Assembly: GCF_029029505.1 (NCBI RefSeq)
Contig: NZ_JAKJSD010000016.1
Coordinates: 1 to 64,000 of the forward strand
Reading direction: 5' to 3'
DNA from: Ancylomarina sp. DW003
GTDB taxonomy: Bacteria > Bacteroidota > Bacteroidia > Bacteroidales > Marinifilaceae
Length of the DNA stretch: 64,000 nucleotides
Under the pieces are notes generated by a model that had not been told where the DNA came from, did not search any database, and saw nothing but the letters and a program-made list of their open reading frames with translations. Both the position numbers and the translations under genes were made by a program. Position 1 is the stretch's first letter, and the number at the start of each line of letters is the position of its first letter. Positions 1 to 64,000 of this stretch are shown in pieces.

Positions 1-480
1 GACTACCCAAAGGGCAGTCCTAATTTTGATTATTTAGTTGTGTGTTGTCTTAAATAAATTCTGTCCTAATAAATTGGCGCTTCGCCCAACCGAGCTTGCG
101 AGCTCATGAGCTTTACGAATAAACCCGACTTCATTTATTCATTAAAGCCTACTTTTATTTGTATTCATGATTTCCGCTTTGCTCCAATTGTTGGCTTGAT
201 CCAAAAAACGAAGCAAAAAAAATCAAGGCTGCTTTTTAAATACCTTTCTTATCTGCCTCATGCTTAAGTGCGGCCAGGTGATTTCCTCGGCAAGCTCGGA
301 TGTTGACTTCGTCGATTTCGCAAGCTCAATTCCCGGTCTTTCTAAAGCTTTCGTAAAACGAAAACTATTTAAAAGAAATGCCCTTTTTCGAGAAGATTAA
401 GAAGAACCCCTTAAAGCTTAAATGTTCCATTAATAATGAAATACACGATGTAAACAAAAACGTTTAGGACGCGATTGGTT
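1..480. other. Gene-free left edge, repeat-like
   Basis: No convincing gene lies in this stretch. It contains short echoing words such as GAGCTTGCGAGCTC and GAGCTCATGAGC near 100-115, and related phrases (GCAAGCTCGG, GCAAGCTCAA) near 290-330. Read on the minus strand it gives only short stop-interrupted peptides. The higher-GC patches and self-similar words look like a decayed or repetitive intergenic element rather than a promoter region. This is an impression that needs a within-genome comparison. Confidence 0.35.
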
Positions 481-2958
481 TTAAATAAATAGGTTAACGT
501 TTGATTGTTCAGCTTCTTCAAGGTAAGTGGCAACACCGCCAATTTCTACACCTTCAAGCAATTCAGCAGCATCAACGCCCATCACATCCATCGACATTTG
601 GCAGGCGATCATCTCAACTCCATTGTCCATAGCAGTTTTCAATAGATCCTCAAGAGAATCAACCTTTTTCGAAAGCATTCTCTTCTTCATCATCTTAGAA
701 CCCATGCCCATCATGTTCATCTTCGATAGCTTAAGATTACCAGCATCGCTAGCCATCATTTTACCGAACATTTTACCCATAAGATCTTTCTCAACACGAG
801 GTTTGTCCGTTTTCTTAATTACGTTAAGTCCCCAAAAGGTGAAGAACAGGGTGACTTTGCTACCCGTAGCTGCTGCACCGTTTGCAATAACCAGTGAAGC
901 CAAAGCACGATCCAGATCATCGGAGAAAACGACCATGGTTTTGTTCTTTGGTAATTCGATATTGGTATTGGTCGTTGCACCATTTTTCCTTTGCTTTTCG
1001 ATAACAGCCGAGATAATGCCTTTTTCTGAATCACAAGAAATCAGCTTGTTTCCTGTCATTTTACACCAGGATGCCACATCTTTTGTAAAGCCGGCATCAG
1101 TCACCTTCTGACGAAGACGTTGACCATCTTCAAGTTTATCAATTTCTTTTTTCAGTTTGATAATTGGTCCGGGACATTGCAAACCACAAGCATCAATCTC
1201 AATGGTTTTGATATCTTTCTCGTCTTCGGCATCCTTATCTTTCCCACGGTAGATATGACCATCGTTAGCAATATAACTCGACTCAAAAATATCTTCGTTG
1301 CTTTGTTTGCAAGTAGCATGCTCGTAAGTTTTGTAACCACCACTTAGGTTTACAACATCCTTAAAGCCTCTTTGCATCAGAATTCTGGCAGCAAAGTAAC
1401 CACGTAGCCCAACACCGCAATAAATGATAATCTTTTTGTCCTTGGGAATTTCGTCTATACGTTCACGAATTTTATCGACTTCAATATTTACGGCACCTTC
1501 AATTTGTCCAAGCTCAAACTCATCCGGCGTTCTCACATCCAAAATAAAGTTATTGGGTGCGTGTAGTTGGTGCAATTCATCCCAATGAATAATATTGACT
1601 AAGCCTTCAATAATATTACCTGCGGTAAAACCTGCTTGGTTCACCGGATCTTTTGCAGATGAGAATGGTGGGGCATAGGCATGCTCAATCTCCTGAAGAT
1701 CGTAAATGCTACCCTTATTTTTGAGTACGGTTGCAATTAAATCGATACGCTTATCAACACCTACATAACCAATGATTTGTCCACCAAACAATTTGCCTGT
1801 TTCAGGATCGAACATGATTTTGATGGTAGTAGGCATGGCTCCCGGATAATAGCCGGCATTCGATGCACCATGTGTAATATTTGAAATATACTTAATGCCT
1901 TCTTTTTTAAGAACTTTCTCAGCAAGTCCGGTTGAGGCTACAGTAATATCAAATACTTTAGCAATAGCCGTTGCAATAGAGCCTTTGTATTTTTTTGTAT
2001 GTCCGTTTACCAGGTTGTCGGCTAGCATACGTGCCTGTTTGTTGGCAGGTCCGGCAAGGTAAGCATTGGTATACTTGCCCGTTAACGGGTGAGGGAATGC
2101 CATTGCATCGCCAAGTGCATAAACATGCTCGTTACTCGTTTGTAAATATTCGTTTACCTTAATTCCACCGTTTGGTGCCAATTCAAGGCCAGCTTCTTTA
2201 ATTAGTTTGGTTTCCGGACGCACACCAATGGACAGAATAACCATATCAGCATCTATCTTACGACCCGACTGTAAATGGATGTTTAGTTTATCACCTTCGC
2301 GATTAAATTCAGATACGCCATCTTTTAAATAAAACTCAACGTTTTTAGTTTTAAGATGCATGTGTACCTCAGCTGCCATTTCATAATCAAGAGGTGTCAT
2401 CACCTGGTCAGCCATTTCAACTATAGTTACCATCATACCCATATGATGAAGATTCTCTGCCATTTCGAGACCAATAAACCCTGCGCCAACTACAACGGCC
2501 TTCTTAGGTTTTTTCTCATCGTAAAAGCCTTTAATCTTATCCGTGTCTTTTACATTGCGAACGGTGAAAATGGCTTCATCATTAATACCCGGGATTGGTG
2601 GTTTAATAGGCTCAGCACCTGGCGAAACGATAAGCTTATCGTATGATTCTGTATAGCTTGTATTGTTTGCTATATCTTTTACTTCAACGGTTTTATCATC
2701 AGTTTTAATACTAATAACTTCATTGTTAATGCGAACTTCAACATTCAATCGGGCTTTAAAGCTTTCGGGTGTCTGAAGCAATAAGTTCTGTCTTTCTGTA
2801 ATCACTCCACCTACGTAGTAGGGTAAGCCACAGTTAGCATAGGAAATATGCTCTCCTCTTTCGAACATGATGATTTCTGCTGATTCGTCTATTCTTCTTA
2901 AACGCGCAGCCGTTGTTGCACCACCAGCCACACCTCCAACGATTAAATATTTTGCCAT
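481..2958 (-). CDS. CoA-disulfide reductase / rhodanese / TusA / DsrE fusion
   Basis: This is an 825-residue flavoprotein of the pyridine nucleotide-disulfide oxidoreductase family, CoA-disulfide/polysulfide reductase branch. In order it shows an FAD-binding glycine motif (about 8-20), the single redox cysteine of that branch at C43 in SYANCGLPYY, an NAD(P)H Rossmann motif (155-167), and the dimerisation domain to about 450. A rhodanese domain follows with putative catalytic C514 in YCGVGLRG. A TusA-like domain has CGLQCPGP (C591, C595). A DsrE-like domain fills 672-825. Reductases with rhodanese alone are common; the added TusA and DsrE modules imply persulfide hand-over along one polypeptide. 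It acts in the cytoplasm. The start ATG is 40-60 bp below a good promoter and palindrome. The exact substrate (CoA disulfide, CoA persulfide or polysulfide) cannot be read from sequence. Confidence 0.92.
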   Translation of the reverse strand: MAKYLIVGGVAGGATTAARLRRIDESAEIIMFERGEHISYANCGLPYYVGGVITERQNLLLQTPESFKARLNVEVRINNEVISIKTDDKTVEVKDIANNTSYTESYDKLIVSPGAEPIKPPIPGINDEAIFTVRNVKDTDKIKGFYDEKKPKKAVVVGAGFIGLEMAENLHHMGMMVTIVEMADQVMTPLDYEMAAEVHMHLKTKNVEFYLKDGVSEFNREGDKLNIHLQSGRKIDADMVILSIGVRPETKLIKEAGLELAPNGGIKVNEYLQTSNEHVYALGDAMAFPHPLTGKYTNAYLAGPANKQARMLADNLVNGHTKKYKGSIATAIAKVFDITVASTGLAEKVLKKEGIKYISNITHGASNAGYYPGAMPTTIKIMFDPETGKLFGGQIIGYVGVDKRIDLIATVLKNKGSIYDLQEIEHAYAPPFSSAKDPVNQAGFTAGNIIEGLVNIIHWDELHQLHAPNNFILDVRTPDEFELGQIEGAVNIEVDKIRERIDEIPKDKKIIIYCGVGLRGYFAARILMQRGFKDVVNLSGGYKTYEHATCKQSNEDIFESSYIANDGHIYRGKDKDAEDEKDIKTIEIDACGLQCPGPIIKLKKEIDKLEDGQRLRQKVTDAGFTKDVASWCKMTGNKLISCDSEKGIISAVIEKQRKNGATTNTNIELPKNKTMVVFSDDLDRALASLVIANGAAATGSKVTLFFTFWGLNVIKKTDKPRVEKDLMGKMFGKMMASDAGNLKLSKMNMMGMGSKMMKKRMLSKKVDSLEDLLKTAMDNGVEMIACQMSMDVMGVDAAELLEGVEIGGVATYLEEAEQSNVNLFI

Positions 2959-2996
2959 GATATTACAATTAATGCTTAGTATTACTATCTCTATAT

Positions 2997-3016
2997 CTAC
3001 ATATTCACATATGTAG
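2997..3016. promoter_or_regulatory. Palindromic candidate operator before the CoA-disulfide reductase gene
   Basis: The arms CTACATAT (2997-3004) and ATATGTAG (3009-3016) are perfect reverse complements around a 4-base spacer. The site lies 39-58 bp upstream of the minus-strand start at 2958 and directly downstream of the proposed -7 box at 3021-3028. It would therefore cover the transcription start, a typical repressor position. The regulator is unknown; an ArsR-type sulfur or redox sensor is one possibility. Confidence 0.5.
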
Positions 3017-3020
3017 GGTG

Positions 3021-3049
3021 CAAATGTAATGTTTCATTTGACATTCAAA
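3021..3049 (-). promoter_or_regulatory. Bacteroidota-type promoter for the CoA-disulfide reductase gene
   Basis: On the minus strand, TTTG (3046-3049) is followed after 17 bases by TACATTTG (3021-3028). This fits the TTTG / TAnnTTTG consensus of the Bacteroidota primary sigma factor. Transcription would start near 3014, inside the palindrome at 2997-3016. The rest of the gap up to 3323 shows nothing else I can name. Confidence 0.55.
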
Positions 3050-3323
3050 CTATGAAATGCGTTTTTTGTAGTATATTATACAATATGTTTTTGAACATGT
3101 GTTCATTAGTATGAGGTGTATTACCTTAATGATATGGGATGCAGTATATTTGATTTTTTGAGTAATCTGAAATAAGGATGTTTTTATCTCTTATTTTATT
3201 GCAAAAAACATATGAAGACAAATCGGGGCGTTATTCTGAGTTGCTCTTGGTTTAGGCAATGCTAACTGAAACGGTTAGGGAGGTCTATTAAAGTCGAATT
3301 TATTTAGAAAATAAATGGAAGGT

Positions 3324-3656
3324 TTAGTGAGTATAGTCTAGTAGAATCGTGTTTTCATTGATATGATTTTCTATTTCAATTTTCATTTTATCCCAATTAT
3401 GGCACGTTTCCTTAAATGGACTGCCTTGGGTAATACAGGATGAAATAGCGATAACTTCAGCACCTTTGGCTTCTAAAAGTTGAACACGATTACCTACTTT
3501 TGTTCCCGGGCAGCCGCCACAACTGATAAAGCCAATAACTTCGCAATTTCCAATACTCTCAAAGGCTTTTTGTCCATTTGCAGCCACTCTAAAATCGTTT
3601 GTTCCCGGGCACTTATCTTCGGTAAGCTGACAACGGATGATCCCTGCTTTTTTCAT
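3324..3656 (-). CDS. CGGC domain-containing protein
   Basis: This is a 110-residue protein carrying the eponymous motif in ISCGGCPG near residue 46, with further cysteines near the N-terminus (IIRC, DKCPG), in SSC and in ETC. The CGGC family is of unknown function and is presumed to bind metal through its conserved cysteines. It is cytoplasmic, with no signal peptide. It is the last gene of a tight minus-strand run, 15 bases after the thioesterase gene, and probably shares transcription with the ferredoxin-ATPase genes upstream. Its cysteine content and neighbours suggest a metal or Fe-S role, but that is inference from context. Confidence 0.85.
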   Translation of the reverse strand: MKKAGIIRCQLTEDKCPGTNDFRVAANGQKAFESIGNCEVIGFISCGGCPGTKVGNRVQLLEAKGAEVIAISSCITQGSPFKETCHNWDKMKIEIENHINENTILLDYTH

Positions 3657-3671
3657 TAATCTTTAGCAATT

Positions 3672-4112
3672 TTATTTACATTGTAAATGTAGTGCTTCAG
3701 ATTGTATTTCAAAGTGTGGTAACAGTTGCTTTGCGATAAAATCGGGAACAAGACCAGGTAAACGAGAGCTGCTGTCTGCAAAAACAACCGTTGAGTTGGC
3801 TTTACTGAGAACCTGTCCTTCTTCGTTACGTATTAGAAATTCAAAATAGAAACGAGTTTTGGGCATTTCTTTTATTGTCGTTGTAATATTAATGAGTTCA
3901 TCGTAATGAGCAGGTTTTTTGTAATTGATATTAAAAGAAATAACAGGCAGCATGATATTCCTGTCTTCAAGATATTTGTCATTCAAATCGAGTTTTCGTA
4001 AAAGTTCTGTTCTGGCCTGATGGCAGTAACTCACATAGTTGGCATGATAGACATAGCCCATCTGGTCGACTTCACCATAACGGGGCCTTAATTGCATTTT
4101 ATCTTGTATCAT
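3672..4112 (-). CDS. Acyl-CoA thioesterase, YbgC/FadM-like hotdog fold
   Basis: A 146-residue protein of the 4-hydroxybenzoyl-CoA thioesterase (hotdog) family. The signature DQMGYVYHANYVSY near residues 16-29 holds the expected catalytic aspartate and the HxNY turn, and the length is typical of a single-domain member. It would hydrolyse acyl-CoA or acyl-ACP thioesters in the cytoplasm; the chain specificity is unknown. Its start codon overlaps the stop of the upstream ferredoxin-ATPase gene (4109-4112), so translation is probably coupled. Its presence in a Fe-S/sulfur cluster is unusual and may only reflect operon convenience. Confidence 0.85.
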   Translation of the reverse strand: MIQDKMQLRPRYGEVDQMGYVYHANYVSYCHQARTELLRKLDLNDKYLEDRNIMLPVISFNINYKKPAHYDELINITTTIKEMPKTRFYFEFLIRNEEGQVLSKANSTVVFADSSSRLPGLVPDFIAKQLLPHFEIQSEALHLQCK

Positions 4113-5008
4113 ATTGCTTGATGTAAATCTATTGTTTGTACACTTAGTTGTATTTTATGCCAAAGTCTTTTTAGTTCTGTTGAGAGCTTTGATTCCGGAG
4201 CATATTCAATAACTGTTTTTCCGTTAATCATGGCCTCAACCATATTTTTATCGAAAGGCAGTTTGGTTAGCAGAGGAACATTTTGGCATTTCAAATAGGA
4301 TTCAATTTGTTGACTTATTTCAAGGTTAAGGTCGTATTTATTTATAAGGGCAAAACATTGAATGTTGAATGATTTAATGAGCTTGATTAGTCTGTCAGCA
4401 TCGTGAAGACTTGACATGCTTGGCTCGATGATGATGAGCGCACGATCAGTTCCCGTTAAAGAGGCAATTGCGGCACAACCTATGCCCGGAGGCCCATCGT
4501 TAATAATCCACTCAGCACTGCTGACTTGAGCTATTTCTTTGGCTTTTTTACGAACTTGCGTAACTAGCTTTCCTGAGTTTTCTTCACCAGGTCCCATTTT
4601 AGCATGTACCATAGGACCAAATCGAGTATCAGAAACATACCAGTAATTATTGGTGTTTAAGTCTGAATGGATAGCTTGTTGAGGACAAATACGTTCGCAC
4701 AATCGACAACCTTCACATTGAAAAGGATTAATTTTGAGTTGTTCGTTCTTGTCTTCGTGTATGGCATCGAAGCGGCAATGACTTAAACACATGCCACATT
4801 GTGTGCATTTTGATGTATCGATACTCGCTTTCCATCCACTGGAAAAAGTGTGTTGCTCTTTGATTGTTGGATGAAGAATCAGATGTAAATCTGCAGCGTC
4901 AACATCATTGTCAGCTAGTACTGAGGATTTTGATAAACTTGCCAATGCTGCAGTTATTGATGTTTTACCTGTTCCTCCTTTTCCACTTAAAACTGTTAAT
5001 TCCATCAT
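4109..5008 (-). CDS. MinD/Mrp-type P-loop ATPase with inserted 2x[4Fe-4S] ferredoxin domain (copy 1)
   Basis: A 299-residue SIMIBI-class ATPase with the deviant Walker A motif GKGGTGKT at residues 9-16. Two CxxCxxCxxxC-type clusters (CTQCGMCLSHC and CEGCRLCERIC) lie between about 63 and 115, inserted into the ATPase fold. DGPPG further on is the Walker B-like/switch segment. These MinD-ferredoxin proteins occur in pairs in many anaerobes, usually beside NifX/NifB-like genes, and probably couple ATP hydrolysis to Fe-S or metal-cluster handling. The true reaction is not established. It overlaps the next gene upstream by four bases (5005-5008), so the two subunits are likely made together and may form a heterodimer. 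Confidence 0.88.
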   Translation of the reverse strand: MMELTVLSGKGGTGKTSITAALASLSKSSVLADNDVDAADLHLILHPTIKEQHTFSSGWKASIDTSKCTQCGMCLSHCRFDAIHEDKNEQLKINPFQCEGCRLCERICPQQAIHSDLNTNNYWYVSDTRFGPMVHAKMGPGEENSGKLVTQVRKKAKEIAQVSSAEWIINDGPPGIGCAAIASLTGTDRALIIIEPSMSSLHDADRLIKLIKSFNIQCFALINKYDLNLEISQQIESYLKCQNVPLLTKLPFDKNMVEAMINGKTVIEYAPESKLSTELKRLWHKIQLSVQTIDLHQAI

Positions 5009-5877
5009 GCGTAGATCTTCTTTTTCAATTGTTCTGTTATTTTTTCAAACTCATTTGAAATAGCTGTAGGAATGATATTTAATAATTCACCTTTGGCATA
5101 TTGTGATGCAAAATTTTGCGTGAAAGGAATCTCCCCAAGAATATCAATTTGTTCTAGTTGGAGGTAGTCGTATATAGCTTGATTTCCCAGGCCAACTTTA
5201 TTTATGATGACAGAGAAAGGTTTATGTAATTCTTTTACCAGTTCAACCATCAATTTTAAATCGTGTAATCCAAAAGGAGTGGGTTCAGAAACAAGGATAA
5301 CATAGTCAACATCACCAATGGTTTCTACCACGGGGCATGATGTTCCCGGAGGTGCATCGTAAAGTGTAATGTGATTTGCTTTGTCAACCTGTTTTTTTAG
5401 CTCTTTAATCACCAATGTTTGCATGGCAGAACCAATTTTAAGCTCTCCTTCAATTAGATTAATTCGACCTTCCTCTTGATAAAAGTTGATTTGACCAATG
5501 GGTAGTTCTGTTTCCTCTATAGCACTCTGTTCGCATGCAACAAGGCAAGCTCCACAGGAGTGGCAAAGACTGGAATTAACTTGTGCAAGTGATGCTGATG
5601 GAATGATACTTATGGCATTAAACTCACAGTATTCAGCACACTTTTTGCAGAAATTGCATTCATTTTTGTCTATTACAGGTATCTGTTGACTAAGCTTGTG
5701 TGCTTTCTTCTTTTGAGCTTTGGGGAAGAAAAGTAAATCGTTTGGTTCTTCAACATCGCAATCTACAAGTTGAATTTTATCTGTAATTCTTTTTTTTATA
5801 AAGTGTTGTAAACAAACCGAAACACTTGTTTTGCCAGTACCACCTTTTCCACTGGCGATGGCAATTTTAAATGACAT
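5005..5877 (-). CDS. MinD/Mrp-type P-loop ATPase with inserted 2x[4Fe-4S] ferredoxin domain (copy 2)
   Basis: This 290-residue paralogue and partner of the downstream gene has GKGGTGKT at residues 10-17. The ferredoxin insert carries CNFCKKCAEYC and CHSCGACLVAC, followed by DAPPGTSCP in the switch region. The two copies share architecture but are clearly diverged. Pairing with an adjacent homologue, joined by a 4-base overlap, is the usual arrangement of the family. It is cytoplasmic. A role in assembling or inserting Fe-S or Fe-Mo type cofactors is inferred from the adjacent NifX-like gene 72 bases upstream. No nitrogenase gene is present in the window, so nitrogen fixation should not be assumed. 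Confidence 0.88.
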   Translation of the reverse strand: MSFKIAIASGKGGTGKTSVSVCLQHFIKKRITDKIQLVDCDVEEPNDLLFFPKAQKKKAHKLSQQIPVIDKNECNFCKKCAEYCEFNAISIIPSASLAQVNSSLCHSCGACLVACEQSAIEETELPIGQINFYQEEGRINLIEGELKIGSAMQTLVIKELKKQVDKANHITLYDAPPGTSCPVVETIGDVDYVILVSEPTPFGLHDLKLMVELVKELHKPFSVIINKVGLGNQAIYDYLQLEQIDILGEIPFTQNFASQYAKGELLNIIPTAISNEFEKITEQLKKKIYA

Positions 5878-5949
5878 ATATTTTTGATATTAAAATATAA
5901 TCGGTGTATTGTGAACACCGATTACTGTAATTTATTGACGGAACATTTT

Positions 5950-6291
5950 TTAATGATCGCAGTAATTGGCTGAAAATGCCAAGCTGTTTTTAAGAAAGGA
6001 ATTTGTTAATTCTATGGCTGATAATTTAGGAGCTCCTACAAATACATTAACGCCATTCTGATTAAAAAGTTGAATGGCTTTTTGTCCCATCCCACCAGCT
6101 ATAATGTCGCTAACACCTTTTTCTGCTAACCACATAGGAAGTAAACCAGGTTCGTGCGGAGGAGGAGTCAACCTTTCTTCAGAAACTAATTTTTCATTCT
6201 CAATATTAAGAATTGCAAAATAACTACAGTGTCCAAAATGGGCATCTAGCATATTTTGCGTGTCTACAGGTATTGCAATTTTTTTATTCAT
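5950..6291 (-). CDS. NifX/NifB-type dinitrogenase iron-molybdenum cofactor-binding domain protein (copy 1)
   Basis: About 113 residues, starting MNKKIAIPVDT. An in-frame ATG ten codons earlier (6321) is possible but adds a non-conserved tail, so the inner start is preferred. The family hallmarks are visible: an AHFGHC-type motif near the N-terminus, GGMGQKA in the middle, and a C-terminal NYCDH ending found in many stand-alone members. Related small proteins bind iron or Fe-Mo clusters, but outside nitrogen fixers their role is undetermined. It lies upstream of, and probably in the same transcript as, the two ferredoxin-ATPase genes, matching a widespread anaerobe gene neighbourhood. Confidence 0.87.
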   Translation of the reverse strand: MNKKIAIPVDTQNMLDAHFGHCSYFAILNIENEKLVSEERLTPPPHEPGLLPMWLAEKGVSDIIAGGMGQKAIQLFNQNGVNVFVGAPKLSAIELTNSFLKNSLAFSANYCDH

Positions 6292-6594
6292 CTGTCTAAA
6301 TATTTGTTTTTTAAAGGTCATATGGAAGTCACCTAAATAACCAAGCCTTTCGTTTTTGGGCTTTGCTAATGGCTCGCTTCATATGTTTATTTTTATTTGG
6401 GGTAATCTGTTCTTGTATTGAAGGTTTATAAAAAGAGGATGTCCAAAATATTCATATCATTCTGTAGTAAATACACATAAGACAATTTTCCAAACCTAAT
6501 CTCTCGTGTATTTAAAAGAATAATCAGTTGTCCTTGTTTTTCAGACAACCTCTTTCTTTGTTATACCAAATTAAAGGTATAGATACTTAAAGAC
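6292..6594. other. Intergenic stretch with paired hairpin words
   Basis: No gene is visible. On the minus strand the RNA after the DUF5320 gene carries AAAGAGGTTGTC, a short hairpin GTTGTC/GACAAC, and about 100 bases later GGACATCCTCTTTTT. The outer words could pair and look like a terminator stem held far apart. The word AAAGAGGATGTCCAAA at 6432-6447 recurs exactly in the terminator at 19413-19428. Confidence 0.35.
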
Positions 6595-6774
6595 TTAGCA
6601 TTTACCTCGTCTTCTGTTTTGTCTTCCTTTACCATTTCCTGAATTCTTAAATTCATCTTTGTTTTGATCTTCGGTACGCTTAACCACATTTTTATTAGCA
6701 GCATTGCATTTCCCTAAACCTCTTCCAGTTTGTGAACCTTTTCCTTCAGGTCCCATTCCATTAAATCTTGGCAT
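6595..6774 (-). CDS. DUF5320-like small glycine/basic-rich protein
   Basis: This is a 59-codon gene, easily missed because of its size. It begins MPRFNGMGPEGKGSQTGRG, matching the N-terminal glycine-rich signature of DUF5320 proteins (MPRxxxxGPxGxGPxTGRGxGxC). It continues with a hydrophilic basic tail ending GRQNRRRGKC. A strong ribosome-binding site, AGGAGG at about 6779-6784, precedes the ATG, which is unusual in this AT-rich, SD-poor genome. DUF5320 genes repeatedly neighbour NifX-like and DUF134 genes, as here: the NifX-like gene ends 21 bases upstream. Function is unknown; the two cysteines and low complexity would fit metal binding or a scaffold, which is speculation. Confidence 0.82.
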   Translation of the reverse strand: MPRFNGMGPEGKGSQTGRGLGKCNAANKNVVKRTEDQNKDEFKNSGNGKGRQNRRRGKC

Positions 6775-6795
6775 AAAACCTCCTTTTTTTAACGA

Positions 6796-7113
6796 TTAAA
6801 CAACAATTCGGTCAACAATTTCTTTAATGTTTGTTGAGTCTTGAATAATGACCATTTGTATGTTGACCTTTTCTAATAATTCTTTTGCTTTGGGACCAAA
6901 ATCACCTGAAATGATTTTATCAACCTTTAATTCGATCATCAGTTCTGCAACTTTGGTTCCTGCACCATGGTTTGAATCGATAAATTCATTTTTGATAAAG
7001 CGCCCCTTCATACTTTCACTATCCAGTAGGTAAAACCATTCAGCTCTACCAAAGCGTTTATCAAATTGTGATGTCAATTCATTTCCTGATGATGTGATAA
7101 CAATATTACTCAT
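6796..7113 (-). CDS. NifX/NifB-type iron-molybdenum cofactor-binding domain protein (copy 2)
   Basis: A 105-residue member of the same superfamily as the gene at 5950-6291, but lacking the terminal CDH. It starts MSNIVITSSGNEL, keeps the FDKRFGRAEWF segment where the first copy has AHFGHC, and has SGDFGPKAKELL at the position of the GGMGQKA motif. The loss of the HC pair implies a different or no metal site. It sits 5 bases after the DUF134 regulator gene and before the DUF5320 gene, so these three very probably form one transcript. A small cofactor- or metal-binding carrier is the best guess. Confidence 0.85.
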   Translation of the reverse strand: MSNIVITSSGNELTSQFDKRFGRAEWFYLLDSESMKGRFIKNEFIDSNHGAGTKVAELMIELKVDKIISGDFGPKAKELLEKVNIQMVIIQDSTNIKEIVDRIVV

Positions 7114-7118
7114 GTCTT

Positions 7119-7529
7119 TTATTTTTGTTGGCTTAATGATTCAATTTGACCCGAAGAACAAATCGGGCAGATATCTTGTTTCATAGTTTTTGGTATGGTA
7201 AATCTTGCATGACAATCATTACACAAAAACCAGGTTTCATCCATTTGAGTATTCCCATATACGGTTCTAATCTCCTTTGTCTCAACAAATGCCAAAGCAA
7301 TTTTTCGTCGGGCATTTTCATATATTCTTGCAAATGTTGCCCTCGAAACACCCATTAAGCCGGATGCCTCTTTGTGATTCATTAGATCATAATCTGCTAA
7401 CTTAATTGCTTCATATTCTTCGTATAAGAGTTCAATATGCTCACTTGAAATTTTATTTATTCCATATGGTTTATAACCTTTAAACTCTGGCGGGGCTACT
7501 ACTTTTCTGAGTCTCGTTCTTCTGGGCAT
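7119..7529 (-). CDS. DUF134 helix-turn-helix protein with zinc ribbon
   Basis: A 136-residue protein opening MPRRTRLRKVVAPPEFKGYKP, the conserved DUF134 N-terminus. A sigma-region-4-like helix-turn-helix follows (EASGLMGVSRATFARIYENARRK, about 57-80). The C-terminus has a zinc-ribbon-like pattern CNDC...CPIC (about 103-127) that shorter DUF134 members lack. It is probably a DNA-binding regulator of the cluster it heads. Directly upstream is a promoter embedded in a perfect 21-bp inverted repeat, a strong hint at autoregulation. The ligand is unknown; the cysteine ribbon and neighbours suggest metal or Fe-S status. Confidence 0.87.
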   Translation of the reverse strand: MPRRTRLRKVVAPPEFKGYKPYGINKISSEHIELLYEEYEAIKLADYDLMNHKEASGLMGVSRATFARIYENARRKIALAFVETKEIRTVYGNTQMDETWFLCNDCHARFTIPKTMKQDICPICSSGQIESLSQQK

Positions 7530-7542
7530 AAGGCAATATAAA

Positions 7543-7596
7543 TTTGAAATGAGAATATTCTCACTACAAATATATTGAGAATATTCTCATTTCAAA
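7543..7596. promoter_or_regulatory. Perfect 21-bp inverted repeat, twin-palindrome operator of DUF134
   Basis: Arms 7543-7563 and 7576-7596 are exact reverse complements separated by 12 bases. Each arm contains the 14-bp self-palindrome TGAGAATATTCTCA (7550-7563 and 7576-7589), so the region has two identical dimer sites with centres 26 bp apart. The inner end lies 14 bp from the DUF134 start at 7529. The repeat encloses the whole predicted promoter. Confidence 0.7.
7567..7596 (-). promoter_or_regulatory. Promoter of the DUF134-NifX-DUF5320 transcript
   Basis: On the minus strand TTTG (7593-7596) and TATATTTG (7567-7574) are 18 bases apart, matching the Bacteroidota consensus. The -7 box occupies the spacer between the two palindromes and the -33 box is the outer end of one arm, so occupied operators would block both elements. 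Confidence 0.62.
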
Positions 7597-7731
7597 GAGG
7601 ATTTGATTGTTTTTTCTATATAAATTAAATCGTTCCTAATTGCAGAGCTGAAATTTGAATCAGTTTTATCTAGAAAACCTCTATATTTTCGATAATATGA
7701 ATGAGTCACTTTTTATATTGCTTAATTCATC

Positions 7732-7739
7732 TATTTTTG
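7732..7739 (+). promoter_or_regulatory. Candidate -7 box upstream of the HAD hydrolase gene
   Basis: TATTTTTG matches TAnnTTTG and lies about 62 bp before the ATG at 7802. A T-rich tract about 20 bases further upstream may serve as a weak -33 element. Confidence 0.4.
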
Positions 7740-7801
7740 CAGAAAATATTGATCTGGTAAGGATAAATTACCTTACAAATTAGAATAATAGAACGTAAGA
7801 A

Positions 7802-8491
7802 ATGATTGATTTAATTGCATTTGATGCAGATGATACACTTTGGGGTAACGAAAACTACTTTTATCAGACCCAGAATGAATATGCTCAAATACTAAGTGAT
7901 TATGGGTGTAAAGAGGCGGTTTTGGAACGTTTACATTCTACTGAAATAAAGAATCTGAAGTTGTATGGATATGGTATAAAATCATATACGCTTTCGATGA
8001 TAGAGGCTGCACTGAGTTTATCATTTAGGGAGATACCAGGTGAATTAGTTGCAAAAATTTTAGCATTAGGAGCAAAAATGTTAACTGAACCGGTTCAACC
8101 TATGAATCATGTTCAGCATGTTCTTGAGAATCTATCTCAGAACCACGATTTAATAACCATTACCAAAGGTGATTTATTGGATCAGAACAGAAAGATGAAA
8201 AAATCGGGTTTAGCGCGGTACTTCTCAGATGTGATTGTTGTGAGTGAAAAAGACGATGAGGCATACCAGCAAATTATTCAGGGGAAAAATATTAAGCCTG
8301 AAAACTTCTTAATGGTTGGAAATTCGATGAAATCAGATATTCTACCGGTTCTTAATATTGGAGGTTATGGTGCCTATGTGCCTTATAAATACACTTGGGA
8401 TCATGAACATGTAGCTGAGCCAGTAGAGCATGAAAAGTTGTTCGAACTGAAAGACATGAAAGAGATACTTGACCTGAAATTCTTTAACTAG
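7802..8491 (+). CDS. HAD-superfamily hydrolase
   Basis: A 229-residue haloacid dehalogenase-type phosphohydrolase. Motif I is DADDTLW at residues 8-14 (nucleophile D8, acid/base D10). Motif II is the threonine of LITITKG in the middle. The motif III lysine and motif IV appear around VGNSMKSDILP near 179-189. The helical cap between motifs I and II marks a C1-type member. Such enzymes hydrolyse small phosphate esters; the substrate cannot be assigned. It is a single gene with a promoter-like box upstream and a strong terminator 20 bases after its stop. It reads away from the DUF134 gene. Confidence 0.85.
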   Translation: MIDLIAFDADDTLWGNENYFYQTQNEYAQILSDYGCKEAVLERLHSTEIKNLKLYGYGIKSYTLSMIEAALSLSFREIPGELVAKILALGAKMLTEPVQPMNHVQHVLENLSQNHDLITITKGDLLDQNRKMKKSGLARYFSDVIVVSEKDDEAYQQIIQGKNIKPENFLMVGNSMKSDILPVLNIGGYGAYVPYKYTWDHEHVAEPVEHEKLFELKDMKEILDLKFFN

Positions 8492-8511
8492 GACTTGGTT
8501 TGAAAATATAT

Positions 8512-8546
8512 AAAATCCCTGTTTCCGTTGAAGCAGGGATTTTTTG
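8512..8546. terminator. Rho-independent terminator after the HAD gene
   Basis: Stem AAAATCCCTG (8512-8521) pairs with CAGGGATTTT (8534-8543), followed by a T tract. The A-rich 5' side lets it also serve the convergent LytTR gene ending at 8557. Confidence 0.8.
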
Positions 8547-8556
8547 TTTAATTGTT

Positions 8557-9321
8557 TTAAAAGATCATTAAATTTTTGATTTGTTCCTGATAGTTTCGAC
8601 CACTGATTACTTTAGAAATTTTCTGATTGTTCAATTTTAGAATATAGCGGCCGCCCATATATCTTTTTATTTCTTTGATATAGGAGACATTTACAATACA
8701 GGATCGTTGTATTCTGACAAACTTCTCATCTAGCTTATCAGACAGGTATTGTAAGCTGTGATCAATCACATATTCTTTACCTGAAGATGTGTGTATGCTG
8801 ACGTATTTATCTTCGGCTGTAAAATGTGAAATATCATTTAAGTCTACAAAAATAACCCGATCAGCAATTTTAACAGGTATAGAGCTTATTTCTTTCTTTG
8901 AAATCTGTTTGACTTGTTGAGCAAGAAAATGTTCCAATTCACTTTGATTATTCTCTGATTTAAGCGAATGAAGTTTCTCAATGGATTTTGCCAGGCGATC
9001 TTCTTTAACAGGTTTCAGAAGGTAATCGATACTGCTTGTTTCAAAGGCTTGCAAAGCATATTCATCGTGAGCGGTACAGAAAATAACAACAGGTTGATGA
9101 TGACTTTCCTGCAGAACTTCAAAGCCTGATTTACCTGGCATTTGGATGTCTAAAAAAATTAAATCGGGTTTTAAATTCCCAATCATTTCAATGGCTTGAT
9201 TTCCATTTCGAGCTTCTCCAATTAGTTCTATTTTATCAGCATAGGGCAGTAGCATTTTTCTTAAACGCTTTCTGGCAAGAGCTTCATCGTCTATAAGTAG
9301 TGTTTTATATGTTGATGTCAT
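8557..9321 (-). CDS. LytTR-type response regulator
   Basis: A 254-residue two-domain regulator. The N-terminal receiver has the acidic pair DD at 11-12 and phospho-acceptor D58 in FLDIQMPG, with the conserved threonine (CTA) and lysine (LLKPVKED) later. The C-terminal LytTR DNA-binding domain covers about 150-254. It is the partner of the LytS-type kinase immediately upstream; only two bases separate the genes, so they are co-expressed and surely form one two-component system. Targets are unknown. LytTR sites are imperfect 9-bp direct repeats, which I could not locate reliably by eye. Confidence 0.93.
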   Translation of the reverse strand: MTSTYKTLLIDDEALARKRLRKMLLPYADKIELIGEARNGNQAIEMIGNLKPDLIFLDIQMPGKSGFEVLQESHHQPVVIFCTAHDEYALQAFETSSIDYLLKPVKEDRLAKSIEKLHSLKSENNQSELEHFLAQQVKQISKKEISSIPVKIADRVIFVDLNDISHFTAEDKYVSIHTSSGKEYVIDHSLQYLSDKLDEKFVRIQRSCIVNVSYIKEIKRYMGGRYILKLNNQKISKVISGRNYQEQIKNLMIF

Positions 9322-9323
9322 TT

Positions 9324-11117
9324 TTAGACTGATTTAGGTGTGAATGGAAGTCTGATACAGATGTTTTTGTCAGGCTGATTCTCCCAAGAGATCTTAGCTG
9401 ATTCACCATATAGGAGTTCAAGCTTTTCATATAAGCTTTGTAAACCGTATCCCGAAATTGGCATATTTGGGAAATCCGGACCATTATCGAATACTCTTAC
9501 AAGCAGATTTTCTTCCTGCTTCGAGATTTCTAATTGGATGATGCCCTTTTCCTGAATAACAGAAACACCATGCTTTACTGCATTCTCGATTAAAGGTTGA
9601 ATCAGGAATCGAGGAATCAATGTTGTTTGTATAGAATTGTCAATTTCAATAGTGAATTCCAGATCATCTTCAAAGCGTGCTTTCTCAATTTGTAGGTAAG
9701 TTCTTGCGATATCAACCTCTTTCTCAACTTCTATCATATCTTGATCTTTATGGTTGATGGCATATCTGAAAAAGTCTGATAAAGCCAATGCCATGTGTTC
9801 GGTTTTTGCAGGATTGATATGAGCTAGAGCAGCTATGGAATTTAAGGAATTGTATAAAAAATGTGGATTAATTCGTGAATGTAAGGCTTGAAGCTCGGCT
9901 TTGGTTTTTAATCCTTTAATCTGAGTAAGTTCCAAATCTCGAATTCTTAATTCCTGAATATTTTTGAAATTAACAAAGTTGAAAATGAGTCTAATACATA
10001 CAGTCGAAATTATAGCAATGATTTGTTTAAGCTGTATGCTCCAGCTCCATGGAGTTTTAAATATATTCGTTGATGATTGAGTCAATACGTATTGCAAACT
10101 AATAAATAAGACATATGTGAATAGGGTAGTAGTTATAATCTGAACTATTAATCTGATTGAAATCCCTTCGTTAGATACTAAATTCTCTATGTAGTAAAGA
10201 CAAGATAAGAGAATAATAAGTAAAAGTTCAACCGAAACGAGTAATTTGAGGTTTAGCACTAATGCAAGCCAGTAATAACCACTAATGTTCTGAGAGATTA
10301 AATTAAAGATAAAGATAAAGTTGATAATAAGTAATCCTTGCTTTATATAGGAACTCCAATTATTATTTTTAATACTAGTGAGTTTATATTTCAATAAAAG
10401 AAGAAGAACAATAAAACCAATTAATAAACCTAAGGCTTTCAATATAAGCTTAATGTTGTTTTCATATCGATAATAGATGTAGTCGTATTTTGATCCATGA
10501 AAATTTGATTTAAATTGATCGTAGAAATCAGGAGAGTATAACTTTTGTATTATAAACTTATCTACTTCGATTATATCTGAGTTTTCAGGTTCTTTTTCCT
10601 GAAAGATACTTGAATAAAGTACCGTGTCCCCATTAGGATTTTGTTGCACTTTAGTTAAGGCTCGAAATAAATAATAACGGAGATTTTTATTTCTGTTTTT
10701 TTGACTCATTGAAGAATATAAAGTGAATCTGTATTCTTGCAATACAATAGATTTATTCGATTGACTATCATAGGTTTTATGAATTAGTGTCTTACTATTA
10801 TCATTTGAGTTCGCAAGTGTTAAAATGATATTTCCTAATGAATCAGTTAGTTCAATATTTACAGTTTTTATGAGTTGACGTATTTCTTTAATATTATTAT
10901 TAATAGATAATGAATCTAGATGGGTGAAATCACCAACTAATTGCACCTTAATATCTGTTTCAAACCTTGCAGCATATGCATTTGGAGGTAAAATTTTAGC
11001 ACGCAGAAAATTCCAGTAAGTATGTTCCATGCTTGGATCAATAGAATCTAGCTGGCAGAAAGAATTTGTACTGTATAAAAACAGGTGGAGCAGTAAAAGC
11101 GTTAATCTTAGTTTCAT
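9324..11117 (-). CDS. LytS-family sensor histidine kinase with large extracytoplasmic domain
   Basis: A 597-residue membrane kinase. A signal peptide (1-21) is followed by about 190 residues of extracytoplasmic sequence that I do not recognise, then several membrane segments between about 225 and 380. The His_kinase domain has the phospho-acceptor motif HSRINPHFLYNSLN, and a HATPase_c domain carries LIENAVKHG (N box) and GYGLQSLYEKL (G box). Unlike typical LytS proteins the sensory input appears to be the folded N-terminal domain rather than only the membrane bundle. It is the partner of the LytTR regulator at 8557-9321. The signal is unknown. Confidence 0.9.
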   Translation of the reverse strand: MKLRLTLLLLHLFLYSTNSFCQLDSIDPSMEHTYWNFLRAKILPPNAYAARFETDIKVQLVGDFTHLDSLSINNNIKEIRQLIKTVNIELTDSLGNIILTLANSNDNSKTLIHKTYDSQSNKSIVLQEYRFTLYSSMSQKNRNKNLRYYLFRALTKVQQNPNGDTVLYSSIFQEKEPENSDIIEVDKFIIQKLYSPDFYDQFKSNFHGSKYDYIYYRYENNIKLILKALGLLIGFIVLLLLLKYKLTSIKNNNWSSYIKQGLLIINFIFIFNLISQNISGYYWLALVLNLKLLVSVELLLIILLSCLYYIENLVSNEGISIRLIVQIITTTLFTYVLFISLQYVLTQSSTNIFKTPWSWSIQLKQIIAIISTVCIRLIFNFVNFKNIQELRIRDLELTQIKGLKTKAELQALHSRINPHFLYNSLNSIAALAHINPAKTEHMALALSDFFRYAINHKDQDMIEVEKEVDIARTYLQIEKARFEDDLEFTIEIDNSIQTTLIPRFLIQPLIENAVKHGVSVIQEKGIIQLEISKQEENLLVRVFDNGPDFPNMPISGYGLQSLYEKLELLYGESAKISWENQPDKNICIRLPFTPKSV

Positions 11118-11373
11118 AGTTTATTGTTTTAAAAATTTCATATGTTAAAGAAACTTTTAGCAAGCCAAAACTACAAGATAATTCCGATAAGCTGCACAGA
11201 TGATATGATAAAGAGCATTCCGGTGAAAATAATATTTAGGAGTCTATGAAATAATAAATAGGAAGAATCTAATGACGAAATTGAAATTGCAGTTTTAATT
11301 AACACATTATCAAATCATCACATTACCATATTTCGACTTCCCTTCAGAACATTGCATTTCCACTTTGCTCGTA

Positions 11374-14313
11374 TCACCACATTAGTGCATCAAACAAGAT
11401 TTCTACAGGATGCTGTGCTTCCCTTTGACTACCATCCTTTATTTGATGACGACAGGAAGTCCCTGAAGCTGCTAATAAGGTTGTTGGTTTGGTATCCCGA
11501 ATTGCAGGTAAGAGTTTAAGCTCTGCTATCTGCATACTGAGCTGATAATGTTCAGCTTCATAACCGAATGAGCCCGCCATACCACAACAACCTGAGTCAA
11601 TCTCACTAGCTGTATAGTTTTCCGGGAAGGATAAAACTTCCTTTACAGGCAGGGTAGAGGCCAGTGATTTTTGGTAGCAATGTCCATGGAAACTAACTTC
11701 TTTTGTTTCATCAGTAAACTGTTCTTTATTAATTCTACCAGCCTGCATTTCTTGCCAAAGGAATTCTTCTATCATCAAGCAATTCTCCGCTAGTTCATTA
11801 GCGGATGCTTTTAGTTCTTTGCTCGCTAAATCTTTATATTCATCTCTGAAGGTTAGCAGGGCCGAAGGTTCAATTCCAATTAAAGGTGTTTCATTACTGA
11901 CAATACCCTTTAATAGGATAATGTTTTTGTTGGCAATAGCTTGTGCTTTTTTAACCAGACCTTTTGAAAGATAGGTTCTGCCACTCTCCATATGTTTGGG
12001 AATAATAACCTCGTAGCCCAGCTTTCGAAGCAGTTGAATGGCTTTTATTCCGGTATCTGTGTCATTAAAATTGGTAAACTCATCAGCAAAGAAGTACACC
12101 TTTTTCGCTTTATCCGTTATCCTTTTTCCTTCCTTTTTATACCATTTTTTTAATGTTGTTTGATGCAGTTTTGGGATGCTTCTTTCCTGAGCAAAGCCCA
12201 ATTGCTTTTTTATAAGGTTTCCTAGTTTTGGGTGTTGGTTGGCGTAGTTATATAGCTTGGGAGCCATACCACCCAGTTGATTTATCTTGCTGATATTTGC
12301 AATTAAGCGTGTTCTTAACGGAATACCATTGCCTTCGTAATAATGTTGTAAGAATTCGGCCTTAAGTTTAGCCATATCCACATTTGACGGGCATTCTGAT
12401 TTGCATGCTTTACATGAAAGACATAAATCCAGAATGTCATAGAGTTCCCGGCTATTAAATGGGTTCTTCTTTTCGGAGTAGCTTAAAAATTCTCTGAGAA
12501 GGTTAGCACGTGCACGCGTTGTGTTTTTTTCATCAAGACTTGCCTGATAGCTTGGACACATAGCTTTGCCTGTAAGATGTGTGTTCCTGCAATCTCCGGA
12601 ACCATTGCAACGTTCAGCTGATTTGATGATTCCATCATCATTCGAAAAATCGAAGTAGGTTTTAAGTTCCTTATTTGTTTGATTATTCTTGTAACGCAGA
12701 TGAGTATTCATCTTTGGTGTATTAACAATCTTTTCTGGATTGAAAATATTATTTGGATCCCAAACCTGTTTTATCTCTTTAAAGATATTGTAGATAGTTT
12801 CGCCAAGCATAAGTGGAATAAATTCGCCTCTCAGACGACCGTCACCATGCTCACCACTTAGCGATCCTTTGTATTTTTTTACCAGTTTAGCCGAATCTAA
12901 TGCAATAGCATGAAATTTTTCTCTATCATTTTCGGCCTTTAGATTTAAGATGGGCCTTAGATGAATTTCTCCACTTCCGATATGAGCGTGAAAGACACAG
13001 GATAGATCATGTTTTTTTAGTAAAGATTTGAATTCTGCTATGTATTCAGGTAGAACCTCAGGTAAAACGGAAGTATCCTCAATTACAGATACAGGTTTGG
13101 CATCACCTTGTAAATTAGAAAGCACACCAAGAGCCGATTTTCTCAGGTCCCAAACGCGTTTAATTTTATCAGTACCAGTTACAATAGGGAAGTGATAGCC
13201 TAAACTATTTTGTTTGAACTCAGCTTCCATTTTTTGAGCCAATCCTTCAATTTCATTTTGGGTTTCGCGTGCAAATTCGATAATAAGTAAAGCACCGGGT
13301 TGATCTTTAATAAAGAACCGATTTTTGGCTTGTAAGGGATTTCCTTCGGATAGTTTTAGAATGGTGTCATCCATCAGTTCGACCGCACCGGGTTTGTATT
13401 TTAAAGCAATCAAATTGCCTTGCATGGCTTCTTCCAAAGATTCAAAATGCGCACAGATTAAGGCGACTTCCTTTGGAGGAGCAGGAACAAGATTCAGTTT
13501 AATTTCAGTTGTAAAAGCCAAGGTTCCTTCTGAGCCAGCCAAAAGCTTACAAAGGTCGAAACTTTTATTACTTGCTGAAAAGGGTGAGCTATCTAATAGA
13601 AGATCTAAGGCATAACCCGTATTTCGTCTGTGGTTTTTTGTGTCAGGAAATTCGTGACGAATCTCTTCTTGAATATTTGTATTTTCAAGTGTCTCACGAA
13701 TGTGTTGGTAAATTTTTGTTTCTAGATTAGGTTTAATTCTTTTTGAGCGGCATTTTTCATGAAACTCTTCATTGCTTAAAGCTGAAAAACTAGCCTCGGA
13801 ACCATCACTTAATATCGTTTTTATCTCTAAAGTATGATCTCTGGTACTACCATATATTAAGGAGTGCGATCCGCAGGAATTATTCCCCAACATACCACCC
13901 ATCATGCATCGGGAGGCCGTTGAAGTTTCCGGACCAAAAAATAAATCAAATTCTTTTAGATACAGGTTAAGTTCATCGAGAATAACTCCAGGTTGAACAC
14001 GAACCCATTTTTCATCTTTGTTAAACTCTATTATTTGAGTGAAGTGCCTTGATACATCTACAACGATACCATCTCCAACGACTTGTCCGGCCAGAGATGT
14101 TCCGGCTGCTCTTGGAATGAGAGATAGTTTTTCCTGATTAGCAAAAAGAATAAGTTTCTTGATATCCGACTCATTTTTGGGATAGGCAACTGCAAGGGGC
14201 ATTACTTTGTACGCAGATGCATCAGTTGCATAGATTAATCGAGTGCTCTTATCTCTGTGAAATTCACCTTCGAATGTTTCTGAAAAGGATAGAAATTTAT
14301 CTGATGTTTGCAT
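11374..14313 (-). CDS. FAD-linked oxidase with Fe-S domain, D-2-hydroxyacid dehydrogenase (YdiJ-like)
   Basis: A 979-residue fusion of a D-lactate/glycolate-oxidase type flavoprotein and its Fe-S electron acceptor. In order it shows a PCMH FAD-binding domain (about 25-270, with IPRAAGTSLAGQ and MGGMLGNNSCGSHS), an FAD-oxidase C-terminal domain (to about 530, HAHIGSGEIHLRP and SGEHGDGR), two Fe-S clusters (CNGSGDCR...CP and CLSCKACKSECPSNVD), and a C-terminal CCG-type domain (CCGMAGSFG). The order and length match E. coli YdiJ, reported to act on D-2-hydroxyglutarate, so D-lactate or D-2-hydroxyglutarate is plausible. It probably passes electrons to quinone at the membrane surface. It is a single gene, divergent from pta, which is fitting for lactate/acetate metabolism. 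Confidence 0.9.
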   Translation of the reverse strand: MQTSDKFLSFSETFEGEFHRDKSTRLIYATDASAYKVMPLAVAYPKNESDIKKLILFANQEKLSLIPRAAGTSLAGQVVGDGIVVDVSRHFTQIIEFNKDEKWVRVQPGVILDELNLYLKEFDLFFGPETSTASRCMMGGMLGNNSCGSHSLIYGSTRDHTLEIKTILSDGSEASFSALSNEEFHEKCRSKRIKPNLETKIYQHIRETLENTNIQEEIRHEFPDTKNHRRNTGYALDLLLDSSPFSASNKSFDLCKLLAGSEGTLAFTTEIKLNLVPAPPKEVALICAHFESLEEAMQGNLIALKYKPGAVELMDDTILKLSEGNPLQAKNRFFIKDQPGALLIIEFARETQNEIEGLAQKMEAEFKQNSLGYHFPIVTGTDKIKRVWDLRKSALGVLSNLQGDAKPVSVIEDTSVLPEVLPEYIAEFKSLLKKHDLSCVFHAHIGSGEIHLRPILNLKAENDREKFHAIALDSAKLVKKYKGSLSGEHGDGRLRGEFIPLMLGETIYNIFKEIKQVWDPNNIFNPEKIVNTPKMNTHLRYKNNQTNKELKTYFDFSNDDGIIKSAERCNGSGDCRNTHLTGKAMCPSYQASLDEKNTTRARANLLREFLSYSEKKNPFNSRELYDILDLCLSCKACKSECPSNVDMAKLKAEFLQHYYEGNGIPLRTRLIANISKINQLGGMAPKLYNYANQHPKLGNLIKKQLGFAQERSIPKLHQTTLKKWYKKEGKRITDKAKKVYFFADEFTNFNDTDTGIKAIQLLRKLGYEVIIPKHMESGRTYLSKGLVKKAQAIANKNIILLKGIVSNETPLIGIEPSALLTFRDEYKDLASKELKASANELAENCLMIEEFLWQEMQAGRINKEQFTDETKEVSFHGHCYQKSLASTLPVKEVLSFPENYTASEIDSGCCGMAGSFGYEAEHYQLSMQIAELKLLPAIRDTKPTTLLAASGTSCRHQIKDGSQREAQHPVEILFDALMW

Positions 14314-14564
14314 GAATATATATCAAGTTTAAAAGATGTGAATGTCTTTATTGGTCTAGCTTCAAACGATACCTGAGACAATGTTTAACGATATAGATAT
14401 TCCGGCTAAACTCCCACTAAGATATTAAAATTTATTCTTATCAAGAATGAATATTAATACAGATTAAAATGTGTTAAAAAAGACGCTTTCGAAATGCATT
14501 TTGGGCATTTATATCTAATTTCGCAATGTCGAGATTACAAAAATACATAAATTACTGATTCACA

Positions 14565-15566
14565 ATGAACTTACTGCAAAAGATTAAGGAGAATGCAAAG
14601 CTGCATAACAAAAAAATTGTTCTTCCAGAGGGAACTGAAGAGAGAACATTGCAAGCTGCAGACATCCTTTTGAATGAAAAAATTGCACAAATTATTTTGA
14701 TTGGAAATCCTGAGACAATCAAATCAGAAGCTAACAGGTTGAATTTAGAGCATATCTCTAAAGCAATTATCATCGATCCGGAAAATCATGATAAAATGGA
14801 AGCTTATGCAGAGATTTTGGTTGAACTTCGTAAGAAGAAAGGGATGACCATGGAGAAAGCTATGGGACTTGTTAAAGATCCTCTTTATTTGGCTACCTTA
14901 ATGATTAAAGCGGGTGATGCTGATGGAGAAGTTGCCGGAGCATTGAATGCTACAGGAGACGTATTGCGTCCAGCTTTCCAGATTGTGAAAACAATGCCTG
15001 GTTGCTCAGTTGTTTCTGGTGCTTTTATCTTGATTTTGAAGGATAAAACATTTGGCGATAATGGTATGTTGGTTGTTGCTGACTGTGCTGTTCATCCAAA
15101 CCCAACTGCTAGTGAGTTAGCTGAGATTGCAGTTGCTACTGCAAAAACAACAAAGGCTATTGCTAATATGGAACCACGTGTTGCTATGTTGAGTTTTTCT
15201 ACTATGGGATCGGCTAAGCACGAAATGGTTGATAAGGTTGTTGAGGCTACTCGTTTGGCTAAAGAAGCGGCTCCGGAATTCCTAATTGACGGTGAGATGC
15301 AAGCTGATGCTGCTATTGTTGAAGCAATTGGTGCTAGCAAGGCTCCAAATTCAGAAGTTGCAGGTAGAGCAAACGTATTGGTATTCCCAACTCTTGAAGT
15401 AGGAAATATTGCTTACAAATTAGTACAGCGTTTAGCTGGTGCTGAAGCTGTAGGACCGGTATTACAGGGTATGGCTGCTCCAATCAACGACCTATCCAGA
15501 GGTTGTTCAGTTAGCGATATTGTGAACTTAGTAGCTATTACAGCAAATCAGACTGCAGGAATGTAA
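14565..15566 (+). CDS. pta: Phosphate acetyltransferase
   Basis: A 333-residue protein of the short PTA_PTB type, without the N-terminal DRTGG/P-loop region of the long enterobacterial form. Characteristic segments are LPEGTEERTLQAA at the N-terminus, AGDADGEVAGALNAT, ADCAVHPNPTA, and the C-terminal LQGMAAPINDLSRGCS active-site region. It converts acetyl-CoA and phosphate to acetyl phosphate in the cytoplasm. With ackA 51 bases downstream it forms the ATP-yielding acetate pathway of fermentation, which also works in reverse for acetate uptake. No Shine-Dalgarno is evident, as is usual in this phylum. Confidence 0.97.
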   Translation: MNLLQKIKENAKLHNKKIVLPEGTEERTLQAADILLNEKIAQIILIGNPETIKSEANRLNLEHISKAIIIDPENHDKMEAYAEILVELRKKKGMTMEKAMGLVKDPLYLATLMIKAGDADGEVAGALNATGDVLRPAFQIVKTMPGCSVVSGAFILILKDKTFGDNGMLVVADCAVHPNPTASELAEIAVATAKTTKAIANMEPRVAMLSFSTMGSAKHEMVDKVVEATRLAKEAAPEFLIDGEMQADAAIVEAIGASKAPNSEVAGRANVLVFPTLEVGNIAYKLVQRLAGAEAVGPVLQGMAAPINDLSRGCSVSDIVNLVAITANQTAGM

Positions 15567-15617
15567 GCTGAGAAATCAGAAATAGAATCTTAATCAAACA
15601 AATAATAACAAAATCTA

Positions 15618-16823
15618 ATGAACGTTTTAGTTTTAAATTGCGGAAGTTCTTCATTGAAGTATCAAATTTTGAACATGGGCGAAGAGGCGACTCTTTTAGC
15701 TTCTGGTCTTGTTGAGCGTATTGGTCTTGAAAATGGTGTTTTAACTCACAAACCTGAGGGAAAAGATAAGTTCAAAACGATTCAGGATATTCCTAATCAT
15801 TCTGTAGGTATTAATTTAGTTCTTGCAGCATTGGTTAACGCTGATCATGGTGTAATCTCTGACATCAAAGAAATTAACGCAGCGGGTCATCGTGTGGCTC
15901 ATGGTGGCGAATATTTCCAGGATAGTGCTTTTGTTACTGAAGAAGCGAAAGCGAATATCAAAGCATGTTGCGAATTGGCTCCACTTCACAACCCGGCTAA
16001 CCTTGAAGGTATCTTAGCAATTGAGAAATTGTTACCAGGTTTACCTCAAGTTGCTGTGTTTGATACATCTTTCCACCAAACACTTCCAAAGGAAGCTTTC
16101 ATGTATGGTTTACCTTACGATTGCTACGAAACTTTGAAAGTTCGTAAATATGGTTTCCACGGAACTTCTCACAAATTTGTTGCTAACAAAGCGTGTGAAA
16201 TACTAGGATGGAATATCGAAGATAAGAAAATCGTTTCTTGTCATCTTGGTAATGGTGCTTCTGTATGTGCTATCGATGGTGGTAAGTCTATCGAAACTTC
16301 AATGGGATTTACGCCTAACGAAGGTCTTTTGATGGGTACTCGTACAGGTAACCTTGACCTGGGTGCTTTACTATATATTGCTGAAAAGAAAGATCTTTCT
16401 ATTCAGGAAACTAATAACTTGATTAATAAAGAATCAGGATTAGCAGGTATTTCTGGTATCTCTTCTGATATGAGAGATCTTGAAGATGCTGCAGCTGAAG
16501 GAAACGAAAGAGCTCAATTGGCTTTAGATATGTTCGCATATCGTGTAAAACGTTTTGTTGGTTCATATACTGCTTCTATGGGTGGTGTTGATTTGATTCT
16601 TTTCACAGGAGGTATCGGTGAGAATGACGCTGTAACTCGCGAAAAAGTAGCTGGTAAGTTTGATTACCTGGGGATGAACTTCGATTTCAAGAAAAATGAA
16701 GGTCTTCGTGGAAAAGATACGGTTATCTCAACTGAAGATTCTAAAGTGAAGTGTATGATTGTGACTACTAACGAAGAATTAGTAATTGCTAATGATACGC
16801 AACGTATTGTTTCTGCACTTTAA
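15618..16823 (+). CDS. ackA: Acetate kinase
   Basis: A 401-residue enzyme of the ASKHA phosphotransferase family at the expected length. It starts MNVLVLNCGSSSLKYQ, which contains the N-terminal acetokinase signature. AGHRVAHGGEYF holds the second signature, followed by FDTSFHQTLP, the HGTSH segment, HLGNGASVCA and FTGGIGEND for nucleotide binding. It transfers phosphate from acetyl phosphate to ADP, completing the pathway begun by pta just upstream; the two genes are clearly one operon closed by a terminator. It is cytoplasmic. Nothing is unusual in motifs or length. Confidence 0.98.
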   Translation: MNVLVLNCGSSSLKYQILNMGEEATLLASGLVERIGLENGVLTHKPEGKDKFKTIQDIPNHSVGINLVLAALVNADHGVISDIKEINAAGHRVAHGGEYFQDSAFVTEEAKANIKACCELAPLHNPANLEGILAIEKLLPGLPQVAVFDTSFHQTLPKEAFMYGLPYDCYETLKVRKYGFHGTSHKFVANKACEILGWNIEDKKIVSCHLGNGASVCAIDGGKSIETSMGFTPNEGLLMGTRTGNLDLGALLYIAEKKDLSIQETNNLINKESGLAGISGISSDMRDLEDAAAEGNERAQLALDMFAYRVKRFVGSYTASMGGVDLILFTGGIGENDAVTREKVAGKFDYLGMNFDFKKNEGLRGKDTVISTEDSKVKCMIVTTNEELVIANDTQRIVSAL

Positions 16824-16844
16824 TAAGCTTAAAGATATATTACG

Positions 16845-16876
16845 AAAGGCTATCTCATTGAGGTAGCCTTTTCTTT
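16845..16876 (+). terminator. Terminator after pta-ackA
   Basis: Stem AAAGGCTATCT pairs with AGGTAGCCTTT (one G-T wobble), followed by a T-rich run, 22 bases beyond the ackA stop. Confidence 0.8.
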
Positions 16877-16957
16877 TTCTATAACTCATTGTTTTTTTCT
16901 TTGATTCTAATTTAGCATTATTGTATATTAGATCATTATTAACTTAAAATCTGACCG

Positions 16958-17410
16958 ATGAAAAAACTTACTTTCTTATTTGTAATGCTTTTTGTTCTGA
17001 ATACTGCATTTGCGCAAGACATAGAAGAAGAGAAGAAAGCTATTAAGAATGTGATTCAAACTTCTTATGTAGAAGGTTTGCAAAATGAGGGGAATCTAGA
17101 GAAAATAGATCAAGGTATTCATCCTGATTTTTTACTATTGGGAATAGGAGAAGGAGAGAATATGTGGAAATTGCCAATAGATAAATGGAAAGAAAAGACG
17201 GAGAAAAAATTGAAAGAGGGTAAATTACCACGAAAAGAAAAGCCTGTCACAGTTAAGTTTTTGTCTATTGATATTACCGGAACAGCAGCTGTTGCAAAAA
17301 TTGAATTCTACGTGGGAGAGAAGTTAACTTATATCGATTATATTTCACTTTATAAGTTTGACGGGAACTGGAAAATGGTAAATAAGATTTTTTATAAGCT
17401 ACCAGCATAG
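16958..17410 (+). CDS. Secreted NTF2-like (lumazine-binding-type) protein
   Basis: A 150-residue protein with a clear signal peptide (residues 1-20, cleavage after AFAQ). It resembles Bacteroidota putative lumazine-binding proteins of the nuclear transport factor 2 fold: an N-terminal helix pair with YVEGLQNEGNLEKIDQGIHPDF, then a curved sheet ending DGNWKMVNKIFYK. It probably lies in the periplasm or at the surface. There is no catalytic motif; these proteins often act as small-ligand binders, but nothing here identifies a ligand. A paralogue lies at 40604-41065. It stands alone between two terminators. Confidence 0.7.
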   Translation: MKKLTFLFVMLFVLNTAFAQDIEEEKKAIKNVIQTSYVEGLQNEGNLEKIDQGIHPDFLLLGIGEGENMWKLPIDKWKEKTEKKLKEGKLPRKEKPVTVKFLSIDITGTAAVAKIEFYVGEKLTYIDYISLYKFDGNWKMVNKIFYKLPA

Positions 17411-17427
17411 TACATCTATAAACGAAT

Positions 17428-17465
17428 AAAAAAGGCTATCAGATTTAATTCTGATAGCCTTTTTT
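17428..17465. terminator. Bidirectional terminator between convergent genes
   Basis: A long perfect stem, AAAAAAGGCTATCAGA with TCTGATAGCCTTTTTT, lies between the NTF2-like gene (+) and the acyltransferase gene (-). A and T tracts on both sides let it work in both directions. Confidence 0.85.
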
Positions 17466-17469
17466 GATT

Positions 17470-18351
17470 TTAATGAAGTCTTTCACCAGGATCCCTTTTG
17501 AGTTTCCAGCGCTTATGGGTCCATAACCAATAGGCCGGATCACGCTTGATTTGTTTTTCGAGAAGCTGTGTATGTTTTTTACTGATATCGCCATAATTTG
17601 TTGAAAGAGGATTTTCTTCTATAATTTCAAAATCGATTTCATAATAGCCACGTTTAACTCGTGTCAGATTCATAAAAATGACAGCATAATCAAACTCAAC
17701 TGCATATTTTTCTGTCCCGAACATGATGGCAGTATCTTGATTTAGGAATGTTGTCCAAAATAAATTATTATTTGATTTTTTTGGGCATTGATCACAACCG
17801 AAACCTATTATCAGGTTTCGATCAGCATTATTCTTAAAATAATCTTTCCCTTCTTTTTTGGGGATGAGTTCAATTCCAAATTTTGATCTTGATTCTATGA
17901 ATTTTTTATTGAAGAATTTGTTGCTTAGAGGTTTGTATAAGGCTGCACCCTGATGTTTGAGAGTGAGGTTTAAGCAGGCAGCTGCCATTTCCCAATTATT
18001 ATAGTGACCAGATGCCATTATAATACTTTTATTCTTGGTGTAAAGATCATCAAGAATCTCAGGATTTTTGATTTTGCAACGCTCCAAGGCTTGCTCTTCA
18101 CTTATACTAAAACATTTAAGACTCTCTACAACAAAATCGCAGAAAAAGCGATAAAAAGTCTTCGTGATTTGCTTGATTTCAGTTTTGCTTTTTTCTGGAA
18201 AAGAAGCGTTTAAGTTCGATAATACAATAGATTTTCTGTACGATAATAAATAGTAGCAGACTATGTATAAGAGATCTGAAATCAGATATAAGACTTTAAG
18301 AGGCAGTAATGAGAGTGGCTTTATTATCAGGTAATATAAAATTTGCGTCAT
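17470..18351 (-). CDS. LpxL/HtrB-family lysophospholipid (lipid A) acyltransferase
   Basis: About 293 residues starting MTQILYYLIIKPLSLLP; an upstream in-frame ATG at 18390 would add a 13-residue leader not typical of the family. An N-terminal membrane anchor (about 7-40) is followed by the HX4D/E-type catalytic motif in SGHYNNWEMAA. GFGCDQCPKKSNN corresponds to the conserved second block, and the C-terminus has the usual WTHKRWK. The family adds secondary acyl chains to Kdo-lipid A at the inner face of the cytoplasmic membrane. The gene is monocistronic, and the chain donor cannot be predicted. Confidence 0.88.
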   Translation of the reverse strand: MTQILYYLIIKPLSLLPLKVLYLISDLLYIVCYYLLSYRKSIVLSNLNASFPEKSKTEIKQITKTFYRFFCDFVVESLKCFSISEEQALERCKIKNPEILDDLYTKNKSIIMASGHYNNWEMAAACLNLTLKHQGAALYKPLSNKFFNKKFIESRSKFGIELIPKKEGKDYFKNNADRNLIIGFGCDQCPKKSNNNLFWTTFLNQDTAIMFGTEKYAVEFDYAVIFMNLTRVKRGYYEIDFEIIEENPLSTNYGDISKKHTQLLEKQIKRDPAYWLWTHKRWKLKRDPGERLH

Positions 18352-18513
18352 TTGTTCTTTTTTTAGGGGGTGGTAAATATAGAAAAGCAAAAGCGATAAA
18401 CGAAAGGAAATCTTCTTAGAACCATTAGAAATAGAGGCTTTGTATCATAATGTAGTTTATCATGATTTTATGGATTCTGGAAATATTATCCTCTATATTC
18501 TACTCAATTAATA

Positions 18514-18521
18514 TATCTTTG
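18514..18521 (+). promoter_or_regulatory. -7 promoter box before the SEC-C protein gene
   Basis: TATCTTTG fits TAnnTTTG exactly and lies 16 bases before the ATG at 18538, implying a very short leader. No clear TTTG was found at -33. Confidence 0.45.
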
Positions 18522-18537
18522 TGGCAAATATCAAATT

Positions 18538-19359
18538 ATGATTAGATCTACTGAACAAGCTTATAATACAATCGATACTAAAGCACAAGGAATCCCTTAT
18601 GAAGCTATCGATCATCTTAGAAACTTAGATTCCAATGACAGTATTATCAAGAAATTGAAATATGCTTTTGAGAATGCTTATAATGGAAAAGTATATTATT
18701 CTGACGAACTAAGAATTATGCTTCCGGCACCTTTATGGTATGCTGTAATCGCTGAAAAGCATTTGCATATGGATTATGCTGACGATTTGTTGAACCTGTT
18801 CAGTGTTGAAGAAGATTGGGACTTGATGAATGAGCAAGCTGTTTATGTGGTAGGACAGATGGCAAAAAAGTATCCTACAGAGTTTGTTAATAAGGTATTG
18901 GAATACATTGAAGGTAATATTGATAAGGAAAGCAAAACGCCTTACATCTTTAGTTTTGAAGCTTTGTATTATGCAACAGATGAGCAATTCGATCGCATAT
19001 TCGCTATTCTGGATTTGGATAATTTCCAATGGTTAGATCATTATATCCGTATTCTTGGTGATATTCAGTATGAAGGAACGCTTGAGAAATTTAAGGCAAT
19101 GTTACCAAAATTTGAAGGGAAGCATACGGCTGTAGAGTTGCAATACTATATCGACGTGATGGAAGGACGTGTGTCTGATTTTCAGAAAGGTGTAGCTTTC
19201 TGCGAAATGCGCGATGCTGAATGGAAGAACCATTACCAACAAATGGAAGCTATATTTTCACAATCAGAAGCTCCAATTCAAGCGAATAAAAAAGTCGGAA
19301 GAAATGACCCGTGTGTTTGTGGATCAGGCAAAAAATTCAAACAGTGTTGCATGAACTAA
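18538..19359 (+). CDS. SEC-C motif protein, helical-repeat domain (DUF1186-like)
   Basis: A 273-residue soluble protein. Residues 1 to about 240 are acidic and predominantly helical, resembling HEAT-like or DUF1186 proteins in the opening IPYEAIDHLRN. The C-terminus is a textbook SEC-C zinc motif: GRNDPCVCGSGKKFKQCC (about 254-271), as found at the end of SecA and many stand-alone proteins. SEC-C binds zinc and mediates protein contacts. There is no enzymatic motif. It is monocistronic, with its own -7 box and terminator. DUF1186 membership is my best reading, not certain. Confidence 0.75.
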   Translation: MIRSTEQAYNTIDTKAQGIPYEAIDHLRNLDSNDSIIKKLKYAFENAYNGKVYYSDELRIMLPAPLWYAVIAEKHLHMDYADDLLNLFSVEEDWDLMNEQAVYVVGQMAKKYPTEFVNKVLEYIEGNIDKESKTPYIFSFEALYYATDEQFDRIFAILDLDNFQWLDHYIRILGDIQYEGTLEKFKAMLPKFEGKHTAVELQYYIDVMEGRVSDFQKGVAFCEMRDAEWKNHYQQMEAIFSQSEAPIQANKKVGRNDPCVCGSGKKFKQCCMN

Positions 19360-19412
19360 ACGAATAAAGATTTAAGATCTGTGATTGCAGATTTGAGATT
19401 TTTGAATAAAAG

Positions 19413-19450
19413 AAAGAGGATGTCCAAATGGTTTTGGCATCCTCTTTTCT
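19413..19450 (+). terminator. Terminator after the SEC-C protein gene
   Basis: Stem AAAGAGGATG pairs with CATCCTCTTT around a loop containing the short repeat CCAAA/TTTGG, followed by T residues. Its 5' half shares 16 identical bases with 6432-6447. Confidence 0.8.
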
Positions 19451-19604
19451 ATTATAAAATTTTCTTTTTATTCTAAGGTATTTACAAAATTTCCATAATG
19501 ATCAAATTAAGATATTTTTTATCTGTCGATTCTGAAAATTATGTCATTATGTGGATTTAGAAATGCTTGAATTCAATTTTTCATCTTATCATAGAAAGAT
19601 AATG

Positions 19605-20585
19605 CTATCGTCTAGCCTTATCAAGCATCTTAAGATCTGCTAAGGCAATGGCTGTTACAGCTTCTACAATAACAGGAACCCGAAGAGCAATACATGCATC
19701 GTGACGTCCTTCAATCAATAGATCTTCCATTTCAGAAGTTGAGATATTCATAGTTTTCTGACTCACACCAATCGAAGAAGTTGGTTTAATAGCTACTCTA
19801 AACACAATCTCGTTTCCATTAGTAATACCACCATTGATTCCTGCTGCGTGATTGGTTTCTGTTTTTCCATCAGCCGATAGAATGTTATCGTTATGCTCCG
19901 ATCCGGTCATTTTAGCTGCATCAAAGCCTGAACCGAACTCAATTCCTTTGGTTGCAGGAATTGCAAACACAAGATGAGAGATCATAGACTCAACCGAATC
20001 GAAAAATGGTTCTCCTAATCCAATAGGAAGATTGTTAGCTTTACATTCTACAATACCACCAATAGAATCATGGTTTTTAATAGCCTTGTCAAGAGCTGCG
20101 TCAAAATCTTTAGAACCACCAATCTCAGTTAAATTTGCTTCGATTTTAACGTCTCCAAGAATCTTTTTGGCAACCGTTCCGGCTACTACTAATCCTAGAG
20201 TAATACGTCCGGAGAAATGACCACCACCTGTATAATCATTGTTTTTGCCAAACTTGTGCTGAGCAACAAAATCGGCATGACCAGGGCGAGGTGTATCTAG
20301 CAAATTGCTATAATCCTTGGATTGCGTATTGGTATTATGAAATAGAATAATAATAGGTGCACCTGTGGTTTTACCTTTAAAAGTTCCGCTTAGAATGTTT
20401 GGTAAATCTTTCTCGATACGCGGCGTTGTTCCTTTAGCGCCCGATTTACGGCGACTCAAATCAGGTAATAAATCTTCTTCAGTAAGAGAAATTCCGGAAG
20501 GGCAACCATCAATTGTGATGCCAACACCTTTACCGTGAGATTCTCCGAATATGCTGATTTTGAAAATTCTTCCGTATGTGTTCAT
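19605..20585 (-). CDS. aroC: Chorismate synthase
   Basis: A 326-residue enzyme for the last shikimate step, 5-enolpyruvylshikimate-3-phosphate to chorismate, using reduced FMN. Diagnostic segments are FGESHGKGVGITIDGCPSG near the N-terminus, RPGHADF and GGGHFSGRITLG in the middle, and GRHDACIALRVPVIVEA near the C-terminus. It is slightly shorter than the usual 350-390 residues, mainly through trimming at the C-terminus after the last signature. All conserved blocks are present, so it should be functional. It stands alone on the minus strand. Confidence 0.96.
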   Translation of the reverse strand: MNTYGRIFKISIFGESHGKGVGITIDGCPSGISLTEEDLLPDLSRRKSGAKGTTPRIEKDLPNILSGTFKGKTTGAPIIILFHNTNTQSKDYSNLLDTPRPGHADFVAQHKFGKNNDYTGGGHFSGRITLGLVVAGTVAKKILGDVKIEANLTEIGGSKDFDAALDKAIKNHDSIGGIVECKANNLPIGLGEPFFDSVESMISHLVFAIPATKGIEFGSGFDAAKMTGSEHNDNILSADGKTETNHAAGINGGITNGNEIVFRVAIKPTSSIGVSQKTMNISTSEMEDLLIEGRHDACIALRVPVIVEAVTAIALADLKMLDKARR

Positions 20586-20859
20586 AGGGATAATCGTTTG
20601 TATAATCTGGATAGAATCCAGCTGTGGTTTAATAAATTTGGTAATAGCGGAAACAAAGATAGCAATTTTGCTTATGCCAGATGATGATTCAATTACCTTA
20701 TTGTATCCAAACTGTTAAGTTTTAATCCTTTTAATGGCGATTTGAATTTATCTACTATTCTCATCATTCTTCTGACTTAACAATAATGGCATGAGAAAAA
20801 ACATTATCTTTCGATTCGAATTAGAACAGGCAATACCAACCCATTATACGTATATTAAA

Positions 20860-21381
20860 ATGACTACAGAATTGGAAAATAATCAAATTTGGCTTTCAGA
20901 TATTCCTAAAGGTGAATCTATTGAGTTTACAAGCTTATTACCAAAATACAAGCGACTTTTAAATATTCAATGGACCACATTTTTTGCTCTGCTGATTATT
21001 GCCTTAATAGTTGCCTATTTCAATTTCGAAGAAATAGGATTGGTATGGTTTGGTGTAGCTTTCACACTGTGGCTTATTTTTTTATTAATTAAATTTTCAT
21101 TCATTCAACTAGGTTTCCCAAATAAAGGCTATGCTATTCGCCAAAAGGATTTGCACTATAAAACGGGGTATTTGACTCATAAAACGATAAGTGTGCCTTT
21201 TAATCGAATTCAGCATGTTGAGATTAGACAAGGTTTTATTTCTAAAATGCTGGATCTTGCCGTTTTGAAGATATATACAGCAGGTAATTCTGCTCACGAT
21301 TTATCGTTAAAAGGTATTTCTCTGGAAACGGCAGAAGAAATTAAACAGATTATAACATCAAAGGTAACTCAGGATGCTTAA
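20860..21381 (+). CDS. PH-domain (DUF304) membrane protein, YdbS-like
   Basis: About 173 residues from MTTELENNQIWL; an ATG at 20791 is in frame but adds a non-conserved 23-residue leader. Two adjacent membrane helices (about 40-85) precede a bacterial PH domain containing the family pattern KTISVPFNRIQHVEIRQG. It is an inner-membrane protein of unknown function. Its stop overlaps the next start by 8 bases (21374-21381), and the pair matches the common YdbS-YdbT gene pair, so a complex of the two is likely. Confidence 0.85.
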   Translation: MTTELENNQIWLSDIPKGESIEFTSLLPKYKRLLNIQWTTFFALLIIALIVAYFNFEEIGLVWFGVAFTLWLIFLLIKFSFIQLGFPNKGYAIRQKDLHYKTGYLTHKTISVPFNRIQHVEIRQGFISKMLDLAVLKIYTAGNSAHDLSLKGISLETAEEIKQIITSKVTQDA

Positions 21382-22867
21382 AGATTCTTTTGATACACCA
21401 CGACGACAATCGGTTACCGGTACGCTCTTTTTTCTATTAATGAGTGTTCAAAAGGTGATTCGAATGTTTTGGCCGTTGCTTTTGCTTTACGTGTTTAAGG
21501 GGAATGCATCGAAAATGATGGAGCCTAAGTGGCTTATTGGCTTATTGTTTTTAATACTAATTTTAATTGCCCATTCAATTTTGACTTGGTATAACTTCTA
21601 TTTTTTAATCAAAGACAAGGAGTTTGTTCTTCGTAAAGGTTATTTAAAACGTGTGGTTATTGCTATTCCTTTTGAGAAGATTGTATCTATAAACTTGAAA
21701 CAAGGTCTTATCCAGCAGGTTTTAGGAGTCGTTCAATTGGAAGTTGATTCAGCTGGTTCAAAAAAGAAAGAAGTTGCGATTTATGCCATTAGTAGAGAAA
21801 TTGCAGAGGCCTTAAAAGAACAACTGGCAAGTTATAAAAAGGATAGTTCTGACTCAGAAGATAGTTTAATCGCTGAAGAAAATATAGTAGAACAGGAAAC
21901 GATACTCCAGTTGTCCTTAAAGGATTTATTTCGAATTAGCATTGCTAAGAATCACCTAAGAGGCTTGTTAATCATCCTTGCATTTGGGAATAATATCTAT
22001 TATCAGTTAAAGGATTTATTTGAAAGTGAAGTTAATTTGGCGGCTGATAAAACAGAAAGTTTTCTAGAGCATTCAAGTACTTTGGCTTTAGCAGGGGTAG
22101 TTATATTTGTTCTTCTGCTTAGTTTGATTATTTCGATGGCAGATGTCTTTTTACGCTACTACGATTTTAATATGAAATCTTTTGCCAATGCTTTCAGTTT
22201 ACAATCAGGCTTGATAAAACGTAAGAATATCACCATACCTTTTTCAAAAATTCAGAGGCTGAAACGTTCGATAAATCCGATTCAGAAATGGTTGAATATT
22301 TCGAATATACAGTTGGTTCAAGCCAATAGCATAGAGGTAAGTAAAGAAAAAGACAAGGTTGCAGTTCCAGGTTGTGATGATGAAAAATTCAAAGAACTGT
22401 GCGACAAGGTCTATGATAATCCTTTTTCTCAGCCAACTTACGATACCAAACCACAAAAAGTATTTTTGAGGCGATCTTTTATCTTTTTATTTATTTTTAT
22501 GTCTGTACCAGTATTTGCATTGAGTTTAAAATTCAATTGGATGTGGTATTTGGAAATTCTGGTTCCTTTTTTAGCAGCAGGTATTGCATACTTAAGCTAT
22601 TACCGACGATCTTATCATCTTAGTTCTGATTTCCTAAAAATAAATTCAGGATTAATAGCCAAAGATTTTTCTATTATTGAAGTTTATAAGGTGCAAACAG
22701 TGCATATAAAGCGTACAATCTTTCAAAGAAGAAATGGCACAGCAAGTCTCGATTTGGGTATGGCAGGTTCAGTCGTTAGAATTGAATACCTAAGTTATGA
22801 CGAAGCAATACGAATGAAAGACCAAATCCTTTATAAGATTGAAGTCACAAAGAAAAAGTGGATGTAG
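21374..22867 (+). CDS. PH-domain (DUF304, three copies) membrane protein, YdbT-like
   Basis: A 497-residue integral membrane protein. Three blocks alternate paired membrane helices with bacterial PH-like domains, recognised by FVLRKGYLKRVVIAIPFEKIVSI (about 80-100), LQSGLIKRKNITIPFSKIQ (about 278-296) and NSGLIAKDFSIIEVYKVQTVHI (near 430). The family includes B. subtilis YdbT, genetically linked to resistance to an antimicrobial peptide, but no mechanism is established. It is translationally coupled to the shorter YdbS-like gene and convergent with a LytTR regulator gene 17 bases away. Confidence 0.87.
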   Translation: MLKDSFDTPRRQSVTGTLFFLLMSVQKVIRMFWPLLLLYVFKGNASKMMEPKWLIGLLFLILILIAHSILTWYNFYFLIKDKEFVLRKGYLKRVVIAIPFEKIVSINLKQGLIQQVLGVVQLEVDSAGSKKKEVAIYAISREIAEALKEQLASYKKDSSDSEDSLIAEENIVEQETILQLSLKDLFRISIAKNHLRGLLIILAFGNNIYYQLKDLFESEVNLAADKTESFLEHSSTLALAGVVIFVLLLSLIISMADVFLRYYDFNMKSFANAFSLQSGLIKRKNITIPFSKIQRLKRSINPIQKWLNISNIQLVQANSIEVSKEKDKVAVPGCDDEKFKELCDKVYDNPFSQPTYDTKPQKVFLRRSFIFLFIFMSVPVFALSLKFNWMWYLEILVPFLAAGIAYLSYYRRSYHLSSDFLKINSGLIAKDFSIIEVYKVQTVHIKRTIFQRRNGTASLDLGMAGSVVRIEYLSYDEAIRMKDQILYKIEVTKKKWM

Positions 22868-22884
22868 TAAGGTTGATAAAGAAA

Positions 22885-23613
22885 TTATTTCTTCATGAAA
22901 GATTGAATGATCTCCATGAAAGCTTGTCTATAGCTTTGTCCTATAGGTAATTTTTTATCTGCAATTTCAACCTGATTGCCATTAATCGCATCAATGTGCT
23001 GAAGCGAAACAATATAGGATTTGTGGATTCTTGGGAATTGTTTTTTAGGCAGAATTTCTTCCATACTCTTAACGGTAAGTTTTGGAACTATTGATTTATC
23101 AAGTGTGTGTATCTTAATGTAATCACTTAAACCTTCTATATAAACAATATCTGAAAATTTGAGCTTGATACTCTTCTTGTCAGCCTTAATAAAGATAAAT
23201 TCTTCTGTTTTCTGTGACGCATTAGCTTGAATAGATTGAGTTTGAGGTACCGAAGTTTGTAGCTTTTCTTCAACCTTGGCTATCGCACGAATAAATCGTG
23301 GGAAAGGTATTGGTTTGTGCAAGTAATCAATCACGTCCAATTCGAAAGCGTCAAGTGCGTATTCTCTATAGGCAGTTGTAATCACAACCAAAGGAGAATG
23401 GGAAAGACTAGCAAGAAAATTGAGTCCGGTGAGCTTAGGCATATTAATATCTAAAAACATTAGATCAATGCTTTCGCTTCGAAGAACCTGCATAGCTTCT
23501 ATGGCATTTTTGCAAGATTTCACAAGTTTTAAATGTGGCAGGTCCTGAATGTATTTTTCAATGACTTTTCTCGCGTGAATTTCGTCGTCAACGATGATGC
23601 ATTTAATATCCAT
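22885..23613 (-). CDS. LytTR-type response regulator
   Basis: A 242-residue regulator. Its receiver domain has DDE near 9-11, phospho-acceptor D55 in FLDINMPK, TTAYREYAL and the HKPIPF lysine segment. The LytTR DNA-binding domain spans about 135-242, with the typical IYIEGLSDYIKIHT and FPRIHKSYIVSL motifs. The cognate kinase gene is 12 bases upstream. As the pair lies divergent from an RND efflux operon, control of that operon is a reasonable inference, although no LytTR repeat was identified. Confidence 0.93.
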   Translation of the reverse strand: MDIKCIIVDDEIHARKVIEKYIQDLPHLKLVKSCKNAIEAMQVLRSESIDLMFLDINMPKLTGLNFLASLSHSPLVVITTAYREYALDAFELDVIDYLHKPIPFPRFIRAIAKVEEKLQTSVPQTQSIQANASQKTEEFIFIKADKKSIKLKFSDIVYIEGLSDYIKIHTLDKSIVPKLTVKSMEEILPKKQFPRIHKSYIVSLQHIDAINGNQVEIADKKLPIGQSYRQAFMEIIQSFMKK

Positions 23614-23625
23614 TGGGTCTTAATT

Positions 23626-24681
23626 TTATGAAAGTATTAAACTTAGCTTAGTCGTATATAGCATTTTATTTTGTGAAATATCAAAAATGTGATGATCAGG
23701 AAACAATAGTTTGAGTCGTTTTTTTACATTTTCAATTCCAAGCCCGCCTATTTCTTTATCCTTTTCCTCCTCTAAACTGTCTATAGGGTTATTAATCTCC
23801 AAATCGATTTTATTTTCTGAAATAGCTAAGTTGATGTTTATCTCAGAGGATGACTGCTCGGTAGATATACCATGTTTAAAGGCATTTTCAATTAAAGGAA
23901 TAAAAAGAAGTGGAGGCACCTTATGTCCGGGGTCTTCTCCACTTATATTTAAGTTAATTTTAGCAATATCTTCAACTCTAACAGATTCCAGATCGATATA
24001 ATTTTTGATGAATTGAATTTCTTTCTCTAAACTGACTTCTTCGTCTTTACACTCATAAAGCATATAGCTAATAAGCTGACTCAGTTTAAGAATCATTTCA
24101 GGTGTTTTGTTCGAGTCATACAAACTCATCGAATAAATATTATTCAAGGTGTTGAAAAGAAAGTGTGGGTTGACTTGTGCTTTTAATATGCTTATCTCTG
24201 CTTCCAGTTGTTCTTGTGCTTTCTCAGTATATTTTAAGTTTTCATCTTTCAGTTTCATCCATTCTTTTGCAAAATGGAATAAGCTGGTTGAAAAGATAAA
24301 AATATTGGTTTTGAAAAAGGAAATTATTAAAACCATTAAAGGAGACTTTAACATCCTTGGTTTAAATTCATGATTTGGAACAACATAGAATATAGTTATC
24401 AAAATAGAAATGATAACTAACTCGCTAGAAAAGATAGCAAGAAGGTATTTTTTATATTCTCCTTTGTTCCATAAGCGGGGAAGTAGTACGAGAAGATTAA
24501 AGTAGACAAGACAAGCAATTATGGAGAATTGAACCAAATCAATTAGAAGCTCTTGTGCTATTTTTTCTTCTTCCATGTGGAAATAGCGAGTCGCTAATAA
24601 TAGCAAGAACACTAACCAGAAAGAGATGTGTTGAACCCAACGTATTGAGAAAAGATGATATAATCTTTCGCTTAAATTCAT
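23626..24681 (-). CDS. LytS-family sensor histidine kinase
   Basis: About 351 residues starting MNLSERLYHLFSIRWVQH; the upstream in-frame ATG at 24738 is less likely because the extra residues are not hydrophobic or conserved. Four membrane helices (about 15-150) lead via a coiled-coil linker to the His_kinase motif QVNPHFLFNTLNNIYSM and a HATPase domain with IPLIENAFKHG and GLGIENVKKRL. This four-helix form without an extracellular domain is the common Bacteroidota LytS/YehU type. It is co-transcribed with the LytTR gene that follows. Confidence 0.92.
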   Translation of the reverse strand: MNLSERLYHLFSIRWVQHISFWLVFLLLLATRYFHMEEEKIAQELLIDLVQFSIIACLVYFNLLVLLPRLWNKGEYKKYLLAIFSSELVIISILITIFYVVPNHEFKPRMLKSPLMVLIISFFKTNIFIFSTSLFHFAKEWMKLKDENLKYTEKAQEQLEAEISILKAQVNPHFLFNTLNNIYSMSLYDSNKTPEMILKLSQLISYMLYECKDEEVSLEKEIQFIKNYIDLESVRVEDIAKINLNISGEDPGHKVPPLLFIPLIENAFKHGISTEQSSSEININLAISENKIDLEINNPIDSLEEEKDKEIGGLGIENVKKRLKLLFPDHHIFDISQNKMLYTTKLSLILS

Positions 24682-24917
24682 AATTGAAACTAAATGTTTA
24701 AATATTGATAGAGCGAAGCAACGAAAACTATCTGTCATTTCAACTATTTGTCGACATACAGGACAATTTCGATGGGCAACGCTATCAAAATCAAATTTAA
24801 CTAAAGCAATCTACAGTTTTAAATGGTTGGCAGATAAATGTGTCGAGTAGGTCGATAAAATTTATCTTAAAGTGTTGTGTCTTGTATTATTGCAGCAAAT
24901 AATAAAATTTGATTGGC

Positions 24918-26024
24918 ATGTTTAAAAAGAAAAGTACCCTGGTAGGAATCGTAATTGGAATTGGCTTGTTTGTAGCAGCTATTGTTGTGGCAGGAATGAA
25001 AGAGCCTCCACACGAAAAAAAGCTGGTGGTTAAAACTTTACAAATACCAGTTCAAAAAATCGAGAACTCATATCTGGAGCTTAAGCATTCAGTAATAGGA
25101 ACCCTTCAGGCTCATGAAAAAGTTGAGGTGTTTGCCGAAGTTAGCGGAATTCTGGAACGTGTAGAGAAGCCTTTTCTAGAAGGATTAAATTACGATAAGG
25201 GAGAAATCTTGTTACAAATTAATGATGCTAAAATGCGTACGAGTTTATACGCTAAAAAAAGTGGGTTAATGACCTCCATTGCAAGTTTGCTACCTGATTT
25301 AAAATTTGATTATCCGGAAAGTTATGAGGATTGGAAGATCTACTTAAGTGCTTTTGATGTGGAAAAACCCATAGCGTCAATACCACAAGCGAAGAACGAT
25401 CAGGAAAAATACTTCTTAGCAGGGAAGAATATTTATAAAACCTACTACGATATAAAATCAGAAGAAGAACAATTAATAAAATATACCATAGTTGCACCCT
25501 ATAATGGACAGGTTTCTGAGTCGAATATAAAAGCTGGAACTGTGGTTCGAACAGGCCAAAAACTGGGTGAATTTATAAATACATCTACTTACGATTTGCT
25601 CGTAGGCGTAGATTTGAATAATCTAAAGCATATTAAAGTTGGCAATACTGTCAATTTATACTCTGAAAATATAAATGGAGAATGGCAAGGGCGAGTTTCT
25701 CGAATTGGAAGTAAGATTGATGAACAAACTCAAATGGTAAATGTTTATATCTCAGTTTCGGGAGATGATTTAAAGGAAGGCATGTTTTTATCTGCTGACA
25801 TCGCGATGGAATTAAATGTAAATGGTATTGAAATACCTCGTAAACTCTTAATAGAAGATTCTTACGTGTACATCCTGAAAAATGAAATTGTTGAGAAAGT
25901 AAAAATCGATATCATTCATTCCAAAGAGAATTCTGTTATCACAAATAGTTTGAACGACGGAAGTTTATTGATTTTAAAAACATCGGGTATACATAAAGGT
26001 ATTGTTGGAAAAGCTGTATTGTAA
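24918..26024 (+). CDS. RND efflux periplasmic adaptor (membrane fusion protein)
   Basis: About 368 residues from MFKKKSTLVG; a TTG three codons earlier is the only alternative. An N-terminal membrane anchor (about 6-28) lies before a barrel-sandwich hybrid domain (KVEVFAEVSGILERVEKP and TIVAPYNGQVSESNIKAG) that brackets an unusually short alpha-hairpin. A beta-barrel follows (VNLYSENINGEWQGRVSRIG). It links the inner-membrane pump to the outer-membrane channel in the periplasm. It is the first gene of a pump operon. The substrate is unknown; there are no metal-binding histidine clusters to suggest a heavy-metal pump. Confidence 0.9.
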   Translation: MFKKKSTLVGIVIGIGLFVAAIVVAGMKEPPHEKKLVVKTLQIPVQKIENSYLELKHSVIGTLQAHEKVEVFAEVSGILERVEKPFLEGLNYDKGEILLQINDAKMRTSLYAKKSGLMTSIASLLPDLKFDYPESYEDWKIYLSAFDVEKPIASIPQAKNDQEKYFLAGKNIYKTYYDIKSEEEQLIKYTIVAPYNGQVSESNIKAGTVVRTGQKLGEFINTSTYDLLVGVDLNNLKHIKVGNTVNLYSENINGEWQGRVSRIGSKIDEQTQMVNVYISVSGDDLKEGMFLSADIAMELNVNGIEIPRKLLIEDSYVYILKNEIVEKVKIDIIHSKENSVITNSLNDGSLLILKTSGIHKGIVGKAVL

Positions 26025-26107
26025 AAACTATAGAGCAAAACAACATGTTAAGCTAGGTTTCCAGTAATTCGCGAAAGAACTGAAACCTAAAACCAAAAAT
26101 TAGAATA

Positions 26108-29100
26108 ATGAGAGCTTTAATTACATATTTTATAAAATATCCCTTTGCAGGAAACTTGTTGGCTGTGGTATTCTTCCTTTTGGGTTGGATTGGCATTTCC
26201 CAACTGAATTCAACTGTGATGCCACAAATTGATCCAGGTGTGATAACAATTACAGCAAGTTATCCAGGAGCATCACCCGAAGAAGTTGAGAAGGGGGTTA
26301 GCTTAAAAATAGAGGATAATCTAAAAGGTATTAGTGGTGTAGATAAAATCACCTCTTCGTCAAAAGAAAATACTGTAAGCATAAAAGTAAGTTTGGAATC
26401 GGGTTACGATGGTAATTTGGCACTGCAGGATGTGAAAAATGCTGTTGATGGAATTAGTTCGTTTCCAGTAGGTGTTGAGTCAATTAGTGTAAAGAAGAAT
26501 GAGTTTGAGATTTTGGCATTGGATATGACTTTGAATGGTGATTTGAGTTTAAAAACTCTAAAAACCTATGCCAGACAAATTGAAAATGATTTAAGAGGTA
26601 TTGATGGTATTTCTAAAGTGAGTCTATCAGGATTTCCTGATGAAGAGATTGAAATTAGTATTAATGAAGAGGCATTAAAAGCTTATAATCTGACCTTTGA
26701 TGAAATATATACCGCGGTTGCTAATGAAAATATTGAACTGACTGGTGGTTCTATAAAAGGAGAAGATGAAGAATTAAAAATTCGTATTCGCGAAAAAGAT
26801 TATTATGCTGAACAACTGAAAGATATTGTTATCCGATCGAAAAAAGAAGGAGGAACGATTCGATTAATGGATGTTTGCCAAATTAAAGACAAATGGTCGG
26901 AAACACCCAATAGAGCTTATGTGGATGGTAAGCCAGCAATTAGTATTTCAGTTCGTCACACTTCACGCGAAGATATTCTTTCCATATCGGAAAACTTACA
27001 TGCATACGCAAAGACATTTAATGCAAAGCATGATGCAGTGAGCTTGGATGTTTTATTCGATAATTCATCATCGGTACGTGTGATGTTAGATATTTTATTG
27101 AGCAATGGGCTAATGGGGTTTATGTTGGTGCTTTTGTTTTTATCCTTATTTCTGAATCATCGTCTTTCCTTTTGGGTGGCACTTGGTATTCCAATTTCCT
27201 TTATGGGAATGTTTATGGTAGCAGCTGCTTATGGAGTAACGTTGAATAAAATATCTCTATTCGGGATGATACTTGTAGTAGGTATTTTGGTGGATGATGG
27301 TATTGTTATTTGTGAAAATATCTTTCAACATTATGAAAGGGGAAAATCAGCCTTGCAAGCTGCAATTGATGGAACAATGGAGGTCATGCCTGCTGTTTTC
27401 TCGGCAGTTTTAACAACCATAGTTGCCTTTACAGCATTCTTTTTTATTGAAGGAAGATTGGGACAGTTTTTTGTTGAATTGGCATTTGTTGTGATTTTTG
27501 CCCTGATATTCTCATTGGTTGAAGCTTTTTTTATATTGCCATCGCATGTGATGCATTCTAAGGCCTTGAAGCGCGATAAGAAAGTGTCTAAGCTAGAACA
27601 AACAACAACGAATGCTGTGTTGTGGGTTCGACGAAAGGGCTTTGAGCCCATCAGCCGTTTCAGTATCAATAATAAAACGATAACTGCGGCAATAGCCTTC
27701 GGTGTATTGGCTCTTACCTTTGGAGCTCTAACAGGAGGAATCATTATTAGCGGCGATTCGTCTATCGACGATACCAATTATACCAACGTTGAGTTGGAGA
27801 TGCCAGCAGGAACACCAGAGAGCGAAACTCTAAAATACCTGACGTTTATTGAGGAGGCTGCTATAAAAACAGGAAAAGAATTTCAGGATAAGAGTTTAAC
27901 GGGGGAGCCGGTCATCCTCAATATAAAAACAGATTTGACTTCAACTTCGGTTGGAAAAATTACCGTTTATATTATTGGTTCAGAGAAGAGAGATTTTTTA
28001 TCCGGGGAGTTCTCTAATGCTATAAGTAAAAATGTGGGAGATATTCCTCAGGCAGAGCGATTGAATTTTGTACAAGAAAGTCATTTTGGTAAACCGATTT
28101 CAGTATCACTTCAGTCGAGTAATCTCGATGATTTGAATCTTGCTAAGGAAGAATTAAAATCAACTCTGTCAAAAATAGAAGGGCTGAAGAATGTTATAGA
28201 TAACGATCAACTCGGTATGCGTGAAGTAAAGCTGAGCTTAAAGGACAATGCCTATAAATTAGGTCTGAACTTAAATGCTGTTACAGCTCAGGTTCGTACA
28301 GGTTTTTATGGAAAAGAGGTGCAACGCTTACAGAGAGGTATTGATGAAGTGAGAGTTTGGGTACGTTACGAAAAGTCAGAACGATCCTCAATAGGACAAC
28401 TTGAGAATATGCGTATCAGAACAGCCGCAGGCGGGGAGTATTTTTTGAAAGATATTGCCAATATTTCATTTGAGAGAAACCTGGTGAAAATTAACCACCT
28501 TAATGGACAGCGTGAAATTAGTATTGAAGCGGATGTAACAGGAGCGAATGTAAATTTGGGACAGATAAATTCAGAGTTGAATGAAAATATTCTTCCGGCT
28601 TTAGAATCAAAGTATCCGGGATTAAAACACCGATACCAAGGAAAAACAGAAGAAATGGCAAAAGCGGGTAAATCGGCCATATTGATTGCACCGGTTTTTC
28701 TGATCCTCATTTTTTCAATTGTGATTTTCACTTTTAAGTCAGTTTCCCAAACCATCTTGATTTTCACTCTAATTCCTTTCGGATTTATTGGAGTAGGATG
28801 GGGGCATTGGTTACATGGTATCCCGCTTGATATTTCCTCATACTTGGGTATGGTTGCCCTTATGGGGGTTATGGTCAACGATTCCATAGTTTTGATAAGC
28901 ACACTCAACGAAAAGCTAAAATCAGGTGAAGAATATTTAAGTGCGATTTATGATACAGCAGTTTCACGTTTTCGCCCAATTGTTCTGACATCCATCACAA
29001 CCATAGTTGGTTTGGCTCCATTGATTGTCTCTAACGATCCGGAAGCAGGAATGGTCATTCCTATGGCTGTATCGATGGCTTATGGTATGGCAGTCGCAAC

Positions 29101-29257
29101 TTTTTTAAATCTGCTACTATTACCTGTTTTATTAATAGTTGTGAATTCCTTACGATGTCGTTGGCAGTATCTAAGAACAGGAGTGATGCCTTCTCGTGAA
29201 AGTGTAGAGCCAGCAGTTAAGAATGGGAAAGAGTTTGCTTTAGAACTTAGTAAGTGA
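26108..29257 (+). CDS. RND-family efflux transporter permease
   Basis: A 1049-residue AcrB-type proton-driven pump. It has the normal duplicated plan: an N-terminal helix, a large periplasmic loop, six helices, a second loop and six more helices. Visible motifs are PGASPEEVEKGVSLKIEDNLKGISGV near 50-75, VVGILVDDGIVICENIFQ on helix 4 with the paired aspartates needed for proton relay, and GVMVNDSIVLISTLNE as the degenerate second copy. Length and motifs fit the hydrophobe/amphiphile efflux group rather than the metal group. It acts with the adaptor upstream and the TolC protein downstream; the cargo cannot be predicted. Confidence 0.93.
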   Translation: MRALITYFIKYPFAGNLLAVVFFLLGWIGISQLNSTVMPQIDPGVITITASYPGASPEEVEKGVSLKIEDNLKGISGVDKITSSSKENTVSIKVSLESGYDGNLALQDVKNAVDGISSFPVGVESISVKKNEFEILALDMTLNGDLSLKTLKTYARQIENDLRGIDGISKVSLSGFPDEEIEISINEEALKAYNLTFDEIYTAVANENIELTGGSIKGEDEELKIRIREKDYYAEQLKDIVIRSKKEGGTIRLMDVCQIKDKWSETPNRAYVDGKPAISISVRHTSREDILSISENLHAYAKTFNAKHDAVSLDVLFDNSSSVRVMLDILLSNGLMGFMLVLLFLSLFLNHRLSFWVALGIPISFMGMFMVAAAYGVTLNKISLFGMILVVGILVDDGIVICENIFQHYERGKSALQAAIDGTMEVMPAVFSAVLTTIVAFTAFFFIEGRLGQFFVELAFVVIFALIFSLVEAFFILPSHVMHSKALKRDKKVSKLEQTTTNAVLWVRRKGFEPISRFSINNKTITAAIAFGVLALTFGALTGGIIISGDSSIDDTNYTNVELEMPAGTPESETLKYLTFIEEAAIKTGKEFQDKSLTGEPVILNIKTDLTSTSVGKITVYIIGSEKRDFLSGEFSNAISKNVGDIPQAERLNFVQESHFGKPISVSLQSSNLDDLNLAKEELKSTLSKIEGLKNVIDNDQLGMREVKLSLKDNAYKLGLNLNAVTAQVRTGFYGKEVQRLQRGIDEVRVWVRYEKSERSSIGQLENMRIRTAAGGEYFLKDIANISFERNLVKINHLNGQREISIEADVTGANVNLGQINSELNENILPALESKYPGLKHRYQGKTEEMAKAGKSAILIAPVFLILIFSIVIFTFKSVSQTILIFTLIPFGFIGVGWGHWLHGIPLDISSYLGMVALMGVMVNDSIVLISTLNEKLKSGEEYLSAIYDTAVSRFRPIVLTSITTIVGLAPLIVSNDPEAGMVIPMAVSMAYGMAVATFLNLLLLPVLLIVVNSLRCRWQYLRTGVMPSRESVEPAVKNGKEFALELSK

Positions 29258-29284
29258 TTTAAAGTTTGAATAATTAAAATAGAA

Positions 29285-29713
29285 ATGATTATGATGAGAA
29301 TGTTTTTAATAATAATGAGCAGTTTAATGTTTGCAGGCTCAATATTGGCTCAAGAAAATAATAAAACAGTAACAGTTAATATATTGGGCTTAGATTCCGA
29401 TAAAGGAAAAGTAATAGTGTCTCTTTATAAGAGCGCAGAAAGTTTTCCTAAAAAACCTACGATTCGTAAAACTGCTTTGATAAAGAAGAATACAGCCTCT
29501 GTCAGTTTCGAAAATATTGAAGCAGGAACTTATGCCATAATGTGTTTTCACGACGAAAATGAGAACAAAAAATTAGATTTTAGTGCTTTTGGTCGACCTA
29601 AAGAGAGAATTGCTGCGTCTAATAATGCTAAAGGACGTTTTGGACCTCCTAAGTTTAAAGACGCTAAATTCTTGGTTCAGGATAAAATCACCATCCATAA
29701 TATCGAAATGTGA
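29285..29713 (+). CDS. DUF2141 secreted protein
   Basis: A 142-residue protein with a signal peptide (about 1-22, cleaved after ILAQ) and a DUF2141 beta-sandwich-like domain: KGKVIVSLYKSAESFP, IEAGTYAIMCFHDENENKKLDF, GRPKERIAASNNAKGRFGPP. It would be periplasmic or outer-membrane associated. DUF2141 proteins have no known activity; the DENENKKLD loop suggests a calcium site, which is inference. Its position between the RND pump and TolC genes, with tight spacing on both sides, ties it to the efflux system. Confidence 0.87.
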   Translation: MIMMRMFLIIMSSLMFAGSILAQENNKTVTVNILGLDSDKGKVIVSLYKSAESFPKKPTIRKTALIKKNTASVSFENIEAGTYAIMCFHDENENKKLDFSAFGRPKERIAASNNAKGRFGPPKFKDAKFLVQDKITIHNIEM

Positions 29714-29737
29714 AACTTGTATCTTAATATATAAGAA

Positions 29738-30982
29738 ATGAAAAAGATAAAAATATTAATAGGTTTCCTCCTTCTCTCAAGCTCTTTGTTTTCACAAGAA
29801 GCATTGACTTTAGATCATGCTGTGGCCATAGCTTTGGAAAACAATTTGAATATAAAAGTAGCACGTTCCGATGCTGAGATCACATCGAATAAAGCAAGCA
29901 GAGGAAATGCTGGCCTTTTACCAACTTTGGGAGCAGGAATAAATACCAACTATTCGGAACATGCCAGCGACGAACTGAGCTCTTCGGGAAGTCTAAACTT
30001 CTCTTATACTTTATTCGATGGCTTTGGCGGACAGTATAGTTATAAGTTGTTGAACCTTCAGAAAGATCAGGCTGACCTATCGGCTCGATATCAAATAGAA
30101 TTTACTATAGCTAATGTGATTACTGGTTTCTATGATATCAGCGAGAAGAGTGATGATTTATTGGTTGCCGGGGACAATTTAGCCATTTCGAAAGATCGTT
30201 TGAAAAGAAATGAAGCTAAGTACGAATATGGAAACATCAATAAACTAGAGGTTTTAAATGCCAAGGTTGATTTTAATAGAGACAGTTCCAGTTATTTAAA
30301 AGCACAACAGAATTACGATGAAGCTGCCAGAGAACTTAATGTTTTGTTGGGACGATCGGTAGAAACCGAGTTGCAAATAATTCCTGATGCATCTGATTTT
30401 AGAGTTTTTGATTTGAATCAACTTAAGGATGAGGCTCTGAATAATAATGCTGATTATTTGATTAAGCGTAGTCAGTTGGAGGCAAGTGAGATTAGTGAAA
30501 AGAAAGCAAAATCAAGTCAGTTACCATCTCTTAAACTGACATCGAATTATAATTATTATGAGAATAAGATTGCGGGGACCAACTCGAATTCTCAACTATC
30601 AGGCGGTTTAAGTTTAAGCATGAATATTTTCGATGGGAAGAAGAAGAGAATCACCATTGCCAATGCCAAGATAGAGAAACAAATAAGCGTTTTCCAAGAA
30701 CAAGAACAGCGTTTGCAATTGGAAAAGGATATTGTCCATGCCTTAGCGTCCTATGAATACAACTTACAACTGTTATCTTTGGAAGAAGATGCTTTGGAAG
30801 CTTCGAAACTGAACTTTGAACAGAGCAGGGAATATTATCATCTTGGACAGATCAGCTCTACAACTTATCGCGAAGCTCAGTTGAATTATGTTGAAGCTCA
30901 AAATAAAAGATCAGCTGCTCGCTATCAGGCCAAGCGATCCGAAATCAATATTAAGAAGATTAGTGGTTCACTATTGAAGTGA
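29738..30982 (+). CDS. TolC-family outer-membrane efflux protein
   Basis: A 414-residue protein with a signal peptide (about 1-19) and the two-fold repeated outer-membrane efflux protein domain: LTLDHAVAIALENNLNIKVARSDAEI at the start of repeat 1, and a long coiled-coil second half with SREYYHLGQISSTTYREAQLNYVEAQNKR. It forms the trimeric outer-membrane duct for the adaptor and pump encoded upstream. Spacing of 25 bases from the DUF2141 gene supports one operon. No oddities are seen. Confidence 0.92.
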   Translation: MKKIKILIGFLLLSSSLFSQEALTLDHAVAIALENNLNIKVARSDAEITSNKASRGNAGLLPTLGAGINTNYSEHASDELSSSGSLNFSYTLFDGFGGQYSYKLLNLQKDQADLSARYQIEFTIANVITGFYDISEKSDDLLVAGDNLAISKDRLKRNEAKYEYGNINKLEVLNAKVDFNRDSSSYLKAQQNYDEAARELNVLLGRSVETELQIIPDASDFRVFDLNQLKDEALNNNADYLIKRSQLEASEISEKKAKSSQLPSLKLTSNYNYYENKIAGTNSNSQLSGGLSLSMNIFDGKKKRITIANAKIEKQISVFQEQEQRLQLEKDIVHALASYEYNLQLLSLEEDALEASKLNFEQSREYYHLGQISSTTYREAQLNYVEAQNKRSAARYQAKRSEINIKKISGSLLK

Positions 30983-31031
30983 TGATTTTTTAATATCTTG
31001 GTATAAATATAAACGAATAGAAAATTTATAA

Positions 31032-31895
31032 ATGCTTAAAAAATATATATTAATCATTCTTGTTTTGTGTTTTTGCATGCCGGCCTTTGCACAGTTCGAA
31101 AAAGAATTAGCTGGTGTCGATTATGTCCGACTTGGTGACGAGAATTCGAAGAACAGCGTTAAATTTCAGAAATTCAGCTTTAGATTAACCATTCCAAAGC
31201 GTCTTAATGACAAGGGAAGCTTACTGCTTAATAAATTTGAATATGCCAAAACGAGTATCGATTATTCATCAGGACCTAGTATACTGAAAGATTTGGAAAG
31301 ATTTCATACGGTATCCTACACCTTGGGCTTTCGTAAACCCATTAAGAACAATTGGTCTTTGATTGCGATGGTAACGCCTCAAATTTCTTCAAACTTTAGA
31401 TCCTCATTGGAGTGGGAAGATTTACAATTACGAGGGCTTGTAATGTTTACAAAGCCAATTAAACCTACACTTAGACTTAGTTTGGGAATTATGTATGGAA
31501 CTACTACGGGTGTTCCACTCCCTTTACCTGTTTTTAGTATGATGTGGAAACCTGCCCCTAAGTGGGAAGTAAATGTTGGTTTTCCCAGGTTTGGCGTGAA
31601 GTATGCCTTTACACCCAAAACAAAACTGAGTGCCGATTTGTTTATGGTAGGTGATAACTTTACGCTTACACAAGATCTTTTCTATACCGATCAGAAAATT
31701 GATAATATTCGAATTATGAACTTGGGCGGTGGTCTTAGCCTGACACAAAAACTCACCAAACATCTGAAACTGAAGCTGAACTCCGGCTATACTTTTTATC
31801 GCAAGTTTGAATTTTTGGGAAGAAAAGATTCTGTATTAGATTACAATTTGGATAACGATATGTATTTTAAAGTAGGGCTTTCTGTGGGACTTTAA
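31032..31895 (+). CDS. DUF6268-like outer-membrane beta-barrel protein
   Basis: A 287-residue protein with a signal peptide (cleavage near AFAQ, residue 21). Alternating-hydrophobicity strands run through the whole length (for example KFSFRLTIPKR, WSLIAMVTPQISS, LRLSLGIMYGTT, LKLKLNSGYTFYR) and it ends VGLSVGL, as barrel proteins often do. It resembles Bacteroidota DUF6268 proteins. It begins 50 bases after the TolC gene with no terminator between, so it may be the last gene of the efflux operon. Its function is unknown. Confidence 0.72.
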   Translation: MLKKYILIILVLCFCMPAFAQFEKELAGVDYVRLGDENSKNSVKFQKFSFRLTIPKRLNDKGSLLLNKFEYAKTSIDYSSGPSILKDLERFHTVSYTLGFRKPIKNNWSLIAMVTPQISSNFRSSLEWEDLQLRGLVMFTKPIKPTLRLSLGIMYGTTTGVPLPLPVFSMMWKPAPKWEVNVGFPRFGVKYAFTPKTKLSADLFMVGDNFTLTQDLFYTDQKIDNIRIMNLGGGLSLTQKLTKHLKLKLNSGYTFYRKFEFLGRKDSVLDYNLDNDMYFKVGLSVGL

Positions 31896-32076
31896 GTTAA
31901 TCTCCTTGCCAATTGTTCGTTTTAAGTTATTTTCCTAAAGCAGAATAGATGTTCTAAATAGAAAACATGCTGTATAAAACATGTTTAGTAATTGAGCTTT
32001 GATAAGGTTTAAACTTGGCTTTTTTGTATTTTAGCAAACTGGAAAATATAGATTACTAACATAAAACTTACACAAG

Positions 32077-34203
32077 GTGAAAAGAACATTTCTTTCATTA
32101 CTTGCAGCGAGTGTTTTATTAAGCTCATGCAATTCAGACAAAGGTGTAAAAACAGAGGCAAACGGTAACCCGTTTTTTTCTGAGTATAACACACCACATC
32201 AAACAGCGCCGTTTGATCAAATCAAATTTGAACATTACAAGCCAGCTTTCCTTGAAGGAATGAAGCAGGAACAAGCTGAAGTTTTGGCTATCGCTAACAG
32301 TAAGGATGAGCCTACTTTTGAGAATACCATTGAGGCGTTTGAGAAAACAGGAGCTTTGTTATCTAAAGTGAGTAATGTGTTTTACGCACAAAAAGGATTC
32401 AACAACAACGATTCTATTGCAGCATTAGCAAAAGAAATGTCTCCGCTATTCACTAAGCATGGTGCTGACATTAGCCTTAACGAAAACCTATTTAAGAGAA
32501 TTAAAACAGTTTACGATAAGAAAGCTGATTTGAAGTTGACTGTTGAGCAGAATACTTTACTAGAGAAAATGTACCAAGGCTTTGTTCGTAGTGGTGCTAA
32601 TCTTGATGCTGACAAAAAAACAAAATTGCGTGAGATTGATGGTAAATTAGCTTTACTAACCATGCAGTTTGGCGATAATGTATTGAAAGAAACAAATGCT
32701 TTCGAGTTGGTTATCGACAAGAAAGAAGACCTTGCTGGTTTACCTGAATCTGTTATTGGTGCTGCTGCTGAAAAAGCAACTGCTGCTGGTAAAGAAGGTA
32801 AGTGGATGTTTGGTTTAGATAAGCCATCGATGCTTCCTTTCCTACAATACTCTGATAAGCGTGACTTGAGAGAGAAATTGTACATGGGCTACACAAATCG
32901 TGGTAACAACAATAACGAATTTGATAATAAGAAGATTGCTCAGGAAATTGCAAACTTAAGAATCGAGAGAGCTAAATTATTCGGCTTTAAAAATCACGCA
33001 GCTTATGTTCTTGATAAGAATATGGCTAAGACTCCGGAGAAAGCTCTTGAGTTATTGAACAAGCTTTGGAATAAAACTTTGCCAAATGCTAAGAAAGAAG
33101 CTGTTGAATTGCAAAAAATGATTAACAAAGAAGGTGGCAAATTTAAGTTAGCTTCTTGGGACTGGTGGTACTATTCTGATAAAGTGAAGAAAGCAAAGTA
33201 TGCTCTTGACGAGAATGAACTACGTCCTTATTTCGAAATTAACAACGTACGTGATGGTGCTTTTGCTTTGGCAACAAAGTTATATGGTATCAAATTCATC
33301 GAGCGTAAGGATATTGCTAAGTTTCATGAAGAATGTCAAACTTGGGAGCTTCAAGAAGCTGATGGAACACATATTGGTATTTTCTATTTAGATTATCACC
33401 CACGTGCATCTAAGCGTCCAGGTGCTTGGATGGATTCATTCCGTAAGCAGTCGGGTACAGGAACAGATAAGGAAATTACGCCAATTGTAATGAACATCTG
33501 TAACTTTACGAAGCCAGTAGGCGACGGACCAGCTCTAATTAGTGCTGATGAGGTTGAAACTTTATTCCACGAGTTTGGTCACGCACTTCACGGATTCTTA
33601 TCTAAGTGTCGTTACAACACATTGTCCGGTACTTCGGTATCTCGCGACTTTGTTGAGTTACCATCTCAGGTAATGGAAAATTGGTGTTTCGAGCCGGAAA
33701 TGTTAGCGCTTTATGCAAAGCATTACAAAACAGGTGAGGTTATTCCTGCTGAATTGGTTAAGAAGATTCAAGCTGCTGGTAAATTCAACCAGGGATTTGC
33801 AACTCTTGAGTATCTTGCTGCTTCATTACTTGATATGAAATACCATACTTTAACTGAGCCATTAACTGAAGATGTGATGACTTTTGAGAAGAACTACCTT
33901 GAGGGAATGGGATTAATTCCGGAGATCTATTCAAGATACCGTTCTACTTATTTCAACCATATCTTCTCTAGTCCTGTAGGTTACTCTGCGGGTTACTACG
34001 CTTACATTTGGGCTGGTGTACTTGATTCTGATGCTTTCCAGGCATTTAAAGAGACATCTTTATTTGACCAAGCTACTGCTAAGTCATTCCGCGATAATGT
34101 AATCTCAAGAGGTGGTACTGAAGATCCGATGGTACTTTACAAGCGCTTTAGAGGTGCTGAGCCAAGTATCGAGCCATTATTAAATAAGAGAGGTTTGAAC
34201 TAA
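32077..34203 (+). CDS. dcp: M3-family metallopeptidase, peptidyl-dipeptidase Dcp-like lipoprotein
   Basis: 708 residues, beginning at a GTG codon: the N-terminus FLSLLAASVLLSSCNS is a good lipoprotein signal with a lipobox cysteine at residue 18, which fixes this start. The thimet oligopeptidase fold covers most of the rest. The zinc motif HEFGH is at 498-502, followed by the third-ligand region SRDFVELPSQVMENW. It would remove dipeptides from short peptides at the periplasmic side of the membrane. It is monocistronic, with a strong terminator. The symbol refers to the E. coli homologue; substrate range is not shown. Confidence 0.9.
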   Translation: MKRTFLSLLAASVLLSSCNSDKGVKTEANGNPFFSEYNTPHQTAPFDQIKFEHYKPAFLEGMKQEQAEVLAIANSKDEPTFENTIEAFEKTGALLSKVSNVFYAQKGFNNNDSIAALAKEMSPLFTKHGADISLNENLFKRIKTVYDKKADLKLTVEQNTLLEKMYQGFVRSGANLDADKKTKLREIDGKLALLTMQFGDNVLKETNAFELVIDKKEDLAGLPESVIGAAAEKATAAGKEGKWMFGLDKPSMLPFLQYSDKRDLREKLYMGYTNRGNNNNEFDNKKIAQEIANLRIERAKLFGFKNHAAYVLDKNMAKTPEKALELLNKLWNKTLPNAKKEAVELQKMINKEGGKFKLASWDWWYYSDKVKKAKYALDENELRPYFEINNVRDGAFALATKLYGIKFIERKDIAKFHEECQTWELQEADGTHIGIFYLDYHPRASKRPGAWMDSFRKQSGTGTDKEITPIVMNICNFTKPVGDGPALISADEVETLFHEFGHALHGFLSKCRYNTLSGTSVSRDFVELPSQVMENWCFEPEMLALYAKHYKTGEVIPAELVKKIQAAGKFNQGFATLEYLAASLLDMKYHTLTEPLTEDVMTFEKNYLEGMGLIPEIYSRYRSTYFNHIFSSPVGYSAGYYAYIWAGVLDSDAFQAFKETSLFDQATAKSFRDNVISRGGTEDPMVLYKRFRGAEPSIEPLLNKRGLN

Positions 34204-34222
34204 ACCCAACTCTATCATATTT

Positions 34223-34259
34223 AAAAAATCCGATTCACGAAAGTGAATCGGATTTTTTT
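34223..34259 (+). terminator. Strong terminator after the M3 peptidase gene
   Basis: Perfect stem AAAAAATCCGATTCAC with GTGAATCGGATTTTTT around a GAAA tetraloop, 20 bases after the stop. Confidence 0.88.
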
Positions 34260-34618
34260 GTTTGTGTCATTTAGAAAGCCAGCTCAGTTTATCTGTGTTG
34301 GCTTTTTTATGCTCATCATAATTTATAATTATTCCAGCTTTTATTTAACATGATTACTGTTGAAATGATGATAATATGTATAATTTTATAGACTTGGGAA
34401 GAGAATCAATTCAAATATGAAGGGTGGGGAAGGAAAAGTAGATTTGGTTAATTGAAATATAAATCTATAAAGAGTTAATGTTTTGCAAGAGACAATAGCC
34501 TTTTTTACAATATTATAGTCTGTAATAGGCTTATTAATAGTGAAATATAAAAATGAACAGATAAGTGATATAACATCAATATGATGTTACACACTTTACG
34601 GGAAAGTGTCTTAAAGTA

Positions 34619-34648
34619 AAAAGGACTGTTGCTTTTAACAATCCTTAA
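34619..34648 (-). terminator. Probable terminator of the small TetR-linked gene
   Basis: Read on the minus strand, AAGGATTGTT pairs with AACAGTCCTT (one U-G pair) and is followed by TTTTTA. It lies about 35 bases past the stop of the gene at 34680-34985. Confidence 0.55.
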
Positions 34649-34679
34649 TACATTATTCATAAAAATAAGTTATTGTAGA

Positions 34680-34985
34680 TTATTTCTTTATGCTTATCAT
34701 TATTTTATTAATGATCGCGTGAAGTTGATGCTCATCAGCCTTCTTTATAACTGCCTTATTCATTGCCACAGCTTCTTCACTAAATTCAGCTTTAGCGCCT
34801 TTATTACTTTTTACTAATTCCAAATACTTAATCATTGTTTGTGAAGAGATATCACCTTCTAATAATTCAATACTGTTAGTTAGTAACATCCTATAAGTCT
34901 TGTCATTAGAGCTTTCCCTTACCGACTTCAAATACTCTCTATAGTTCACAAGGTTTTGGATGTCTTCTTTTGTTAATTCATACAT
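34680..34985 (-). CDS. Small helical protein of unknown function
   Basis: A 101-residue protein I do not recognise. It is highly charged, without signal peptide or membrane segment, and appears wholly alpha-helical (YELTKEDIQNLVNYREYLKSVRE..., IKYLELVKSNKGAKAEFSEEAVAMNKAVIKKA). It lies downstream of a TetR gene on the same strand. A palindrome similar to the one at the TetR promoter lies about 120 bp upstream of its start (35104-35123), so it may be a TetR target. Composition and coding quality look normal for the genome. Confidence 0.6.
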   Translation of the reverse strand: MYELTKEDIQNLVNYREYLKSVRESSNDKTYRMLLTNSIELLEGDISSQTMIKYLELVKSNKGAKAEFSEEAVAMNKAVIKKADEHQLHAIINKIMISIKK

Positions 34986-35103
34986 AATTCAATAATTTTA
35001 AATTAATATTACATTTTGAAACTATTCTCGATTTAGAATTATCAACAAGCGTTATAATTGATTTGTCAATGATTCTATTAAACTTATCATACAAAACATT
35101 TCA

Positions 35104-35123
35104 TGGAATGAATGTTCATTCCA
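35104..35123. promoter_or_regulatory. Palindrome related to the TetR operator
   Basis: Arms TGGAATGAA (35104-35112) and TTCATTCCA (35115-35123) are perfect reverse complements around TG. It shares the core GGAATGAATRTTC with the palindrome at the TetR promoter and lies between the TetR stop and the small gene it may control. Confidence 0.5.
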
Positions 35124-35141
35124 ATTTTCGAGTAAAAAATT

Positions 35142-35693
35142 TTACTCCTTAATTCCATCCCAAACCATACGAATATGGTTTTTCAGCGATGAATGTTTCT
35201 TTTCATATGGAGTACAATATCGATTTAGGTAAGATAAAATAGCCCCGCTAATAAATATTAGTATTTCATCTATATCAACGTTTTTTACAATTCTGTTCTG
35301 CTGAGCAATTTGCACAAGCTTAGCCATCATTTCTATCGGTTTTCTACCCATTTCCTTATTTTCATGTGTGATAATTGGTGAAGCTTCTAGTTGCTGAATA
35401 ATGTTGAAATATGATGGATGATTAATAAAAAACTCAATTATGGCAGTCAGGTATATATCAAATTGTGTTTTAATGGGCAGATCAGTTCTCAGCTCCAAAA
35501 ACAAAGTTTCTTCCTGTTTTCTAATTTTGACGTAAATCTCGTTAATCAGTACTTCCTTGTTAGGGAAGTAGTTATAGATGGTTCCCATGCCTGTACCTGC
35601 AGCTTTTGCAATTTCTGACATGGGGGTATTATGAATTCCTTTTTCTACAAGAAGTTCAATCGCAGCATTTAATATGGCTTCTCTTTTTTTCAT
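35142..35693 (-). CDS. TetR/AcrR-family transcriptional regulator
   Basis: About 183 residues from MKKREAILNAAIELL; the earlier in-frame ATG at 35708 lies inside the operator-like palindrome and is unlikely. The TetR helix-turn-helix is clear at about 20-45: TPMSEIAKAAGTGMGTIYNYFPNKEVL. The C-terminal ligand domain is divergent, as usual, so the effector is unknown. A palindrome spans the promoter region just upstream, typical of autorepression, and a second related one lies beyond its 3' end. Many such regulators control efflux or lipid genes, but none sits adjacent here. Confidence 0.9.
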   Translation of the reverse strand: MKKREAILNAAIELLVEKGIHNTPMSEIAKAAGTGMGTIYNYFPNKEVLINEIYVKIRKQEETLFLELRTDLPIKTQFDIYLTAIIEFFINHPSYFNIIQQLEASPIITHENKEMGRKPIEMMAKLVQIAQQNRIVKNVDIDEILIFISGAILSYLNRYCTPYEKKHSSLKNHIRMVWDGIKE

Positions 35694-35704
35694 ACCATAA
35701 AGAT

Positions 35705-35732
35705 ACATATTGGAATGAATATTCCAATATGT
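35705..35732. promoter_or_regulatory. Candidate TetR autoregulatory operator
   Basis: ACATATTGGAAT (35705-35716) and ATTCCAATATGT (35721-35732) are perfect 12-bp inverted arms with a 4-base spacer, 12-39 bp upstream of the preferred TetR start at 35693. Size and position fit a TetR dimer site. Confidence 0.6.
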
Positions 35733-35922
35733 ATATAAATAAAAGAAGATTTAAATTTGACACATAAACAAATTATTAGCTGAAAATTCTATTACGAAGC
35801 ACAGCCTGGTAATTGTGCCTTAGTAAAACACAAATGCAGCTTTAGCTGCAAAAGGGGGCTGGAAATAAATATGTTATTATTAAACCAATTGAACCATTCT
35901 GGAAAATCTAACTACTTAGATT
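35733..35922. other. Non-coding start of the accessory stretch
   Basis: No gene is seen. A small hairpin GCAGCTTTAGCTGC lies near 35836-35849 and a purine-rich run follows. I cannot assign a role. Confidence 0.3.
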
Positions 35923-36219
35923 GTGATTAAGATCGCAACCAACAAAAGCTATGAAATAACTAATAAAATACTTTTGATCTACAAACATTTGAAGAATTCG
36001 CAAAGAATTAGAGGAGTATTTTTTAGAAATTATCTCTATTTTGTCAGATTCTTTATTATGACATTTGAAATTACTCTTGGAGTAATATTTTCTGAATATT
36101 TTAAAGTGCCAGAACTAGATACAATAATTCGTGGTGTACTAGTTTCAAAATTTATTATAGCTTTAATAAATAGCTTTGTCATTGATTGGATACCAGATAA
36201 GGTAAATTGTACTGATTGA
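35923..36219 (+). CDS. Possible small membrane protein
   Basis: A 98-codon reading frame opening at GTG, with two hydrophobic segments (around LYFVRFFIMTFEITLGVIF and SKFIIALINSFVIDWI) and a basic N-terminus. I do not recognise the family. No Shine-Dalgarno or promoter is evident, and it lies in a stretch that also holds a decayed gene. It may therefore be a remnant or a cassette-like orphan. An ATG start at residue 46 would leave only the membrane part. Confidence 0.3.
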   Translation: MIKIATNKSYEITNKILLIYKHLKNSQRIRGVFFRNYLYFVRFFIMTFEITLGVIFSEYFKVPELDTIIRGVLVSKFIIALINSFVIDWIPDKVNCTD

Positions 36220-36296
36220 AAAACTGTTGCCAACATGCTGTAAAAAGGCATTAAAACGACTTTTACAGCTGACCGTTACAGGGCATATAATACAGC
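36217..36296 (+). repeat. Cassette-like intergenic element (hairpin)
   Basis: Directly after the stop of the preceding frame come TGTTGCCAACA (36225-36235) and a perfect 9-bp stem GCTGTAAAA (36237-36245) with TTTTACAGC (36261-36269), then GACCGTTACAGGGC. From memory, similar GTTGCCAAC...ACCGTTA tails follow orphan genes in many Bacteroidota genomes. Whether this is an attC-like recombination site is untested. Confidence 0.3.
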
Positions 36297-36394
36297 ATGA
36301 AAAAAATATTTTTAATACTAATATTATCATTGAGAATGTTTTCATTCCTAAAAAAGCAATCAACGGATATTCCATATGTATGGAATCGTTTTGA

Positions 36395-36642
36395 AAAATG
36401 GTTGTACAAAAATGCATCCCGATTACATATGATGGTCACGGGAACCATTATTGTATTGATCTTGCTCCTACATCTAATGGGTTAGTGGATAGATCATTAG
36501 GATGTGGCGCGATTCACCTGAAAGAGGATTGATAGCAGAGTCTTTTCTTGACTGGGTGAATAAATACGTGAAAGACCTTGAGAAAGGACAATACGTATAT
36601 TCGGAAGATTGGGGAGGTATAATTGATAAAAATGATTTGTAA
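36395..36642 (+). pseudogene. Decayed SMI1/KNR4 (SUKH) family gene
   Basis: Two neighbouring frames together read like the C-terminal half of a SUKH domain. 36395-36505 gives ...IPITYDGHGNHYCIDLAPTSNG and then LVDRSLG. After a shift of frame near 36500, 36502-36642 gives MWRDSPERGLIAESFLDWV, a KYVKDLEKGQYVYSEDW stretch, and ends at TAA. A TGA at 36392-36394 cuts the first part from any N-terminal half. SUKH proteins are commonly immunity proteins against toxin systems such as contact-dependent or polymorphic toxins. Here the gene is broken by at least one stop and one frameshift, so it is probably inactive. Confidence 0.6.
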
Positions 36643-36758
36643 AACGCCATGTAACAAAAGTTAAAATTAATGGGTGTTGACGCTCGACTTGATAAGGCGG
36701 CAATTCAAGTTACTCAAGAAATCTAGTAAGAGCCTTAGCAATTATTAAAAAACATCTA
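36640..36758 (+). repeat. Second cassette-like intergenic element
   Basis: The stretch begins at the stop of the SUKH remnant with ACGCCATGTAACAAAAGTT and contains GTGTTGACGCTCGAC followed by AAGGCGGCAATTCAAGTT. The higher-GC words resemble post-gene elements I associate with orphan genes of Bacteroidota. It is different in sequence from the element at 36217-36296. Low certainty. Confidence 0.25.
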
Positions 36759-37511
36759 ATGAGAAAACAATTTCATATTTTAAATGGTGATTCCTTAAAA
36801 GAAATGTTCCCGGCAAATATACAGGGTGAATTGATTGTTGCCCGTGAATGTTTGATAGATGGAAATGTTGAAGGGAAAAGCTTAGATAACTTTTTTGCTA
36901 CAAGAGCAAAATTTATTAGTGATAACTACGAGGGCTTTACCAAGCAAGATTATTATAATAAAACGGTTACCGAATTTCAAAAGATTCAAGCGATACCACA
37001 GGAGTCAGAGATAAACCTTTGGTTTGAGGATGACTTGTTTTGTCAAGTAAATTTCTGGTTTGTTATTAACCTCTTAGCTAAATCGTATAAGAGTAATCTG
37101 ATTTTTCTTGTCCGACCAATAACAAACAGTCAGTATGGTTTTGGTGGTTTGAATGAATCTGAATTGAGATCAATTTATACGAACAGACTATTGCTAACGA
37201 ATCTTGACAAACTCGCTGCGCTTTGGTTGTCGTATCAAAATGATGACAGAGAAAAATTGTTGGAAACGGCAAGAGATTTAGAAAACAAATATCCATGTAT
37301 TCTTCCAGCTGTAAAGGCACATCTCGAGCGAATTCCAATAGAAGGGAATCCAGGAAGGCCAAGTCGATCACTGTTACAAATAATGGATGAACTTAAAACC
37401 GAAGAATTTGAACCAATCTTTAAGGAATTTTGCAATAGAGAAAGCATTTATGGTTTTGGAGATTTACAGGTTAAAAGACTATTGGATGACATAAAAAGCA
37501 ATCGCGAATAA
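36759..37511 (+). CDS. DUF1835 domain-containing protein
   Basis: A 250-residue soluble protein. The opening FHILNGDSLKEMFP, followed by GELIVARECLIDGNVEG, matches the DUF1835 N-terminal domain; the C-terminal third has the associated helical region with PGRPSRSLLQIMDEL and YGFGDLQVKRLL. Function is unknown for the family. It stands in a variable stretch between a decayed SUKH gene and small membrane proteins, so it may have been gained with them. Its codon usage does not look obviously foreign. Confidence 0.8.
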   Translation: MRKQFHILNGDSLKEMFPANIQGELIVARECLIDGNVEGKSLDNFFATRAKFISDNYEGFTKQDYYNKTVTEFQKIQAIPQESEINLWFEDDLFCQVNFWFVINLLAKSYKSNLIFLVRPITNSQYGFGGLNESELRSIYTNRLLLTNLDKLAALWLSYQNDDREKLLETARDLENKYPCILPAVKAHLERIPIEGNPGRPSRSLLQIMDELKTEEFEPIFKEFCNRESIYGFGDLQVKRLLDDIKSNRE

Positions 37512-37622
37512 AAGCTAAATTTCATAGGCGGTTGTGAGTCGTTTGAAAGTTAAATAAATGGATGAGCATAGTATTTACAAATATGATTTAGTAAATAGTA
37601 TCTTACACAAAAACGATATATC

Positions 37623-37808
37623 ATGACAAAAGTAAAATCAATATTCATTTCATTATTATTACTCTTAACATCAACTCTATTGTATTTCTCAATGAAGGAT
37701 AGTCCAATTGAGCTAAATGATGAATTGGTGTCATTTGTTGCAGCCTTTGCTTTTGTAATTGGTCTTTTCAATTTCGTAAGAGAGTTCTTCAGACTAAAGA
37801 AAAACTAA
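37623..37808 (+). CDS. Small two-helix membrane protein
   Basis: A 61-residue protein with two hydrophobic helices (about 7-24 and 38-56) and a basic C-terminus (REFFRLKKN). I do not recognise it. The ATG overlaps the stop of a 22-codon upstream frame (37558-37626), suggesting translational coupling. Four bases separate its stop from the next start, so it is likely co-expressed with the gene at 37813. Confidence 0.5.
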   Translation: MTKVKSIFISLLLLLTSTLLYFSMKDSPIELNDELVSFVAAFAFVIGLFNFVREFFRLKKN

Positions 37809-37812
37809 GCAC

Positions 37813-38319
37813 ATGAATACAGAACTTAGCTGGGAGAAGGATACCTTCTCTAGAAATTACACCTTATTCGATTCTCAAAAATTGTGTGGTTATCTCAAAA
37901 GGGATTTCTTATCTCAATCTGCTAATGGTGAGATAAATGGGGAGTTATATTCTTTTAAAACATCAGGTTTTATAAAGAAAAACACCATTGTTTATGATGG
38001 ATTAACCGGTAAGAGTTTGACCGTAATAAACTACGACGAGTTGCGTTCAAGAGCAATTTTATCTGTTGGTGATAAAGTACTATACTTTAAGTTCGATAGC
38101 CTTCTACAAAACTCTTGGCACCTATCGGGAACTGGAGGCGAATATATTGCTTATTCTTCATCCTCGAACAAAGGTTATATCAATTCAACGACCGACGATA
38201 GCCTACTTTTATTAAGTGGTTTATTGGTGGCAGATTATTTTAGAAAATCACAACGAGATGTCTTTATCTTTATGATGCTGGTAGCTTGTGTAATCATTGT
38301 GTTCACTATTTTGTTTTAG
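37813..38319 (+). CDS. Tail-anchored protein of unknown function
   Basis: A 168-residue protein. Residues 1-140 look like a soluble beta-rich domain (repeated short strands such as YSFKTSGFIKKNTIVYDG and DKVLYFKFDSLLQ). A single C-terminal membrane helix (VFIFMMLVACVIIVFTILF) would anchor it with the bulk in the cytoplasm. No family was recognised; the sheet pattern is faintly reminiscent of tubby/scramblase-like folds, which is only an impression. It follows the two-helix gene closely, and the DUF4349 gene starts 26 bases after its stop. Confidence 0.6.
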   Translation: MNTELSWEKDTFSRNYTLFDSQKLCGYLKRDFLSQSANGEINGELYSFKTSGFIKKNTIVYDGLTGKSLTVINYDELRSRAILSVGDKVLYFKFDSLLQNSWHLSGTGGEYIAYSSSSNKGYINSTTDDSLLLLSGLLVADYFRKSQRDVFIFMMLVACVIIVFTILF

Positions 38320-38345
38320 ATATTTTTTATCTTAAAAAGAAAACT

Positions 38346-39218
38346 ATGAAATCTATATTTAAATTATTAATTCTATTCGCTTTATTCACTTCTTGTGAAT
38401 CGAAGCATAGCAATTCTGTTGGAACGAAAGAAACTCTTGCTTTGGAGTCAGAAATCTATGCCGAAGATGAGATGGTTCCAATAACAAGACAAGAAGCCGT
38501 GAAACCACCACCTCCTCTGGGTTTACACGATATGCAGGGTGATGAGGTAATGGAAAAGAAGATTATTAAAGATGGAAGAATTGAGATTAAAGTAAAAAAA
38601 CTTGAGCAAGCAAAATCCAATGTAGATTCCTTAGTAAAGAAATTTGATGCCTATTATGGTAATGAGACTTTTAAGAATTCACATTATCGATCTTTTTACC
38701 ATTTAACGATTCGCATACCTAATAATTATTTTGAAGCTTTCATTTCAGGTGTCGACAATGGGAAAGTTGAGCTTTTATCTAAGGATATTAATGCAAAAGA
38801 TGTATCTGAGAGATACTACGACTTAAAAACCAGACAAAAGAATAAACGCCTGTATTTGTTGCGATATCAAGATTTACTGAAGAAGGCAAAATCGATTAAA
38901 GACATACTTGAGGTTGAAGAGAAAGTCCGTGATTTGGTTGAAGAAATAGAGAGTGTTGAGGGGCAGTTAAAATACTTAGACAAACAGGTTGCTTATAGCA
39001 CACTAAACCTATCCATTATTATGGAAAAGGATAAACGATTTGAACCAAGTAAGAAGGATAAATTCTCGGAACGATTGAAAGAATCATTAACTAATGGCTG
39101 GTTCGGAATTGTTGCTTTCTTTCTCTTTTTAGTAAAGATATGGCCTGCATGGATTATTTGTTTTATTCTTATTGTAGTATGGAGAAGATATAAACGAAAG
39201 AAAAAATTAATGAAATAA
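38346..39218 (+). CDS. DUF4349 lipoprotein
   Basis: About 290 residues from MKSIFKLLILFALFTSCES; an earlier in-frame start at 38286 would bury the signal, so 38346 is chosen. It has a lipoprotein signal with its cysteine at residue 17. A DUF4349 domain (about 75-250) includes IIKDGRIEIKVKKLEQA, VSERYYDLKTRQKNKRLYLLRYQDLL and a coiled-coil EVEEKVRDLVEEIESVEGQLKYL. A C-terminal membrane helix (WFGIVAFFLFLVKIWPAWI) precedes a basic tail. The domain is thought to face the periplasm; its role is unknown. Confidence 0.87.
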   Translation: MKSIFKLLILFALFTSCESKHSNSVGTKETLALESEIYAEDEMVPITRQEAVKPPPPLGLHDMQGDEVMEKKIIKDGRIEIKVKKLEQAKSNVDSLVKKFDAYYGNETFKNSHYRSFYHLTIRIPNNYFEAFISGVDNGKVELLSKDINAKDVSERYYDLKTRQKNKRLYLLRYQDLLKKAKSIKDILEVEEKVRDLVEEIESVEGQLKYLDKQVAYSTLNLSIIMEKDKRFEPSKKDKFSERLKESLTNGWFGIVAFFLFLVKIWPAWIICFILIVVWRRYKRKKKLMK

Positions 39219-39261
39219 GGAGTGGGATTTCTTCCTACTTAAAATTAGAACACACATTTAA

Positions 39262-40518
39262 ATGAAGAAGTACATTACCATCCTATTCGTGCTTGTGTCA
39301 ATTTTGGCATATTCTCAAAAATCTAAGATTGATTGGAAAGCAGATATTGAATTTTTAAAAAATGAACTGCCTAAAAAGCATAAAGATTTTTTCACGGTTC
39401 GAAACCAGAAGGAATTCGAGGTCGATTTAAATAAAATAGCTTCAAAAACCGATCAGTTAAAAGACTTTGAAATTATCTTATCTATTCAGCAAGTAATAGC
39501 GAGTTTTGGCGATTCACATACTCATATTGAATTCTCTAAACTATTTGATCAGGAAAAGGGTTTGCCTTTAAAATTATATTGGTTTAAGAATGGTATATAC
39601 ATTTTAGCTACATCGCAAAAGAACAAATCAATATTAGGAAAGAAACTAGTGAGTATAAATGATTACCCTATCGGTCAGGTTTGCGATAGCTTAGAAAGGT
39701 TATTTACGGTTGATAATAGAGCTATGTCGAAGATGTTTGTACCAAAGCTTTTGAATAATGGAGGCTTGTTGGAGTATTTCGGATTTGTAAAGAATGGTGT
39801 TTATGAATTGGGTTTGGAGGATGAAAAAGCTTTGTTCTCGAAAGCAACAATTCAGGTAGGGAAAATAACAAAAGAGAATCAGATAGCACTGACACCTAAT
39901 TCAAAGCCATATTGTTTGCAAAATCGACGTAAAGTTTTTAGTCAGAATTATATAGAAAAGGATAGTATTTATTACATTTTGTATAATAAATGTATAAGCC
40001 GTGAATTGATGATCATGTTCGGGCGCGAAGAAAAGGCTAAAAATTACCCATCGTTTACCGAATTTGAGAATGCAATATTCCATACCATAAAAGAGAAACC
40101 AATTAAGCAATTTGTTTTCGATATGCGTTTTAATGGCGGAGGTAGTTCTGCTCAAGGGACTGACTTTGTGGAAAAGCTAGTTCTTATTGATGAGATCAAC
40201 TCAAAAGGTAAACTTTACGTAGTGATAGGAAGAAAAACATTCTCATCGGCTATCATAAATTCTATGGATTTTAGAAATAAGACCGAAGCAATTCTGATAG
40301 GAGAGGAGACTAGCGGCAAACCAAATCATTTTGGCGAGATTAGATCATTCGACCTACCACACTCAAAACTAAATATCACTTATTCTACAAAATATTTTAA
40401 AGAAACTGATGAAGATATTAAGACTATAGTTCCGGATGTGCGTATCGAAACAAATTTCGAAGACTATATGAATGGTGTTGATCCTGTTTATGAGTGGATA
40501 AAAAACAACAAACCTTAG
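39262..40518 (+). CDS. S41-family (tail-specific) peptidase-like protein
   Basis: A 418-residue secreted protein with a signal peptide (about 1-18, after LAYSQ). The S41 core is recognisable by FVFDMRFNGGGSSAQG, VVIGRKTFSSAIINSMDF (the usual serine nucleophile position in FSSA) and LIGEETSGKPNHFGE. A helical N-terminal domain precedes a degenerate PDZ-like insert around SILGKKLVSINDYPI. It would act in the periplasm or at the cell surface. Family assignment is good; the substrate is unknown. Confidence 0.85.
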   Translation: MKKYITILFVLVSILAYSQKSKIDWKADIEFLKNELPKKHKDFFTVRNQKEFEVDLNKIASKTDQLKDFEIILSIQQVIASFGDSHTHIEFSKLFDQEKGLPLKLYWFKNGIYILATSQKNKSILGKKLVSINDYPIGQVCDSLERLFTVDNRAMSKMFVPKLLNNGGLLEYFGFVKNGVYELGLEDEKALFSKATIQVGKITKENQIALTPNSKPYCLQNRRKVFSQNYIEKDSIYYILYNKCISRELMIMFGREEKAKNYPSFTEFENAIFHTIKEKPIKQFVFDMRFNGGGSSAQGTDFVEKLVLIDEINSKGKLYVVIGRKTFSSAIINSMDFRNKTEAILIGEETSGKPNHFGEIRSFDLPHSKLNITYSTKYFKETDEDIKTIVPDVRIETNFEDYMNGVDPVYEWIKNNKP

Positions 40519-40603
40519 AATAGATATTTTATTTATCTTTTTAAGGTTCTGAAAATTAATGTAATTAGATTATCATATTTAACGATTTCAAACAAACAAA
40601 ATC

Positions 40604-41065
40604 ATGAAAACTTTAAAACGATCTATTTTATTTATTGCCCTAACTCTTATTAGCTGCACAAGTTTTGCACAAACGGCTAAGGATACTTTGGCTATTAAGG
40701 AAACGACCTTAAACTACATTGAGGGCTACTTTCATAAGGATGCTGCAAGAATGGAGAAGGCCTTGCATCCTGAATTAGTTAAACGTAGTATTCAGAAAGC
40801 TAAAGATGGAACAGAATTCGTTATTAATTTGAGTGCGTCCTATATGGTTATGCGAGCAGGAACCAACACGAATCGTCACGCTGCTAAGCCTGATGGTCCA
40901 ATAGAATCAAAAGTGGAAATATATGACATTGTTGGGAATGCTGCTACAGTTAAGGTGTCGACAAACCAATATGCATTTGTTGATTATTTGCATATTGGGA
41001 AATTTAAAGGTGAGTGGAAGATTCTAAATGCATTTTGGGCGTATAAGCCAAAAGAGGACAAATAG
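40604..41065 (+). CDS. Secreted NTF2-like (lumazine-binding-type) protein
   Basis: A 153-residue protein with a signal peptide (about 1-22, cleaved after SFAQ). A single NTF2-like domain follows: TLNYIEGYFHKDAARMEKALHPEL, ESKVEIYDIVGNAATVKV, FVDYLHIGKFKGEWKILNAFW. This is the same family as the protein at 16958-17410, with more of the classic family pattern. There is no catalytic evidence. It is probably periplasmic. A terminator follows its stop. Confidence 0.78.
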   Translation: MKTLKRSILFIALTLISCTSFAQTAKDTLAIKETTLNYIEGYFHKDAARMEKALHPELVKRSIQKAKDGTEFVINLSASYMVMRAGTNTNRHAAKPDGPIESKVEIYDIVGNAATVKVSTNQYAFVDYLHIGKFKGEWKILNAFWAYKPKEDK

Positions 41066-41096
41066 AACTTAAGTTATTTTGAATTATAATTTATAT

Positions 41097-41119
41097 AGGA
41101 AGCATTAGCTTCCTTTTTG
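41097..41119. terminator. Terminator between the NTF2-like gene and the phosphonate locus
   Basis: Stem AGGAAGC (41097-41103) pairs with GCTTCCT (41108-41114) around ATTA, then TTTT. It sits between the convergent genes ending at 41065 (+) and 41145 (-). Confidence 0.7.
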
Positions 41120-41144
41120 TTTCTGATAATTATAACTTGTTTGA

Positions 41145-42092
41145 TTATTTTATATCTCTAATAAAATTATCAAAATAGGTAATTGTCTTGATTAAGCCTT
41201 CTTCAAGCTGAATATTGGGAGTCCAATTGTTAAGTCTCTCTTTAGCTAAGCTGATGTCAGGCTGACGTTGCATGGGATCATCCATAGGTAGCTTTTCAAA
41301 TATAATCTTTGATTTAGATTGAGTCAATCTAATAACTTCCTGAGCTAATTCTAATATTGTAAACTCGTTGGGATTACCAATATTAACAGGACCTATAAAA
41401 TCTTTTGGAGAATTCATCATTCTAATGGCACCTTCTACTAAATCGTCGACATATTGAAAGCTTCTGCTTTGCGATCCATCACCATAAATTGTAATGTCTT
41501 GATTTTTTAGAGCTTGCATGATGAAATTTGAAACGACACGACCATCATTGGGATGCATATTGGGACCATAGGTGTTGAAAATACGCATGATTTTAATGTC
41601 GACCTGGTTCTGCTTATGGTAATCCATAAACAAGGTTTCAGCACATCGTTTACCTTCGTCGTAGCATGAGCGGATTCCAATAGGATTCACATTCCCCCAA
41701 TATTCTTCAGTCTGAGGATGAATTTCAGGATCGCCATAAACTTCACTTGTTGAAGCTTGTAATATACGAGCCTTTATTCTTTTAGCTAATCCTAGCATAT
41801 TAATAGCACCCATAACTGACGTTTTTGTCGTTTTAATGGGATTGTACTGGTAATGAACAGGAGAGGCCGGGCAAGCCAAATTATAAATCTGATCAACTTC
41901 GGCAAAATAAGGTTGAATTACATCATGACGAACCAACTCAAAGTAAGGGTGAGGTAGGAGGTGTTCAATGTTGCGCTTGCTACCCGTGAAATAATTATCG
42001 AGACAAATGACATCGTGTCCATCTTTTATAAGTCTATCACATAAGTGTGATCCTATAAATCCGGCACCTCCAGTAACAAGTATTCGTTTCAT
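41145..42092 (-). CDS. UDP-glucuronate decarboxylase-like NAD-dependent sugar epimerase
   Basis: A 315-residue extended short-chain dehydrogenase. The N-terminal NAD motif is [14 protein letters not shown] (8-21). The catalytic tyrosine and lysine are in [10 protein letters not shown], the form typical of UDP-glucuronic acid decarboxylase rather than of dTDP-glucose dehydratase. [17 protein letters not shown]-like and [18 protein letters not shown] segments agree. It would make UDP-xylose from UDP-glucuronate in the cytoplasm. It ends the minus-strand surface-polymer run, 139 bases after the alcohol dehydrogenase gene, suggesting xylose in the glycan made here. Confidence 0.9.
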
Positions 42093-42231
42093 AAAGCAAT
42101 TAGTTGATATAGAAGTCTTCTCAGATCAAAAATCTAAGAATAGTTATTGTTTGGATTTTTGATTAATGACGATAATTTCGATCTGTTCTCTTACATAAGA
42201 ATCAAATTCAATATATGAATATTTATCAAAC

Positions 42232-43320
42232 TCAGAGAATTTTCTTAAATAAATTTTCGATGTATTCTTTTGTCAGCAAGGCTGGGTTATTCTTCAATCT
42301 TTCCAAATTGCAGTCGGATAATTTTGAAATCTGCTCAGCTTCAATTCCCAACTGGCTTAATTTCGTACTCAAACCTATTTGATTCCAAAATCTTTCGATT
42401 TTCACAACACCATCAGATAGGCTATCTGCATTTATCAGGTTTAATATCTTTTGGATATCTTCTTTAGCATATTCGTAATTAGCCTGCATGATATGAACTA
42501 AAGTTATTGCAACCGCATGTCCGTGTGGCACATCAAAAAAAGATGTCATCTTATAGGATAGTGCATGACTTGCTGTGGTCTTGGAAATATTTATGGCTTT
42601 TCCAGCCCAATAAGCACCTTCACTGACTTTATCCTTGGCATTATAATCATTATCGACAACAGCTTCCTCAAGGTTATTCCAAACCAAGCTAATCGCTTTC
42701 TCTGCGTATTCTTTTGATTCTACATTTCCTCCTGTCGCCCACATAGACTCGATTGCCTGACAAAGAGCATCGGCTCCTGTACAGGCAGTTAAATAAGCTG
42801 GTGTAGAATATGTAAATTGAGAATCTACAATAACATATTCAGGTAAAATGTATTTGTGTGCAAAAGAGTATTTTTCTCCATCAATATACATCACCGCAAA
42901 ATGAGTCGCCTCACTTCCTGTTCCAGCTGTTGTTGGTATAGCAACAAACGGGAAAGGTTTTTGATCCAATCTATTTGCCTTAATGGTTTCTACCAGATTT
43001 TCCTGAACCTGTGATAAACTATTAATTAGTTTTGCAATATCAATGGCACTTCCACCACCAATGGCAATTGTTAATTCACAATTCTCACGCTTAAACAGCT
43101 CAATTCCCTTTTCAACATCTTCCAGCTTGGGATTCTCCTCAAAATCGGAAAACCTAAAATATGGAGTCCCTTTTAAAAGGGACTCCATTATTTTTTGAGC
43201 TCCGGATTTTTCGTAAGAGGATTTACCTGTTACCAGAAATACCTTTTTGCCCGAATGTAATTTTAATATCTCCGATAAATTGGAGACACTATTCTTACCT
43301 ATGTATATATTCTCAATCAT
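42232..43320 (-). CDS. Iron-type alcohol dehydrogenase, probable phosphonoacetaldehyde reductase
   Basis: A 362-residue group III (iron-containing) alcohol dehydrogenase. Nucleotide binding is GGGSAIDIAKL (88-98) and IPTTAGTGSEAT (128-139). The metal-site region reads GADALCQAIES: D184 is kept but the usual histidine four residues later is Q188, as in PhpC-type phosphonoacetaldehyde reductases. H252 and the PHGHA histidines (266, 268) are present. Its start overlaps the stop of phosphonopyruvate decarboxylase by one base, so it is the natural third step: phosphonoacetaldehyde to 2-hydroxyethylphosphonate. No aminotransferase gene is present in the locus. Substrate assignment rests on this context. 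Confidence 0.83.
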   Translation of the reverse strand: MIENIYIGKNSVSNLSEILKLHSGKKVFLVTGKSSYEKSGAQKIMESLLKGTPYFRFSDFEENPKLEDVEKGIELFKRENCELTIAIGGGSAIDIAKLINSLSQVQENLVETIKANRLDQKPFPFVAIPTTAGTGSEATHFAVMYIDGEKYSFAHKYILPEYVIVDSQFTYSTPAYLTACTGADALCQAIESMWATGGNVESKEYAEKAISLVWNNLEEAVVDNDYNAKDKVSEGAYWAGKAINISKTTASHALSYKMTSFFDVPHGHAVAITLVHIMQANYEYAKEDIQKILNLINADSLSDGVVKIERFWNQIGLSTKLSQLGIEAEQISKLSDCNLERLKNNPALLTKEYIENLFKKIL

Positions 43321-44441
43321 TATTTCAAGAAATCCATCAAGTTTTCCTTATTCTCAACAGGAGTTGTCGTTGGTCGTCCCAAATCATTTCTAGCTCCTTT
43401 TTTCACTCGAATTTCCAAAATTGAAGGCCCGTCGCTTGCCAGTAATTTAGGAAATACAGATTCTATAGATTCAATTGAATCAGCAAAAAAGGCTTCTTTA
43501 TATCCAAAACCCTTAGCGATTTGACCGAAGTCAATATCGAATCCAATAGTTGGCTGACCTCCTACTGAATCATGAGATCCATTGTTGAAAACAATATGCT
43601 TTAGATTCTTGCAATCTGCAGCTGCAATAATTCCAAAAGAACCTGTATGCATAATGATCGCTCCATCGCCATCAAAACAATAGACGTTTTTAGAAGAATG
43701 CATAGCTACACCCATGGCAATTTGAGAAGCGTGTCCCATTGACCCCACAGTAAGAAAATCTTTCTCGTGTCCGGTATTATGCTTTTCTCTTATCTCAAAT
43801 AATTCTCTTGATATCTTGCCTGTAGTAGAAACAACAACAGAATCTTCTTCTATCATCTCAACCACTTTTTCGATGGCTTCTTCTCTTTCCGGATAAGTAT
43901 TTACAGCATCCTTTGCTGCAAGTTTATAAGTTTCAAAAGTTCCCTTTTTAACTAAAAATACATATGGACTTGAATTCTCCTTACAAGTTGCAAGTGCTTT
44001 TTTCACTTGTTCATTTGCCTCTGCTGTATCTGCACTCAATACTTCACTAGGAATCTGCATCGCATCAAAAAGGTCTTTCGAAACTTTCCCTTGCTTTACA
44101 TGCTGAGGCTCATCTTTCTTTCCAGGTTCTCCACGCCATCCAACAAAAAGAATCATTGGAATTTTGTACACATCCTCATCTGCCAAAGACAATAAAGGGT
44201 TTACAGCATTACCAATTCCTGAGTTCTGCATATATACAGCAGGAACTAATCCTGTTGCCAAATGATAACCACTTGCTAATCCTACAGAAGCTCCTTCATT
44301 TGAAGCGATAATATGCTTATCTGCAGGATAATTATCGAACATATAAGCAGAGAGCGAAGCCAAAAGAGAATCCGGAACTCCTGTATAGAAGTTCACATCA
44401 TTGCTCTCCAGATTTTTAAAAAATGATTTTAATTCTATCAT
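43320..44441 (-). CDS. aepY: Phosphonopyruvate decarboxylase
   Basis: A 373-residue thiamine diphosphate enzyme. The N-terminal pyrimidine-binding domain has the catalytic glutamate in ASNEGASVGLASGY (E49). The C-terminal domain has GDGAII (258-263) with the NN pair at 286-287, forming the TPP/Mg motif. Length and the GGQPT segment match phosphonopyruvate decarboxylases. It decarboxylates phosphonopyruvate to phosphonoacetaldehyde, pulling the unfavourable mutase reaction forward. It lies 7 bases downstream of the PEP mutase gene and overlaps the dehydrogenase gene. Confidence 0.94.
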   Translation of the reverse strand: MIELKSFFKNLESNDVNFYTGVPDSLLASLSAYMFDNYPADKHIIASNEGASVGLASGYHLATGLVPAVYMQNSGIGNAVNPLLSLADEDVYKIPMILFVGWRGEPGKKDEPQHVKQGKVSKDLFDAMQIPSEVLSADTAEANEQVKKALATCKENSSPYVFLVKKGTFETYKLAAKDAVNTYPEREEAIEKVVEMIEEDSVVVSTTGKISRELFEIREKHNTGHEKDFLTVGSMGHASQIAMGVAMHSSKNVYCFDGDGAIIMHTGSFGIIAAADCKNLKHIVFNNGSHDSVGGQPTIGFDIDFGQIAKGFGYKEAFFADSIESIESVFPKLLASDGPSILEIRVKKGARNDLGRPTTTPVENKENLMDFLK

Positions 44442-44448
44442 TCTAATC

Positions 44449-45750
44449 TTATTTAGTACCAGGTATTAGTTCTAGAATTTCCTTAATTGGCATGCATTTA
44501 TCATTTGCATCCGACGAGCGTCCATTAGCTAAAATCGATTTTGCAACATCCATCATTGCTGGATATGAAGCACGTAGCATGTGATTTGCATAGATCACCA
44601 CATTAACTCCAACTTTACTAAATTCTTCTTCTGTAATGTGGTTGAATGTTGATGGTACAACTACAATAGGTGTGTTTTTATTATCTTTTCTGAATCGTTC
44701 ACAGAATTCAATAATATCTTCACCCGTTTTCTCTTTACTGTGAATCATGACACCATCAGCACCAGCTTTAACATAGGCATGTGCTCTTTCTAAAGCATCT
44801 TCAACAGATTTTCCTAAAATTAAAGACTCTACACGAGCGATAACCATGAAATCCTCAGTAACCTGAGCCATTTTCCCAGCTTTAATTTTAGCAGAAAAAT
44901 CTTCAATTGTATCTTGAGTTTGTGGAACTGCAGTACCGAATAATGAGTTCTTTTTAAGACCTGTTTTATCTTCGATGATAACAGCAGATACACCATGACG
45001 CTCCAATGTTCTTACCGTAAATACGAAATGCTCTACTTTTCCTCCGGTATCACCATCGTAAATAATTGGCTTGGTTGTACATTCCAAAGTATCATTTAAA
45101 CCATGCATACGTGTTGTGATATCAACCGCTTCGATATCTGGCTTACCTTTAGACGTAGAATCAGTTAAACTACTCGACCACATGCCATCAAATTCCTGAT
45201 TCATACCGTTTACACTCACCTTAGCATTCTCAGCAATTAATCCTGTTAAACCACTATGTGATTCCAAAATACGCACAACTGGTTTAGCTTGAATTAGCCT
45301 ACGAAGGCGTTTCATTCTAATTTCAGGAGTCGTCCCAATAGATTTAACCTTCTCGTTTAATTTTGAAGAAGAGATTCCTTGTGTATATGGTACATCGATA
45401 ACCTTACCATTCCATTCTTTAATGGTGTCAATTACACGTTGTCTTGTTTCTTGCTGAATTCCCTCTTTCCAATCGTCACCATGAACCACAAAATCGGGCT
45501 TCACATTCATCAGGTTAGGTACATAATCAAGCGTGTCCTGAGGGATTACTTTTTCAACTCCTTTTAGATTTTCTACGATCATTTTTCTTTGCTCGTAATC
45601 TAGATAAGGTAGTCGCTTGTAGCTTGCAATGGCTTTGTCTGTTAGTACCCCAACAGTTACGCTACCCAATTTAGCACCTTCTTTAATAATGTTTAAATGT
45701 CCAGGATGAATGATATCTGCACTCATGCCAATGTATACATTCTTGCTCAT
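44449..45750 (-). CDS. aepX: Cytidylyltransferase-phosphoenolpyruvate mutase fusion
   Basis: A 433-residue bifunctional protein. Residues 1-135 form a HIGH-type nucleotidyltransferase of the glycerol-3-phosphate cytidylyltransferase class: HPGH at 15-18, HGDDWKEG near 90-97 and ISSSK at 126-130. Residues about 150-433 are PEP mutase of the isocitrate-lyase superfamily, with DGDTGG at 232-237 and the diagnostic [10 protein letters not shown] at 260-269. The mutase makes phosphonopyruvate from PEP, founding the C-P bond. The fused domain could then activate the final phosphonate with CTP. It is coupled by a 4-base overlap to the transferase gene upstream. The nucleotidyl acceptor is inferred. 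Confidence 0.94.
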
Positions 45751-46835
45751 GATATATTATTTTTTAAATGTTTTACTATTCTACGGGCAACATTTCCATC
45801 TACATCTCCAACTACTTTTTTTACTAAATCTTTTCTTCGATTGATGTTTTTGTTGCTATTTTCTAAATTGTCTTTCAACAGATTAACCATCTGCTTATAG
45901 TTGTATGCATTGTCACCTACATTCCACAACTCAAAATTAATGATATCTAATCTCTTATTTAGCTTATTAGGTATTAATTTATAATACCATCTTGATTTTA
46001 CAAATCGATTTACAACAACAGGTTTTCCCATAGCTGCAAACTCGTAGATTGCAGCTGAAAAATCAGATACCAAAATGTCTGCCACTTGCATAAACGGGAT
46101 TAGTGAGTTTTCTGATAAGTCTGCAAAATATACATTTTTGTGTTGATTCCATTTTTGAATTAACTGTAGCTCTTTGGCATACTTCTTCCTCATATAAATG
46201 TAAAAATGAGGTTTAATTATAATATTATAGTCCGAAAGTATTTCTGGTAAATTCTTAGGGATTTTTCCAATTGAAGAAGGATAAAAAGTTGGTGCATAAA
46301 GAATAGTTTTCTTTTTCGGGTTTAACTTATACTTTAGCCTTGATTCATGGATTATATTTTCATCTATATAAAGCATAGAATCCAATTTTGAATACCCAAC
46401 AACAACTGTATTATCCTTTTTTTCTGGATGCGCACGAAGAATATTATCCCGAATAAATTCTGTTTCAACAAATCGAATATCGAAAGCAGTAAGTTCATCT
46501 CTTAGATAAACATTCTTTCCTCCCCAACATCCATGAAAAATGGATACTGTTTTTTGAAAAGTGATATTTGTTGGCTGTATAGCATTCCCAAATATTAAGA
46601 AATTACAAGAGAGCCCTTTGGTTTGTAAAGATTGATATTCAATATCATGTTCAATACAATATGCTATAGTCGTTTTATTCTGTTCTTCTAAATTTCTTGA
46701 TTTTTCGTCTGGAATTACAATTGCAAATGAGAGTTCATTGGCCTTTAATTCATCCATTACTGAAATAAAATGAGGTAGGAAGTAATTATTTTCCAGATAA
46801 AATAAGGCAAAGTATGTATCTCTTGTTTCTGTCAT
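45747..46835 (-). CDS. CDP-glycerol glycerophosphotransferase-like (TagB/TagF) protein
   Basis: About 362 residues from [17 protein letters not shown]; an in-frame ATG at 46877 would overlap the upstream gene by 32 bases. Family features are [31 protein letters not shown] and [21 protein letters not shown]. These GT-B-fold enzymes move an alditol phosphate from a CDP carrier to a lipid-linked glycan on the cytoplasmic face. It overlaps the cytidylyltransferase-mutase gene by 4 bases. Rather than CDP-glycerol, for which no synthase is present here, it may use a CMP-phosphonate donor. That is the central inference for this locus. Confidence 0.85.
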
Positions 46836-46845
46836 AACGAACGAC

Positions 46846-48234
46846 TTATTTATGCGATTTTTTAGAACTAAAAACACCTCTTTTAGATATTCTTAACCAT
46901 AATCCGATGTTATCTCCTAACAACTCTCCCTTATCTAAAGCACATGCTACATCTAATTTAAATGGGAGTTGTTTAAGAGGTATATTCACTTCAACAAGTC
47001 CAGAAAACTGGTTGAGTGTTGAAGTATATGGCGTAGCATAGGTTCCGTAGTTGTGAGTATAAGTCAGGTAAGTTTTGTAAGGAAAACCAAATAATTGACC
47101 GCCTATTCCAACATGAAAGCCTTTAAACCTATTGTTTGCAATACCAATCGTGCCAGTTGTAAATAATGGAGAACCTATAGTTCTGTTATGGTGAGTCCAG
47201 CCTGAGCGATACTCTCCATGATTAAAATAACTATCTCTACCTCCAATGATATGATCACCTTCTTTAAAAATCGATCCACCTTGATAAGATGTGTGGTAAT
47301 ATTCCATTACGACCGATTGAATTATGGCATCGTTTCTTTTTCTATTTTTATAGAAAATACCATACAAGCCATCGGGCTTATTATTCATTCGTGTTCCCGA
47401 ACCATCCTCAAATATAGTTTGATAATAGGCGTTTAAATGGAATTTTTTATCATTGTAATAAATATCAAATCGATAACTTCCGAGATGGTTTCCTAAGCGA
47501 TACTCATCATTACCAAAAGAGCCCGCATCATCACCTTCAATCCTGAAAATTTTTATGTATTTACTTAGTGAACCCGAAATATCTCCTTTGGTAGGGTGTG
47601 TCCCTGCCCATAAGGCATAATGCTCAAGCCCTGCACTTGCGCTTAGTTTATAATCTTTAAAAATTCGTAGGTACAGATTCTTATGATGAATTCTGGCATT
47701 ATCAATATAGCGGTTATCAGTTGTTATACCATCTGACAAAAGTCCTTTAAAGGCGATAAATCCTTTTGTAAATGGAATGTCTGTCCACTCCGGAACACTT
47801 ATCTCATATTGAGGGTATGCTCTTGAATTATTAGAATACAGTAAATCACCATTGGTAGATGATAAACCATCATATCTTGAGGCGTGATTTTTTTGACCTA
47901 AATAAAGATTAATGAATTTCCAACGAAGCCCAAGATAGGCTTGATTCAGTAAAAGTTTAGATTCGTTTCCAACATAGCCAAGCCCTGATGCTTTCCACAT
48001 AAAATCAAAAGAGTTGCTTTGCTTTTCTTCGAAATTCATTCCCAGAGAAATATCGCTCATAGCAAATCCATGACTTGGAATGATACCGTCTTTATTTGAA
48101 TGTAACCAAAATGGAAGCGTATTATCTTTGCCTATGGCTGAGGAGATACCAATTTCATAATTTGTCTTTTTCTGAGCAAATAGAATTATACTCGTAAACA
48201 TCAAAGTTATAAATAAACTTACCCTTAAATTCAT
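46846..48234 (-). CDS. Wzi-family capsule assembly / outer-membrane barrel protein
   Basis: About 462 residues starting MNLRVSLFITLMFTSIILF, a signal peptide cleaved after FAQ; an upstream in-frame ATG at 48291 would mask the signal. Alternating beta strands run throughout, with aromatic-rich turns such as LGLRWKFINLYLGQKNHAS and FHLNAYYQTIFEDGSG, matching the Bacteroidota capsule assembly Wzi family. Wzi anchors capsule at the outer membrane. Upstream of the transferase gene by about ten bases, it ties the phosphonate genes to a cell-surface polymer. Confidence 0.82.
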   Translation of the reverse strand: MNLRVSLFITLMFTSIILFAQKKTNYEIGISSAIGKDNTLPFWLHSNKDGIIPSHGFAMSDISLGMNFEEKQSNSFDFMWKASGLGYVGNESKLLLNQAYLGLRWKFINLYLGQKNHASRYDGLSSTNGDLLYSNNSRAYPQYEISVPEWTDIPFTKGFIAFKGLLSDGITTDNRYIDNARIHHKNLYLRIFKDYKLSASAGLEHYALWAGTHPTKGDISGSLSKYIKIFRIEGDDAGSFGNDEYRLGNHLGSYRFDIYYNDKKFHLNAYYQTIFEDGSGTRMNNKPDGLYGIFYKNRKRNDAIIQSVVMEYYHTSYQGGSIFKEGDHIIGGRDSYFNHGEYRSGWTHHNRTIGSPLFTTGTIGIANNRFKGFHVGIGGQLFGFPYKTYLTYTHNYGTYATPYTSTLNQFSGLVEVNIPLKQLPFKLDVACALDKGELLGDNIGLWLRISKRGVFSSKKSHK

Positions 48235-48514
48235 ATGTTTTCTTTTAAAATCAAGCGAACAAAGATAAGTATTATAATTTTGGTTTTTCATAAAAGAAGG
48301 TGTTTTATAAACGGTTTAGTTCGTATCTAATTTTGTTTAATTGCTGTATCAAAATTGAATTAGAATACTATTTTTCGTTTCTTTGCATTTGGAGAAACAT
48401 CTCTTCTATTCACCACAAGATTTGGTATAAAGATTACTATTGTAGCGAGTAAGAATTCTGTTTTAAACTTTGGCAGAGATACTCGCTTTATAAAATTGAT
48501 TAAAAAAATATTCA

Positions 48515-49549
48515 ATGAGAATTGTTTTATTCTGCGAGCAGAAGTACACCATTACCATGGTCGAACCAATATACGACGAGGCTGTAAATGAAGGAATACA
48601 CGAAATTTTATGGTATATACACAAACCAAATATTCCTGAGTTTAACCTTGATGTACCCTGGACTAATAATATTGATGATGTTTATCAATTTTCTCCCGAT
48701 GTAATTTTTGTTCCTTGTAATGTAGTTCCTTACAATTTACCAGGTGTAAAAATTCAAATTTCACATGGTTATGAATGTGGTGAGAAAAGGTACTTTAGAA
48801 TTCGAGACTATTTTGACCTTTACTTAACACAAGGGCCTTATTTCACTGAAGGGTATAAGAAATCTTTGAAGAATAGAAGAAAAGCTGAGGTTGTTGAAAC
48901 CGGATGGTCAAGAAGGGATATCATTTTAAGAGATCTTAATAAATATGATACTTATAAAGAGGAGCTTCTACGTGAATATGGCAAGAAGAAAGTTGTTTTA
49001 TATGCACCAACCTTCCCACCCTCAATTACCTCATTACCCTATTTGCAAGAAGGGATTCAGCGATTTGTTGAGGAGAGAGATGATGTTCTATTGATTTTAA
49101 AGTTTCACCCACTAACCGATCCAAAATGGATGAAGGAGTATAAAGAAATTGCTACTTCAAATAAAAGCATGCTTTGGATGGCGGATGTTGACATCAATAA
49201 ATTCCTTCTGATTTCTGATGTGATGATTAGTGATTCATCTTCTGTTGTTTTTGAATTTCTGTTTTTGGACAAACCCGTAATAACCTATAAGAATGCATCT
49301 CCTGAAAAATATTGGAGAGATATAAACGATCCGCTATTACTAGCTGAGGCGTTTGAAAAAGAAATGACATCAGATGAATTTGCTGAGAAAAGAAAGGCTG
49401 CAATTCAATATTTTGATCCATATTTTGATGGAAAGTCGTGCAAAAGAATGTTGGATGCTGCAAGAAACTATATTGAAGAATACGGTGTGCCTCAAAAGAG
49501 AGAATTAGGCTTTTTTCGTAGAAGAAAATCCTTAAAACGATTTAAGTAA
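48515..49549 (+). CDS. Second CDP-glycerol glycerophosphotransferase-like protein
   Basis: A 344-residue protein of the same family as that at 45747-46835 but clearly divergent. Shared features are ISHGYECGEKRYF, VLYAPTFPPS, LILKFHPLTDP and MISDSSSVVFEFLFLDKPVIT, which holds the SSxxxE donor-site pattern. It lacks membrane segments and probably associates peripherally with the inner membrane. It is transcribed away from the phosphonate operon; its ATG lies about 280 bases from the Wzi start. The last base of its stop is the first base of the next gene (TAATG), so it is coupled to the kinase-like gene. Confidence 0.83.
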   Translation: MRIVLFCEQKYTITMVEPIYDEAVNEGIHEILWYIHKPNIPEFNLDVPWTNNIDDVYQFSPDVIFVPCNVVPYNLPGVKIQISHGYECGEKRYFRIRDYFDLYLTQGPYFTEGYKKSLKNRRKAEVVETGWSRRDIILRDLNKYDTYKEELLREYGKKKVVLYAPTFPPSITSLPYLQEGIQRFVEERDDVLLILKFHPLTDPKWMKEYKEIATSNKSMLWMADVDINKFLLISDVMISDSSSVVFEFLFLDKPVITYKNASPEKYWRDINDPLLLAEAFEKEMTSDEFAEKRKAAIQYFDPYFDGKSCKRMLDAARNYIEEYGVPQKRELGFFRRRKSLKRFK

Positions 49550-50295
49550 TGGACTATAAAATAAATCCAAAATTTCTTAAACTTGAGAAGGGAATTCTCG
49601 ATATTCCAAGAATATTTGAAAGTGAAGGAGATATTATTCAAAGTGGTCGGAATTTAATTAAATCAATAGAAATTGAAGGCTTAAAGCTTAATGTCAAGTC
49701 TTTTAAGGTTCCAAATTTAGTCAATAAATATGCTTATCGTTACTTGAGAGAATCTAAAGCTAAAAGATCTTTTTTATATGGATGCAAACTATTGAATTCA
49801 GGTGTTTCAACCCCGACGCCTGTAGCTTATATAGAATACTCTAAGCGAGGAGGATTGACCAGAAGTTATTACATCTCAATACATGCAGAATATGATTATA
49901 CATTCAGAGAATTAATTGGTCAAAAAATTGAAGACATAACAGAGGTATTGATAGAATTCACTCGATTTACCTATAATTTCCATAAGCAAGGAATTTATTT
50001 CATTGATCACTCTCCCGGGAATACACTGATTAAAGAGAAAGAATCTGGTTTCAATTTTTATTTGGTAGATCTTAATCGCACCAAATTCACTTCAATTGAC
50101 ATGAATTTGGGTATTAAAAATTTCTACAGACTAGGCTCTAATGAAGAAATGGTAAAAGTTATGGCAAAAGAGTACGCCAAACTGTGGAATGCTGATGAAG
50201 ATTATGTGTTTGAACAAATGTTAGAGTTAACTATGAGTCATAATGAATCTGTGCGTAAAAGAAAAGCAAAGAAAGCCCTAAGTAAAAAGTCATAG
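49549..50295 (+). CDS. Lipopolysaccharide Kdo/heptose kinase-like protein
   Basis: A 248-residue protein-kinase-like fold of the Kdo kinase/WaaP/InaA group. The catalytic loop is FHKQGIYFIDHSPGNTLI, with the D and N expected for phosphotransfer. The Mg-binding aspartate is in FYLVDLNRTKF, and an N-terminal lysine-rich beta region precedes. It would phosphorylate a core sugar, most plausibly Kdo, at the cytoplasmic side. Coupled to a glycerophosphotransferase-like gene, it places this pair in LPS core or surface glycan decoration. The exact acceptor is unknown. Confidence 0.83.
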   Translation: MDYKINPKFLKLEKGILDIPRIFESEGDIIQSGRNLIKSIEIEGLKLNVKSFKVPNLVNKYAYRYLRESKAKRSFLYGCKLLNSGVSTPTPVAYIEYSKRGGLTRSYYISIHAEYDYTFRELIGQKIEDITEVLIEFTRFTYNFHKQGIYFIDHSPGNTLIKEKESGFNFYLVDLNRTKFTSIDMNLGIKNFYRLGSNEEMVKVMAKEYAKLWNADEDYVFEQMLELTMSHNESVRKRKAKKALSKKS

Positions 50296-50313
50296 GTTCA
50301 AAATAATTGTTAG

Positions 50314-50345
50314 AAAAGGAGGGCTATTGCTCTCCTTTTTTATTT
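50314..50345. terminator. Bidirectional terminator overlapping the NUDIX 3' end
   Basis: AAAAGGAG (50314-50321) pairs with CTCCTTTT (50332-50339), followed by T residues. The stop codon of the minus-strand NUDIX gene (50324-50326) lies in the loop. Confidence 0.65.
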
Positions 50346-50860
50346 ACAAATGTTTGAATGATTTTGGATATTGAACCTGTACAAATGTTTTCAAATACGA
50401 GATCTGATAGCTTGCAAAAACGGAATTCACTAATATCATCTTTCGCATGCATATTATTAAAATTTTTGACAGTACAGATGTAAGCTAAATCGAGCGTGAA
50501 AACAGATAATCCACCAAAAATATATTCGTTGGGAGAAGACATAAAATAGTCAAATTTGTCTATGTCGAGATTCAATTCTTCTTTTATTTCCCTAATAAGC
50601 GCATTTTCTGCTGTTTCCATAATATCAACAAAACCTCCTGGGAGATCAAGCATGCCTTTATGAGGATTTACAGCTCGTTTTGTTAATAGAATTTCATCTT
50701 TATCATTGATTATAAGAGCAGCAACGGCAGCAGAAGAATTTATATATAAGTGAAATTGACACTTATCACACAAGAATGATTGATCTTCATGAAAAGTAAA
50801 TTCATTACTGCCACATTTAGGGCAAAAGTGAATTGTATTTTGGGGTAATGTTGATTTCAT
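50324..50860 (-). CDS. NUDIX hydrolase with N-terminal zinc ribbon
   Basis: A 178-residue protein. Residues 12-38 form a zinc ribbon (CPKCGSNEF...CDKC). The NUDIX box is at about 76-97: GGFVDIMETAENALIREIKEEL, which keeps the GX5EX7REUXEE core. Ribbon-NUDIX proteins include NADH pyrophosphatase-like enzymes, but length and sequence here fit a general nucleoside-diphosphate-type hydrolase; the substrate is uncertain. It is monocistronic, convergent with the kinase-like gene, and cytoplasmic. Confidence 0.87.
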   Translation of the reverse strand: MKSTLPQNTIHFCPKCGSNEFTFHEDQSFLCDKCQFHLYINSSAAVAALIINDKDEILLTKRAVNPHKGMLDLPGGFVDIMETAENALIREIKEELNLDIDKFDYFMSSPNEYIFGGLSVFTLDLAYICTVKNFNNMHAKDDISEFRFCKLSDLVFENICTGSISKIIQTFVNKKGEQ

Positions 50861-50930
50861 ATAAAAATAGAAATGTGAGTCAGTGGAATATCAGTTAGTC
50901 GTGTTTCTTGAAAATGCGACTATTAATGGT

Positions 50931-52340
50931 CTATCTCGTTTCCAAATTTTGAAACGTGAAAAATTGAGTTTGACCAGCTTTTACATTAAAATCAAACTCT
51001 TGGCTATGACCACCATTTATGCCGCTTTTAAGATTCAACTTCAGTTTATGATTTCCAGCTTTAACTTTTATTCTGGTGTAATAAATACTATGAGGTAGTG
51101 TCTGCCAATTACGTGTATCTGCTTTTTCTGTCAAAGCATTGGCAATACTCAATAGGGTTCCTAAAGTTTTGTCTTTGCTACGAGCAGCTTCTTCCATAGC
51201 TTTTTTAGTAGCTAGGCGTAGAATCGAATTTGCTAATTCACGAACCATTCTGTCTTTTAAACATTTGAAAGCAATGGCATTTACGTCTTCAGCTTTCTCC
51301 AAGTTATAGTCACTCAGCCCGTCAAGTTCAATCGAAGCTTGGTGAAATAAGGGTATTCTTTCTCTATACTTTGGAAAGGCAATTCGTACAAAATCAAGAT
51401 TGTTGAATGCTGCACGTTCATTACTACTAAAATTGCTTGTGTTGAAAGGAAAGCTGATGCCTTCCTCATTATTGGCAAGAGTAAACATGCCTCCGCCACC
51501 TCTGTTAGCAGCAAAATTAATACTCCACTCATCTTTAACCGGACCTAATCCATTCATCCAGATAAAAATGATTTCTCCTTCGTCTTTTGAACCGTTTATG
51601 TGGTTTATACCAAATTCTTTACTGTAGAAGTTGTATTCTTGTTGGAATCCAATTCGTTTGGCAGTTCTTAAAATATCCTTTTTTAATTGCTGAGGACACT
51701 CCGTTCCGAAGTTTTCAGTATAATTCTCTTTATAGATATTATAGGCATTTCGGTACGCAATAAAAGCATTGTTGTAATCCTTAGATGCATCGTAAATCAT
51801 ACCCATTAGATTATGAGCAAAAGCATCATCGCTATATCTATTTTTGTGGTTGCGGGGATATTTGTCATTTAGAGCATAGAGCTTCTCATTTACTCGACGA
51901 CATTCGACAAGTGCCTCGTCATTTTTGCCCAATTGCAGGTAACTAATTGCTTTGTAGTAGTTAATTAGTACATTTTCGAAATCTTCGGGCTTGTAAGGTT
52001 TAACACTCGGATTGGATACGATTGCTAATGCTTCAGACCCCCAGTTTTTTCGTTGGTCTTCAATAAATAAATCTGCCTCATTAAAATAAGTGTTAGCAAG
52101 TGTATAATCTTGCTGCATCCATGCCAAAGTGCCTTTATTAACAAGATAGAGAACTCTATTTCGATTGGCCTGTAATTTCTTATTTGAATCTAAATGCTTA
52201 TCGGCAGCTTGAATGTCCCCGGAAGCAAAACTCTGATTGAAGGCAGCATTTTGCTGATAATAAGTTGCACAGCTCGCAAATAGGAGCGGAGCAATTATTA
52301 TAAGAAGACATCTAAATAGTTTGTGAATAGAGAGCATCAT
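50931..52340 (-). CDS. COG3014-like lipoprotein with TPR-like repeats
   Basis: A 469-residue protein starting MMLSIHKLFRCLLIIIAPLLF; the lipobox SCA puts the lipidated cysteine at residue 24. Helical repeat units resembling TPRs follow (YYKAISYLQLGKNDEALVECRRV, AFIAYRNAYNIYKENY), then a beta-rich C-terminal half with a Gly-rich RGGGG segment. Proteins of this kind (COG3014) occur next to LpoB in many bacteria, as here, where the LpoB gene lies about 115 bases upstream. Role unknown, probably in the cell envelope; a partnership in peptidoglycan-synthase control is inferred from the pairing. Confidence 0.8.
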   Translation of the reverse strand: MMLSIHKLFRCLLIIIAPLLFASCATYYQQNAAFNQSFASGDIQAADKHLDSNKKLQANRNRVLYLVNKGTLAWMQQDYTLANTYFNEADLFIEDQRKNWGSEALAIVSNPSVKPYKPEDFENVLINYYKAISYLQLGKNDEALVECRRVNEKLYALNDKYPRNHKNRYSDDAFAHNLMGMIYDASKDYNNAFIAYRNAYNIYKENYTENFGTECPQQLKKDILRTAKRIGFQQEYNFYSKEFGINHINGSKDEGEIIFIWMNGLGPVKDEWSINFAANRGGGGMFTLANNEEGISFPFNTSNFSSNERAAFNNLDFVRIAFPKYRERIPLFHQASIELDGLSDYNLEKAEDVNAIAFKCLKDRMVRELANSILRLATKKAMEEAARSKDKTLGTLLSIANALTEKADTRNWQTLPHSIYYTRIKVKAGNHKLKLNLKSGINGGHSQEFDFNVKAGQTQFFTFQNLETR

Positions 52341-52388
52341 ACTATGAGGAGAGTTGAATATTTGACTTTAGATTTTAGTCAAGAAATC

Positions 52389-52425
52389 AAAATACTTGCA
52401 GGCTTTAAATTCCTGCAAGTATTTT
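52389..52425. terminator. Strong terminator after the LpoB gene
   Basis: AAAATACTTGCAGG (52389-52402) and CCTGCAAGTATTTT (52412-52425) pair perfectly around nine bases. It is 32 bases past the LpoB stop and separates it from the COG3014-like gene, so the two may have separate transcripts or partial read-through. Confidence 0.78.
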
Positions 52426-52456
52426 AGAAATTGTCAGTTGATACGATTAAACCTAT

Positions 52457-53041
52457 TTATCGGTTGACGTATTTCTTAATTTTCTTATCTCCCATCCAAA
52501 CCAGCTCACTAGTTTCAATGTTTGTTAGTTCTAAACTAAGCTGATAATAACGTACTTTTTCTTTTTTATGACTATCAATTATAGAATTGATATCACCTTG
52601 AAGAATAAAGTCAGCACCTAGTTCTTGTCCCCATTTTTTAATTGTAGCTTTTGAAGCGAAGTCTTGTTGATCGGCTCTCTCTTGACGAAGATCTTCACGT
52701 TTTGAACCAGCTTGAACTAAACGAACACGACCGTCATTAAGAATTGATTTCTCAATGTCTTTGATATAAGTGTCAGCTTCAATATGTTCAGAGCTTTTAT
52801 TATAAATTAAACCTACAATAACAACTGGTTTTCTATTGAATTCTTTTTGAAAATTTTCAATCCAGCTTTGACTTAACACTTGTTGTGTTAATGCCTGAGC
52901 TGCCAGTTGAGAATCTGTATCATTCCAGCGACCACTTAAGTCGATTTGCTGATCAGGAGAAACTCGTGTAATTTGACGTGAACAAGAAGCACCGGCAAGT
53001 AAAACTAGTGCAAGAACTAATAAGCGCAATGAATAATTCAT
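52457..53041 (-). CDS. lpoB: Penicillin-binding protein activator LpoB-like lipoprotein
   Basis: A 194-residue lipoprotein: LRLLVLALVLLAGASCS gives a lipobox with cysteine at residue 20. The LpoB fold follows with the family pattern DLSGRWNDTDSQLAAQAL, KPVVIVGLIYNKSSEHI, and DFILQGDINSIID near the end. In enterobacteria LpoB activates PBP1B from the outer membrane; Bacteroidota homologues are common but their PBP partner is unverified. It lies upstream of the COG3014-like lipoprotein gene and downstream of dapA, a cell-wall precursor gene, on the same strand. Confidence 0.85.
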   Translation of the reverse strand: MNYSLRLLVLALVLLAGASCSRQITRVSPDQQIDLSGRWNDTDSQLAAQALTQQVLSQSWIENFQKEFNRKPVVIVGLIYNKSSEHIEADTYIKDIEKSILNDGRVRLVQAGSKREDLRQERADQQDFASKATIKKWGQELGADFILQGDINSIIDSHKKEKVRYYQLSLELTNIETSELVWMGDKKIKKYVNR

Positions 53042-53158
53042 AATGTGTGTTTTAATGTACTCTAATTAGATTGTTATTTTCAATATTTCCAAAGTGAAAA
53101 TATACGAATTTATTACTTAACTGTAATGTTTCTGATGACAGTCAATTATCATGCCACA

Positions 53159-54043
53159 TTACTTGACTTTACGAACTAAATTTTCAAGTTTTGAATAGTG
53201 TTTTTGACTCACCCCAATCATTGGTAATCTAAAGTTGTTTTCAATCAGTTTCTTAATATGAAGTATGGCTTTGATTCCAGCTGGATTACCTTCTGTGAAT
53301 AAGTTTTGTATGATCTCGAATAGTTTGAAGTGTAAAGTTTTTGCTTCTTCAATTTCAGAATTAAGAGCAGAATTAACCATATCGCTGAATTCTTTTGGGA
53401 ATGCATTTGCAATAACAGAAATTACCCCTTCAGCACCAATGCAAATCATCGGAAAAGTTAGTGCATCATCACCAGAAATAACAGCAAAATCTGTTGGTTT
53501 GTTGTTGATAATGGTCATAATTTGTTCCATATCTCCCGAAGCCTCTTTGACTGCAACGATATTTTTGAAATCATTAGCTAAGCGAAGTGTTGTTTCAGCT
53601 GAAATATTAACTGCTGATCTTCCAGGAACATTATAAAGTATAACAGAAGCAGGGCTAGCTTCGGCAATCATCTTATAATGTTGATATAAGCCTTCCTGAC
53701 TTGGTTTGTTATAGTAGGGTGCTACGGAAAGAATACCAGCAATATCATTGTAAGCATGGAAATCTTTCACACTTTCTACAATCTCATTTGTGTTGTTACC
53801 ACCAATGCCAACTACAAGAGGAACTCTTTTATTATTGATTTTAATAATATGATCGACTACGTCTTTTTTTTCCTGTTTGTTGAGTGTTGCCGACTCACCC
53901 GTTGTTCCCATTACAACAAGATAATTGATCCCACTGGTAATTTGGAATTCTACTAAGTTAGTTAGAGAGTTGTAATCGATGCTCCCGTCAGTGTGGAATG
54001 GGGTGACGATGGCAACTCCGGTTCCTGTAAATTGATGTGACAT
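53159..54043 (-). CDS. dapA: 4-hydroxy-tetrahydrodipicolinate synthase
   Basis: A 294-residue class I aldolase, the usual length. Schiff-base lysine K166 is in AVKEASGD, catalytic tyrosine Y137 in YNVPGRSA, and the TTGES motif is at 47-51. It condenses pyruvate with aspartate semialdehyde on the route to diaminopimelate and lysine, and so supplies peptidoglycan. It starts 7 bases after the DUF6913 gene; these two are probably co-transcribed. The YNVPGR signature is that of DapA rather than N-acetylneuraminate lyase. Confidence 0.96.
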   Translation of the reverse strand: MSHQFTGTGVAIVTPFHTDGSIDYNSLTNLVEFQITSGINYLVVMGTTGESATLNKQEKKDVVDHIIKINNKRVPLVVGIGGNNTNEIVESVKDFHAYNDIAGILSVAPYYNKPSQEGLYQHYKMIAEASPASVILYNVPGRSAVNISAETTLRLANDFKNIVAVKEASGDMEQIMTIINNKPTDFAVISGDDALTFPMICIGAEGVISVIANAFPKEFSDMVNSALNSEIEEAKTLHFKLFEIIQNLFTEGNPAGIKAILHIKKLIENNFRLPMIGVSQKHYSKLENLVRKVK

Positions 54044-54050
54044 TATAATT

Positions 54051-54596
54051 TTAGTTTTTCTTAATTTCCGATAAATAATTAATTGTGTCTTGAATTAAAT
54101 TTTTGATTGAAGCTTGTTCTTTTGATTCAATCATAAAATCTAAATGCGTTACATTACTCGACTTAGCACCAACTTTAAAGGCTGCCGGAGATAATGATAA
54201 GATGTATTGAACAGGCAACTCTTCTGATTGAGTTAACACAAATAAGATATCAAATTCCTGTTTAGAGAATTCAGAAATTTCATGAGTTAATGGAATGCCT
54301 TTCCAGTTACTGTCAGTTTCTGAGAAATAAATGAAGTCTAAAGTGTTTAAAGGCTTCTGCGGTGTATCTTCACCGATATGCCAGCCCGCGGCATTTACTT
54401 TATACCCCTGGGCTTTTAAATCTTTAAAAAAGTCACTTACAATTTTCGGATTCTCTTTTTGATTTGTATCGAATAGTATACCTATGTGTTTGGCACTGGT
54501 CATATTGTGAAATTCCACACGTCTTGTCTGTTTTTTTAACAGATTGTTGAGAATTTTTCGGGCAATTTTTTCAGCCGTATTTTTGAAAATGCTCAT
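54051..54596 (-). CDS. DUF6913 protein
   Basis: A 181-residue cytoplasmic protein with an N-terminal basic amphipathic helix (AEKIARKILNNLLKKQTRR), followed by an alpha/beta region with HIGILFDTNQKENPKIVSDFF and DFIYFSETDSNWKG. It matches a family restricted to Bacteroidota and regularly found next to dapA. Function is unknown. The 7-base spacing to dapA implies a shared transcript. No signal or membrane segment is visible. Confidence 0.8.
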   Translation of the reverse strand: MSIFKNTAEKIARKILNNLLKKQTRRVEFHNMTSAKHIGILFDTNQKENPKIVSDFFKDLKAQGYKVNAAGWHIGEDTPQKPLNTLDFIYFSETDSNWKGIPLTHEISEFSKQEFDILFVLTQSEELPVQYILSLSPAAFKVGAKSSNVTHLDFMIESKEQASIKNLIQDTINYLSEIKKN

Positions 54597-54757
54597 ATTT
54601 AGCTAAGTAGTCTTTTTTATAATTAATATAATTTGTTAGATTTTCAACTTGGATAGCCTTCTATTAGGGTGAAAATCAGGCACAATATAATGATTTTTTA
54701 AGTTTCATGAGCTGAAAAAAAACTTAATTAAAAGGCATTTTCTAGTTCAATTGTAAA

Positions 54758-55396
54758 TCAAGGTGCTAGGCGATGGAATCTCCAATTTTCCTTTTCAATG
54801 ACAAATTCTATTCTATCATTCAAGCGACTTTCTCTTCCTTGCCAAAACTCAAATTTATTTGGAATCAATTTATATCCTCCCCAGTAGTCAGGTCGGTTAA
54901 ATTCATCACCATACTCATTTTTGAATTTTTCAATTGCATTTTCTAATTCAGCTCTACTGGTGAGTATAGTCGATTGCGGTGATACAGCAGCAGCACGACG
55001 ACTACCAACAGGGCGTGCCATAAAATACACGCTAGAGTGTTCGGGATTTAATTTCTCAATTCGACCTTCAATTCTAATTTGTTTCTCTAATTGAGGCCAA
55101 AAGAATACCATGGCTCCAAAAGGATTTAATTCAATATCCTCTCCTTTTTTGCTCCTGTAATTTGTAAAAAAACAGTAGCCATCTTTAGAATAATCTTTAA
55201 GTAAGAGAATTCTTGCAGTAGGTTTGCCATCAGAGTTTACAGTTGCTAATGTCATTGCATTGGCATCAGGTAAATCTGCGTCTAGTGCTATTTTAAACCA
55301 AGTATCGAACTGAACAAATGGATCTGGATTCACATCGTGTTCATTCAATTCTTTAAGAGAGTACTCGTGTCGCTTTTTTTGTATATCATCATTCAT
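54758..55396 (-). CDS. pdxH: Pyridoxamine 5'-phosphate oxidase
   Basis: A 212-residue FMN enzyme at the family length. Conserved regions are DANAMTLATVNSDGKPTARILLLKD, FFTNYRSKKGEDIELNP, the VYFMARPVGSRRAAAVSPQS block and the C-terminal FEFWQGRESRLNDRIEF signature with RLAP at the end. It oxidises pyridoxamine/pyridoxine phosphate to pyridoxal phosphate in the cytoplasm using oxygen, so the organism must at least tolerate oxygen. The gene follows the small protein gene at 55409 by 12 bases. Confidence 0.96.
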   Translation of the reverse strand: MNDDIQKKRHEYSLKELNEHDVNPDPFVQFDTWFKIALDADLPDANAMTLATVNSDGKPTARILLLKDYSKDGYCFFTNYRSKKGEDIELNPFGAMVFFWPQLEKQIRIEGRIEKLNPEHSSVYFMARPVGSRRAAAVSPQSTILTSRAELENAIEKFKNEYGDEFNRPDYWGGYKLIPNKFEFWQGRESRLNDRIEFVIEKENWRFHRLAP

Positions 55397-55408
55397 GGCA
55401 AACGTGTT

Positions 55409-55804
55409 TTAAGGTTGCATGAGTATATTGGGTTCTATACTTAAACCTTCATAATTGATATAGTATTGTCCTCCTTTTTCTGGGAAAGCCATACCAGAAT
55501 CATCTTTTGCATCAGCATTTGCGACACCAACATGTGCAAATAGGATTTTAGCTTTATGCTTATCGGCATGTTTAATAATTTCTTCGGCAGCAATTGGTGT
55601 AAGGGAACCTAGATCCGGGTAAGTACTTGTTTTCACAACAATGAAATACATGTCTTCATCTTTACGAGCAAGAATCTGAGGATTTTTTTCAAATTCAATA
55701 TTTACAGATAGTATTTCGAATTCGTCTTTTATATGTTTGTATACCCACTTAATGCCTAATTCGTGTAATTCTTCTCCACTAAGTCTGTTGTTTTTCTGAC
55801 TCAT
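55409..55804 (-). CDS. Uncharacterised protein, possible restriction-endonuclease-like fold
   Basis: A 131-residue soluble protein. I do not recognise a named family. The opening LSGEELHELGIKWVYKHIKDEFEIL, followed by a segment ending MYFIVVKTS, echoes YraN/UPF0102 proteins, in which a helix is followed by an acidic strand and VEVK. The VVKT here lacks the preceding catalytic glutamate, so activity is doubtful. It also contains SLTPIAAEEIIKHADKHKAKILFAHVG. It sits between the pdxH and DUF2461 genes in a same-strand run. Real gene, function unknown. Confidence 0.65.
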   Translation of the reverse strand: MSQKNNRLSGEELHELGIKWVYKHIKDEFEILSVNIEFEKNPQILARKDEDMYFIVVKTSTYPDLGSLTPIAAEEIIKHADKHKAKILFAHVGVANADAKDDSGMAFPEKGGQYYINYEGLSIEPNILMQP

Positions 55805-55874
55805 AATTCCATTTTGATTTATTCTGCGAATATCTTTTATATCCTGACTAATTCCAACTGGTTTTATTTAAAAA

Positions 55875-56537
55875 TTATAAATCTTCAACTATATCATTTA
55901 AGAATTGGTTGAGAGGATGTAAGACTTCAAATGCCTCTTGAATTGCAATTGGAAATTTGTCTGATGTGACAGTTTCGTCCGATATAGATTTACTAACGGC
56001 ATAGTGTTTATGATTGAGAAACTGAATGTATTCAAAATCCTTAGGATAGCCACGAGGTGCTGTTTTAAGTTTATCGCCATATAATTCAGGGTAGTGCTTC
56101 TTGAATTCTGCATTTTCAACAATAGCTTTAAATTCTTCCGGATGATGAAAAATCTCTTCTCTTATAGCTTTTAAGGTTTTTGATTCTGGCATATAGCAAC
56201 CACCTCCAAGAAAGCATTGTTCCGGTTCGATGTGGATATAATAACCACCATATTTAGATTTACGACCGCCCCTTGCTATAAAAGCACCAAAATTTGTTTT
56301 GTATGGACGTTTATCGTTAGAAAACCGAACATCTCTAAAGATTCTGAAAATACAATCTTTGGCATTATTACCAGCAACTGATGGATCAATTGCTTTAATC
56401 TGTTCAATGCTAAGTTCTACAAACAGTTCAAAATCTTTTTTCGCCTTATTGTATTGAGCTTTATTGGCATGAAACCAATCACGATTGTTGTTTTCTCTCA
56501 GGTCGAGTAAATATTGATATATAGAGTTATTCAGCAT
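55875..56537 (-). CDS. DUF2461 (TIGR02453) protein
   Basis: A 220-residue protein with the family's recognisable path: LDLRENNNRDWFHANKAQYNKAKKDF near the N-terminus, FRIFRDVRFSNDKRPYKTNFGAFIARGGR in the middle, and GGCYMPESKTLKAIREEI with FEYIQFLNHKHYAVSKSI later. The family is widespread and of unknown activity. There is no signal peptide. It is the first gene of a minus-strand run toward pdxH, divergent from mtnN. Confidence 0.92.
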   Translation of the reverse strand: MLNNSIYQYLLDLRENNNRDWFHANKAQYNKAKKDFELFVELSIEQIKAIDPSVAGNNAKDCIFRIFRDVRFSNDKRPYKTNFGAFIARGGRKSKYGGYYIHIEPEQCFLGGGCYMPESKTLKAIREEIFHHPEEFKAIVENAEFKKHYPELYGDKLKTAPRGYPKDFEYIQFLNHKHYAVSKSISDETVTSDKFPIAIQEAFEVLHPLNQFLNDIVEDL

Positions 56538-56690
56538 GGTATAGTCGATCTTTTGTTTATAAATTCTAATTGAGCTTCAAAATACAATTATTGCTGATGA
56601 AAATCAAAGTTTATTGAGGAATACTATGGTAAAGAGGAGACCTTTTATATTATATTTATGTGATGAATTTAAGAAACCAATTTCCTTTAC

Positions 56691-56698
56691 TAATTTTG
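56691..56698 (+). promoter_or_regulatory. -7 promoter box of mtnN-luxS
   Basis: TAATTTTG fits TAnnTTTG and lies 57 bases before the mtnN ATG; a TTTA about 20 bases upstream may be a weak -33 element. Confidence 0.48.
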
Positions 56699-56755
56699 CA
56701 CGACTTTAATCAGAAAGGAATAGTTTAAATAATTGACGTTTAATAAAACAAAGAA

Positions 56756-57451
56756 ATGATTATAGGAATAATAGGGGCCATGGAAGTTGAAGTTACAAGA
56801 CTTCGTGATGAGCTAAAAAATAAGGAAGAGATTAATAAGGCAGGATTTACTTTTTATAAAGGGCAAATTCATGGTGTTGATATTGTTTTGTTACAATCGG
56901 GAATAGGGAAGGTGAATGCTGGTATTGGAGCAGCTGTTCTAATTGATAATTTTACGCCGAACTTTGTAATTAATACGGGCTGTGCAGGTGGATTTATTTC
57001 GGATCTGAAAGTTGGTGATATCGTAATTTCGAAAGAAGCTATTCATCATGATTTTGATTGTACAGTATTTGGTTATAAGCATGGACAGGTTCCTGGTATG
57101 CCTCCAAGTTTTGTTGCAAATAGTAAATTGATCGAATTGGCAGATAACTCAATTCACAAGCTTACTAATTTGACGACCAAATGTGGAACAATTGTGACAG
57201 GTGATCAATTTATGAATGATCCTGAGGCAACGAAACGTGTTAAAGAATTGATTCCTGAGGCCGATGCAGTAGAAATGGAAGGAGCGGCAATTGCTCAAAC
57301 TTGTCACCGTTTTGATGTACCATTTGTAATTATTCGTTCTATTTCGGATATTGCAGGTCAAGAGAACGCCATTCAGTATGAGGAGTTTGTTGAAACTGCT
57401 GCCGTTAATTCGGGAAATATGGTAATGGAAATGATAAAGGAGTTGGGATAA
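56756..57451 (+). CDS. mtnN: 5'-methylthioadenosine/S-adenosylhomocysteine nucleosidase
   Basis: A 231-residue enzyme. It starts MIIGIIGAMEVEV with the catalytic glutamate region, contains QSGIGKVNAGIGAAVLID, NTGCAGG, TGDQF, and the substrate-binding AVEMEGAAIAQTC and ISDIAG segments with the catalytic aspartate. It removes adenine from S-adenosylhomocysteine and methylthioadenosine in the cytoplasm, feeding LuxS with S-ribosylhomocysteine. The luxS gene starts 36 bases downstream, an unusually direct operon for the pathway. Confidence 0.96.
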   Translation: MIIGIIGAMEVEVTRLRDELKNKEEINKAGFTFYKGQIHGVDIVLLQSGIGKVNAGIGAAVLIDNFTPNFVINTGCAGGFISDLKVGDIVISKEAIHHDFDCTVFGYKHGQVPGMPPSFVANSKLIELADNSIHKLTNLTTKCGTIVTGDQFMNDPEATKRVKELIPEADAVEMEGAAIAQTCHRFDVPFVIIRSISDIAGQENAIQYEEFVETAAVNSGNMVMEMIKELG

Positions 57452-57487
57452 ATCTAATTCGATCGAAAATGTTTAAACACAGATAGT

Positions 57488-57967
57488 ATGAAGAAGATAG
57501 ATAGTTTTGAAGTTGATCATGATAGATTGAAAAGAGGTGTGTATGTTTCTCGTAAAGATACAGTAGGTAACGAAATTCTAACAAGCTTTGATATTAGAAC
57601 TAAGTTGCCAAATATTGAACCTGCTATGGAGATTGAAGCCATGCATACTATGGAACATTTATGCGCAACTTTTTTGAGAAATCATGAAGATTGGGCTAAG
57701 AAAACGGTTTATTTTGGACCTATGGGATGCTGTACAGGTTTCTATATGATTTTTCATGGCGATTTAGTATCTAAAGACGTCGTTGAAGTTATTCAGGAGA
57801 TGTTTCTATTTATGTCCGATTTTAATGAAGAAATTCCCGGAGCAGATAAAATTGAGTGTGGTAATTACAAAAGTCACGATTTAGCCGGAGCTAGGGAAGA
57901 GGCGAAGAAATTTCATAAGGAAGTTTTAAGTCAACTCACCGAAGAGAATCTGAATTACCCACAATAA
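57488..57967 (+). CDS. luxS: S-ribosylhomocysteine lyase (AI-2 synthesis)
   Basis: A 159-residue iron-dependent lyase. The metal motif HTMEH is at 53-57, with third ligand C124 in IECGNY. The catalytic cysteine region is GPMGCCTGFY (80s), with a second cysteine where many homologues have arginine. It cleaves S-ribosylhomocysteine into homocysteine and DPD, the precursor of autoinducer-2, and recycles the methyl carrier. It is co-transcribed with mtnN and closed by a terminator. Whether AI-2 acts as a signal here cannot be told; no receptor is present in the window. Confidence 0.96.
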   Translation: MKKIDSFEVDHDRLKRGVYVSRKDTVGNEILTSFDIRTKLPNIEPAMEIEAMHTMEHLCATFLRNHEDWAKKTVYFGPMGCCTGFYMIFHGDLVSKDVVEVIQEMFLFMSDFNEEIPGADKIECGNYKSHDLAGAREEAKKFHKEVLSQLTEENLNYPQ

Positions 57968-57974
57968 AATAGAG

Positions 57975-58002
57975 AAGGCTACCCATTAGGTAGCCTTTTA
58001 CT
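57975..58002. terminator. Terminator after luxS
   Basis: AAGGCTACC (57975-57983) and GGTAGCCTT (57989-57997) pair perfectly around five bases, with T residues following; 8 bases after the stop. Confidence 0.82.
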
Positions 58003-58024
58003 TTTGTGATTAAGATTTTTAGCT

Positions 58025-59992
58025 CTAATAAGGGTTTATAGCTTCTTTAGGCATTTCAATATTCTGATGAACATCGATGATTGGTTCAAACTTATATGAT
58101 TTTATTTTAAAGTTAGTCATATAGTTGATAACGTGAAGACCTCTATTTTCGAACCCTCCCCAAGCATTAACATTTTCAATATTAAAATTTGATTGTAGTA
58201 GATCAATGTCTTTAATCTCATTCATGTGATCGAAGAACTGAGAACCATATCGCTTTATTGCAATTGAAAAGTATTTTGTGAAATCATAAGCTCTAAAAGA
58301 ATAATCATTCGGCTCGCAGCTGAATTCATATCTAAATCGGTCAACGAAATTGATAACTTGTTCAGATTCATAATCGATAAAGTAAGGCGATAGAATTAAT
58401 GCATTTAATTCAAACAAATTACTTGGATCCATACTACTATATCGTTGCCACGATGGAAAACCAATGAGTTGAATAGGATATGATTTACTCAATACCCTTA
58501 GATTCGTCAGGAAACTCTCCACAACTGCTGGTTTCGATGATGGAATAACAATAATGTTTTCTTGAGTTTTGCTAAGAAGATATTCTAAACCTAAATTGCC
58601 GTAATCTTCAAAGGATATCTTACTGTAATTTAAGTTTGGATATTGCCAGTATTTGCCATTTTCAAATAAGCGTTGTTCAATATCTGAGACCAATTTATAT
58701 TCTTTAAGTTCTTTATAATTCTTACTATGAACGATTACAATATTCTTATCCTCTTTGTCAGCCATTAAATGATTAAAAATATTGTCACACAAGGATTGAA
58801 TAGATGTGTTTAACTGAAACACAAAAGGGTTGTTGTGTAATTGAGCATTTTTAGATGAAAGAGGCGAGACAATTGGTATTTGTCTGGCTTGAGCAAATTC
58901 TGCAACAAGTTCGAAGGTGTTGCTGTATACAGGTCCTAAAATAAGATCTATCACTTGTGTGTCTAGTTTCTCTAGAGTTTCACGTACTGTCGCTTGACTT
59001 TTTTCGGTATCGAATACATGTAGATTAATTTCTAAACCTTCCTTTTTTAAGTCTTCAACAGCCAATAAAACACCCTGATACAATCGGATAAAATCACGTG
59101 ACTTTGGGTATATCGTCTCAGGATCTTTACGATTCAGAACCTGAAGTGTGTCCTGATAAGTAATTTCCCAATTCAAAGAATCGCTTAATGCAGCATATAA
59201 TGGTAAAAATAGAGCAATATCAATTTTAGACTGAACGGTTGTATCTCTCGAATAATCTTTGAAAATCTGATTGTAATCCGTTATTTGCCCCAATAATTCA
59301 TCCGACTGTGTTGGGATATTTTCGGTAGGCTGAATTGGTTTTGCATTCTTAGGAAGATTCACAATTGTTCCTGATCTGATATTTCTAAATGATCTGATAT
59401 GAGGATTTAGTTTGCGAAAGATTCTTCTTTTAATACCGAACTTAAGAAGAATATCCGCTTCAGAATCACTAGCTTTTACTTTGTATGTGTTTTTCTTTTT
59501 TTCAGTTTTTTGAATACTACCTTGTTTTTGAATTTTGATAACAGTACCAACAGCAAGTCTTCCATCTTCACCAATTTCAGGATTGTCGGCCTTTAAATTC
59601 TCAATACTCTGATTGAACTGTTTTGACAGAGAATATAAAGTGTTGCCTTTCTGAACAACATGATAGAAATAATTAGAACTTTCCCTTTTCACCTTGTTTG
59701 TAACTTGTCTTACATTTTGGCTTTGTACAAATGGTATTCTAAGAATTTCGTTTAAATCAAGACTGTGATTTCTTTTTCGATTAATTCTCATGACCTCTTT
59801 AATATCGGCACCATAAGCTTTGCAAATAGAAAACATGGTTTGCTTTTCACGAACAATATGTAGATAGTAAAATTTACCAGCTACTACGACCTTTTCATTC
59901 GATCGTACAATTTCGTTAGTTTGTGAATTAGCATCGAAAAAAGATCCCGAAAGGAGTAAAAGAATGATAAGTTTTTGGATGAAATATCTCAT
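58025..59992 (-). CDS. LysM-domain protein fused to a periplasmic-binding (type 1) domain
   Basis: A 655-residue secreted protein. A signal peptide (about 1-23, after DANSQ) is followed by two or three LysM-type repeats (YLHIVREKQTMFSICKAYGADIKEVMRIN; YHVVQKGNTLYSLSKQF; YKVKASDSEADILLKFG), and from about 250 by a type 1 periplasmic-binding fold (IDLILGPVYSNTFELVAEFAQARQIPIVSPLSS). The plan recalls a cell-wall-tethered, LpoA-like PBP activator, a combination common in Bacteroidota. LysM would bind peptidoglycan; the receptor ligand is unknown. Gene stands alone. Confidence 0.87.
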   Translation of the reverse strand: MRYFIQKLIILLLLSGSFFDANSQTNEIVRSNEKVVVAGKFYYLHIVREKQTMFSICKAYGADIKEVMRINRKRNHSLDLNEILRIPFVQSQNVRQVTNKVKRESSNYFYHVVQKGNTLYSLSKQFNQSIENLKADNPEIGEDGRLAVGTVIKIQKQGSIQKTEKKKNTYKVKASDSEADILLKFGIKRRIFRKLNPHIRSFRNIRSGTIVNLPKNAKPIQPTENIPTQSDELLGQITDYNQIFKDYSRDTTVQSKIDIALFLPLYAALSDSLNWEITYQDTLQVLNRKDPETIYPKSRDFIRLYQGVLLAVEDLKKEGLEINLHVFDTEKSQATVRETLEKLDTQVIDLILGPVYSNTFELVAEFAQARQIPIVSPLSSKNAQLHNNPFVFQLNTSIQSLCDNIFNHLMADKEDKNIVIVHSKNYKELKEYKLVSDIEQRLFENGKYWQYPNLNYSKISFEDYGNLGLEYLLSKTQENIIVIPSSKPAVVESFLTNLRVLSKSYPIQLIGFPSWQRYSSMDPSNLFELNALILSPYFIDYESEQVINFVDRFRYEFSCEPNDYSFRAYDFTKYFSIAIKRYGSQFFDHMNEIKDIDLLQSNFNIENVNAWGGFENRGLHVINYMTNFKIKSYKFEPIIDVHQNIEMPKEAINPY

Positions 59993-60037
59993 TAACTAAT
60001 TATTTTTCAGAGTTTTGGTGTTTGATAAGAACATTAA

Positions 60038-60067
60038 CAAAAATAAGAAACAAAGTTTATAAAACAA
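60038..60067 (-). promoter_or_regulatory. Candidate promoter of the LysM/receptor gene
   Basis: Minus-strand TATTTTTG (60038-60045) is preceded after 19 bases by TTG (60065-60067), close to the phylum consensus. It lies 46-75 bp upstream of the start. Confidence 0.42.
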
Positions 60068-60211
60068 TCATGTGATTCACATTAGCTAAGAGAATTTAGT
60101 TTATTTTAAGATTCGGGATTTCAACCTTTTATAAATGAAAAAGTTACAAGTTGCTTGGTTTGACTATAAACTAACTGTTTAGTAAATTGGAAGTGTATTA
60201 CGTCGCGGCAT

Positions 60212-60242
60212 AAAAAAAGCGATGAGGAAACTCATCGCTTTT
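60212..60242. terminator. Terminator after the M13 peptidase gene
   Basis: AAAAAAGCGATGAG pairs with CTCATCGCTTTT around GAAA. On the minus strand it follows the M13 stop (60265) by about 22 bases. Confidence 0.85.
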
Positions 60243-60264
60243 GATTTTATGTGGTTATAATTCT

Positions 60265-62310
60265 TTACCAAATTTGAGCTCTTTGTTCCATATTACGGTA
60301 AAGTGGAGCAGTTTCATCAATTTCGAATGCTTGATAGAATTCAGGAATGTTGAATAATCCTCCATTAACACGATATTTTCCTGGAGAGTGAACATCTTCC
60401 TTGATTAGTTTTCTCAAGTATTTGTCTCTCACGTTTCCTCTCCAAACTTTTGAATAAGCAAGGAAGAATCGTTGCATATTGTTGAAGCCATCAATGTCGG
60501 CAGGTTTTTCACCATTTAAAGCCATTTTATAAGCTTCCAAAGCAACTGTTAATCCACCATAATCAGCAATGTTTTCACCTAGAGTTAATTTACCATCAAC
60601 ATGTAGGTCTTCAAAAGCTTGGAATCCATTAAATTGATCAACTAACTTTTGAGCTCTTGCGTTGAATTTCTCAGTGTCTTCAGGTGTCCACCAATCTCTC
60701 ATATTTCCTTCTTTGTCAAAACGACGTCCTGAATCATCAAACCCATGAGTCATTTCGTGACCAATAACAACACCAATTGCACCATAATTAACAGCATCAT
60801 CACCATCTAAATAGAAGAAAGGAGGCTGAAGAATAGCAGCAGGGAATACAACTTCATTCAAAAGAGGATGGTAGTATGCATTTACTGTTTGTGGAGTCAT
60901 ACCCCACTTCTTAGTATCAACAGGTTTTCCTAGTTTTGCAAAATTCTTTTTAACGCCAAAACGAGCAGCATTCCATAGATTCTCGATGAAAGACTCGGTC
61001 CCAACTTCAAGCTTTGAGTAATCTTCCCATTTTTCAGGATATCCAATTTTTACACCGAATGCATCAAGTTTAGCTAAAGCTTCTTTTCTAGTTGCCTCGC
61101 TCATCCATTCCAGTTTTTCAATTCTCCCGCGTAAAGCAACTTTCAGGTTAGTAACTAACTCGTCCATTCTAACTTTAGCTTCAGGTGGGAAATATTTTTC
61201 AACGTATAGTTGTCCAACTGCTTCACCCATTACATTTCCAGTTGATTTTGACATACGTCTCCAACGAGGTGTCTGTTCAGTAGCTCCAGTTAAAACTGTT
61301 CCATAGAAAGCAAAGTTTTGATTTTCCAGATCAGTTCCTACTGAGCCAGCTGCATCATCAAGGACTTTCCATTTTAGGTACAATTTGATGTCGGCCATTT
61401 TTTCATCTTTGAACATCATATTCAACTCTTTCATATAACGAGGGTGAGTTGTAATGACATACTCTTTAATGTCCGCACCCATCTCCTTGAAATAAGTTGC
61501 CCAATCGAAATTAGGATACTCATCCATTAGATTTTCAACCGTTTTAGGGTTGTACATCGCAGGGTAGTTCCTATTCTCTAAAAGTGTATTGAACTTTTTA
61601 GCCATGCGAGTTTCAAATCTCATGATATCACTTGCATTTTTCTCAGCAACTTTAGCATCATCACCAATCAATTCGAACATTTTGGCAACGTGCTTAACGA
61701 ATTCCTTACGGATGTTCTCACTTGTTTCGTTGTCAGTAACATAGTAATCGCGATCGGACAATGATAAACCGTCTTCAGAAAGATACATGCGGTTAACCGT
61801 TGTATTTTTCATATCCTGATCAACGCCGGCACCAAATAAAGCGCTGACTCCCATCTTGTGAAGATGAATTAACTCGTTACGTAGATCCGTAGCATTTTTG
61901 ATAGCAGCAATTTTTTCAAATTCAGGCAATAGGGGTTTAATTCCCACTTCATCAATTTTCTTTACATCCATAGCGGTTGCATAGAAATCCTGAATCTTTT
62001 TTAAGTTACTTCCTTCAGCTGCATTTTCGGTTTTTGCAGCTTCTTCTAAGATATTATGAACTGCTTCGTTTGCTTTTTCGCCAAGAATATCAAATGCACC
62101 ATAACGACTTTTATCAGCCGGAATTGGTGTGTTTTTCATCCAGGTTCCATTAGCATATTCAAAGAAATCAACCCCGGGGTTTGCCTCAAGATTCATGTCT
62201 TCTTTTTTAAGAATGCCGTGTCCAAGGCCTTTCTCTTGCGTACATCCTGATAGAATGCTTACTGCCAAGCCCAAGCTAAGAATAGTTCGGCTAGTTTTTT
62301 TTAAGTTCAT
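60265..62310 (-). CDS. pepO: M13-family (neprilysin-like) zinc metallopeptidase lipoprotein
   Basis: A 681-residue protein. The signal SLGLAVSILSGCTQE has a lipobox cysteine at residue 22, placing the enzyme on the periplasmic or outer surface. The M13 N-terminal domain begins about residue 45 (NPGVDFFEYANGTWMKNTPIP). The zinc motif HEMTH is at 518-522, with GENIADYGG carrying the third ligand later and a C-terminal segment with YRVNGGLFNIPEFYQAF. It cleaves oligopeptides. It stands alone with a -7 box upstream and a terminator downstream. The symbol follows the bacterial prototype. Confidence 0.94.
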   Translation of the reverse strand: MNLKKTSRTILSLGLAVSILSGCTQEKGLGHGILKKEDMNLEANPGVDFFEYANGTWMKNTPIPADKSRYGAFDILGEKANEAVHNILEEAAKTENAAEGSNLKKIQDFYATAMDVKKIDEVGIKPLLPEFEKIAAIKNATDLRNELIHLHKMGVSALFGAGVDQDMKNTTVNRMYLSEDGLSLSDRDYYVTDNETSENIRKEFVKHVAKMFELIGDDAKVAEKNASDIMRFETRMAKKFNTLLENRNYPAMYNPKTVENLMDEYPNFDWATYFKEMGADIKEYVITTHPRYMKELNMMFKDEKMADIKLYLKWKVLDDAAGSVGTDLENQNFAFYGTVLTGATEQTPRWRRMSKSTGNVMGEAVGQLYVEKYFPPEAKVRMDELVTNLKVALRGRIEKLEWMSEATRKEALAKLDAFGVKIGYPEKWEDYSKLEVGTESFIENLWNAARFGVKKNFAKLGKPVDTKKWGMTPQTVNAYYHPLLNEVVFPAAILQPPFFYLDGDDAVNYGAIGVVIGHEMTHGFDDSGRRFDKEGNMRDWWTPEDTEKFNARAQKLVDQFNGFQAFEDLHVDGKLTLGENIADYGGLTVALEAYKMALNGEKPADIDGFNNMQRFFLAYSKVWRGNVRDKYLRKLIKEDVHSPGKYRVNGGLFNIPEFYQAFEIDETAPLYRNMEQRAQIW

Positions 62311-62639
62311 ATTTGATTATTTTGTTAAAATTTATGTTAGAATGACAAATGTACATAACCAATGTTTAAAACTCATGTTTTTTCGATAAGTGCTCTCTTT
62401 TGGAAGATTTATTGAATATGTATTGGTCAAACACAAAGATTCTTTGTTTTTTTCTAGATTTGTAGCCGGATTAGAAAAGCTTTAAATTTGTTTTTAGAGT
62501 TTTTTATCGATGAAAAATGAAGGATAACAAGGCAAATTTTATGCTAATAGTGGTTCTACTTTAAGTGGAATTTAACGAAGTTAGACTTCATTTCTCCATA
62601 TAAAAAAACTGAAGGATAAATTTTAAACAGTTTCTAAAT
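62311..62639. other. Divergent promoter region between the M13 peptidase gene and mnmA
   Basis: No gene is seen. It holds the M13 -7 box and T-rich runs; I could not identify a convincing mnmA promoter. Confidence 0.4.
62346..62353 (-). promoter_or_regulatory. -7 promoter box of the M13 peptidase gene
   Basis: Minus-strand TACATTTG matches the consensus, 36 bases before the start; identical to the -7 box at 3021-3028. No good -33 element is seen. Confidence 0.45.
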
Positions 62640-63731
62640 ATGTCAGTAATTGCAAGGGATATGAATAAGGTGGTGTTGGGAATGAGTGGTGGAACCGACT
62701 CATCGGTAACCGCTATGTTACTTCAGCAAAAAGGGTATGAAGTAATTGGCGTATCCTTATGGTTTTGGAATTCTCCTAAAGAGAATTCAAACACTTCTGA
62801 CTTACCGGGTTTTATTGTTGATGCCCGGAATTTGGCTACCAAACTTGGTATTGAACATCATGTGATTGATGCTCGAGATGAGTTTAAAGATGTTGTTATA
62901 GGTCAGTTTTTGCAAGAGTATCTGAATGGACGAACTCCGAGCCCTTGTATTCATTGTAACCCCAATTTAAAATGGCGTTTACTTTTAGATAAAGCTGATC
63001 AGTTAGGAGCAAATTATATTGCCACCGGGCATTATATTCAAATAGTTGAAGAAGAAGGAACGTTTTATATTCATAAGGGAGATGATCCTGCAAAAGATCA
63101 ATCCTATTTTCTATGGAATTTGAGTCAAGAAATTTTGTCCAGGACTTTAACGCCTCTTGGAGCCTATACAAAAACAGAAGTACGTGAAATGGCGACAAAT
63201 TTTGGCTACAAAAAAGTAGCGACTAAGAAGGAAAGTATGGGAATCTGTTTTCTGGATGGAATGGATTATCGCGATTTCCTGAAAAAGGAAATTGTAGATG
63301 TTGATGAGAAAATAGGGCAGGGGAAGATTGTAGATACTGAAGGGAAAGAGCTAGGTTGGCACGAAGGCTATCCTTATTATACAATAGGCCAAAAACGAGG
63401 CCTCGATCTAAAAGAGAAAACGGGCTTGATGGTTAGTCGAATTGATGCTGAAAACAACACCTTGATTCTTGAAAAAAGAGAGCAGCTTAATAGAACAGAG
63501 TTCACGATAAGCCATTATTATTTGAATAATAAGGAAGACATTAATCTTTTAAATATCACAACTGTAGTGCGCGGTTTGGGCTTGAATCCAGAAGGTTTTT
63601 CTATGCTAACTATTTTAAATGAAAGACAGATTAGCGTAAAACTTGAAAATCCGGCATGGGCAATTGCTCCGGGGCAACCAGTTGCCTTTTATATTGGAAA
63701 TAAATTAATTGGTGGCGGTTTTGCCGAATAG
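62640..63731 (+). CDS. mnmA: tRNA 2-thiouridine(34) synthase
   Basis: A 363-residue PP-loop enzyme. The ATP motif GMSGGTDSSV is at 14-23 and the two catalytic cysteines are C103 (SPCIHCN) and C203 (MGICFLDG), at the spacing typical of MnmA. A C-terminal tRNA-binding beta domain follows with GQKRGLDL and APGQPVAFY. It places sulfur on uridine 34 of Lys, Glu and Gln tRNAs. The TusA-like domain encoded at 481-2958 could in principle feed such a pathway, but that is speculation. An internal ATG at codon 8 (62661), where homologues begin, is an equally possible start. Confidence 0.92.
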   Translation: MSVIARDMNKVVLGMSGGTDSSVTAMLLQQKGYEVIGVSLWFWNSPKENSNTSDLPGFIVDARNLATKLGIEHHVIDARDEFKDVVIGQFLQEYLNGRTPSPCIHCNPNLKWRLLLDKADQLGANYIATGHYIQIVEEEGTFYIHKGDDPAKDQSYFLWNLSQEILSRTLTPLGAYTKTEVREMATNFGYKKVATKKESMGICFLDGMDYRDFLKKEIVDVDEKIGQGKIVDTEGKELGWHEGYPYYTIGQKRGLDLKEKTGLMVSRIDAENNTLILEKREQLNRTEFTISHYYLNNKEDINLLNITTVVRGLGLNPEGFSMLTILNERQISVKLENPAWAIAPGQPVAFYIGNKLIGGGFAE

Positions 63732-63745
63732 TGATTAGATAATTT

Positions 63746-63876
63746 AACACCCTATCGTCTGGCGACACTTTCCCTGAGAGGGAAAGACTATTAAAAAAAC
63801 TTAAAGTTTTCATTCGAGATATAATTTGAAATTTCTCCCATTAAAGGGGAGATGTCCGAAGGACAGAGGGGTGTTT
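63746..63876. repeat. Short element with imperfect inverted ends (MITE-like)
   Basis: The ends AACACCC (63746-63752) and GGGTGTT (about 63869-63875) are inverted. The similarity continues inward for about 30 bases with mismatches (CTGGCGACACTTTCCCT against the complement of AGGGGAGATGTCCGAAGG). The interior has two more stems, TTTCCCTGAGAGGGAAA and CTCCCATTAAAGGGGAG. The wording TCCGAAGGACAGAGGGGTG resembles short repeats seen between genes in several Bacteroidota. Confidence 0.5.
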
Positions 63877-63933
63877 TTAATCCCAGAATCATTTAGATTC
63901 TTGATCCTTTTTTTTGTAAAAATATAAACAGAT

Positions 63934-64000
63934 ATGACAACAAATACACAAAATATATTTTCAAATGGTGATGAGCTGATTAAAATTATCCAGATGCGAA
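63934..64000 (+). CDS. Start of an unidentified coding sequence, cut by the window edge
   Basis: An ATG at 63934 opens a frame of 22 codons without stop (MTTNTQNIFSNGDELIKIIQ...). AT-rich leader sequence precedes it and the frame is uninterrupted to the edge. Too short to name. Confidence 0.4.
   Translation, partial: MTTNTQNIFSNGDELIKIIQMR

Follow-up and report, generated by a model that had tools for sequence, protein, structure and literature searches.

One described system that can be compared with our locus is the fosfomycin pathway of Streptomyces, in which Fom2 is a phosphonopyruvate decarboxylase (Ppd) and FomC is an alcohol dehydrogenase. Together with Fom1, these enzymes are described as making CMP-hydroxyethylphosphonate (CMP-HEP) from phosphoenolpyruvate (PEP) (PMC8158854, in the part cited here). 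The likeness lies in the fusion of a cytidylyltransferase (CyTase) to PEP mutase (PepM) and in the three-enzyme route from PEP to CMP-HEP, as far as the cited portions of the two accounts go (PMC6697681, PMC8158854). Unlike the fosfomycin cluster, our locus has no homologues of Fom3, FomD or Fom4 by family among its ORFs, and has Wzi and a TagF-like transferase gene linked to the pathway instead. The Pnt (phosphonyl tailoring) pathways with PntC and the aminoethylphosphonate (AEP) capsules of Bacteroides likewise decorate the surface by way of PEP mutase, Ppd and a cytidylyl-activated intermediate, but here an iron-type alcohol dehydrogenase (Fe-ADH) takes the place of the transaminase, a PF01467 Fom1-type domain takes that of the PF12804 PntC, and a TagF-like transferase gene is coupled to the set. 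The surface phosphonoglycans of Glycomyces and Stackebrandtia, which reportedly contain HEP, are similar as surface phosphonoglycans but come from another phylum. The GCT/TagF-like capsules of Actinobacillus serotypes 3 and 7 resemble the locus in using a cytidylyl-activated donor and a PF04464-type transferase, and differ in that a phosphonate donor is predicted here and that our transferase has 376 residues with PF04464 alone above cut-off (PMC8262930, in the part cited here). Our literature search found no paper pairing phosphonate with TagF, or phosphonate biosynthesis with glycerophosphotransferase. What is new is the combination of known parts, with a HEP module as an exchangeable donor at a surface-glycan site.

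The locus lies in a 64-kb stretch of the marine bacterium Ancylomarina sp. DW003 (64,000 nucleotides, below called the window). It comprises:

41145–42092, minus strand: UDP-glucuronate decarboxylase (UXS), a relative of 4gll (E 1.6e-127); native flank
42232–43320, minus strand: Fe-ADH, proposed phosphonoacetaldehyde reductase (PF00465, PF25137)
43320–44441, minus strand: Ppd, phosphonopyruvate decarboxylase (TIGR03297, 487.7 bits; cut-off 312.5)
44449–45750, minus strand: Fom1-type CyTase-PepM fusion (PF01467 at the N terminus and TIGR02320, 419.5 bits; cut-off 319.55)
45747–46877, minus strand: TagF1, PF04464 transferase (74.8 bits), proposed CMP-HEP:glycan transferase
46846–48291, minus strand: Wzi-like outer-membrane protein (PF14052, 64.6 bits)
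48515–49549, plus strand: TagF2, PF04464 protein paired with KdoK
49549–50295, plus strand: Kdo-kinase-like protein (KdoK; NF002475, 27.4 bits, below the cut-off of 142)
50324–50860, minus strand: NUDIX gene, at the opposite edge of the variable locus from UXS

All eight ORFs named in a preliminary description of this DNA were found where it had placed them, and Pfam and NCBIfam agree with it. KdoK is without any Pfam family and its assignment as a Kdo kinase is weak. The GTG start of TagF1 may be placed too early. The minus-strand coupling described earlier is present from Wzi through TagF1, CyTase-PepM and Ppd to the Fe-ADH, which overlap or lie 7 nt apart, but UXS, 139 nt past the Fe-ADH, is not tightly coupled to them. 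The identities of the genes, their synteny, the exchange of modules, the co-occurrence and the tree reported below all come from sequence comparison.

We think it quite probable that a variable surface-glycan locus is present here in its hydroxyethylphosphonate allele, which would make CMP-HEP and transfer HEP by TagF1. PepM would convert PEP to phosphonopyruvate, Ppd would convert this to phosphonoacetaldehyde, the Fe-ADH would reduce the aldehyde to HEP, and the Fom1-type CyTase domain would join HEP with CTP to give CMP-HEP. With CMP-HEP as donor, TagF1 would then place the HEP phosphonate on a hydroxyl group of an envelope glycan, just as the TagF1 homologues encoded at this site in related genomes would transfer from CDP-ribitol or CDP-glycerol. 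We infer every reaction at the locus, together with the acceptor and the number of HEP units added, one or many. Since a free hydroxyl is left on HEP once it has been transferred, it is conceivable, if unlikely, that TagF1 joins HEP units head to tail into a polymer with C–P bonds in its backbone. If true, this would be a phosphonate counterpart of teichoic acid, obtained by a change of donor cassette at a locus which elsewhere makes polyol-phosphate surfaces.

We compared the same site across the family. A KdoK match was present in 51 of 56 family genomes and absent from 5, and the weak-match genomes G405, G417 and G484 were left out of the region set. We fetched 51 KdoK regions, 21 of them flanked by NUDIX; after dropping L169 and L175 (short contigs) and L176 (a locus cut by the contig end, showing no TagF-like protein and no module), 18 remained plus the window. 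The genes shared at the site are NUDIX and KdoK, often with Wzi and TagF-like genes. The donor module varies: some loci have an IspD-SDR fusion, some a GCT-like module and some no module, and three genera carry the HEP module. A free-standing IspD of 168–249 aa at the flank was not scored as a donor module. The IspD-SDR fusion is a presumed CDP-ribitol-like donor module and the GCT-like module a presumed CDP-glycerol-like one. Two other genera of the family have the phosphonate block as well (L151, L153), so that it is not a chance arrangement. TagF1, Wzi, TagF2 and KdoK are at most 40–46% identical to their counterparts in congeners and 69–81% identical to those of another genus; UXS and the genes w50931 to w55875 are 74–96% identical to congeners. 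Judged by these comparisons, the site is a variable surface-glycan locus with exchanged donor modules and native flanks. The module would pass from one lineage to another as a block that includes TagF1, TagF2 and KdoK in versions of its own, leaving the edges of the site native. The locus suggests that head groups of the phosphonate and phosphate kinds can be exchanged for one another as cassettes.

UXS had been listed in the same run as the phosphonate genes, and we rejected it as part of the pathway: it is a native gene of the genus, found at the same site in 4/4 congeners compared (91–93% identity), and it was not observed in the regions of G406 and G495.

The sister alleles also bear on the proposal that CMP-HEP is only an intermediate on the way to another phosphonate, such as methylphosphonate or a diffusible product like fosfomycin, and not a surface group. 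HEP is described as a methylphosphonate precursor (PMC8931226, PMC9381506) and CMP-HEP as a fosfomycin precursor (PMC8158854), in the parts of these papers cited here. We nevertheless find this improbable, as no HEP-consuming enzyme was found by family among ORFs of at least 100 aa at 41145–50860, the transferase and Wzi genes are coupled to the phosphonate genes instead, and sister alleles at the same site carry polyol-type donor modules. Enzymes that would consume HEP are MpnS, HepD and Fom3.

The earlier proposal of a TagF-type transfer gains support from comparison for TagF1, which tracks the donor, but not for TagF2, which also occurs at loci without phosphonate genes. Of the complete loci, all those in which a donor module was recognised had TagF1 (12/12) and none of the others did (0/7; p 2.0e-5), with the reservation that kinds of module we did not query would go unseen in the latter. 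Excluding the three HEP loci gives 9/9 versus 0/7 (p 8.7e-5), and retaining L176 gives 12/12 versus 0/8. In a tree of 16 TagF1 proteins, hand-picked from loci with a donor module, the HEP clade spans three genera with support 1.000. Donor labels need 6 changes on this tree, a value reached by 2/20000 shuffles; genus labels are also non-random (154 of 20000). The TagF1 of G408 (long HIT-GCT and SDR) groups with congeners having GCT and glycerol-1-phosphate dehydrogenase-like genes, and TagF1s from the three IspD-SDR loci do not come together in one clade. The tree largely follows the donor. Beyond its PF04464 match, TagF1 has a TagF/TarL-like fold in a predicted model, as in CDP-polyol phosphotransferases; the best fold matches are TarL with CDP-ribitol and TagF, with UDP-GlcNAc 2-epimerases next in the list and moderate model confidence (pLDDT 75.2).

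That TagF2 rather than TagF1 uses CMP-HEP seems quite improbable to us. The TagF2 proteins of the three HEP loci are 81–84% identical, but relatives of TagF2 adjoin KdoK also where no phosphonate gene was seen, some genomes have KdoK fused to a PF04464-like region, and TagF2 does not track donor modules as TagF1 does. For the same reason of occurrence at loci without phosphonate genes, we rejected TagF2 and KdoK as HEP-specific. Since its presence tracks the donor modules and its tree largely does so, TagF1, and not TagF2, is likely the HEP transferase. With the sister alleles as natural controls, the locus offers a candidate pathway to the donor and one named candidate transferase. Additional PF04464 proteins are encoded elsewhere in the genome.

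For the route to HEP, the CyTase-PepM, Ppd and Fe-ADH are by sequence of the same families as Fom1, Fom2 and FomC, the trio behind CMP-HEP, and this comparison supports the earlier outline from PEP through phosphonopyruvate and phosphonoacetaldehyde. The Fe-ADH falls under the cut-off of all specific NCBIfam models listed for it, the best being ErcA (201.9 of 550) and PsrA TIGR03405 (187.9 of 423.7); for PhpC/FomC itself, no NCBIfam model is known to us. It adjoins the PepM and Ppd genes, as expected of a phosphonoacetaldehyde reductase (PhpC/FomC).

CyTase-PepM fusions are also found with PhnW, so the fusion alone is no proof of HEP. Our survey of 44 loci, less four with a fusion score below 300 bits (L039, L090, L091, L092), left 40 related fusions: 24 Fe-ADH-type (defined by an Fe-ADH match above 25 bits no more than four ORFs away from the fusion, and by the absence of PhnW from that interval), 9 PhnW-type and 7 unassigned. 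L007 and L008 are from one genome, L006 (Marinifilum sp. N1E240) and L151 are the same region, and some loci are short, so that absences there are weak. A PntC-like protein occurs in 9/9 PhnW-type loci; in the available DNA of the Fe-ADH-type loci, 18/24 gave no match at E 1e-5 and 6/24 gave some match. A survey of PEP mutase fusions with TagF-like genes had been suggested earlier: a PF04464-like match is present in 9/24 Fe-ADH-type loci (6 of the 9 being profile seeds) and immediately follows the ADH in L015, L016, L018, L019 and L029, but there is none in the available DNA of the other 15/24. Our locus also suggests that antibiotic-type chemistry (Fom1) serves surfaces in many bacteria.

The module could instead make CMP-AEP as in Bacteroides capsules, with the aminotransferase encoded elsewhere. 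CyTase-PepM does occur with PhnW in 9/40 loci, including one from the same family (L093, in genome G401). The preliminary description had noted no aminotransferase in the locus, and our search extends this to the whole genome: no AEP transaminase exceeded the cut-off (best TIGR03301 38.6, cut-off 360.8; TIGR02326 39.2, cut-off 400.8). Sub-cut-off matches of this kind were likewise given by 14/14 control genomes, and PhnW/AepZ above cut-off is absent from G000 (the genome of the window), G406 and G495. No PF12804 PntC match was seen among the scanned locus ORFs. A distant PntC-like homologue fused to a PLP enzyme is encoded elsewhere in the genome (G000 C2, 83.5 bits); we rejected it as a hidden AEP maker, as its PLP part is CobD-like and as G395 and G398, in which no PEP mutase was found, have close copies of it. 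The Fe-ADH also occupies the position that PhnW has in most AEP loci. We regard the CMP-AEP route as very improbable.

The genome has one PEP mutase above cut-off, the fusion protein of this locus, whose CyTase domain spans approximately residues 1–137 and PEP mutase residues 149–432. Ten residues of the translation fit EDKXXXXXNS, the PEP mutase motif (PMC6697681). The preliminary description had called the fused domain glycerol-3-phosphate-cytidylyltransferase-like; a PF01467 domain is indeed fused to PEP mutase, but it is Fom1-type and only distantly of the kind proposed. It is 63.6% identical to chain 5x3d, which we take to be the Fom1 CyTase, with the HxGH (HPGH) and GISS (YTQGISS) motifs intact. 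This identity supports the earlier prediction that the domain would activate HEP with CMP. As the domain is Fom1-type, CMP-HEP from such a fusion would be chemistry already known, so far as the cited portions describe it (PMC6697681, PMC8158854). That it makes CDP-glycerol for TagF1, with phosphonate made separately and not activated, is hardly credible: PF01467 and TagD-like motifs are present and sister loci are served by GCT-like enzymes, but the domain matches 5x3d with 202.9 bits and the glycerol-3-phosphate cytidylyltransferase 1coz with 49.1, reaches only 53.3 bits with TIGR01518 (sister-locus GCT-like proteins 90.7–105.8, all below the cut-off of 165.4), and is fused to PepM.

Identity of the CyTase to 5x3d was 60.6–70.5% in 19/24 Fe-ADH-type loci and 54.5–57.6% in the 9 PhnW-type loci; in the other 5/24 Fe-ADH-type loci (L027, L031, L033, L034, L035) it was just 39.4–56.1%. 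An SYKR loop is found in 22/24 Fe-ADH-type versus 0/9 PhnW-type loci (Fisher 1.4e-6, on sequences that are non-independent). Its value as a HEP signature is weakened by the GCT-like enzymes of G419, G427 and G482, which have SYKRR. We dropped TagD Arg113 as a discriminator, as aligned GCT-like enzymes are without an Arg there too.

Wzi identity is 69.4% between the window and G406, 76.0% between the window and G495, and 68.8% between G495 and G490. We rejected Wzi as HEP-specific, as its closest relatives include non-HEP alleles (G490, a HIT-GCT allele, 717 bits; G402, 639 bits). KdoK and the heptosyltransferase-like genes of relatives suggest an LPS core as much as a capsule.

An Rfam scan of the 64-kb window gave 0 matches. 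Promoter-like sites in the window numbered 44 versus 46.1 in shuffles, and terminator-like sites 9 versus 5.3. A plasmid search returned 327 matching records, 2 of them with at least 80% query coverage, the best being a Segatella copri plasmid (54.8%).

All eight genes named in the preliminary description were found where it had placed them and in the families it had given, by open reading frames and family models. It had also described a coupled minus-strand run: the genes for the Wzi-like protein, TagF1 (the PF04464 protein next to the fusion), a cytidylyltransferase domain fused to PEP mutase (CyTase-PepM), phosphonopyruvate decarboxylase (Ppd) and an iron-type alcohol dehydrogenase (Fe-ADH) do overlap or lie at most 7 nt apart, but that for UDP-glucuronate decarboxylase (UXS) is 139 nt further on. 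TagF2, a second PF04464 protein, and the Kdo-kinase-like protein (KdoK) are divergent from the run as described, and the Kdo-kinase assignment is weak, at 27.4 bits where the model cut-off is 142. A perfect 28-bp palindrome lies within the Fe-ADH coding sequence (window 43161-43188), and the part of Fe-ADH that holds it has a second match to the surveyed locus L006 at 90%.

The N-terminal CyTase domain scores 202.9 bits to chain 5x3d (63.6% identity), far above every other solved chain, and 49.1 bits to the glycerol-3-phosphate cytidylyltransferase (GCT) 1coz. We take 5x3d to be the CyTase domain of Fom1 (its database record names only phosphoenolpyruvate phosphomutase), Fom2 to be a Ppd and FomC to be an alcohol dehydrogenase. 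The families of all three are encoded side by side in the window. PMC6697681 gives CMP-activated 2-hydroxyethylphosphonate (CMP-HEP) as the product of the Fom1 CyTase, and PMC8158854 has Fom1, Fom2 and FomC jointly converting PEP to CMP-HEP. A single PEP mutase in the window genome passes the cut-off, and the claim that no aminotransferase is present held genome-wide for aminoethylphosphonate (AEP) transaminase, none scoring above cut-off with two models. Judged from the gene families, the most likely route as a whole would run from PEP through phosphonopyruvate, phosphonoacetaldehyde and HEP to CMP-HEP, from which TagF1 would move the HEP phosphonate onto a glycan hydroxyl, freeing CMP. The Kdo-kinase-like gene, together with heptosyltransferase-like genes in relatives, suggests the LPS core as acceptor, and Wzi suggests a capsule.

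The same site, adjoining NUDIX and DapA genes and with KdoK and UXS, is shared by four congeners. The presence of Wzi, TagF2 and TagF1 there differs by genome, and a PEP-mutase search found no PEP mutase in the four. The donor module is an IspD-SDR fusion in two of them (G395 and G398), by its families presumably for a CDP-ribitol-like donor, and a HIT-GCT fusion in a third (G396); no donor module was recognised at the G397 site. Other genera of the family have HIT-GCT (G407), GCT with SDR (G410) or GCT with a glycerol-1-phosphate-dehydrogenase-like gene (G419). Against TIGR01518, whose cut-off is 165.4 bits, the GCT-like proteins reach 90.7-105.8, which makes CDP-glycerol a likely rather than certain product of their modules. 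KdoK is matched in 51 of 56 family genomes, and we compared 51 KdoK regions from 47 family genomes. A third HEP allele (CyTase-PepM, Ppd and Fe-ADH) lies in G495, flanked by NUDIX and by an IspD-like gene of 230 aa. The seven complete loci of one genus (g183) hold HEP once, HIT-GCT twice, SDR with GCT twice and no recognised module twice.

Sequence comparison points to exchange of the module as a block. The window Wzi, TagF1, TagF2 and KdoK are 40-46% identical to their best congener copies (23-46% over all) and 69-81% identical to those of G406, another genus, and identity to G406 is 99.8% for CyTase-PepM and 98.7% for Ppd. The flank resembles the congeners: UXS is 91-93% identical, w50931 82-85%, w52457 93-96%, DapA 84-85% and the next four genes 74-94%. 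NUDIX says little either way, at 72-75% to the congeners and 69% to G406. Agreement at third codon positions is 75-83% for ADH, Ppd and CyTase-PepM and 44-61% for the other five genes compared, and therefore the HEP genes either are under more constraint than the rest or have been shared more recently. The G495 NUDIX is 74-87% and the G495 TagF1 35-39% identical to copies in congeners of G495; the G495 Wzi, by contrast, has 68.8% identity to the Wzi of G490, which is a HIT-GCT allele.

TagF1 follows the donor module. We compared the window with 18 other complete NUDIX-flanked loci: of these 19, all 12 that have a recognised donor module also have a TagF1 relative scoring at least 168 bits, and none of the seven that have no recognised module does (their best score is 41 bits; Fisher p 2.0e-5). 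Once the three HEP loci are removed, the counts are 9/9 against 0/7 (p 8.7e-5), and both p values are only a guide because the loci are related. In a tree of 16 TagF1 proteins, the three HEP proteins, from three genera, form one clade (support 1.000), and five HIT-GCT proteins, also from three genera, form another (0.998). Donor labels change 6 times on the tree, matched in 2 of 20000 shuffles, and genus labels 7 times, matched in 154 of 20000. Against this pattern, G408 (long HIT-GCT with SDR) sits with congeners having GCT and a dehydrogenase, and the three IspD-SDR proteins are not a clade. An AlphaFold2 model of TagF1 (pLDDT 75.2, pTM 0.77) has as its top 15 structure matches TarL with CDP-ribitol and TagF, at 15-18% identity, followed by UDP-GlcNAc 2-epimerases.

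Each single part of this system is already known. In the open-licence literature searched, we did not find the pairing of a Fom1-type module for CMP-HEP with a transferase of the TagF type, and its exchange with polyol-type modules at one site. According to PMC6697681, PntC enzymes can be expected to activate various phosphonates for use on surfaces.

Scanning one genome for each species yielded 34 loci. Ten further regions, found by searching 395 genomes of the phylum for PEP mutase and by searching 58 relatives, brought the total to 44. The CyTase-PepM fusion is clear in 40, with Fe-ADH in 24, with the AEP transaminase PhnW in nine and unassigned in seven. All nine PhnW loci have a PntC-like protein (at least 64 bits with one or more of the queries, of which L093 is one). 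Among Fe-ADH loci, a PntC-like domain is fused in L031, L033 and L034, separate weak matches occur in L035 and L027, L010 has a 23-bit match, and the DNA of the other 18 gave no match at E 1e-5. This pattern fits a fused CyTase for HEP and PntC for AEP. In L031, L033 and L034, where Fe-ADH adjoins, the PntC-like domain is joined to CyTase-PepM and the GISS motif is poorly conserved. In L014 and L093 the fused CyTase no longer has the second histidine of HxGH (HPGL), which PMC8262930 counts among the essential TagD residues, and looks like a decayed domain retained in the fusion. Separate PntC-like and PhnW genes adjoin both HPGL fusions.

The CyTase domains of 19 of the 24 Fe-ADH loci are 60.6-70.5% identical to 5x3d, those of the remaining five 39.4-56.1% and those of PhnW loci 54.5-57.6%. 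Loop residues 43-46 are SYKR in the window, in 5x3d and in 22 of the 24 Fe-ADH loci, and in none of nine PhnW loci. The loop aligns with TagD Lys44 and Lys46, which touch the CDP-glycerol phosphates according to PMC8262930. SYKR splits HEP from AEP types inside the fusion family and is alone no proof of HEP, because GCT-like enzymes of some sister loci share it. Directly 3' of PhnW in AEP-type loci is a protein of ~800 aa (L084 4699-7104, without a Pfam match; similar-sized genes in L086-L088).

A PF04464 protein lies directly 3' of ADH in L015, L016, L018, L019 and L029, directly 3' of Ppd in L008, where ADH was not seen, and, in L085, immediately upstream of the fusion. With a profile built from these seven and the two window proteins, the DNA surveyed gave a match in nine of 24 Fe-ADH loci (six are profile seeds; L009 and L034 are weak) and in none of the nine PhnW loci. 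TagF-type transfer is therefore one common solution and not the sole one.

TagF2 and KdoK are also paired in loci without phosphonate genes. In L143, L173, L174, L177 and L179 KdoK carries a fused PF04464-like region (607-615 aa), confirmed by Pfam for L143 and by a custom profile for the other four. In several sister loci the TagF2-KdoK pair adjoins an NTP-transferase-like gene and a class I/II PLP enzyme, which may make a CDP-ethanolamine-like donor, possibly for TagF2. Outside the window locus, the window genome (G000 C2 132000-150000, L201) has a fused counterpart of these two enzymes, a 602-aa PntC-like/CobD-like protein adjoining a 407-aa TagF-like gene, as does L196; it too may make a CDP-ethanolamine-like donor. 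The PLP part of the G000 fusion is closest to a threonine-phosphate-decarboxylase-like enzyme, and close copies of the fusion occur in two of eight relatives' regions examined, those of G395 and G398.
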